Assembly (NCBI RefSeq): GCF_026210795.1
Contig: NC_089442.1
Coordinates: 2,108,001-2,172,000 of the forward strand
DNA: 64,000 bases
Direction: 5' to 3'
Source of the DNA: Rhizophagus irregularis
Taxonomy: Eukaryota; Glomeromycota; Glomeromycetes; Glomerales; Glomeraceae
Below are positions 1-64,000 of the stretch, piece by piece. The position numbers and the translations under genes are program-made. Numbering within the stretch: position 1 is the first letter of the stretch; each line of letters begins with the position of its first letter. The notes below the pieces were generated by a model. The model worked only from the letters and a program-made list of their open reading frames with translations. It was not told the DNA's origin and did no database searches.

Positions 1-479
1 TTAACCTAATTTTGATTGAATTTGCTAAAACTCAAATGTGAGTTATACATCAGAAAATTTTTTGGAGAGCAGATCTGCACAAATTTTCAGAAATTATATT
101 TGCGCAGATCTTATACCCTGACGCAAAATATTAGAGGAAAATTTTAATAAAAAACTGCGCAGATTTTATAAATAACAAAGTTCTGCGCAGATTTTTAAAT
201 AAAAAACCTTCAAAATACCTCAGCAATTTTTTTCAGTAAAAATCTGCGTCACAATAATACAAATTAATTTATTGCATTAATTACTAATTTATTTATATAA
301 TCAAAATTACTTTTTTATTATATATTAACAAGTTTACAAATACAATTGAAATCTATTACTAGTCATTGCTATTTATCATCTCTTTACTACACATTTACAT
401 GTTTTTAATGGTTTGGACATTGTTCCAGTTGGTTCGATTCCAATAAACAACAAAATAAAATAGAAAATCAGAGATATTT

Positions 480-3260
480 GTTAGAAATAAGAAAATCATT
501 TCAAAGTTATTACTTTCGAAATGTTTGACACAAAATCTCAGGATCTAAAAAATAAAGTAAAATGAACGTAAGTAGAATGTTCGTTAAAGAAGAATAAAAA
601 AAAAATTATAAAGAATTTTGAAGATATATCTTCAAATTCTTTCATCCAGGAGCCAGAGAAAAAAACCCTACAGAAAAAAACAACTGAAATGTTAGTAAAC
701 GTTTCGCAAATTAAAAAACATGAAAGAATTTTGAAGGAATTTTACCTTCGAAATTCTGTCCAAAAGTCGTAAATCTGCAAAAAGTAAAAGAAAAGACAAA
801 TGAAACGTTAGTAAATGTTTCGTTAAACATTAAAAAAAATTAATTTTGAAGGTAAATACCTTTGAAATCCTGAAAAAATCTAGTCTGGTTCGTCTAAAGA
901 AGCCCAGCGTCCCTATATAAAGAAGAAAGAACGTTAGAAACGTTCTTTGAAAAAAAAAATAAATTTTAAAGTTTCACAACTCTCGTTGTGAAACTTACCA
1001 TTTACCCGTTTTGGAAGCCTTGGAGTACCGAAACCTACAACAAAAAAGAAAAACAAAACGTTAGCTAACGTTTCGTTTAAATAAAAACAAAAAAAACAGA
1101 ATTTCAAAGGTTACCTTCAAAATTCTGTTCAGGGGGCATCTAGAGAGCCGTATTTCTACAAAATACAAAAATGAATATTAGAAAATGCTTCGTTAAGTAT
1201 AATTATTAAAAAAAATTTTTTTCAAAGGTTTCACCTTCGATATGGGAGATCGAACTCATTTTCAGCTTTCTTTACCTAAAAAAAATAAAATATGAATGTT
1301 AGTTAACGTTTGTTTAAATAAAAAAGAAAAAAAAAATTTGAAGGTTTTACCTTCGATATGGGATCCCAGAATTTGTTTTTGGATTCCCTTGCCTAAAAAA
1401 AAGTAATACGAACGTTAGTTAACGTTCATCAATAAATTAAATAAAAAAAATTTTTTTTATGAAGATTTACCTTTGTATGGAAAAACCTTCGTATGGGAGT
1501 CCAAGTTTTCGGCTTCCTTTATCTAAAAAAAAAGGAAATACGAACGTTAGTTACGTTCGTCAATAAATTAAATAAAAAAAAATTTTTTTTTACGAAGATG
1601 TTACCTTTGTATGGGAAAACCTTCGTATGGAAGTCCAAGTTTTTGGCTTCTTTTATCTAAAAAAAAGGAAATACAAATGTTAGTTACGTTTATCAATAAA
1701 TTAAATAAAAAAAATTTTTTTTTACGAAGATTTTACCTTTGTATGGGAAAACCTTCGTATGGGAGTCCAAGTTTTTGGCTTCCTTTATCTAAAAAAAAAG
1801 GAAATACGAACGTTAGTTACATTCGTCAATAAATAAAAAAGAAAAAAAAAATTTGAAGGTTTTACCTTCGATATGGGAGTCTGGAACTCGTTTTCGGATT
1901 CCTTTACCTAAAAAAAAAGACAAAACGTTAGAAATGTTTTGTCAATAAATTAATTAAAAAAAAATTAATTTTCGAAGGTTTGTTTTACCTTCGATATGAA
2001 AGTCTGGAACTTATTTCAGCTTCCTTTATCTGAAAAAAAAGAAACGAAACGTTATAAACTGAACATTTCGTTAATAAATTAATTAAAAGAAATAATTTGA
2101 AAGTTTTACCTTCAAACAGAACTTTCAAATGGGTCCGGAACATACCTTCAGCGTTCTGGACCTATAAAATACAAAAACGAACGTAACTAACGTTTGTTAA
2201 AGTTAAATTAAAAAAAATATTTTGAAGATTTTTACCTTCGAAATAAACATCTAGAGCTATTCTTCAGTGTCCAGGATTTATAAAACGTAAAAATGAACGT
2301 TAATTAACGTTTGTTAAACAAAAATATAAAAAAAATTTGAAGGTAAAACCTTTACCTTCGAAATAAGAGTCCAGAGCTATTCTTTGGCGTCCAGGACCTA
2401 TAAAACGTAAAAACGAATGTTAATTAACGTTTGTTAAACAAAATATAAAAAAAAAATTTGAAGGTAAAACCTTTACCTTTGAAATAAGAGTCCAGAGCCA
2501 TTTTTTGGCGTCGGGACCTATAAAATACAAAAACAAATGTAACTAACGTTCGTTAAAGTTAAATTATAAAAAAAAAATATTTCAAAGATTTTTACCTTCG
2601 AAATAAACATCTGGAGCCATTTTTCGGCGCCCAGGACCTAAAAACATGAAAAACAAACGTTAATTAACGTTCGTTGAAATAAAATTAAAAAAATATTTCG
2701 AAGGTAAACTTTACCTTCAAAATAAACGTCCAGAGCCATTCTTTGGCGCCCAGGACCTAAAAACATGAAAAACGAATGTTAATTAATATTCGTTGAAATA
2801 AAATTAAAAAAATATTTCGAAGGTAAACTTTACCTTCGAAATAAATGTCTGGAGCCGTTCTTTGGCTTTCAGGACCTAAAAACATGAAAAACGAATGTTA
2901 GTGACGTTCGTTAAACAAAAATATAAAAAAAAATTTCAAAGGTAAAGATTTTACCTTCAAAATAAGAGTCCAGAGCTGTTCTTTGGCGTCCAGGACAAGA
3001 AAATAATAAAACCGAACGTTAGACAACGTCCGGTATATAAAAAATATTAGTTTCGAAGTTTTACCTTTGAAATGGAGTCCGGAACTGGTACTTTCAGCGC
3101 TTTGGACTTACAAAAAAAAATAAAACGAACTTTAGTTAATGTTTCGTTAAATTTTTTTTTTGAAATAGAGTTCAAGACGTATCTTTTGTGTTCTGGACTA
3201 ATAAAACGAACATTTTCTAACATTCGTTAAATAATATTAATATCAAAGTTTGAAATAGAG
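480..3260. repeat. Satellite array, unit about 120 bp
   Basis: About 23-25 diverged tandem units, with spacing of 115-130 bp. Between 2281 and 2998 the phase marks fall every 117-121 bp. Each unit carries a small hairpin (GAAGGT, A-rich loop, ACCTTC), an AACGTTAGTTAACGTT-type palindrome, and a conserved block around CCAGAGC..TT.GGCGTCCAGG. The short reading frame at 1611-1832 is only the array read in one frame. Confidence 0.9.
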
Positions 3261-3689
3261 TACCTTTGGCGTTCTGTAAAATGTATTTTTTGAAGGAAAT
3301 AAAGGAGTCCAACATCTTTTTAGTCCGAATCTCCTGCAGGTTGCAGATTATGTGCTGAATGTTGGACGAATTTGCTTTAAAGACTCTGAACCTTGCAAAT
3401 AAATTTTTTTTTTAAAAAAAAAATTTCTCTGATAAGTTTCAAAGCTTAAAAAACTATAATAGAAATATTTTTTCTTTGGAATCTTTAACAGATTATTTTC
3501 TAAAAGGTATTGTAAAAAAAATTATTTCACAAAGTTTTTTCTTTAGTAATAAGTGTTGTAGAAAAAATATTTTTTAAAGTCTTGTAAAATTTTTTTTTAA
3601 AAAGTATTGTAGAAAAAATCATTTAGATATTAAATCAAGTTAGAGTTAATTAAAGTTTAAATGATGAAATTGCAGATCGAACTGATATT

Positions 3690-3935
3690 TTAATGAAAAA
3701 AAAGCAAATATCTGCAAAATTGCAGACTTCCGCATAAATTTCACATAAAAAAAAGCAGAAATCTGCAAAATCGCAGACTTTCTGCAGAAATGCATACATA
3801 AAAAATCAGAAACATGCAAAATTGCAAATTATTGCATAACTTTGTAAAAAATAAAAAGTGAAAATCTGCAAAATTGCAGACTTCCGCATAAATTCACAAA
3901 AAAAATGCGGAAATCTACTAATTTTACAGATCTCC
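3690..3935. repeat. Short tandem repeats with CTGCAAAATTGCAG core
   Basis: Four to five units of roughly 55-60 bp, each with ATCTGCAAAATTGCAGA and CTTCCGCATAAA. They form the subterminal zone of the right end of the surrounding TIR element. The CTGC...GCAG content echoes the CTGCGCAGAT motifs near the left end. Confidence 0.75.
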
Positions 3936-3972
3936 GCAGTTCTGCATCTTAAAAAATTTCCTGATGTATATG

Positions 3973-4649
3973 TGATGTTCAGGGTCCTATTTGTTTTATT
4001 CTTTTATCTGTTTTATTTTTTTCATCTGTTTTATTTCCTTTATTCTTTTCATCCATTTCATTCTTATTATTTTTTTATTTTCATCATTTTCATTTTTATT
4101 ATCATCTGTTCTTTTTTTATCATCATCATCTATTTTATTTTCATCATAATCATCCATTCCATTCTTATTATCATCACTTGCTTTATTCTTACCATCCGTT
4201 TTATTCAATTTCTGTTTCTTCTTTATTTCTTTTTGTATAACCTTAATTTCTGTTTCATTTCTTATTTTTATTTTTCTTCACCACTTTTTATTTAATTTCA
4301 TTTCTTTTCATTTCATTTATTTCTTTATTTATTTTGATCCTTTTATTCCTAATTATTCTTTCTCTTTAAAAGGTAAAATTGATTTATAATCTGCCAATAT
4401 TAAATAATCAAATAAATAATTTTTAAAACTATTAATAAACTATTTTTTTAATATTATAAAAAAAAAAAATTGTGAATCAAATCGGTAAACTTTTAATTAA
4501 AAATTAGCCAATTAAATTTTAAACATAAATCACATGACAGAATGTGAGACTTAAGCATTACAAGGGATGCTAGATCTAAATTTACTCATATTAATAATTT
4601 GTTTTAAAAAATTAAAAATATTAAATTTTTATTTATATTATTATAAAAC
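3973..4649. other. Low-complexity spacer
   Basis: A T-rich stretch built of TTTATT and ATCATC microsatellite-like runs (about 3995-4330), followed by AT-rich sequence. Both strands can be read openly here only because of the skewed composition. No gene is supported. Confidence 0.6.
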
Positions 4650-4915
4650 TAACATGGTGTAAGATGATGATAGAGAAACACTTACTAATACTGATGATAA
4701 TGATGAAAAGAAACTAATTTCAAAAGTTTTACCAAAGGAAGTTCTTGATATAATTAAAAAGGTAATTCTCTTTTATAAATAACTACCTATTGATAATAGG
4801 TTTAAAACAGATGATTTTAAAGTTTTTAGACATTATATTTCAAATTTGAAAGTTCATTATATTACATTTTTACAACAAAAGTCAATTGAAGATTATTTCC
4901 CTTCTAATTAAATAT
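4650..4915 (+). pseudogene. Decayed 3' end of a transposase-like gene
   Basis: Conceptual translation gives acidic sequence (TNTDDNDEKKL), then a segment with KEVLDIIKK. After one or two in-frame stops come FKVFRHYISNLKVHY and the terminal QQKSIEDYF before a stop. The last residues fit a PIP-box-like pattern (Q..I..YF), which is known at the C-terminus of pogo-like transposases. No catalytic core is left upstream, and the assignment to a transposase is inference. Confidence 0.35.
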
Positions 4916-5489
4916 TTTAATATTGTATAATTTTTGATTTTTAGTAATCTATATATATATATATACTTAATATAATTAGTTAATTACATTTTAATTTTAT
5001 AATTTTATAATAAATAATATATTTAATAATTGATATATTGTACATTTCTTATATTAAAAAATTTTTTTTTGTTCATAGTTACATTTCATCATAGTTATTA
5101 AATATGAAATGTCCCAAATGTGTGACTATGGTAAGAGTTGATTGTACCATTAAAAATTGCTAATAAAAACTGGAATTATTTTATAATAAATATAAATATA
5201 AAATTTAATTTATTAATAAAATAACTTAAATAATATTAGAAAAGTAATATTATATAATTATAATTATATGATAATGTATTACTTTTTTATATAGAAATTA
5301 CTATATAATAATATTTTATTGAATTAGAATATATTAACATTAATAAAGATAATAATAAAATTATTAAAATTATATAATTAAAATATAATGCAAAAATAGT
5401 ATAAGATGAAAAATAAAAATAAATTTATTTTTAAATTTCAATATATTTTAATAATATAATTAGTGTAACAACTATAATATAGTAAGTAG
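4916..5489. other. AT-rich spacer, no gene seen
   Basis: Nearly pure A/T with short AT microsatellites. No reading frame, RNA gene or clear repeat end was found. Confidence 0.5.
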
Positions 5490-6868
5490 TATAATTAACC
5501 TTATTGATAGTAAACAGTTAGAAATAAAGTTGGTAAAATTTAAAGGTCACTCAGGAGTCAAGGGCAATAAAGAAGCAGATAGGGTGGCAAAAAACAACAC
5601 AAAGAAACCAACTTGCATCAATATTAAAGATTTACAACAAAAGGATTTAATATACGATATCTACTGGAATGGCAAAAGAGTTAACAGAAATATCAGAAAA
5701 TTTATAGATAAATTGTATGAAACTATATTAGATGCTGCATAATCTCTCAACCGTACACATAAATCAGTCTTTTCAGATACAACTAACACAATAGAAAAAG
5801 AGGTTATTTAGACACTGTTTAAAAAAAATACAGGACACAACTATACAACATCACTAACAAATGACAGATTCATCAAATACTTGAAACTTTTAAATTGTTT
5901 ACTCTCAACTCTAGAAATCATAAAGGAAAGAAGATATGACTTATATGGAGATGTAAAATGTAGGTTTTGTCTTGAAGAAAATGAAGATGATAATCATATG
6001 ATATATTGTCAACAGCTCAGTAATAAGTGAACAATTGTAGCTGACAACACTGTATGTAAATGTAATCAAATAATTAAAAATTTTTTATTACAAGAAAAAC
6101 ATATTCAATTAAGTCAAGAAGACACACAATAACTGCTCTCAACTTCTTTATTAACACAACTGTTGTTAATTTAAATATGCCTATTCCTTATGTTTACTTA
6201 ATGATTAAAAGTTTTTTTCCAAAAGAAAAATACAAGGAACTTGAGACCATTGTTAAGTCAAAGAGAATAACATTAACTATTGCAGCTCTTTTCTTGGAAG
6301 TATTTGTTAGTGAATTTTACAATATCATCTGGCAACCACGTTGTAAGGCAGTAGCAGAATAGGAACATACTAAAGACATAAAAAAACAAGATTTAAGAAA
6401 AAGGCCATTAGCACATCAACGCATTGCATACAAACGGATTCTAACCATACAAACAGAAGAGGGCACGTTTGACTTGGAAAAAATGAAAATTTTGAAATAT
6501 AATGAACAATGGTCAATAGCATTAGAAAAAACAAAACAATACATTAACCAATTTATTAGAGAAGGAAACAGGATACTTTAGAAGGTATATAATAATACAA
6601 AAATATACAAATATAATATAATCCTTCTTTTTTTTTTTATCTAAAGAGTAGTGAAAGCATTTACTTAAGCCTTATGAAATAGTGATCCTATATAATTTAA
6701 TAGCTACTATTGAAGAATATAGGTGAATTTCATAAGGTAATAGTAGGGCACAGGAGCAATCTTATAGATGGGGAACTGGTTTGGAGTTTTAATAAATTAG
6801 TTATATAACAGATGTTTTTATATAATTAATAAACTCACAAATTGCATTACCTTGGTTAAAAAAAAAAT
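5490..6868 (+). pseudogene. Decayed LINE 3' part (RNase H C-terminus, zinc knuckle, 3' UTR)
   Basis: Translation with several stops gives the C-terminal part of an RNase H domain (VKFKGHSGVKGNKEADRVAK, around 5530-5590). A C..C...H....C zinc-binding stretch follows (CRFCLEENEDDNHMIYC, around 5957-6010), then IIWQPRCKAVAEWE (around 6325). The same order of elements is present in the LINE at 60.8-62.9 kb, so the two are relatives. Everything upstream (reverse transcriptase, first half of RNase H) is missing. The 3' UTR ends around 6860 with ATTACCTTGG followed by an A-run, as expected for target-primed insertion; its last ~115 bp recur at 49048-49167. Inactive by stops and truncation. Confidence 0.75.
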
Positions 6869-7169
6869 AATATAATTAGTAATATTGCAAAATTAATTAC
6901 TTTTTAAAATTTTTTATTGGAATATTACTATTAAAAATATTAATAAATTATTATTTACAAATTATATATTAATTTAAATTTAATTGAAATTATAGATTTT
7001 AATTTAAATTTCAAGGTTTTTCTCTTAATATATTTCAAATTTTTAATTCATTAGTATAAATAATAATTTTATAATTTTTGATTTGTTCATCAGTTAAAAT
7101 TTTTTCAGTAAACGGAAAAGTTTGATCATGGATAAACTATTTCAGATTTCATTGTTAATGAAAATTATT
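6869..7169. other. AT-rich spacer, no gene seen
   Basis: AT-rich sequence between the LINE tail and the end of the decayed transposase. Nothing supportable was found. Confidence 0.4.
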
Positions 7170-9400
7170 GGAAGTGTATTTGGAATTTCATTAATAAGTA
7201 TACCCAATCTTTGTTATATAACAGCCTGTGTTTTTTAAATTGATTCAGAATTAGAATTAGATACAATTCTGGTTTTCATCTTAACAATTGTGTATTATTT
7301 GCTGTTTTACATTTTTTTAAGGCTTCAGCAATATAATTAATAACTTGTTTAATGTCTAATTTATTTCAGTTCTATATTAAGTAAATATTAGTAATTTTGT
7401 AATAACACACGAAAAAAGAAAAAAAAAAGAAAAAAATACTTACTTGTATATATCAGCACCTTGATCAAATTGTTCAATTAAATGTCAAATATATAGTTAT
7501 TTGTATTTGACCTACATTCAATAATTATAAATAAAATTTTTAATAAATATAAATTTAATAAATAAAACTTTATTATTTGTCCTTTAGACAATATATCTGA
7601 AAAAAAATTTATCACATGATTACATGAATTTTTCTGTCTGTTTATGTAAACATCATCCAATAATTATCTCAATTTTTGCTCTAGATTTCCATTTTCTAAT
7701 AAACAAATATATTACTACATCTTAAAATTTTGAATAATTCTGATATCTATAGATTGAAGTTTTAATATCATATTATTTGGTAAAAGAAATACAATTCGAA
7801 TATTGGTAAGTTCAATACTATTATTGTATTTTTTTTTTCTCTTTACTATTTTTTCTATTCAATAAATCATAACCTTTTTATTTACTAGTATTATTTGTTT
7901 CATTATTATCTAAAGATTCTTCAGATTTATCATTAGTTAAATTATCTTTATAATCATTGTCATAATCATTATCAATTTCATCATTTTTATCAATAGAAGT
8001 AACGAATTTATATGACAAAGCATTATCAATAATTAAAACAACATATCAGCTTTGAAAATGAAATTCATGATTCAGTTTACTAAGCCATTCATTAAAAATA
8101 TCATGTTTCATCCATGCCTCTTTACACAGGTCGAAAAGTAAAAAGTCAGGCATCAATTAGTTACCAATCAGTCACTATTTACTAATCAGGTAGCTGATTG
8201 GTGACTGATTGGTGACAGATTGGCATTTCGCCAAATATATACTGTTACTAATCAGGCAGTTTGCTAACTTTTGATCCAGTGATCAGAAAAGGATAGTAAA
8301 ATCGCATTTCTAGAATTAATACTTAATGAGATATTAAGTAAAATATAAAAATAAAAATGTATTATTTATATTTTATTTAATTTTTTATTAACTATTAATC
8401 CTAAAAAATATGATTTTACTACCATTAGATTCGTCTTATTAAGACGATTCCAATGAGCTATATTTCATCCTTTTCTGATCACTGGATCAAAAGTTAGCAA
8501 ACTGCCTAATTGGTGACTAATTGATGCCTGATTTTTCACTTTTTGACCTGTGTTATTTACTTTGTATGTAACTGAAAGTCAAAAAGTTTAAATGTTATAA
8601 AAAACTCGTAACTTTAAAGATTTACCAATTACTAATGATTTCAATTTGTGATTTCCAGATGCATTTGATGCTAATATTACGATCACTCTAGTTTTATTCT
8701 ATCAGTAGAAAATAAAGAAATTTTTATTAGCACACTACTATTAACACAAAAATAACAAGACATATACAAATAAGAATATAACAAGAATATTATATTAGAA
8801 ACCTTACTTTTTTAACTCCATTAATTGGTTTATGTGTAAGAGTTTTTTAGGTGTCATATGAAAAAATAAACCAGTTTCATTTGCATTGTAGATATCATCT
8901 AAACTATATCATTGTAAAATTCACTAAAGTTTTTTTCATTTTTAAAGTAATATTTTTAATGATGTATTCACTAATTCTCCATGTAATTTATGATGTCAAA
9001 GGTGATTTTTTTTTAAAAATTGTGCAATCCAACTATTTGAAAAAGTTAAGGTATTTTCAAGTACATCTAATTATATGCAAAAAAAGTAGCTTTTTTTCTC
9101 AAAATTGCATCTAAAATAAACATCTGACTACTAAGAGCCTGACCAACCCAAATTTTCAATACTTTATTAATTTGTAAGACTTTAACTTGGTATGAATGTT
9201 TAAAAAAAATATATAAATACTATTATCTTCAATTGTTAAGAAGATATTTTTCTTTTTTAATATTTTAGAAACTGTTATTCAATTCATATTTAAAGTCCAT
9301 TGTATATTAAAAAAAGAAGTTATTTCATTTTGAATTTTTTTGGGATTATTATTAATGTAAATACAAATTTCTTTACATTGTAGTTTAATTAAAAAAGTAC
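7170..9400 (-). pseudogene. Decayed pogo/Tigger-type (CENP-B/DDE_1) transposase
   Basis: Read on the minus strand, broken frames line up in the order of a pogo/Tigger transposase. First is the helix-turn-helix DNA-binding part (EICIYINNNPKKIQNEI near 9370; TVSKILKKK near 9265), then SNSWIAQFLKK (about 9030). The first catalytic block follows as DDIYNANETGLFF (about 8880), where the family normally has NADETG, so the first Asp is Asn here. An intron with proper borders spans 8699-8807. Next come LASNASGNHKLKSLVIGKS (about 8650), AWMKHDIFNEWL (about 8105), VVLIIDNALS with the second Asp (about 8030), and LTNIRIVFLLPNN (about 7790). The TI.NCW-like end lies near 7300. There are many stops and frameshifts. 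A MITE (8125-8552) sits inside the coding part. The gene is dead; no TIRs were identified around it. Confidence 0.8.
8125..8552. mobile_element. CACAGGTCG MITE, copy 1 (3-bp TSD TTA)
   Basis: Long inverted termini start CACAGGTCGAAAAGT and carry reiterated ATTGGTGACTGATTGG motifs. The element is flanked by TTA on both sides (8122-8124 and 8553-8555). A second copy lies at 56820-57350, flanked by TGT. Termini beginning CAC and a 3-bp duplication fit a CACTA-like or PIF-like origin. This copy lacks about 44 bp in its left arm compared with copy 2. It interrupts the decayed transposase. Non-coding. Confidence 0.85.
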
Positions 9401-10088
9401 ATGTTTTTTTTGTGAACCTTAAAGGTAACATATAGTATTACTTTTAAAGTAATATTTTTAGATAATTTTTTTTGGTTTAATAGAAAGTAGAAATACACTA
9501 AACTTTTTTGTTTTAAAAAAAGGTACGTGTTCACGTTCTTTATTTAAGTAATAAATCAATTTTAACATTTTCATGTGATTGTGATTATAAACGATATGTT
9601 TTAATTATTAGATTTTCTAAAATAAGAGTGATAGTGATTATAGGTAAAATGTGACTATAGATGATAGATTTTATATATGAAAATTCAGGACATTCAACTA
9701 AAATGATTATATACAAGAATGTAACTATAGTGGTAGTAACTATACTATACTTTATATACAATTTCTTTTTATAAAACTGCAAATGCACTGTGATAAAAAA
9801 AAAATTAAAATATATACTGATATAATAATTTGCAGAATTATAAATTAAAAGTAAAAAAAGTTTTAAATTTTATAAAAACTGGTTTAATAATTAATTTATA
9901 ATTTATTTAAAATTAATAAAAAATACTAATATATAATATTAAAAAATTATTATAGTAAATCAATTAAAAAATTAATAAAATATTAATATAATTTTTGCAA
10001 CTATTGTATTTTAGTATTTATATATTTTTAATAATTAAAGATTAAAATCTAACATTATTAAAAAAAAATTTTTTTTTAATTAATATAT
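9401..10088. other. AT-rich spacer, no gene seen
   Basis: May include the eroded 5' end of the transposase up to about 9600. Otherwise AT-rich without a supportable feature. Confidence 0.4.
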
Positions 10089-10809
10089 TATCCTTTAAAC
10101 CATTTTGCAGGCAAATTTGTTGCAATTTCTAAATTAGGATAAATGATGCCTTTAATTTTATTCAGATTGTCACATAATTTTGCAGTCAAATTGATCTACA
10201 TTTTAGTTATAAATTATATGAATTAGATATGTGATTAATCATTAAAATTAGACGAAAAATTAACTTGCGAAAATAGTATTAGAATTTTTATATAATAAAA
10301 TCTAAACTTTTCTTACCATATTTTTTCTCTATTTGAATATTTATTATAACTTTTTATTTTTATTATAAAAATTTTGCATTATAATAAACAAAATAAAAAT
10401 AAAAAAAAATATTTTTTAATAGTATATAATTAATTTAAGTTCTATATAAAGTCAAAATCTTACTCAAAATTATATTAATAAAAGTTATTTCTTATACCAA
10501 ATTCTACATATTCTATTAAGCTTTTATATAATTACAATTAATTATCAATAAAATCATTAAAGTTAAATGCAAAGTTTTTTAAAAATTTGTGATTATCTTA
10601 AAATACAACTTTTAACCAATGGATAATTTTTGATTTTCTAATATATAATTTATTATAAATGATAATAATTGCTGCATAATATATAATTTAAATTATTTTG
10701 GAAAAAAATTTAATTAAAATTACTTTATTTTTCATAAAATTAGATGAGAGCTGAAATTTAGTAAAATTACAGGCAAATTTACCTGCAATTGCTTATAGTT
10801 TAAAGGATA
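10089..10809. mobile_element. MITE-like inverted-repeat element (TATCCTTTAAAC ends)
   Basis: The left end reads TATCCTTTAAACCATTTTGC followed by AGGCAAATTTG. The right end, reverse-complemented, reads TATCCTTTAAACTATAAGC followed by AATTGCAGGTAAATTTGC. The interior (~670 bp) is AT-rich and non-coding. A partial copy of the left subterminal region is visible at about 60500-60570. Target duplication not resolved. Confidence 0.6.
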
Positions 10810-11509
10810 GTAAAATATTATTATATATATTTTTTTAATTTTAAACTATTGTTTACATTACTTTTTAATATAAATCTTTAAATAAATTTAGCAAATCTTA
10901 ATCTCAAATTTAATTATAATTTATTAAAATTTTTAAAATAAATTTTAATACTCTTTACTTAACAATCTAATAAAAATAAATCATAGATTATTGAAATAAA
11001 ATTTCAAATACCTTTAATATAATTTACATTAAAATTTACATATGTAAAAATTATATATATATTAATTCTAATTAAAATTACATATTATAGAAATATTTTT
11101 TCAAAATTTATTATTTTATATACTCTTATTTTTAAAAAATCTATTAAATAAATTTTAATAAAATTTATATCTTTGGATTTGTCTTAATAAGAGAAATCTA
11201 AAAGTAGTAAAATTATATTTTTAGTATTAATATTAACCAATTATTGTAAAAATGCATTTTATATATATTAAATAATTACAAATAATTATTGTATTATATA
11301 TTAATAATAAAAATATAAATTTACTATTATTAAATATGTTATAATAAGAAGATTTAAAAGAGATATAATTTATTTTTATAGAATTGTTAAATAATAAGTA
11401 AATGTATTTTAAAAATTTAATAAATTATAATTAAATTTGAAATTAAAATTTAACTGAATTTATTTGAAAATTTATAATTAAAAAGTAATCTAAATAATGG
11501 CTTAAAATA
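10810..11509. other. AT-rich spacer with one dispersed repeat module
   Basis: Contains at about 11080-11240 a module (TACTCTTATTTTT..., TTTGTCTTAATAAGAG, AGTAGTAAAATTATATTT) that recurs at about 46060-46175 and 51440-51580 and inside the CACAGGTCG MITEs. No gene. Confidence 0.5.
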
Positions 11510-11731
11510 GGATCCCACTTACTTATAAGATAGGTCACCCTCAGGCTTAAGATAAAAATCATATATAAAATTCTTTGCAGATTTTACTATAAAAGGAAAT
11601 TTTATATAACATTGTTATGATTTTTTTCCTTTTTAGCTAATTAACCAATAGAATTTAAGAAAAAAGTAAGATAAAAATTATTAATAAAGGGTTAATTTTC
11701 TATGGTAACCCTTATTATAAGTAAGCGAGGT
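11510..11731. mobile_element. GGATC MITE copy A (interrupted at its right end)
   Basis: Begins GGATCCCACTTACTTATAAG and ends ...TTATTATAAGTAAGCGAGGT. The last one or two bases of its right end are found only after the 1.95-kb element inserted at 11732-13685 (continuing at 13694). Related copies are at 16868/18771 (itself interrupted), 47736-47925 (reverse orientation) and about 59586-59735. A conserved interior reads TTTGCAGATTTTACTATAAA and CATTGTTATGATTTTT. Non-coding. Confidence 0.75.
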
Positions 11732-13685
11732 TAAGGTTGCCTGCCGAAACCTATTTGGCCTAATGCCAAAAGGAGAAACTCCACATATAGTACCGTAACT
11801 GCGAAACTGTGAAACTGCGAAACTGCCAAAACTTGCGAAACTGCCAAAATTTGCGAAACCTTTATAACGAGTTTATCCGTAGTTTCGGTATAATAAATAA
11901 TAATATTTTATATGAATTTCGGTATAATTACAGCATTCCTAATATTTTATTTTTAATTTCAGTCTCTAATAAATTTACATGTAAATAAACAACGTTGTAA
12001 TATTCTAATAATAATATTATTATTGAAAAATCCTATCAAATGCAACAGTTGTGATTTTTTTTCTGGGAATTCTGCATAAAAAAAAAATAAATTAATTAAA
12101 TTTATCAAAAAAAAAAAAATAACAAAACCCTTCTCCCAGTATTTTACCTCGATTACAAAAGTCCGGTCATATTTTTTCATCTGACAATCCTACAAAAAGA
12201 AAAAAAAATCAATTAAATTTATTAAAAAAAAATGATGAAAACACCTTCTCCGACCCTCCCTCACCTTAATTTTAAGAGTCTGGTCATGTTTTTCATAAAT
12301 TATGAAAAAATTAATGAAAAACTTTCACCGGTCCTCCTTTACTTTAATTTATAAATTCGTACATGTTTTTCGTCTAGCAATACTACAAAAAAAAAATAAA
12401 TAAGAAATTTATTAAATATAAAAACAACGAAAAATCTTCCTCAGCCCCCTTCTTTACCTAAATTCTAAAGTCCGGTCATGTTTTTCGTCCAGAAACACTA
12501 CAAAAAAGAAAAAAATAAATAAGTTAAATTTATTAAATAAAAAAACAACGAAAAACCTTTTCTCAGCCCCCTCTTTTACCTAAATTCTAAAGTCTGGTCA
12601 TGTTTTTCGTCTGGCAACACTACAAAAAGAAAAAAATAAATTAGTTAAATTTATTAAAATAAAAAACAACAAAAAATCTTTCCCTCAACCCTTCCTTACC
12701 TCATTTCCAAAGTCCGGTCATATTTTTTGTCTGGAAACACTACAAAAAAGAAAAAAATAAATAAGTTAAATTTATTAAATAAAAAAATAACGAAAAACCT
12801 TCCTCAGCCCCCTCCTTTACCTAAATCCCAAAGTCCGATCATGTTTTTCATCCGGAAACACTACAAAAAAGAAAAAAATAAATAAGTTAAATTTATTAAA
12901 TAATAAAACAATGAAAAACCTTTTATCAGCCCCCATACTTTTTAAACTAAAGTCAATCAGTGTTTTTCGTCTGGCAACACTATAAAAAAGAAAAAAATAA
13001 ATTAGTTAAATTTATTAAAATAAAAAACAATGAAAAATCTTTCCCTCAACCCTTTCTTACCTCATTTTCAAAGTCCGGTCATGTTTTTCATCCGGCAACC
13101 TTACAATAAAGAAAAAATAAATAAATTTATTAAAATGGACCCTTTTCCAGTTTTTTCTTACTTCAAAAGTCCGGTTGTGCTTTTTGTCTGGCAACCCTAT
13201 AAAACGAAAAATAAACTATTACATTTTTTAAATAAAAACTTCCTGTCCGGACCCTTCTTAGTTCTTTACCTCATAATTTTTGTCCAGAAACCTCAATACA
13301 AGAAAAAAGAGATCATCAGATGATTTGTACTACGCAATCTGTCTGATAATCTAACTTTCCTGTACCGGATTGGCGTAAATCATTGATAATTCGATAAATT
13401 CAGCAAATTTCGGCAATTACGTCTATATAAATTCAATACGGCTGAATACGGCATTGCATCAAAAAAAAAATCCATGCTGAAATTAATCATAATTCATAAT
13501 GTTGCTGAAACTATATGTATATCATATGATGTACTACGCTGAAACAGTTATGGCAGCTTAGACAGTTTCAGCAGGTTTCAGCAGTTACGGCATTTCAACA
13601 TTTTAGACCAATTTTGCGAAACTAGTTTCGGCAGTTTCACATACGCCATCCCGCCAAAACCTCCTAGTTTCGGCAAGCAATCTTA
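11732..13685. mobile_element. hAT-like TIR element with satellite core, 8-bp TSD
   Basis: The termini are TAAGGTTGCCTGCCGAAAC on the left and, reverse-complemented, TAAGATTGCTTGCCGAAAC on the right. Both are flanked by the perfect 8-bp repeat AGCGAGGT (11724-11731 and 13686-13693). An 8-bp duplication and ends of form TARNG are hallmarks of hAT elements. Just inside the left end are about five GCGAAACTG(CC) motifs (11800-11860). Inside the right end the same motif occurs inverted (CAGTTTCRGCA, 13560-13650). The core is a ~120-bp satellite. No transposase frame is present, so it would need a transposase in trans. Confidence 0.8.
12150..13300. repeat. Satellite array, unit about 120 bp
   Basis: Nine to ten diverged units with the phase mark AAGTCCGGTCATGTTTTTCG. 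It recurs near 12155, 12271, 12467, 12589, 12708, 12830, 12949, 13071 and 13160, so the middle of the array has a 119-122-bp period. The rest of each unit is an A-rich part (AAGAAAAAAATAAATAAG, TTAAATTTATTAAA) and a C/T-rich part (CAGCCCCCTCCTTTACCT). It is confined to the interior of the surrounding TIR element. Confidence 0.9.
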
Positions 13686-13983
13686 AGCGAGGTCTTTTTA
13701 AAATTAAAAATATTTAGATATAATAATATTTTTACTATAGTATTATTAATTAAAAATTTTTTTTTAATAATACCAGATTTTAGCCTTTAACTCTTAAAAT
13801 ATATAAATATTAAATTTGTTTAAAAATATAATAGTTGCAGAAATTATATTAGTAATTTATTATTTTTTTAAGTATTTAAATATGAGATAATTTATTCATT
13901 GCGTATGCAACATTATCACGCTATGTAATATTATAGCTTGTGTTTTATAAAATATGCGTGCTTAATTAACTGAACAATATATA

Positions 13984-14178
13984 CAGTCAAAGCTCGTTAT
14001 AGTGAATCTCGTTATAGTGAACATTAAGTAAAATCGCGTTATAGTGACCTATTGATTTTTTTCCTTATAATTAATTTCTCTCGATATAGTGAATTTTCTT
14101 AATAAATCTCGTTATAGTGAAAAAAAGGGAAAAAATTATATAGTGGAACGAAAAGTTTACTATAACGAGCTTTGACTG
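13984..14178. mobile_element. pogo/Tc1-mariner-type MITE, TA target duplication
   Basis: Near-perfect inverted ends CAGTCAAAGCTCGTTATAGT, flanked by TA on both sides, total 195 bp. Subterminal copies of CTCGTTATAGTGA are repeated inside both ends. CAGTC ends with TA duplication are typical of pogo/Tigger and other Tc1-mariner elements. Non-coding. A decayed pogo-type transposase lies about 5 kb away, but a direct link is not shown. Confidence 0.9.
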
Positions 14179-14373
14179 TATATAAGTCAGATGAAAATTT
14201 TAAAATTTATTAAGATTAATAAGCAAATTATTTTCATTCTGCTAAGCAAACTCAAATTGTAACATTAAAATTTTTTGCACTACTAAGCAATTTATTTTAT
14301 GACTTCGTAAAATTAAAAAAAATTTCTTGCTAATTTTAATTATTTATATTATTACTTTATTGACAAATTGACA

Positions 14374-15910
14374 TTATTGTATCATATTAATAATGCTATT
14401 TTTAATAGTATTACAGTTAAAATAATTAAAAATACTACGTGCTACTCCTGTTAAAATTAGTGAACTATTACCAATTATTACTCCATTTAAATTAATATGA
14501 TATATAATATTTTGAGAACACTGATGAGTAAATAGTGTATAACTTTCTACAGTTTGACTTGCAAAAATATTGAGATGAATGGGCAAATATACTTGTAATG
14601 AAATATAAGACAAATCTTCAATTTGAGTTACTGCATTTTGGCTATAACAATGGTTACCATAACCTTCATAATACATTGCTATTATTTTAGCAATACAAAT
14701 TTTTGTCCCATACAATGCAATTACATAGTCACTTTGTTGCAATGGAAAATCTTGAGTAATATTTGCCAATTCAACACATATAACTAAATTAAATAATAAA
14801 TTATTAATATTAAAAATTATATAAATAAATTACATGATTAATATTATATTTACTTTTATTTGTAACTTTATTAGTTTGTCTTTGCCTAATTTATGTAAAC
14901 TTGCAAGATTAGCTGTCATTGCCTTCCAATTTTCTTTCTATCACTTTTCACATTGTTTAATAAATTGTACTGCCAGATCATCATTATTCGTAAGATGTGA
15001 AATTATATGACCAGCCTTATTTGGATTAATAGTATTTGTGTTTTCATAACCAATCATATATGCACAATTTTGTCTTTCAATTGGTCTTGAATTATATGCT
15101 TCATGATCCCTTCGTAATTTAATCATAACCAAATAATTCAGCTCTCCTGTTGGAAAAATATATCTAATAGAAGAATCTTTCATGATTATGTTAATATTTA
15201 ATAATCTATATATTAAAAAACACTGCAATCACGTGGGCGTTATGTTTAGATTAACCATATAAATAAGTCATTTGAATTGTGTAACCCTACTCCTATTTGT
15301 CGCCAATGTTACACAAGACCAAAAAAGGAAATTTTATTTCTGGCGAAAAACTAAAATTTTGAGTTACGCAGGATTCCATAAAAGGAAATTATCAGTTACA
15401 CAAATCTCCAAAAAAGGAAATTTTGTCTTCTGTTACTTTTCAGAGAAATTAAAAATTGTTGCTCAAATTTCCAAAAAAGGAAATTCTTTGCAGATCTTTT
15501 AATTCTGGCCAGAATTACATATTAACTGTTGTCGTAGACAACAGGTGAACACTAGTATACTATTAAAAACTTTGATAATGTAGTAATATAATTAAAAGAA
15601 AAATTCATACCATGAGTAAGTTGCTTATTATTAATTATTTCCATATTATCTAAAGATAAAATAACTTGGGTTTGCCGAATTTGATCATCAACATTCTTAA
15701 TGTTTGATAAATCAAGAACATCATCAATTCTTTTGGTAGTATGCTTAGATGCTTAACTAATTGCATCAGAAATTTCTTTATCGATTTCAAAGAATTCATT
15801 TAAATCATTTTCCAGTTCCAAAGTTGGCTTAATTCCAATTGATACTTCCAAATTTTGATCATCTATCATTACAAATGGCAGTAATAGTGAATGATTCATA
15901 TTTGAAGTAG
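14374..15910 (-). pseudogene. Decayed multi-exon gene of unknown family
   Basis: Three minus-strand blocks read as parts of one protein. Block 1 (about 15910-15610) is acidic with DDQNLEVSIGIKPTLELEND, has one internal stop, and ends at a plausible donor (GTATGAAT). Block 2 (about 15205-14855) contains YIFPTGELNYLVMIKLRRDH and two consecutive stops before NWKAMTANLASLHKLG. Block 3 (14790-14374) is open and contains VIALYGTKICIAKIIAMYYE and ISLQVYLPIHLNIF. Between blocks 1 and 2 lies inserted repeat sequence (15255-15540) with four copies of CCAAAAAAGGAAATT. The protein is not recognised; it may derive from a mobile element. Stops make it a pseudogene, unless block 3 is used alone. Confidence 0.5.
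15255..15540. repeat. Inserted repeat with CCAAAAAAGGAAATT motifs
   Basis: Four copies of a CCAAAAAAGGAAATTTT-like motif with TTACACAA nearby. The same motif appears inverted (TTTCCTTTTTTGG, TTGTGTAACC) at 16305-16390 in the neighbouring TIR element. It separates two blocks of the decayed minus-strand gene. Ends not resolved. Confidence 0.45.
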
Positions 15911-15920
15911 GTTTCAATTT

Positions 15921-16578
15921 AAAGATACTGCCTGAAACTTAGTAGTTTCTGAAACTGTCAAAACTGAAACTTGGTAAAACTATTTCTGAAATTTTCTTAT
16001 TTTCCAAAACTGGTAAAACTGATAAAACTAATCTGAAACTGGTAAAACTAACCCGAAACTGGTAAAACTAACCTGAAACTGGTAAAACTAACCTGAAACT
16101 GGTAAAACTAACCTGAAACTGGTAAAACTAACCTGAAACTGGTAAAACTAACCCGAAACTGGTAAAACTAATCTGAAAGCTGGTAAAATTAATCCAAAAT
16201 TTATAATGCCAAAATTATTACTGAAAGTTCAAAATTTGGCCGAAATTATTGATATAATCCTGGCCATTTTTGGGACGTAATTCTGGCCAAGAAAATGATC
16301 AACATCAAAATTTCCTTTTTTGGAATTTTGTGTAACCATTGTGTACCTAATTTTCCAATTTTATTGGAAAACATAATTTCCTTTTTAGGAAATTGGTATA
16401 ACGTCACGTGATAAAATATCATAATTTCGGTCAAATTTTAATTTCGGCCAAAATTAGGGAGTTTCGGGCTAGTTTCAGGAGTTTTGGCTAGTTTCGGGAG
16501 TTTTGGAATAGTTTTGGGTTTAGTTTCAGTTTCGGTTTCGATTTCAGAAACTGAAAAATAGTTTCAGACAGCATCTTT
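15921..16578. mobile_element. TIR element with GAAACTG repeats
   Basis: The left end AAAGATACTGCCTGAAACT and the reverse-complemented right end AAAGATGCTGTCTGAAACT match at 17 of 19 positions. The TGCC(T/C)GAAAC core of the termini is shared with the hAT-like element at 11732-13685. The interior holds a 20-bp tandem repeat on the left. On the right, the motif is inverted (AGTTTCGGG, AGTTTCAG), giving the same subterminal design. No exact target duplication was found. Non-coding; it sits at the 5' edge of the decayed gene. Confidence 0.6.
16010..16190. repeat. 20-bp tandem repeat CTGAAACTGGTAAAACTAAC
   Basis: About eight to nine nearly identical 20-bp units, the middle five almost without changes, so the array was homogenised recently. 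Lies inside the TIR element 15921-16578 and reuses its terminal GAAACT motif. Confidence 0.95.
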
Positions 16579-17170
16579 AGTTAATATCATACCTATTTTC
16601 AAAAATCTTATATTAAAAAGTACTGTTTATAGTTACAAATATGTAAAAAATATAATAAATTGCTCAGTATCCAATAATTGTAAAAAAATATAACATAGCT
16701 TGTTAGAATCATTTCATTGAGATAAATCGAATGATAGTAGTTTTATTTTTCTATTTTGCATAATTAATAGCCAAACATCTTCACATCTCTTATAAGACTT
16801 ATTTTAGCCAATATCCTATTATTCTTAAAAGGCAACTACTAAGTACTTATTTTTTCTCAAGTAGTATAGGATCTCGTAATAAGTCATTTTAAGCCTAAGG
16901 TAAAAATTATATATAAAATTCTTTGCAGATCTTATTATAAAAGAAAATTTTATTTTACATTGTTATGATTTTTATCCTTCATATGGGCTGATTTGTTTAC
17001 CTTTAATTAAAATATTGATTTTATTACATTTTTATTATACAAAATACTACTATATAATATACAGTAAATTAGGAATGAGTATTAAAAAATTTTTATTTAA
17101 TGTTATTATACTATAATTTGGTAAATATTTCTTTTAAATTAATATAATTCTTAGCATTCACTATATATAT

Positions 17171-17505
17171 TAAAACTTTGTATCTCAACTTAAAACGTAA
17201 ATATCTCCAGATCCAGTGATCCAATTGGCAAGCTCTTTTTTCGTTCATATAGATCAGATCAAGGGCTTTCTGAAGAGCCTAAATTTATAAAAAATGGATC
17301 AGTAAATCCCAAGATATTTGCATTTAAGTATGTTAAAAAGTTCATATCTCAATTTTAAACGTACTGTAAATATCTCCAGATCTAATGATTCAATCGGCGA
17401 GTTCTTTTTTCGCCTATAAAGTCCAGAATAAGGGCTTTCTAATGAGCCTAAAATTATAGAAAACAGATCAGTAAATCTTGATATATTTGCATTTAAAGAT
17501 AGTAA
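17171..17505. repeat. Tandem duplication, unit about 165 bp
   Basis: Two units (about 17171-17334 and 17335-17505) share AATATCTCCAGATC, AGCTCTTTTTTCG / AGTTCTTTTTTCG, AAGGGCTTTCT and TATTTGCATTTAA. Non-coding; the minus-strand frame at 17299-17520 only reads through copy 2. Confidence 0.85.
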
Positions 17506-18380
17506 TACAAACCCCAACATAAAATAATTATTTTTATCACCTGGCTACTAATTGGTATTTAGGATTTTTTCTGCCAATTATAAACTGGCGGATCAATTAG
17601 TATATCTAAGATGATAAAAAAGTTATTTACTGATCTAGTTTAGTATACTATAAATGGGCCATCATCCTTCAGATGATAATCCATTTATATACTACTAGAT
17701 TAGTAAATAACTAATACTTATTGTTTGAAAATATATCTTTTATATGATATTTTTATTATATTTTTATAAACATTTATAGCTACTAAGACTAGAGATCCTG
17801 GGTGAAACCAAAATATTTAGTCATTTGACTAAACTGAAATAGTTTAGACATTTAAAATTAAAAGACGAAATAGACAAAATTCAATATTCCATAGTATTTC
17901 CATGGATTTTTTATAGATTTCCATGGATTTTTAATTATAATAATTACTTATAAAAAAAAAATAATAATAAATTTATATTAAAATATAATATTTTTTAAAG
18001 GAATTTATAAAACTATTTTATGTATAATATAATTTAATATATTTTTATAATAAAATTATAATTTTATATAAATAAAATTTAAACTTAAAAAATATTACTA
18101 TATAGTTTATTAGTCAATGACGAAACCGAAACTAGTTGGTGACGAAACCAAAATTTTTGGCAAAAAGAGTTTAGCTAGATATCACTAACTAAGACTATAT
18201 AAATTTTTATTTTACTTTATATTCTATTAAAATATACTTACTTTTTAATAATATATGTTAAAAATTCCATATATATGAGAAATGGGTTTTTTATTAGTGA
18301 AATAGGTTTTTTTACAGCTCTTTTACATTTAATAATTTAAGTTTCGCAAATGTAAATTTTTGTTCAACTTATTATTTAGT

Positions 18381-18577
18381 CAAGTGATTAGGACAGTGAC
18401 AGATATTACCTAATATTCTAGAGGGAAGGGGGGTAATTGAAAATCTTAGGTTACATATATACTATATAAGAAAATTACATATATAATATATCTTACCTGG
18501 GGGAGGGGGTAAACTCTTATAATAAACTGATATTAGGTAATATCTGTCATTGCCCTTATCAATCAGATGATTTTTTG
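18381..18577. mobile_element. Nested inverted-repeat MITE with G-runs
   Basis: Inverted ends around TGACAGATATTACCTAATAT (left from about 18393) and GGTAATATCTGTCATTG (right to about 18565), with weaker pairing outward. Two G-rich runs (GAGGGAAGGGGGG at 18420 and GGGGGAGGGGG at 18500) lie on the same strand in otherwise AT-rich DNA. Confidence 0.65.
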
Positions 18578-18987
18578 GTATTACAAAACAATTTTAAGTA
18601 ACAAAAATTATGAAAATCAATTTAATAACTTTTTTTAATGCAAAGTAAACAAATCAGCCCATATGCTTTTAGCTAATTAGTAACTAATAGAATTTAAGAA
18701 AAAAAATAATTAAAAATTATTAGTAAAGAACCAATTTTTTATGGTGACCTTTATTATAAAAAAATGGGATTTTAGTAGTACTTATAAATAAGAATTTTCT
18801 TATTAAACCTTAAAGCTAATCTGAAACTAAAAATACACTACCTATTTGTTCTTATATCCATTACATAATGCTAATCAGTGCACAAAATCTATTCAAATTT
18901 TGCTAGATTATTTTTTTAAAAACTTTTTGTGTGCTGATACTAGTATTCAGTTATTATTTAATAACTTTACTAAATACTTACTTTTAA

Positions 18988-19462
18988 GTTTCATCTTTTT
19001 ATGATTACTGGTTGATAAAATATTTAACAAAATGTCAAAAATTGGCATTTTAATATTTCTTGATTTATGTTTACTATACTACTAGACATTTTGCCTAATG
19101 TCTCAATATTTAGTAATTGTAAAACATAGTTAATAACTCTTTAGAATTGTCTAATAATCAAGATAATGGTAAGATCATTTTTTAGATACAATAGATTATG
19201 AATTATACAAAAAATGTTAAAATGATAAATTACTAAATAAGTTATGATTTATTATGCCTAAAAAGATGATCTTATCACCATTCGATTTGTCCTGATTAAA
19301 CAATTTTAAAGAGCTATTAATCATTTTTTACAATCACTAGATATTGAAAAATTAAGCAAAACATTTAGTGGTATAGTAAATATAAATCAAGTAATATTAA
19401 AATACTGATTTTTAACATTTTGTTAAATATCTTATCAGTCAGTGATCATAAAAAGATGAAAC
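18988..19462. mobile_element. Long inverted repeat (foldback-type MITE)
   Basis: Nearly the whole 475 bp folds back on itself. The ends are GTTTCATCTTTTTATGAT and ATCATAAAAAGATGAAAC; inner pairs include TTAACAAAATGT / ACATTTTGTTAA and GATAATGGTAAGATCAT / ATGATCTTATCACCATT. Only a short loop stays unpaired. Non-coding. Confidence 0.8.
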
Positions 19463-19599
19463 TACTACCATTCAATTTATCTTAATAAGATGATTTTAAT
19501 AAATTGTATTGTATCTTTCTACAATTACTGATTACTAATTTAATAATATATATATATACTTTTTATAATTATAAATTTAATATATATAAATATATATAT

Positions 19600-20103
19600 G
19601 TTGTGCCTCAGATCGATTCTTGCCTCAGATTGAAGCTCGCAGCAGCACCTCGCATTGAGATTGTCATGTAGCTTGCTCCATTTGAATCATTCAATAAAGT
19701 CTGTTATAAGTAAACTTTTTTTCTCATTAATTAAACCACTTTTTGTAACATAAACAAACTTGTGCACCATAATGAGTTACATGTTTCCTGAAATTTTTAT
19801 GTAAATCCGATTTATATTGAAGTTTATATTTGTGTTTTATCTGAAAAATCATTAAATTTTAAGTCATTTTTCAAATGAAAAAATTTAATAAGTATGATTC
19901 CAATTAATCTGAAATTATAGGATTGTATACTTAAAATAATGATAAATAAGTTTACTTAGTACTTAAAAATACATTAAAATTGGAAATTTTGATGTTTAAT
20001 TATAGCTCATTTTTATTAGCAATTAAGATGCGTCAGATGACAATCTCAACTGGCGTGCGCGAAGCCTTCAATTCTGCAAGCAAGAATCGATCTGAGGCAC
20101 AAC
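19600..20103. mobile_element. MITE with GTTGTGCCTCAGATCGATTC ends
   Basis: Perfect inverted ends of about 25 bp (GTTGTGCCTCAGATCGATTC then TTGC), lying between ATATATAT runs on both sides, so a TA-type duplication is likely. Subterminal parts (GACAATCTCAA, TTGAGATTGTC) also pair. 504 bp, non-coding. The GC-richer ends stand out from the AT-rich surroundings. Confidence 0.85.
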
Positions 20104-21489
20104 ATATATATAAAATACATTAAAATTATATATTTTACAATTATTTGTAAATAAATTAATTTTAAATATATTATTAGAAATATTATATTATATATATTAG
20201 TATAGTTATTAAATAAAAGATAATAATTATATTAGTTATTTTATAGATAAAATATCAATTTAATACTTTATAAAGTTAACTGATATATATTATTTTTTTA
20301 TTTAATAATTTTATTATTATGCATATTATGCATATTATTTAAAATTATTTTTATATAATCAATATTTTTATTTCATTTTTTTTACTAGTATATTAGCAAA
20401 ATAAAGGTTTATTAAAATTGGCATAATTCTAATAGATTATATAATAATTTTAAATATAAAATACCTTATATATATTTTTATATAAGAATTATACAATACA
20501 TTAAGAAATTTAGTAATATTAGTAAAGTATAATATAAATAAAAATCATAATAAAAGTTAAATAATAATTTAATAAATTAATATTTAAAGTAATATTTCTT
20601 TTAACAACTAATTAATAAAAATAATTTATTAGTAAAATATTTATCTATATATATAGATTTACATTATTTACTATTTAACATAAATTATATAATTTTAAAT
20701 AAATGTTTAAATGGTCTTAAAGTAATATTTATTATTGTAAGTACTTTTAAAATTATATATTATAATAATTTTAAAATTTAATTAATTTTCTTTAAAATTT
20801 TGCAGTGTATTTGTGATTTTATTAAAGTAAAAATAAAATAGAAAATTACAAAAAAACTACTTTAATATAATTAAATTACAAACTACTTGTTATACAATAT
20901 TGTATTTTATAATAAGTGGTTTATTTGATTCAATAGGTATACATATTTGTAATATATCATTCTTAGGCAAACAGCTCTATTTTTTATGTTAGATGATTAT
21001 AAACCTATTTAAAATTCAATTAATAAATACATTTAAAAATAATATAAAAAAAAACTATATATATACTGTAAAAAATTTTTAAATTTAAATTATATTATCT
21101 AAATTTCATATTTTATATAGTAATAGATTATCTAGATGATTTGTAACAGAAAAAAGAAATACATTATTTAAATTAAATTATCTAATTAATAAATATTACA
21201 AAAAACTAATTATTTATTACAGTAATTAATAAATAAAAATTTTTTTTTTTATATATTAAATAGATTGCACTATCAGCTATAACTTTATTAGAATAATAAA
21301 AAAAGATTATAGTGATTATAGTATTTAAAATGCCTATTTATAATATACAATACCAATATATTATACAACATTAATATAAAAAAAAAATTAGTAATATATT
21401 AAGTATTTTTTATAATAATTGTTTTATAAGATTCATTATATAAAATTAGTATACATATTAAATATTTTCAATTTTTTCAGTTTTTTTTT
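20104..21489. other. AT-rich spacer, no gene seen
   Basis: 1.4 kb of extremely AT-rich sequence with many in-frame stops on both strands. Nothing supportable up to the 3' end of the LtrA-family gene. Confidence 0.5.
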
Positions 21490-24400
21490 TTAATTTGTGC
21501 AAGGCATATGACAACTTTCATCTTTATATTTATAATTTTTCATATTTTCTTTTTTTGTCATACCAACATTAGTTTCTTCATTAACAATATCATCATTATT
21601 GTCATCAATTTTTTCTTCAACAATTTCACCATTACTTTTCTTTCTTCTTTTTAATATACCAGTAGTCCAACCTTTTTGATTAAGATTATTAAGACCCCAT
21701 TTCCATCTAACATATTTTCTTCCTTTACTAGAAATAATATCTTCATCACATTTGCCAAATAATGGTTGATTCTTACTTAATCTTCCATATGTTTCTACTG
21801 ATACCAAAACTAAAGATAACATTGATGTTATTATCACCAAATTTAATGAAGTTAATTCTGATAATGGAAGAAATACAATTATTGTTGCTATAATCATTCT
21901 TAGTGCAATCCTATACCCCTATAATTTGTATAAAAAAATATATTAATAAAAAAATATTCTAAATAAATTTAGTAAAATACAAAAATACATGTTCATTCAT
22001 TACCTTCGAAATTCTTAAATCAATCTCCGAATCTAAACCTTTATGTAGTATTCCAATCGCAGCCATACAATATATTGTTATAGCCAATGATGCACAAAAT
22101 AACCATCGTAAAGATGCGGGAAACTCTGAAGCGGAATCTGTGCTTGCTGGTACAGCTCTTTTCAATTTTTCATCGTGTCCTTCATTTTCTTTTCCTACAC
22201 CATGTACGCCAGGTAATGGAATATTTTCTGCTCCTGGAAAATCTCTTAATTGGATTATAATTCTTAATGATGAACTATAAATAGAAATAAATAAGGTAAG
22301 TTATTATTGGTATGGTTAAATTAAATTTAATAGTTACAGATAAACTTACCCAAATGCGATCAAAGACATATTCTTTATAAAAACAAATAATCAAACATAA
22401 TTATTAATATTAAGAAAAAAAACTATTAAAATAAAATATTATCATATCTTTAATATACCAAAGGTAAATGAACAAATCCAAATAAAACACCGGTAACTAC
22501 ATGCCTTCTAAGAGCATGTAAAAATTGTTTACTGGCATCCACATCAAAATATATCCAATGTAAATTATAGGCTATAAAAACTGCTAATATCGACTATAAA
22601 AAATAGGAAACAATTAATTAATCTTAAATTCTTAATACTATTTACATACAGTAATTTAATTACCTTTCCAAGTTGTGCATCAAGATTTGGATTCAAACTA
22701 GAATAAACAATTCCAAATACCTACGAATATATTATATTATTCTCGTTTGAAAATTGATTTTTCCAAACAAATTCTCTTTCAAAAAGAAAAATTAACAAAA
22801 CTTTAGACTTACACTTTCACCTAAACAAATGATAGCAAAAATACCAAATCTTTCACTCCAGTGTTCAATATTTATAGCAGGTCTATAATCCACAATTTTA
22901 AATAATGAAAAAAGTTCAATCCATCTCCATTGATATTCGGTTCCTCTTGTTCTCATAGCTTTATGCGGTGTAAAAGAAGTCGCTGTATCAACTCTTTCAA
23001 AATCTTCACTTCCTTGTTTTTTTGCTTGTTTTTTTGCTCCATATCTTTTATAAACTGGCACAAAAGCCGTCCAAAATATTTCTAATTTTTTTACAAAATT
23101 GGAACTAAATAATCATCCCATTTAATAACATAAATATTAATATAGTATTTCACGTACCAAACACAATAGCACTCCACAATAAAGGAATTGCTTTTTCAGA
23201 TGAAATAAATATAGTAATAACCCAAAGTACACAAGGAATAAATATTCCCCACGCGCTTGTAATTAAAGAAATTCTAAACATTGGTATCCAACTCGCCAAT
23301 AAAAAATATTGCAAAACAAATGTAAGTCTGGCGATAATATAGGAAACTATAATATTTAACATAAGTGACATTAGTATGTACATAAAATAAAAATTAATAC
23401 AAATATGGAAAGGAACTTGCAATAACTTACTAACATATATGGCTCTAGTGTCTCCAAAAATATTTGAAGAGTGAGTACCCATAATTATTACTAAACAAAT
23501 CTCCCATAAAAGAAGAAATTTTTCCAAAATATCTTTTGAAGAGTAAACATTCAGATAATTATGTACGTCTAACCATACACGATAAACAGGATAGCTAAAG
23601 GCAAAAGCAAAGATTGTTAGCACATTTCTTTGTTAAAAGTCCTTAACAAAGCTTGAGAGAAAACTTAATAAATTTACAATGTGATAATAAATCTTTAGAT
23701 AGTTCCAAAAGAAATATCTTCAACTAATATATGACCAAGATTTTGTACAACAGCAACGAAAATAAGATCCCAAAATAATTCAGCAAAACTAGAAACTCTT
23801 TCTCCAGCTTCTCTATGAAGAGTATCTATATGCCAATACTGCCTAACTCTTGGTATACGCCATAACCTATTATAATCAACTTCATCTTCATCATCATCTG
23901 CTATGATTTCTAGTTTACGAACTCGACCAAAAGTATGTACTGTAGCATGAATTGTTTGTTCGGAATCTACATCACTACTTTGTCCTAATTCTTTAAGTTC
24001 TGTGGCGAGTTTATCCAATTGTTGAGCTACTTGTTCTGATTTTGTTTGGGCTTCTGCTTCCATTTGTGCGCGTTCTTGTTGCATTTGTGTACGTTCATCT
24101 TGAACTTTAGCTAAATTTGTTTTTAATTCATCAACTTTTGCTTTGAGTGCCGCTACCTAATTTAAGGAAATAAATAAATGTTTTACAATTGAATATTAAA
24201 TAAAATTAAAATTAATCTTACATGTTCTGGTGACCCAATTATACAACAATTCGGAGCTGAATCACCGCTGATAATATATTTTTCGCTTTCAACAACTAAA
24301 ATATTTTCACCTCCAATTTGTAATTTTTTAGAAAATTCAATGCATTTTTTTTCATCTAAATTATTATTATCTGATTCATCTTTCTCAATATTTTTCATTG

Positions 24401-24518
24401 TCTCGGTAATTGTTCCATCATTTTCTGTTAAATTAGTATTAGTTTTAATGGCTGTTTCAGTTGTTTCCGTTATTTCTTTAATATCATCATTATTATCAAG
24501 TTTCTCAGGTTCCGTCAT
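21490..24518 (-). CDS. LtrA-family (low temperature requirement A) membrane protein
   Basis: Nine exons on the minus strand: 24518-24222, 24156 to about 23700, 23594-23158, 23081-22813, 22720-22664, 22593-22459, 22372-22350, 22274-22004, 21918-21490. The first ~170 residues are a Thr/Asn/Asp-rich leader and a charged coiled coil (QQERAQMEAEAQTKSEQ). Then comes the LtrA signature AELFWDLIFVAVVQNLGHIL and a series of hydrophobic segments, including ERFGIFAIICLGES, a conserved LtrA block. The charged tail has KRRKKSNGEIVEEK. The family was first named in Listeria; its fungal members are multi-pass membrane proteins of unknown biochemical role. All junctions have GT..AG except exon 2 to 3: the frame runs into a stop (DISFGTI-stop) without a GT at the right phase, while the exon 3 acceptor (GCTAAC branch-like site, CCTTTAG) is good. 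So this junction is unresolved. Confidence 0.85.
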
Positions 24519-25311
24519 AATAATAAAATAATAAATTAAAAAAAAATTATTTTTTAAAACAAAAGAGAAAAACTCCCTTTTTTTTATATTAAAGTTTTTC
24601 GTACCAACATCCTTTTTTAGAATACAAATATTTGTATTGATTGTACAGATTTGTTTATTTTAACACATTTCTCATTACTGCTATAAAATGCGTGTCGTAC
24701 TCGTCGTACTATAGAATACTAGAAAGAATTAAGATCCTGTACGATGACGTGATTGAATGTACCTATTTAGATTTTCACAATTTTCACACAAGTAACGATT
24801 GTACAGATACTCGAAGTCATAACAAAAAACTAATTTTCGGATTTTTAAAGAAATGACGTCATTTTCTAAGAAGGGGAGTCTCAAAATCTTGAAAATTAAA
24901 ATAATGACCACCCTTTATGATTCGCTCGATTATTTTGATCAACAGTCGTAAAACTTTAGAGTTGCACTAATGCATTATGGCAAACTGGCAAAAAATTCAC
25001 AAGCGATTTACTTAAACAACAATTATAAAAAAATTATTTCCAAGCAGATTTTTCCCGAAAATACACTCATTCACTATTAATTACTTTTATCGTTATTCCC
25101 AAAATAAAATCCCCTTATATATTTTACAGATATATAATATATATGTATAAATTACAAAAATTAGTCTTTTTTGATAAAGTACAGAATGAAATCTATGAAA
25201 ATAAGGCATATTAATTAACTTATTATTATTAACTAAACTAAATATTATCAAGTTTAAAATCCAAAATTTAATCCTATCTTATTTTTAATGTCTTTTTATT
25301 ATGCATTATCC
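24519..25311. other. Spacer between two minus-strand genes
   Basis: Holds the presumed 5' flank of the LtrA gene and the 3' flank of the receptor gene. No convincing coding region; short frames on both strands (24641-24911) overlap each other and match nothing known. Confidence 0.4.
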
Positions 25312-27663
25312 TCATCTAGGTAAAGCATCAATTAAAGATTTTCTATTCAGTATATTTACAGGTATGCTATTTCTTGGTGTAAGTCTTAGTCCTCCACCAC
25401 CATGAGAGGATTTTGAAGAGTTCATAGAATTATTAGATTTATTGGACTTTGAACTTAAACTGTACCTGTTCTGAGCCTTTGATGACGAAGCTACCCCGAA
25501 TGAGGGTGTTCCGAATGAGGGTGTTACTGGCAAATCAGTATATTGATCATTATCATAATGATTTGGATTTAAAAAGAAAAAACTTGGGGATTTTGGGTTT
25601 GATGGTAAAGATCTATTTTGTTTTAATGCTAACGGAGGTGGTTTATTATATTTATGAAGAAGTTGTTCTTTTCTCGCTAATCGTTCTCTCATTTCATTTT
25701 CACGTTCTACAGCGTAATAAGTTGAATTTCTTATATTTTTCTTATATTTATCTGGAAGTTCTGGAACATCAATGATGTTATCAACTACGTATTCTTGCGG
25801 AATCCCTATTACAGATTCGGTTCTCTTTCGATTTTCAAATGAAAATGTCTTCAAAAATCTCGGTTTTCCATCGGCCGTATCAAAATAGAACGCAGATCTA
25901 TTATTATCTAAAAAAATAAAATAAATTAATTTTAAATATTTATATACAGCTGCGAGCACGTGTTGAGAAAAATAGTAAATTAAGTAAAAAAACATTTTGA
26001 CAACTTACTTAACATGTTAGAAAATCTATTACCTCGACGATAAGTCTTTTTAGGTAGATTAATAGTTTTCATAACTTTTCGCAAACTCCTAGAGTTAATA
26101 TTATTATTTTCTGCAGTCTTTGTCGAACTTAAATAAGAATTGTCAGGTCCCTTATTAATACTTAAAGCACGAGCTAAAAATGATTGGCGTATTGATACAG
26201 ATGTTCTTTTTCCTTTACTTGTACGATTATTATTATTATTATTTGGAGATACATTTATTGTTAATGAAGGATTTTTTCTGTGTGAAAATGGATCAGGAGC
26301 ATTTGGATTGGTACGTTGACTGAATGTTGATGGACCCGGTGTTGATAGATATGTTGCTTGTTCTTCTAATGATGATTTTTTCATTGCTAATGTTAAAGAT
26401 AAACGTTGCTCTCTATCATCCATTGTTTCTCTTCTTATTAAAGTAGGATTTACAATTGAAAATCTTAATAATAAGCTATCACCACGATTTCTCTTACATG
26501 GAGAGGAACTTGGCAAAATTTTGCTTATTAATTCGGAACTTGTACCAAATATTACTAAAATAAAAAGAAAATCTTGATTAATTTATTTATTCAAAAATTC
26601 TATGTTATAAATACTATATTACTCACTAAATGTAAGATATGGGATCGTAATAAGTAAAAAATCGGGCCATGTTCCATTAGCATCAACGATTTTATAAATT
26701 ATCACATTAAATGATCGTGCGACTAAAAAAAAATTAACATATTTTAAAAAAAAAACCCCTTACAATAAATAACAAAAACCTAAAATTTAGTACTTACTTG
26801 TGGCAAGACAAACAGGTAATGTTGCAATGATTCCAAAAGTAATAATTCTTTTAGATAATTCAATATTTTCAGTTTCATTACAAACAAGTTTAACATTCCA
26901 CGCTACACAATAGAACATTATCATCAGTGAGGCGCAGCAAAAACGATTGGATAAATTATAAAATATTTTAAAAAAATATTGAACATACCTGAAATTATTA
27001 TCGTAACTATAATAGCGCACAACGACACAAAATAGATTCCTATTGCACTAATAAAGTTAATAAAGAATTAGCAATAAATTTTGAAACCGTTTTATTTCAC
27101 AAAATATTTTTGATGTGACACGTCACAAATTATCTGTCCTTGTACACTTTGTTCCATGAAAAAATATGATGATGTGATACTTACGGTCCAATTGCAGGTT
27201 CAGATAACATACAATAATATGACCATGGTTTCAGTCCTTCTTCACTAACTGCCAACACGAAAGAAGCAATCGTAAAAAACATAGGTAAACCCCAAGCCAA
27301 AGCCATAAAACTCAACAATATTTGTCTTCCTGCCCATCCACTTTGTTGTTTTCGTCTTTTTAAGAGAATTAATGTCATATTAGATTGAATGCAAACAGGC
27401 CATATGGCCGCCGATGAATTTAAATATGATATAAAGAAGGCTTGAATATCACATGCCAATGTATTTGCTGAATTTTTAATGTCACCATTTTTTGCAAATG
27501 CCAAAAAACACGAATTTATTGAAGAAAAGATGAGAGTCAACGCAAAATAAGCAATTGTTGAATGATATTTATGATTTTTATAAATTACAAATAGTAATAG
27601 GGATAATGGCAGTGACGTTACGTGAAAAGCGTAAAATGCTATAGCGTCCGATTCAAAAACCAT
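25312..27663 (-). CDS. Seven-transmembrane GPCR-like receptor with long cytoplasmic tail
   Basis: Six exons (27663-27185, 27047-26989, 26902-26798, 26722-26627, 26554-26009, 25907-25312) join in phase to 626 residues. Hydrophobic segments lie near residues 9-28, 35-57, 75-101, 113-139, 160-180, 197-222 and 231-256. Cys71 before TM3 and Cys151 in the loop after TM4 sit where GPCRs carry their conserved disulfide. The short N-terminus, the TM3 region (CDIQAFFISYLNSSAAIWPV) and the W.YC loop resemble the cAMP-receptor-like / Git3-like receptors of fungi and amoebae; the ligand is unknown. Residues ~257-626 form a Ser/Asn/Lys-rich, disordered tail with a poly-Asn run and many potential phosphorylation sites, including SSSKAQNRYSLSSKSNKSNN. 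It should sit in the plasma membrane and signal to heterotrimeric G proteins. Start: first ATG of the open frame, right before TM1. Confidence 0.85.
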
Positions 27664-30371
27664 TATTTTGTTTTTGTTTTTTTTCTTTTCTTCTTTTTTT
27701 ATTTATACTTTTCTAATTTAATAATTTTCTTTTTGATTTGTTCATTAAAAGGTAATTATGTTTTTTTTTTAAGAATGGATAATGGAAAAAAAAATTTTAT
27801 TTTATCTTTGGGGGAAAATCCAGTTCTCTTTTTTAATGGAAAATTATTAAATATTGTTTCAAGGGTCCAGCCCAATTTTCATGAAAAGTGGAATAAAATA
27901 GGTTAAATTGTTTTTAGTTAGAGAAGAAAAGGACTGTGGACACCGTTAACGGAATAAAAGGAATGAAAAAAAATAATAAACGGAGAAATAAAAAAATCGA
28001 AGCGAGAAGAGGATAAAGTTGCTGTTTTTCATTAATACGTTAATAATATATATAAAATGGTAAACATTATGTCCACTTAATAATAATAATGATATTAATT
28101 TGATTCCTTAATTAGGTAAATATTATTTAGTATTATTAGATACACAATTACCGTCCGAAAGCTTAAAAAGTTGATCGCGAATTTTTAATTGGATTGGTTG
28201 TATATTAACATATGCGGTTAGGATGTGACACCACATGTTATTTATATTCGAGTTTCAAATTTTTATTACAATTTTTAAATGATGGTCAGGATGTTTTTAT
28301 AAAGTCATCACTTATAAATGGATTCATTGGTAATAATGACATATAACTCATTTATGATTATAACGTACTAAAGTAAAAAAATAATAAAATAAAAATAAAA
28401 ATAAAATAAAATAAAAGATATATATATATTTTTTTTTGCTAAAGTTAGTACACAAGATATATTTATTAATGTGTTACCTTTTTGAAACTATTAATTTCAG
28501 AAATAATTGAACGTTTTGTATTTACTTTTTATATTGAAGATATGAAACAATAAACGGTTAGATAATTCGTTATAAAAAAAGGCTGCAAACGTAATCGGGC
28601 CGTAAGAAAGACTATATTATATTTAATTTGATTTGCATTTATTATATTATTTATTATGTGATTTTTTCGGATTTAATTACAATTCTATTCAAATAATATA
28701 TTTGTTATACTACATTTGTTTGTATTACACAAATATTACACAACTGAGAACGTGCGTTATCTATAAAATTGATTAAATATGCAAAAAAAAATTTATTATC
28801 TGGAAATTAGAAATAAAGAAATTGTATGATTGTCAGTTTTACTGTGAGTTTGAACTATACATCTGATTTTTATTTTGAGCATTGCATGAACACGTCGCGA
28901 GCGGGGAAAGTCATTATTGTGTAACTTTTTAATTAAATCCTTAAAGCACGTGTGTATTTGTTATTTCTTGAATTAGCATATACTAAACCTTTTTTTATAG
29001 GATGACTTACAGATGTATCGTGAATATCTTTTTGGTATAATTCTAAACCGTATTAAGAAAATTCTTTCTCATCCGATTTTTAATTTACCCCCATTGATAA
29101 CCGAATTGTAGATTAAAACAATTATAATATTATCACATATCGGAATAAATTTTTTTTTTTTATTTATATTAATTAATTGAATGAATCACTTAAATAGGAA
29201 CTATCTCTCGTTAAATTTCGAAACTCAAGATTTTCGTCGGCTCTTAATTTTAAAATATTTGAGAAAATTGCAATTATCAGAATTATCAGATTATCAGGAA
29301 TTTATAATTTCGTTCTTTTTTTTTTCTTTTCTTGCCTTTCTTGCCCGACGAGGATAAACAAAATTAATTATCGATTTTAATATTAATCCGATTTTTTTTT
29401 TAATTAAAAAAAATAATTATATAATGCTACACTGCATTATTTATTATTATTTACGATGTCATCATTCATAAGGAAGATTCTTTTTCGATTCCTTCCTTTT
29501 CATTTGTTCCCTCTCTCTATAATTCTCAATTATTTCGATAGATTTTTTAAAAATACAAGACCACCTTAATAAATTAACATTCATAATCAATTGGAAGCAC
29601 GAAAATTAAATTTAGCCAAGAATTCAATGTTACGATAATTAATAGGTGCGTGAATAAATTCATTGTTTTCCTCTGATAGTGACTCGATAACCCTTGAACC
29701 CTGATTCGTAATTGTTTTTTGTGTTTCATATTATTTTTTTTATATTTTATTTATTTTGATGCTAAACACAACAACATGTTATAAAACATAAAAAGTAAGT
29801 CTAGAATCCAGATCCCTTGGAACTCGACCTCTTTAACAGTTTAACGTGCCAAGAACGCAGCATTAATGGTCACGTGAGTACCCTTGGTGTAACTGTGTTA
29901 GAAAGTAATACATATGTACATAATGTTGAAGTTGATTCATGTTTCAAAGTGTAGAGTCGAAACACATTAGGCATTGATGGGTACATATGTCCCTAGGGAG
30001 TGCTTGAGGCATTTATATGTAAAATGAGTCAAGTCTCAACTATTAAAGGAAGCCCTCTATGGGTTCACTCATATAAAATGGCTCTTCATGTGCCAGTGAA
30101 CTTATCCCATCTTGATTATATCGGACTTGGTGAAAGGTTCGAGAGATGTGATAGCAACTTCGTTCACAAGGCCTTACTTAAAATTCTAACGATTTTAAAT
30201 TACGTCATAAGTCACATGATTATATTTAGAGATATTCACCACGAGATCAAAAGCAGAAATTGGAGGTAATTACTCTTCCCTCTTTTTATTCAAATATTCA
30301 AGTAAGATTTAATTTGCCTTTCTAACAACTTCTTTTATTTTTCTTTATGATTTAATTTGCATAAGATAAAA
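27664..30371. other. Long divergent spacer (receptor / helicase)
   Basis: 2.7 kb between two divergently read genes. It contains poly-T tracts near the receptor start, several A/T runs and one somewhat less AT-rich part (29780-30270) with a frame at 30000-30269 that opens from TTG and resembles nothing known. No MITE ends were recognised here, in contrast to the repeat-rich flanks of the window. Probably upstream regulatory and untranslated sequence. Confidence 0.4.
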
Positions 30372-33066
<2,695 letters not shown>

Positions 33067-33247
33067 AAATTAATTTTATTCTAATAATCACTTTTAAAAC
33101 TTTTATATCAATATACCATAGTTTAAAATATTTTTATTTAAAAGAAAAAAAATTTAATGTAAACTAAGTACTTAAATTAATATAAACTGTGAAGTATATA
33201 ATATAATATATTACACTTTGTGAATTTACTATTATATTATACCATGT

Positions 33248-35027
33248 TCATTTTTTTTTTAAACCTTGCGAAACATCAATAGATTTATATGAATCATCGA
33301 CTTCGACCCAATCTTCTTTGCCAGAAACTACAGTCCAAAGACTATTAACCCTATCTTCTAACCATGACTTAAACTTTAATCCATCTACCCAAGATTTTGG
33401 TAATTTTTCATATCCAATTCTAGCGCCCAACAAAGCTCCAGCGACAGCACCATTTGTATCAGAGTCACTAGATCATTTATGAAGTTAGTTAGTTAATTAA
33501 AATTATTAACTTTATTTAAATTAAAGTCCCAATTCTTACCCAGCTTCCAAAGTCAATTCAGTTATAATTGTCTTAAAAGCCTCGCCCTCACTTGGTTGTT
33601 GATTCAAATTTCTTGTAAAACAGTATAATGCTGATCCAAGACACTTATAAACATATCCAATTGAAGAACCTTCATCTAATTCAAGAGATGCTAAATTGTC
33701 AGGAAAACAATATTTTAAAAGAGCTTCTTCACCAATATCAACTTGAAAATTTGTAAGTGACTTCTCGGGTTGTTGTTCAACTGAAACTGAATTAGTAATA
33801 AATTTATAACGTTCCACAACGGAGCGAACAAATGCAGACATAACAGGATCAGCTCCAAACGTATCAATTCCAGGAGGTGGATTTTCAGGAATTTTGACAA
33901 CTTCACGGGGATTATTTTGTTTTAGTTTATCACTATTTCTCCTTATTATGTAATTAGTCTCACTATTATTTCCTTTTGAACTAACTTTATTGATTATTTT
34001 ACCAATAATACTTTTCTTTTTTACGTGACGCGATTTAATCACAGATGGAGGATCCTCTGAATCAATATCCAAATCCGATTGATTATCCGGATTTCCAGAT
34101 TGTGTCCATTTTAATATCTCCTTTTTTGTTTCATCATCTAGGTCAGGTAAGATATCTTGTGTATTATCTTTTAATAATCTTGAAATTAAATTTGTTACAA
34201 TTAAACTTGATACACAACATCTTGGATCAGCGTGAGTAACTTTCGTTGCCTGTAAGGTTTGTTTTATCACTTGTTTCTCATCCCAAAAGAATGGTGCACC
34301 TAATACAGCAGTTCGCATTAGTGCACCATTGGCAGCCATATTACGATTAAATCGAACCCAAACTTCCCATGATGCACGATGAGGTTTAGCTTCAAACTTG
34401 GAATGACTCAAAACGGTTCCAACAGTTTTCCCTTTAATAAAATTTAGTAAATATGAAAATTTTCATTTCGAATACATTATTTTTATGAAATCAAACCTTT
34501 CCCTACCTATACCAAAAGGTGGTTTGTTATTAAGTTCTGGATATCCTTTATTAACCCATTTACTTAATCGATGCGCGAAATCACGAGAATTGAATAACCC
34601 ATTTGTTGCAATTAATGAATCAATTATAAGAAGTTGTTGATCTAAAGTTGTTCAAATATTAATAATAATAATTATTTTATAAGTAAGATATTACAAAGAA
34701 TATATACCTGTATCATCAGTCCAATCACCATCATCCCATCTTCTTCGGTGATAATCTCTGTGAAATTCATACCCTTTATCTGATCCAAATGATATTGGCC
34801 CGATACCATATAATTCTCTGGCTTTACTTTTTGATAAAAACTCAGTGGCTAAACCTACGGCGTCGCCAAGTGCAGCACCTTTATTTATAGGGTATATCAA
34901 TTAATTAATGATAATGAATTATGCGTTATAATAATAGTTTATAAAATAACATACCAAAAATGCAACCCTTTAGTCTATCATAAATTTCATCCGGACTAAG
35001 TTTTGAAGCATTTTCGGGTATACTCAT
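33248..35027 (-). CDS. ADP-ribosylglycohydrolase (ARH/DraG family)
   Basis: Five exons (35027-34955, 34878-34708, 34641-34507, 34431-33540, 33467-33248) join in phase to 496 residues. Metal-binding motifs of the family are complete: LGDAVG (residues 28-33), GDWTDDTG (75-82) and near the end GDSDTNGAVAGALLGARIG (from 424), whose acidic residues bind the two Mg ions. The enzyme removes ADP-ribose from proteins or splits related ADP-ribose compounds. The middle carries a low-complexity, Asp/Ser/Lys-rich insert (SGNPDNQSDLDIDSEDPP and a basic KKKSIIGKI stretch) which makes it longer than the ~300-360 residues usual for the fold. No signal peptide; cytosolic or nuclear. It is divergent from the ASNSD1-like gene with 487 bp between the start codons. 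Confidence 0.9.
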
Positions 35028-35514
35028 CTTATACAAACTAAAAAAAGGATTAATAATAATAAATATGAATCAATCACAAATCAACAAATTTGTAAAAATA
35101 ATTAAAAAAAAAAATTTGAAACGCGGAAGAATTTTCCGTTTTAATATGCTTTATATATCTTTATATACCTGAGTACGTAATTTCTTGCATTATGGTTACG
35201 CTGCATGCTCGTAAATGATTATAATGGTCATTCAGAAATATCAATCATATAATCATATGATATGCAACAATGGCGGGAAAAATGTGTCAAACGTAAATCG
35301 TGGCGCATGCAGCTTTCAATAATTAAATAAATTCTAAGTTTTTTTTTGATATGGTTAATCCCCTTTTCAACTTTCGGAATTCATTTTTATGTATAATGAT
35401 GATTATCCAATTTAAATTATAAATAAATCATACATAACTTTTTATCCACTTTCTTTTCAAATTTGAATCTTTATTGCAATAACATTTGTTTATCATTAAA
35501 TTTTTATATATAAG
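35028..35514. promoter_or_regulatory. Shared divergent promoter region
   Basis: 487-bp spacer between two start codons read outward, so both promoters must lie here or overlap. It holds TATATA-like sequence 8-15 bp before the plus-strand ATG (35500-35512) and a less AT-rich middle with ATGCAT/GCATGC palindromic motifs (35195-35310). The regulatory role is inferred from position only. Confidence 0.5.
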
Positions 35515-38395
35515 ATGTGTGGTATATTATTTCGATTACAATTAAAAAAATCCTTCACAAATGATTCATTTCACAAGGAATTGTGGAATCAATTGATGAT
35601 TCTAAATAATCAGCGTGGTAAATTTAATAATTGCTTATAGATTGATTGATAACATCGTCCTTTTAACTCCTACGTATTTGATGTATGCGTTTTTATCATA
35701 GGACCGGACAGTCAAGGGGAATTGTTTAAATCAATCCAATCACAGTCTTCCTCTTTATATACGGTCTATTTAACATTTTTTGGCGCAGTTTTACATTTAC
35801 GAGGGCCTTCTATTGTTAAGCAACCTTTAACTGATAACGATGAAGAAGACGTGTTACTATGGAACGGAGAGATATTTAATGGAGTTGAGGTAAGATAAAT
35901 TCTGGCTCTTTGCAATAGAAAGGTGTGATCATCTAAATAAATCCGTATGTATTTCGATTCAAAGAACGCATTTTAATATATAGTTATATGTTGGGTTAAT
36001 GTTGTTTCGCACGATCTAATATCACATGTCTCTATATGTCACATACTTTTATTGCAAAACGCTTATAGATTTACGACTCGTTACAAATAAGCTTTAAATT
36101 ATCCGATCTAAATCTGATTATTAGATTCCTCCCGGAGAAAACGATACAAAATATCTCTTCGCTGCTTTGAAAATGAGCCATAATATTGAGAATGATAATG
36201 AAGAAAAGAATAGAATACTTCATATCCTTCAAAGTATTGAGGGACCGTATGCAATTATATACTGGCAGGTTAATATTGTGTTTGCCTTTTGTTTGTCCTC
36301 GATTCTTCCCTATTTAAATTATAAAATAATTATTTTTGGACGTAGAGCTCAAAACGTAGATTATGGTTTGGACGAGATTGTTTAGGGAGACGATCTTTAC
36401 TTTGGAATTTACATTCTGAGGAAGACAATTTTATTTTAACATCTGTGGGGTGTAAAATTTCACAAATGTCAAAATCACCTTATTTTGCCGAAGTCTCAGC
36501 CAATGGCATATTCTATTTAGATTTGGATAAAATGTTGTCATCGACCTCATGGGGTATTTATATTTGTTTTTTTTTAAAAAAAAAATATTTTAATTTATTA
36601 TATATATAATGTAATTGACTCATCATACCTTCTCTATTCTTATAACTAAAGAACCATTTAATAATTTCTTGGTACATTACAAATGGCATGGAGGAAATAG
36701 TCCATTTAATAATGATTCATCATTTATACTGGCAAGGAATCTATTATTCTTTAATTTGGCTAAATTTATCATTTAATACGAAAATTGACCAACCTTATTT
36801 CGAATTGTTAGACTTTGCCTTTTGGTAAAGTAAATGACACTCTTCCAAATCCCGAAGATTTACCCCAGTTACCAGCTTCATCAGATTTATCAAATTCTTA
36901 TATTCCAGCCATATCACTTAAAATTCAAGATGCTATAGATAGGCTAATTGAAGAATTAGGAGATTCTGTAAGACGACGTATTATAGATATTCCACGTGTA
37001 GGGTAAATGATTAACTTTACAGCTTTATTTTTCAAAGATTTTTCGATTTAATATTTATTATGTTATTATATTTTTTATGTTATTTAGATCAATACAAGAT
37101 GCTAGAGTAGCTATTATGTTTTCTGGAGGATTAGATTGTATTTGTCTTGCTGCTTTAGCAGATAGATATATTCCAAAAGAAGAAGCAATAGATCTACTAA
37201 ATGTAGGATTTGAAAATCCTAGAATTCAGCAAATAAAAAAGAATAAAAAGACAAATATTTCTTATAAAGATAATTCTATTTATGACGTTCCAGATAGATT
37301 AACCGGAAGACAAGGAGTTGAAGAATTAAGGTATGAATAATAAAATCTTTTTTTTTTAAATAAAATTATTAATTATTTAAATATAAATAGAAAAATAGCT
37401 CCTAATCGTAAATGGAATTTTGTGGAAGTGAATGTTCCATTTGAAGAGGCTTGCACCTTTAAACCTAAAATAATAGAATTAATGGCACCATCAGATACAA
37501 TCATGGATTTGGTAAGTTAAAAGAAAAAAGAAAAACAAAAATAAATAAAGATTATATGTTACTTATTTTTTTGATAATAGAGTATAGCAATGGCTTTTTG
37601 GTTTGCAGTTCGTGGAAAGGGTTTGTATTATAAACTTATTTGAATAATTAAATAAGATTTTAATATGATTACGTCATTTTTTTTTTTTGTAGGTCAAGTT
37701 ACTAGTTTAGATGATTCGGAGGTTATTAATTATTAATATTTGTTTAAATATGAAATAAAAGCTTTATTGATTTATTCTTTTCTTCTTTTAGATAATGATT
37801 GATTATGAAAGTAAAGCTAGAGTTATACTTGTTGGAGTAGGAGCTGATGAGTTATTAGGAGGATATTCAAGACATCGTGAAGCATTTAAACAACATGGAT
37901 GGAAAAAGTTAATTGAAGAGGTAAAACCAAACATTTATTTATCTTTTAATTACTTTAAAATAAGCTAAATAAGGTTCTTTTTTATAAAATAAATGTTCTA
38001 TTAGATTCAATTAGATGTTGATAGGATTTCAACTAGGAATTTAGGTAAATAATGCATAATTAATAAAATTTTAATAGCATTAACTTATTTAATTGTTATT
38101 TTGATTATTATTAGGTCGTGATGATAGGATAATATCATCTCATTCTAAGGAATCAAGGTTCCCTTATCTTGCATCAAATGTTGTATCCTTTTTGTGTTCA
38201 TTACCTATGTATATTAAAGCAGATATGAGATATGAAAGAGGGATTGGGGAAAAGCTTTTACTACGCCATGTAGCAAGACAATTGGGACTATTTAATGCAA
38301 GTTTTTTATGGAAAAGAGCTATACAATTTGGAGCAAAAACAGCAAAGATGACTAATGAGAATAATAAAGAAAAAGGAGATATGAGAGTTATCTGA
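35515..38395 (+). CDS. ASNSD1: Asparagine synthetase domain-containing protein 1-like (ASNSD1)
   Basis: Thirteen exons (35515-35617, 35702-35889, 36125-36268, 36346-36553, 36652-36671, 36812-37002, 37088-37330, 37391-37511, 37581-37620, 37693-37721, 37792-37920, 38005-38044, 38115-38395) join in phase to 578 residues. The N-terminus MCGIL gives the Cys2 nucleophile of class II glutamine amidotransferases, followed by NQRGPDSQG and [24 protein letters not shown] marks the end of that domain. The synthetase half has the PP-loop SGGLDC (297-302), [17 protein letters not shown] and the RFPYLA block near the C-terminus. The order and the divergence from classical AsnB fit ASNSD1, which is about 640 residues in humans; substrate not established. 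The shortest exon, 20 bp, is needed to keep the frame. Cytosolic by lack of a targeting signal. Confidence 0.9.
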
Positions 38396-38954
38396 AATAT
38401 AAAGAAATTAAATATAAGGTTATTAGTTTTTAAATGGTAAGACTTTTTTATTTGTAAAAAGTATTTTATAGGTATTAATACATAGTTAAATAATTACAAA
38501 ATTTATTACTAACTTATTTATATTTATATTATAGTTATTTTATAATTATAACCATAAATGATTATTATATAATCAGTCACAAACTCATCATTACATATAC
38601 AAATATGCTGTGTACATGTATTATTACGGTTTAATTACAAAATATTTTGCAAATCAACCGGTCAAATTATACAACGGAGGAAAAGAATTGCCAATTTTGT
38701 ATTTTTGTTTTGTATATAAATAGGTTGATAATCATAATAAGATTTTTTTACTATAATATAATTAATAATAAATTTATACTTACATGCTATTAGTATAATT
38801 GATTACTTTAATAAATATCTTTTTTAAATGAACAAAAAAAGTCATAAATGTTATAAATGTCATGACACACTTTAAATGATGAACTTTGATTGATTAATAT
38901 ACAATAATAAATGTTTGTGTTTTATATTAACTATCTAATAAAAAAAGACAACAT
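38396..38954. other. Convergent 3' spacer
   Basis: Lies between the stop codons of two convergent genes. AT-rich 3' flanks only, no further gene. Confidence 0.5.
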
Positions 38955-39938
38955 CTAACTGACTCTATAATTAGCTAATCTAGTATGTATTATAATATCT
39001 TCTTTATCATAACGATCTTTAATGTTGATAGATATTTTATAATAATTTCCGTAATTCCCTGTGGGAGTAAGCTCATCAATAACTTGGATAGATTGAAAAG
39101 AAATACTTTGCATTGTAGATTCGAAATACAATTGAATTTCTTTAGAAAATTTATCTAGAATACAATAACCTATTACACCATATGGTTTCATGATATAATA
39201 GAATTTTAAAGCAGGTTCAATTTCTTTCCAGTAAGCTTCAACATCAGAAGTATTTGAAAAAAATTTCAATTCAATTCGCTCTTCAAAACATCCCATGGCC
39301 TCATAAATTAATTCTTCTAAAGCATTAATAAATTGATCAACTTTAGCTCCGGCATATTTATGTATTAAAACAGAAGCAGGAGCAGGATTATTGTGATTTT
39401 TTTTTTTGTCGTTTGATTGACTATCAAGCATTAAATCATCATCATCATATTCATCATTATCACTACCTTCAGTTACAGGAATGCGAAAATATTCAATTTC
39501 CTTTTCAATTTCATCAAGAGTTACAAAAGTAACTTTATCTTTATCACGTTCACTTAATAATAATTTACCAGTACGATAAAATTCCATTATATATCGAAAT
39601 GCATACCCATTTCTATCAAAAAAATATATATTACCAGTTTGTGGATGAAGCATTGCTCGATTTTTATCTTGAAAAATTGTTCCCAATAATGTATCTGGAT
39701 ATTCTGTTAAAGTTGAAGCATATGTTTCATACTAATCATAAATTAATATAAAAAGTTATAATGTTAGATTAACATTCAATATAAAGTAAATACAATTAAT
39801 AAATAAATGAATAAATAAACTTTTAATTTACTTTTTTTGATTGTTTACCTTGATTCCTCCAACATTTAAAATGATTGTACGTTCACTACTTCGTTTTAAA
39901 TTTTCACTGATATCAATGTTATTATTTTTAGAAGACAT
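38955..39938 (-). CDS. BTB/POZ (T1, KCTD-like) protein 1
   Basis: Two exons (39938-39849 and 39731-38955) join in phase to 288 residues. The T1-type BTB domain starts with RTIILNVGGIKYETYASTL (intron right after NVGGIK). It continues with YPDTLLG, NIYFFDRNGYAFRYIMEFY and RTGKLLL, the hallmarks of the potassium-channel tetramerisation fold also used by KCTD adaptors. There is no transmembrane segment, so this is not a channel. An acidic linker (NDEYDDDDL) leads to a C-terminal region with IHKYAGAKVDQFINALEELI that is shared with the paralogue at 44180-45048. Likely forms oligomers through T1 and may recruit partners for cullin-3 ligases; this last point is inference. Confidence 0.9.
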
Positions 39939-42289
39939 GATGAATATGATCCTTTTTTTGTACGTTTCTACCTTTTATAGGAAATTTTTTTTTTTTCGTT
40001 TTGAGGTCCCCGAATATTTTATTGAAAAGGGATGCTTTTATTTAAAGATAAAATGGAAAATTTTTTAGGAAAAAATAATTCCAATTTATTTATTGCATGA
40101 ATTTTTTTTAGTGGTACAATTTAATCCGGGTTTGAAAAATGTTAATAAAAATAGTCTATCGAGTAGTTTATCGGTAAATTTATTTGTTAAATAGTGTTAT
40201 GCTTAAAAATTATCCATTCATAAAGAGGTCGTCGTTTACCCACCTAGCTTACGAGGGCAATTTTCATTACTGAATTCGGTATCAGAAAGGTCGAATCTGA
40301 TCCGACCGAATCCGGTTATGCTATTTATTTAACTGCGGAAGATCCTTTGGCTGAAATTAATTAATTATTTATTGGCCAAATTTTGTACACAAAATTAAAA
40401 ATTATTAATACATCTATGGTCCCACGTGTACAAATAACGTTTCAAATAAAGAAAAAAAAGAAAGAAAACGCTTAATTTTGAAACTGTGTTTTTAATCCAA
40501 ATAAAACTCCTAAGTTCTCGGAACAGAGAAAAAAAACCTTTAAGGAGATTATAATAAAGAAGTATGTATTTTTATTGCCTTTAAAGGTTTTTAATTTTTA
40601 AAAAAATAATTTTTTTTTTTTAAAATAAATTTCAAAACTTCGGTGTTATTAACCTATGGTAAGTGTAATTTTGGTAAAATATTTTCTCATAATTTAATAC
40701 GGCTTAATAGTTTCAAAATTGGTAAAAAAAGAATTTAATTGACACCACGCATTTTTTTTTTACATTTAAAGAACTCGTCTGACATCACGTGAAGAACGTA
40801 ATTACCCCTGACACTTTTTTAGCAATATACTTACGATACGAGCAACTGTACCACAGTATTTTTTTTGACTAACGGTGAATCAAAACGCGTAAAACCCGAA
40901 TTTATTCGAACAAGAACTCTACTTATTGTCCATTTATAAAAAAATGTACAAATAAAAAAAAATCAATAAAATTCATTAAATCCGCAAATCATTAATTTCA
41001 GATTCCAATAGATCGAGTTTTTGATAAATAAAACGCTATAATCTCGTTATGGTATCACTATAAATGTTATAGGAGAAAAGGACTGACATATTAATTTGGC
41101 CTTGTTTCTTTTTTCGGGCGAGGAAACATTATGATCCAAATTTCTTTTCCCTCACTTGTAGGAACGCGCTCAGCATCACCTTTTTTCATTTTACGCCGTA
41201 GAAATTGATAAATACTAGATTTCGCTAATAAGAATAACAAATATAATTCTGCCGGAAATAGTATGGTGAGATATTTTAGCTTCAACCTGCGTGTGTACCA
41301 CTTTTTTAACATTAATATAGAATCTTGGTCACGATTTAGATCGTAAAAGTTTTGATTTTGCCGCGTTATAGCATTGTATTAGCATTTTGATAGTCGGATT
41401 TGATTCTTCTAGCAACATATTAATATCAACTTCTTCGTTCTTTTTCGCTTGGTTATCTATCCAAGATTTTCAGTTTGTATATTGATTTATCGAAAAGTCG
41501 TAAAAATGTCTCAATTGGTTCTACACATTGAAATCAGCGAACAAGATAAAAAAAAACTCACTCCTACTTGTAAACGAAGTATAAATACTTTTGACCTTGA
41601 AATACGTAATGATACCTTCATTAACATAACCTAAAGATAATATCGTTTGTAATCTCGAAACTTTACTCGCTTAATTTGATAAATGTAATGAGTAATTGAC
41701 ACTTTACTTACCGGGTGTTATATATTGTATAAGCATTAGTAATACAAGTCAACGGAGGAATAGAATTTAGTTTAGTAATAAGAAATATTTAAGAAATATT
41801 TAAGACAACTTTTTGGTACGCATCAACAATACATGAACACGCTCCAATTTCAGAATTTATATAGTACATACAAGCTGTTTTGTACTCAGTACCAAAAAAT
41901 AAGTTCTTCGTATTACTCTGTTGAGTGAAATTTTACGCAATTTTCAGAAGACCGAGATGTTTAAAAAACAGGAAATTACGTAGATATCAGATATATATTC
42001 TGTTACTATCGGGATTGGTTGGATCACGAGAGTGACGAGCCAAGACTACAGAAACGCCACTTCATCGGCGTTACCATTTTCAGAAATGTGTATACTGCGC
42101 AGTAAGCCACATTTGAACTTTTCTGTATAGAAATTATCGGACATTTCGGCAATGTATCAATCAAACTCCATACAATCATAAATGATGATGAATGTGGTTA
42201 CGTGTTCAAATTCGAATTATGAAATATGTCCATTCTAATAAATAAAAGGGCAATACCGGTTTGTATAACAACAACACAATATAAAATTG
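39939..42289. other. 2.4-kb spacer upstream of the PB1-UBA gene
   Basis: Contains poly-A/T tracts, an AP-type mix of short GC-richer patches (40230-40330; 41990-42120) and two short frames (41091-41312 minus and 41449-41634 plus). No repeat ends recognised. Probably mostly regulatory and untranslated sequence of the flanking genes. Confidence 0.4.
41091..41312 (-). CDS. Possible 73-residue membrane-anchored protein
   Basis: An uninterrupted frame from ATG with a basic N-terminus (KKWYTRRLKLKY), one hydrophobic segment (LTILFPAELYLLFLLA) and a basic C-terminus ending PRPKKETRPN. The layout would suit a small single-pass, perhaps mitochondrial, protein. There is no recognised relative, and chance is possible in a 2.4-kb spacer. 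Confidence 0.25.
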   Translation of the reverse strand: MLKKWYTRRLKLKYLTILFPAELYLLFLLAKSSIYQFLRRKMKKGDAERVPTSEGKEIWIIMFPRPKKETRPN

Positions 42290-42300
42290 TATAAATATGG
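42290..42300 (+). promoter_or_regulatory. TATA-like box of the PB1-UBA gene
   Basis: TATAAATATGG lies 77-87 bp before the ATG at 42377, with C/T-rich sequence (TTTCCTCTCTCGAC) between them, a usual layout for a fungal core promoter. Confidence 0.45.
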
Positions 42301-42376
42301 GTTATTTCTTTGGTACCAATTTTCTCACTGTATTATTTTCCTCTCTCGACAAAAACAATTTTTTATATAATAAAAA

Positions 42377-43672
42377 ATGGTTAACATCAAAGTAATCCAT
42401 AAAAAAGCTGTTCGACGGTTTACTCTTCCTTCTAACGCTACTTGGATTGAGTTAGAAGCAAAACTTCGCACTCTCTTCAATATTCCTGCATTGTCTCCTT
42501 TCACGCTTTCATATACTGACGAGGATAATGATGTTATTACACTTTCAACTGATTTAGAACTTCAAGAAATTTTTTCTTCCGCCCCAACCGTCAAATTTGA
42601 TTTGAAATTTTCAACTTCTGATGATTCAAGTGATAGTGAAGACTCTGGTAATGAAGTTTGGGTGCTTGAAGGTAGAAATATTCTTCCAAGTAAAGAAGCT
42701 GCTTCTGCCACGACTGATATTTCTGGTTTACAAGAGAATGTTTCACAAAAGAATATAGTTAGTTCCACTAATCAAGAGCTTCAAGAGCCGCAGTTTATTG
42801 AGATCGATTCACGTGATTTAACTGAAAACGAAACATCAAATAAAACGGATGAAAACTCCGAGAAAGAAGATGAAAAGGAAAAAACACGTCAAGTAAATCT
42901 ATTGGACGATGAATTCTTCGAATCACTCAATTCACTTAAATTGACTAAACCTATAAATGAAATTGAAGCAATTGAAACAATTGAAAGTACTCCCTCGGAA
43001 CAAGATCAACCACAAGAAGATTCTGCAGTTGATCTTCAACAATTTCAAATGATTATTGAACAAAATCAAGATGCTATTAAAGAGAATCCTCAGCTTATCG
43101 CAAGTATTAAGGATATCATGGATCAAATCCGACAGTTAGATTCTTTTCGTGAACCGATCATGAAGTCACGTAAGCGTAATAAAAATTTCCTAAACCGTCC
43201 TATCACACCACCAATTCCTGGATGTACAAGACATAGTTTTAATGTGTTTCCAACTTCTGAATTTCGCTCTCTCACACCACCGCCAATTCCTGGAGCTTTT
43301 CCAAAACCACCACAATCTACTCCAGTTCCTTGGGCGGCTCGGCCACCAAGAGGCGGCCGAGGCCGATATCATGGAAATCATGGACATCATGGACGTCGAT
43401 TCCATGGTAATCATCATCATCATCACTATGATGATAGTTATGATAATCACGAACAAAGAGAAAAAATACTAGACGAGGGGGAAACACCAGATACAGAAGA
43501 AACATTAGAAGGAACAACTGATGAGATCGTTTATAAAGAGAGATTTAAAATACTTAAAAGTATGGGTTTCGAGGATGAATTGGTGAAAGCTGAATTGGTG
43601 AAAGCTGAATTGGAAAAACAAGATGATAATTTTGAAAAAATTATTGAGAATTTATTAAAAAGTCAAATGTAA
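42377..43672 (+). CDS. PB1-UBA protein, candidate p62/NBR1-like autophagy adaptor
   Basis: Intronless, 431 residues. Residues 1-75 form a PB1 domain: basic start IKVIHKKAVRRF (type II cluster) and an acidic OPCA-like loop YTDEDNDVITLSTDLELQE. Residues 388-428 form a UBA domain (LKSMGFEDEL ... IIENLL) that would bind ubiquitin. Between them lie an acidic Ser-rich stretch, DDEFFESL (178-184), which fits an LC3/Atg8-interacting motif with F181 and L184, two TPP.PG repeats and a His/Gly/Arg-rich part (327-359) that could bind metal or RNA. PB1 + LIR + UBA is the layout of SQSTM1/p62 and NBR1, but the ZZ zinc finger is absent. A five-residue direct duplication (ELVKA twice) extends the UBA helix. 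Function is inferred from domains only. It lies between two BTB paralogues. Confidence 0.85.
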   Translation: MVNIKVIHKKAVRRFTLPSNATWIELEAKLRTLFNIPALSPFTLSYTDEDNDVITLSTDLELQEIFSSAPTVKFDLKFSTSDDSSDSEDSGNEVWVLEGRNILPSKEAASATTDISGLQENVSQKNIVSSTNQELQEPQFIEIDSRDLTENETSNKTDENSEKEDEKEKTRQVNLLDDEFFESLNSLKLTKPINEIEAIETIESTPSEQDQPQEDSAVDLQQFQMIIEQNQDAIKENPQLIASIKDIMDQIRQLDSFREPIMKSRKRNKNFLNRPITPPIPGCTRHSFNVFPTSEFRSLTPPPIPGAFPKPPQSTPVPWAARPPRGGRGRYHGNHGHHGRRFHGNHHHHHYDDSYDNHEQREKILDEGETPDTEETLEGTTDEIVYKERFKILKSMGFEDELVKAELVKAELEKQDDNFEKIIENLLKSQM

Positions 43673-44179
43673 ACTTTTTAATTTAGTATATAATCGGATT
43701 TAACACATTATACATTTTTTTTTGTAATATTTTTATCAAAAAGAAAAAAAAATTTCTTGTAGTTTTTTAATTTTCCTATTTGTAATATTTATTATTGAAG
43801 CTGTTTTTTTTTCAAAAAAAAAAAAAAAAAAAATTTCGTAATATTTTTTTATATTGACTTTTTTTTAAAAAAATAAAATAAAAAAAAAATTTTTTCAGTT
43901 AAGCAAAAAAGTAGGACTGTAGGAGTAATGTTGATATATATTCCACATGGAAATTGCAAGTTGACAGTTCTCGCCAATTTATGACTATGGCTTCGGTAAC
44001 AAATTATCATTATAAAGTAAAAGATGCACTCTTTACTAATACGATATACTGTAAATTCATTCTTTGTATGTTTCTTATATAAATAAAATATCCCAAAGTG
44101 TTATATAATGATTGGATTTATCAATATGATTATTTAAATAATTTAGGTTAAAGTCATAAGTATGAAGTTCATTTTATTA
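43673..44179. other. Convergent 3' spacer
   Basis: Poly-A and poly-T tracts (43735-43900) and AT-rich sequence between two convergent genes; no gene seen. Confidence 0.5.
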
Positions 44180-45048
44180 TTAAGCCAATCTTTTAGTATA
44201 AGATAGAATAGCAGTTTTAGGATATTTTTCCTTGATATTTATAATTATAACACAATATTCTCTATCACCAGGATCACAAATATCACAATTCCAGTCAATT
44301 CCAATAATATTATTTCTGAGATAATCCCCAATTTCATCACCAAATTTTTCTATAATAGAAAATCCAGCATCACTAAAAGGTTTCATAATTTTAGTTAAAT
44401 TTGAAACTCCTATAGATTCACTTTTAGCCCAATATTCTTTCATATATTTAGGTGTTCTATAAAATCTTAATTCAATAAAATTTAAAAATTGACCCATGGC
44501 TTCACGTATTAATTTTTCTAAAGCTGAAATAAATTCGTCAACTTTAACTGCTGCTAATTTATGAATTAATGTCGTATTTTTAATGAAATTATTATTATAA
44601 TAATCTTTTAAATTTTCCATCGGAATTTCAAAATATTCAAGTTCTACCGCTAATTCTTCTCTTGTTATATATGCTTTTTTTGAATCATTAGGTCCTATAG
44701 ATAATAATATTTTACCAGTTCGATACCATTCTAAAATATATCTAAAAGCGTATCCATTTCGATCAAAGAAATATTCATTTTCTTTAACTTTTACAAATGA
44801 TCGATTATTTTCATCATTTCCTTCGAATATTCTACCAAGACGTGTGTTTGGATATTTTACTAAAGTCGATGCAAATGTTTCGTACTAAATATTATACATT
44901 GTAATTAATGAACAAATAAAATTTTTTCTGTTTATTTCTTTTTTTCTTTTTTACGATTTACCTTTACGCCCCCAATATTTAAGACGATTTTTTTCTCGTA
45001 ATTACGACCAAATTTATCATCAATATCCATTTGACTTGAATTCGACAT
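44180..45048 (-). CDS. BTB/POZ (T1, KCTD-like) protein 2
   Basis: Two exons (45048-44962 and 44884-44180) join in phase to 263 residues. The intron sits at the same place (after NIGGVK) as in the paralogue at 38955-39938. T1 hallmarks: KIVLNIGGVKYETFASTL, YPNTRLG, NEYFFDRNGYAFRYILEWY, RTGKILL. The C-terminal region IHKLAAVKVDEFISALEKLI is shared with the paralogue, but the acidic linker is shorter. Same orientation and gene structure point to a local duplication, with the PB1-UBA gene now between the copies. Presumed oligomeric adaptor; no membrane segment. Confidence 0.9.
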
Positions 45049-46707
45049 TAGATAGATTTTCTTATATTGAAATAAAATAATTTTTGAAAAGAAAAAAAAA
45101 TTTATGGAAGAAAAAAAATGAATTAAAGGTGTGTATTGCATAATATCAATTTATTTACTAATGTATTACATAAGTTACATAAGTTGATCATTTAATATAA
45201 CCATAATTGAAAAGTATCAAGGAAGTGTAGGGTCGCTTTCATAACCAATTAATTTAAAAGGTCAAAAAATTAATGGTCACTTCTCATAAGAAAATTAAAG
45301 ATAAATTTATGTTATTTATCTCAATATTATTTTTTAGCTAATTCTTCGTGTTTGAACACAGTTAGATCAACATCTAGTATATGCGGTAATGATTCCCACC
45401 ACGAGATTAAATGTCTCACATAAAGAATATTCTTTTAAGTCAATAATACTTCGACGTGTTTAAAATTCGTCTAGTGATTTTATATAGCCTTTAACTATAG
45501 TGGAATGTTTATTAATGATGAATGAGTAATCTTCTATGTAAGAACGGAACGACATATCTATAACTATTTGGATAATAAAACTACGCGTTTCATAGCATTT
45601 ACTTTATATTCATTGCTTGGTCCCGATTTATAGTTAGTGATACGTAATCAAACTAAACGAAATACATTTCAACGATGATCTCATCAGAAATATGTCATAT
45701 ATGTTTACTTACTAAAAAAAATTTCTGAAATTTAGTACATGTAGGTTATCAATCAAATAATCAATTAAAGCACATTTGCAATCAATTATAAACTATTTAT
45801 ATTTCTTATAATTCCATATTACATATTTAAGTTAAACCATTTTTATTTTTTTTTATTTGTTTTTAAAAAAAAAATAATGATTAATAATAACTTTAATCAG
45901 ATACACTAATACTTTTCAAACAAATTTCAGTAATTGAAAAGGCCAATCTTTCAAACTTATTTGTTATAATAATTACAACAGAATTCAAACAATCTATATA
46001 TATATATAGGTTATACTTTTACTTATTAATCATATAAATTTTCAAAAATTATTTATTTTAGAGGTATTTAAACTATATACCCCTAACTTTTTAGTTAAAT
46101 AATAATAAAATTTATACCATTAAGTACTTTTTAATAAGAGAAATCTAATGATATATAATAATTTTGTTTTTCTAACTTTAATATTTACTGAAATATAATG
46201 TGATTTTTTATTTAATATATAAAAAATGTTCAGAATTTTATTACAATTAAGAAAATTTTATAATAGCTTAAATATTTATTACTTTTGTTACTATAGCAAG
46301 TTAAACAATTCTAAATAGTTTGCTATTTATATCATTAAGCAGTAATATGCATTTATATTTAAAAATTTAGTTGAAAACTTCTAATACAAATAATTTTATT
46401 AGAAAATTATATTTCCAATCTTTTTAAAAACATTAATCTTTCAAAAATATATGTCTAATATTAAATATAGGAAAATTTCACATATTCAATTATTTTATTT
46501 TCTATTTTATTTTCTATTTTATATTATATTCCAATAATTTTAATATTTTACTAGTATAATAATGTGAAATTTACAAACTTATATAAATAAGTTTTAATTT
46601 AATATTATAAAAAAAATCATATTTACCAAATTTGAAAATTTGCCAATCATTAACTATATATCAAATATTAATTAAAATTAAGTGACGATTCATCACTTAA
46701 CAAGAAA
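45049..46707. other. AT-rich spacer with one dispersed module
   Basis: The 5' flank of BTB gene 2, then AT-rich sequence. At about 46060-46175 lies a copy of the dispersed module also seen at 11080-11240 and 51440-51580 (TTTTTAATAAGAGAAATCTA). No gene seen. Confidence 0.45.
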
Positions 46708-47440
46708 AAATGATCAGCAAAAATGGAATGCCATATTCTTCCAAAGTAAAGTCCATGAATAGAAAACTAATACTTTGGCAACTTTGGAAATATAAAAATG
46801 AAGATTTTGCCTATCATTTCGAGTTATTTTCAAATAAAATAAAAAATAAAATTTGTGCAACAGAGATCGTCAAAATTACTGCATTGCAGTAAATCACGTG
46901 ACTTTTATATATAATTTACATAAACTATTTCCATAGTAAAAAATGGGATAGATAACTAATTGAAGAATCACCTTTAAAACTTTATTTATAGGTGCAGTTT
47001 GACAAAATAAACAACTTTTGTTAATGTTAAAAAGTTGATTATTAAACTAGATTTTTTGTTATTTTTAAATTTTTATTTAGCAAAATCAGTAAGTTTTTGG
47101 TCTATTAAAAAATTAGAATTATTCATTATGTTTTATAATTATAAATTTATTTTAATTTAAAAATATAGTTATATGTCTATTAATTAAATGGAAAATATGT
47201 ATAATCTGTCATAATAAAAAGTTCACAAATTTGATGTGCAATTTTTATATAAAATTTCAAAATGCAGCAAATTTAACAATTTCTGTCGCACAAATTTTAT
47301 TTTTTATTTTATCCCAAAAATTGCACAAAATGATATGCAAAAACCTATATTTCTATATTCCCAAAGTTGTAAAGTATTAGTTTTTTACCCATAAACTTTA
47401 CTTTGAAAGAACACAGCATTTCATTTTTGCCGATCATGCA
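46708..47440. mobile_element. Long inverted-repeat element (about 200-bp arms)
   Basis: The left arm (46708-46910; ATGATCAGCAAAAATGGAAT, ACTAATACTTTGGCAACTTT) and the right arm (about 47240-47440) are diverged reverse complements, roughly four of five positions matching by eye. The loop is ~330 bp and AT-rich. The 60-codon frame at 46710-46892 merely reads along the left arm. Non-coding MITE or foldback element. Confidence 0.75.
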
Positions 47441-47735
47441 CACCTGTTAACTAACGGACCATCCTTTAATTAAAACTGCTTTTACATAAAAAAAAATAAA
47501 TTATAAAACCTAGTAAAAAAAAATTTATAAAGTTATTTTAACTAAATTACTAGTTAATATATTATTATTATTTTAATTTATTATTTATTAAAATTTGAAA
47601 ATTAATATTTTTTTTAATATTTTTATTATCTAAATAAGATTTTTAAAATAAAAAAAATAGCTACAAGTTATATCCAATGCAAAATAATTACTATATATAT
47701 TTGTAAAAATTCTTAATTTATTTAGTATAAAAATA

Positions 47736-64000: not shown

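Follow-up and report, generated by a model that had tools for sequence, protein, structure and literature searches.

Satellite-cored terminal inverted repeat elements of hAT and Plavaka type in the genome of Rhizophagus irregularis

MITEs that carry satellite repeats are already known in animals, where miDNA4 of Xenopus and pearl/CvA and DTC84 of bivalves are described examples, and miDNA4 has been suggested to have captured a tandem repeat that already existed (PMC9659126, PMC5139131, PMC12628747; here and below, statements on published systems refer to the parts of these papers that were considered). The Rhizophagus irregularis elements described here resemble them in being non-autonomous, with ends around a tandem array whose number of units varies, and a palindrome near the repeat junction of DTC84 adds to the likeness. 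They differ in belonging to hAT and Plavaka, in that one satellite family is found inside the end types of several superfamilies, and in that ends of one kind enclose different arrays. Tandem repeats also reside in non-autonomous DNA elements of Drosophila, centrally in DINE/Helitrons and within the inverted ends of the foldback element Tetris; unlike DINE, which are Helitrons, and Tetris, whose repeats are part of the TIRs, the R. irregularis elements have TIRs, target duplications and a core in the middle (PMC9659126). The bivalve satellites BIV160 and Cg170 are related to CvA repeats, and Cg170 arrays occur in Helitrons. Related satellites in more than one transposon context are common to bivalves and R. 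irregularis, whereas no exchange of arrays among hAT, Plavaka and pogo ends is mentioned in what was considered on BIV160/Cg170 (PMC5139131). Plavaka, which is placed in the CACTA/CMC group, and hAT elements have been reported from R. irregularis, Plavaka being prevalent in several strains; words starting with "tandem" or "satellite" are absent from the main text of that report (PMC11075540). A precedent for one satellite family in hAT, pogo and probably Plavaka elements with swapping of cores did not turn up in our literature searches.

The window, i.e. the whole stretch of 64,000 nucleotides of R. irregularis DNA that was analysed, contains three elements, referred to here as E1, E2 and E3 (positions are those of the window, and all elements and their parts lie on the plus strand). 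They are dispersed non-autonomous DNA transposons with defined ends, and a class of satellite-cored TIR elements is present in the genome of this fungus. All features of the plan that the initial annotation had attributed to the three, namely inverted ends, subterminal motifs and central arrays, were recovered. Over the first 20 bases, the two TIRs agree at 16 positions in E1 (counted from 47), at 17 in E2 and at 18 in E3. The ends recur throughout the genome, with 1094+1127 occurrences of the E2 TIR and 83+76 of the E1 end (both with ≤2 mismatches) and 16+14 of the E3 TIR (≤1 mismatch), which is far above chance given that each reversed control yielded 0/0. The subterminal motifs, counted with loose patterns in E2 and E3, were postulated to be oppositely oriented at the two ends. 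E3 shows this clearly, with 12 forward motifs at its left and 10 reverse ones at its right, but E2 is less clean, as seven forward motifs within ~130 bp of the left end face three reverse and two forward ones near the right end. The proposed hAT-type family with flanking 8-bp duplications applies to only part of the class: such duplications are perfect in 8/8 fetched copies of E2, which is hAT, and in 4 of 11 pairs of the hAT-like E3 (permuted mean 0.38), but in none of 12 E1 pairs.

E2 is a non-autonomous hAT element of 1954 bp with the TIR TAAGRTTGCYTGCCGAAAC and with ends that we term hAT-A. Its previously assigned coordinates, 11732..13685, are exact, since copies begin and end at these bases and the same target duplication, AGCGAGGT, is present on both flanks (11724..11731 and 13686..13693). 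TIRs of hAT elements start with the consensus YARNG. The starts of E2 fit this pattern, with TAAGG on the left and TAAGA on the right in the window, TAAGG at most other fetched ends and TAAAG at the left end of copy L004. The anticipated transposase-coding element with the same TIRs exists. Two hAT elements, L037 and L039, have the TIRs of E2 and 8-bp duplications, and L037, a relative of 4,480 bp, matches DUF659 and Dimer_Tnp_hAT (E 3e-5) above cut-off and zf-BED just below it. Sequence common to L037 and E2 is confined to the ends, with 79% identity at the left (11732..11908) and 75% at the right (13536..13685). Of 80 protein matches of the hAT transposase, 11 span the whole 572-aa query without stops and with 97-100% identity. 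Judged by ends, duplications and coding relatives, E2 belongs to the hAT superfamily. Its satellite core (12055..13273) comprises 11 matches of the unit profile, mostly 115-129 bp apart, and the array is followed by a module tail, GATCATCAG...CTGATAATCT (13311..13352), that is common to several element types. The E2 unit matches one variant of its own TIR at 15 of 19 bases (0/2000 shuffles of either kind) and the other variant at 14 of 19 (3/2000 shuffles); this likeness was not accepted as the origin of the satellite, as the E1 unit reaches only 10/19.

E1 proved to be a real element whose ends, placed at first at 45-3972, lie slightly further in at 48..3966, with a TA duplication on either side (46..47 and 3967..3968) in a systematic duplication test. 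This copy is 3919 bp long and has the TIR CATCAGRAAATTTTTT. Duplications of 2 bp were found in 10 of 12 pairs of ends (nine E1-type and three longer relatives; permuted mean 2.6), the partial loci L015 and L036 being left out for want of a second E1 end. L043 (101-7086), a relative of 6,986 bp with ends near-identical to those of E1, contains a frame that matches PF18759 Plavaka at 2e-23, and L041, whose ends are related, matches it at 6.6e-25. Elements of the CACTA/CMC group including Plavaka make short target duplications of 2-3 bp, which is in agreement with those of E1. Based on these features E1 is assigned to Plavaka and not to hAT, the latter being ruled out by the lack of 8-bp duplications in all 12 pairs. 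Mutator-like and Helitron affiliations were likewise rejected: a duplication ATGTGA(T)GTT seen by eye beside E1 failed once other copies had fixed the ends, the duplications established systematically are 2 bp long, and L043, the longer relative, is a Plavaka element. The core of E1 (537..3268), delimited by TRF and unit-profile matches, is composed of mixed units of ~116-132 bp (TRF periods 116-132), and E1-type copies elsewhere have blocks of ~104-129 bp. Right subterminal repeats with a 51-bp period and a GCAGAAATCTGC-type motif extend from 3696 to 3916 (TRF).

E3 (15920..16579) is a MITE of 660 bp with the TIR TAAAGATRCTGYCTGAAACT and is probably hAT-like; no clear target duplication is present at the ends of the window copy. 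The TGCC(C/T)GAAAC core had been noticed early in the ends of both E2 and E3, and rightly so. A 20-bp tandem array of 8.8 copies (16016..16192; TRF) resembles the subterminal motif of the same element.

Arrays of the E2 type are not restricted to one kind of ends. A single profile found those of hAT-A, hAT-B, type-C and pogo elements. Units of hAT-A and hAT-B are up to 86% identical, and type-C ends, whose 8-bp duplications are limited to two copies and have one mismatch, enclose units up to 97% identical to those of hAT-A. An 80-bp stretch (approximately), made up of a unit end and the tail, is common to hAT-A and hAT-B with 90-91% identity and stops at the same base. The tail is shared by hAT-A, hAT-B and C up to an identical right-boundary base, and a variant of it occurs in the pogo and x3 elements. 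The pogo-ended loci L054 and L058 contain a 121-bp-type array and have ends starting with CAGTCA and TA flanks at both loci. A CAGT-type TIR with a TA duplication is the hallmark of Tc1/mariner-pogo elements, to which both loci conform. Two or three kinds of hAT-type ends enclose the 121-bp array, often together with the conserved 42-bp tail, and pogo-type ends enclose it with the variant tail; a probable relative that lacks the tail is present inside Plavaka. In L048, hAT-B ends surround the array, but no tail was recognised when up to three mismatches were allowed. The arrays behave as fixed cargo. For 69 of 70 hAT-A units and 57 of 57 hAT-B units, the nearest neighbour belongs to a different copy of the family in question, and unit spacings recur between copies.

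The ~120-bp arrays of E1 and E2, at first held to be unrelated, are probably distant homologues. Consensus units of the two align over nearly the whole unit, and better than 4000 of 4000 shuffles and 2890 genomic decoys, although an earlier comparison of consensus units taken from TRF had been weak (24/500 shuffles as good). The E1 profile matches the array of the hAT-A-ended L065 with 25.7 bits (0/600 shuffles as good). Unit profiles detected no direct relationship in either direction: the E1 profile scored 4.5 bits on the E2 array, equalled by 26/300 dinucleotide and 14/300 local shuffles, and the E2 profile was marginal on the E1 set (13.3 versus a shuffle maximum of 12.8). Homology is thus taken as likely because of the consensus comparison and the intermediate arrays rather than direct profile matches. 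Shared ancestry best explains the ~120-bp length common to both, and since the arrays are probably homologous, their equal period requires no rule based on nucleosomes or slippage. The constraint that had been suggested was dropped, as periods of 20, 50 and ~104-132 bp all occur.

Nor is the unit length fixed for given ends. At L064 and L065, arrays of 113/122 and 114 bp lie between hAT-A ends, and at L061-L063 a 50-bp palindromic array is surrounded by hAT-B-like ends (82-90% identity across 90-136 bp), other copies having the 121-bp array; all five loci show perfect 8-bp duplications. As related cores occur in several end types and one hAT end pair holds either a 121-bp or a 50-bp array, ends and cores appear from the sequences compared to be modular. 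The E1 profile gave a weak match of 17.5 bits to the 50-bp array of L062 (0/400 shuffles as good; 1/400 for L063 and 4/400 for L061), and calling the 50-bp array a different core may be overstated should these satellites all be remote relatives of one another.

We consider it likely that E1, E2 and E3 were moved in trans with the satellite as fixed cargo, and that cores were captured and exchanged between families. The ends, the duplications, the transposase-coding relatives, the shared units and tail, and the unlike cores between like ends are directly supported. From them we infer that hAT transposases would have moved E2 (and probably E3) and a Plavaka transposase E1, recognizing inverted ends and subterminal motifs, cutting and pasting the element and leaving 8-bp (hAT) or 2-bp (Plavaka) duplications on insertion. 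In E1 and E2 the array occupies the place of the transposase gene of full-length relatives and would travel along, the same units recurring from copy to copy. Several end types probably acquired related arrays, and families probably also exchanged cores; both may have happened while the gap left by excision was repaired, through template switching or gene conversion, with slippage setting the unit number. This suggests a possible route along which several transposase systems could spread one satellite family simultaneously, and non-autonomous elements could keep their ends while their whole interior is exchanged. Because one genome combines like ends around different cores with related cores between different ends, strain comparison can test how satellite-bearing MITEs arose.

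It is unlikely that slippage within internal sequence instead gave each family an array of its own, and that the likeness reflects convergence on A-rich, palindromic DNA. The arrays are indeed A-rich, the E3 array looks like the subterminal motif of E3, the E2 unit matches its own TIR variant, and the E1 and E2 profiles miss each other directly. By contrast, convergence does not account well for one profile finding the arrays of four end types, for a tail shared up to one and the same base by hAT-A, hAT-B and C, or for the results with consensus units and L065, and for the 121-bp family independent growth is already largely refuted.

Capture and exchange of cores must also be weighed against the idea that array and tail together are a hyperparasite of transposons, a cassette that enters non-autonomous elements of hAT, pogo and perhaps Plavaka type, by its own mechanism or by targeted recombination, and comes to lie in their interiors. 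We regard this as rather improbable; if true, the cassette would spread by using several unrelated transposases. A reading in which array and tail are themselves a mobile cassette, e.g. Helitron-like with a hairpin end, that inserted into several transposons seems about as improbable. The constant right boundary in hAT-A, hAT-B and C, with its variant in pogo and x3, would suit such a cassette, as would the imperfect inverted repeat GATYATCAG / CTGATAATC bounding the tail and a lone tail copy (L060), for which 2.2 kb of sequence revealed neither an array nor a TIR. Yet two recognised TIR ends enclose 24 of the 29 tail copies in the genome (control 0), of which 18 were read and six placed by alignment or pattern positions, and three more copies lie beside one end. 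In addition, the left boundary is undefined, hairpin stability is unremarkable (z -1.24; 28/200 shuffles as good), and, short of a systematic search, no module-flanking duplication was identified.

That ordinary satellite arrays are flanked by inverted repeats by chance, in an AT-rich region that yields 1569 such pairs in 17 kb, has a negligible probability and is already refuted by ends that recur exactly, by target duplications and transposase-coding relatives, and by controls that gave zero. The same satellites might have resided mostly in long arrays devoid of these ends; no long free-standing array was seen at the 40 E2-type and 40 E1-type loci scored out of 75 and 167 candidates, respectively. 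A reliable end was missing at nine of the 40 E2-type loci, which include L053 with a single weak A-like end (three mismatches). A de novo search for ends at 12 loci gave no candidate at eight (L031, L044, L046, L047, L051, L053, L057, L058) and poor candidates alone at four (L032, L045, L054, L055); one end is visible at L031 and L055, and the ends of L054 and L058 were settled by eye afterwards. The E2-type array lies between two recognised ends at 27 of the 40 loci and beside one at four, and 34 of the 40 E1-type loci are within 5 kb of an end.

E2 (11732-13685), a non-autonomous hAT element, has the TIRs TAAGGTTGCCTGCCGAAAC / TAAGATTGCTTGCCGAAAC and is flanked on its left and right by AGCGAGGT. 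The four full-length copies that were scored, including the one in the window, are 93-100% identical with ends identical in position, and perfect 8-bp duplications border all eight copies fetched (L001-L008). Two longer elements, L037 (4,480 bp) and L039 (4,431 bp), are 98% identical to each other and likewise possess E2-type TIRs and perfect 8-bp duplications. E2 matches L037 over its first 178 bases (79%) and its last 150 bases (75%); the remaining matches are short and pair the subterminal region of one end with that of the other. In L037, DUF659 and Dimer_Tnp_hAT domains were identified in a 572-aa frame, and a 214-aa frame has a zf-BED match slightly below the cut-off. Separate from the transposase, yet inside the element ends, lies a 122-aa Myb/SANT-like frame (L037:3676-4041; PF13837, 2e-10). 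No ~120-bp array is present in L037, whose tandem repeat consists of 3.2 copies of a 49-bp unit. Because 11 of 80 protein matches span the whole 572-aa query, free of stops and at 97-100% identity (three of them with the top score, one being the query's own locus), the hAT transposase source looks recent. E2-type TIRs also form a MITE-like pair of 244 bp (L040:6208-6451) near a 471-aa hAT-type frame with other surroundings.

E1 (48-3966) belongs to a different class, being a non-autonomous Plavaka-type element with TIRs of the type CATCRGGAAATTTTTT. Its ends gave 159 matches genome-wide (146.7 Mb, 32 contigs, as in all such searches) and none in a control search, and a 2-bp duplication was present in 10 of 12 pairs, compared with a permuted mean of 2.6. 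L043 (6,986 bp) has left and right ends near-identical to those of E1, TA on both sides and a frame that matches Plavaka at 2e-23. L041 and L042 (6.4-6.5 kb) have related ends accompanied by 2-bp duplications; Plavaka was likewise matched by a frame of L041 (6.6e-25), and in L042 the single frame scanned gave weak zinc-finger matches only. The E1-type copies L034-L036 contain mixed blocks of about 104-129 bp. At least 34 of 40 E1-type array loci scored, out of 167 candidates, lie within 5 kb of a Plavaka end, a lower bound because 100 of the 159 end matches were listed.

The initial annotation had described the arrays of E1 and E2 as equal in period and unrelated in sequence. Their consensus units align over almost the full unit on the same strand with a score of 93.4, which was reached by none of 4000 dinucleotide shuffles, 2890 window decoys and 2230 composition-matched decoys. 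Unit profiles gave no direct link between E1 and E2 (4.5 bits, a score that 26 of 300 dinucleotide shuffles reach). Intermediate arrays matched by the E1 profile lie in L046 (27.1 bits), L065 (25.7), L054 (18.1) and L064 (15.1), each with 0 of 600 shuffles; L065 and L064 have E2-type ends (hAT-A) and L054 has pogo ends. Homology of the two units is likely, though not certain.

The E2-type array is found within several kinds of ends. A genome search with three E2 units yielded 75 candidates, of which 40 were scored and counted as 40 loci. Two recognised ends enclose 27 of them, one end was seen in four, and nine had no reliable end; a long free array was not found among these 40 scored loci. 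The enclosing ends are hAT-A in 10 (eight read, two placed from where alignments end, the pieces being separated by other DNA), hAT-B in 13 (nine read, four placed via pattern positions), type C in two and pogo in two. The hAT-B TIRs are TAAGGATGGGCCCTCAAAT / TAAGGATGACGCCGCAAAT, with 8-bp duplications in all nine copies read, one with a mismatch. Type C ends read TATAYTTCTCCGYGAATTA and are accompanied by 8-bp duplications with one mismatch each, and L054 and L058 have CAGTCA... ends with TA flanks.

Among 201 aligned units (at least 85 columns each), 69 of 70 hAT-A and 57 of 57 hAT-B units had their nearest neighbour in a different copy of their own family, and all 13 type-C units were nearest to hAT-A (up to 97%). 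Judged by this pattern, the arrays appear to ride as blocks and to have passed between families. Common to hAT-A, hAT-B and C is a stretch of ~80 bp, from the last unit through the conserved 42-bp module tail, that is 86-91% identical between families; pogo and x3 have a variant of it. The likeness of hAT-A and hAT-B stops at GATAATCT, and that of hAT-A and C continues for ~200 bp further. With up to three mismatches, the module tail occurs 29 times genome-wide (control 0): 24 times between two recognised ends, three times adjoining one and twice without an end. One of the latter two (L060, ~1176-1217) lies behind an A-rich stretch and shows neither array nor TIRs in 2.2 kb.

Conversely, similar ends enclose other cores. 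In L061, L062 and L063, a 50-bp unit containing the palindrome CGCCGGAACTATAGGTTCCGGCG is repeated 22-27 times between ends that resemble hAT-B (82-90% over 90-136 bp), and the hAT-A ends of L064 and L065 enclose 113/122- and 114-bp arrays, respectively; perfect 8-bp duplications flank all five. The 50-bp unit may be a remote relative of the E1 unit: against the E1 profile, these arrays scored 17.5 bits in L062 (0 of 400 shuffles), 13.1 in L063 (1 of 400) and 9.9 in L061 (4 of 400).

The sequences show the anatomy of these elements and their duplications, the relatives that code for a transposase, and cores that are shared between element types or differ where the ends are alike. Mobilisation in trans is inferred, and so are the capture and exchange of cores by template switching when repair of the excision gap is interrupted. 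Satellite-bearing MITEs are already established (PMC9659126, PMC5139131, PMC12628747). Plavaka and hAT transposons have been reported for R. irregularis (PMC11075540), in a paper whose main text contains no word beginning with "tandem" or "satellite". Among the papers listed by the literature searches, none, judged by its title and the opening of its abstract, describes one satellite common to hAT, pogo and Plavaka elements.

On its minus strand, the E2-type unit consensus (array 12055-13273) agrees with one hAT-A TIR variant at 15 of 19 bases (0 of 2000 shuffles) and with another at 14 of 19 (3 of 2000); the array may therefore offer additional transposase-like sites. L044, L046 and L047 form a family whose 121-bp-type units run in both orientations, a foldback arrangement in which a search for element ends found none.

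The TIRs of E3 (15920-16579), a hAT-like MITE, agree at 18 of 20 positions and have 30 matches genome-wide (control 0). Four of 11 element pairs show a perfect 8-bp duplication and some others an offset one; none of 8 bp was found at the window copy. Pieces of the E3 interior recur elsewhere adjoining E2-type TIRs; two such pieces, C1:3120448-3120736 and C3:3178508-3178797, are each ~43 bp from the TIR. Between E2 and E3, from 13984 to ~14184, a pogo-like MITE was recognised by eye that has CAGTCAAAGCTCGTTATAGT ends and is bordered by TA left and right; its left end was re-found, and no exact match to its right end was obtained.

The stretch 8124-8553 contains long, imperfect inverted repeats (51 nt, 94% and 88%) together with a repeat of CTGATTGGTGA at 8194. 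This 11-mer is also repeated at 57293-57331, and a motif like it is found at the borders of L044 and L046. A 50-bp tandem array of ~7 units (AATATTACGGTTGAAATATTTCG...) at 62980-63374 may form the core of a further element of the satellite-cored kind. On the minus strand at 60894-62675, a 593-aa open frame that appears RNase-H-like by eye perhaps represents a LINE remnant.
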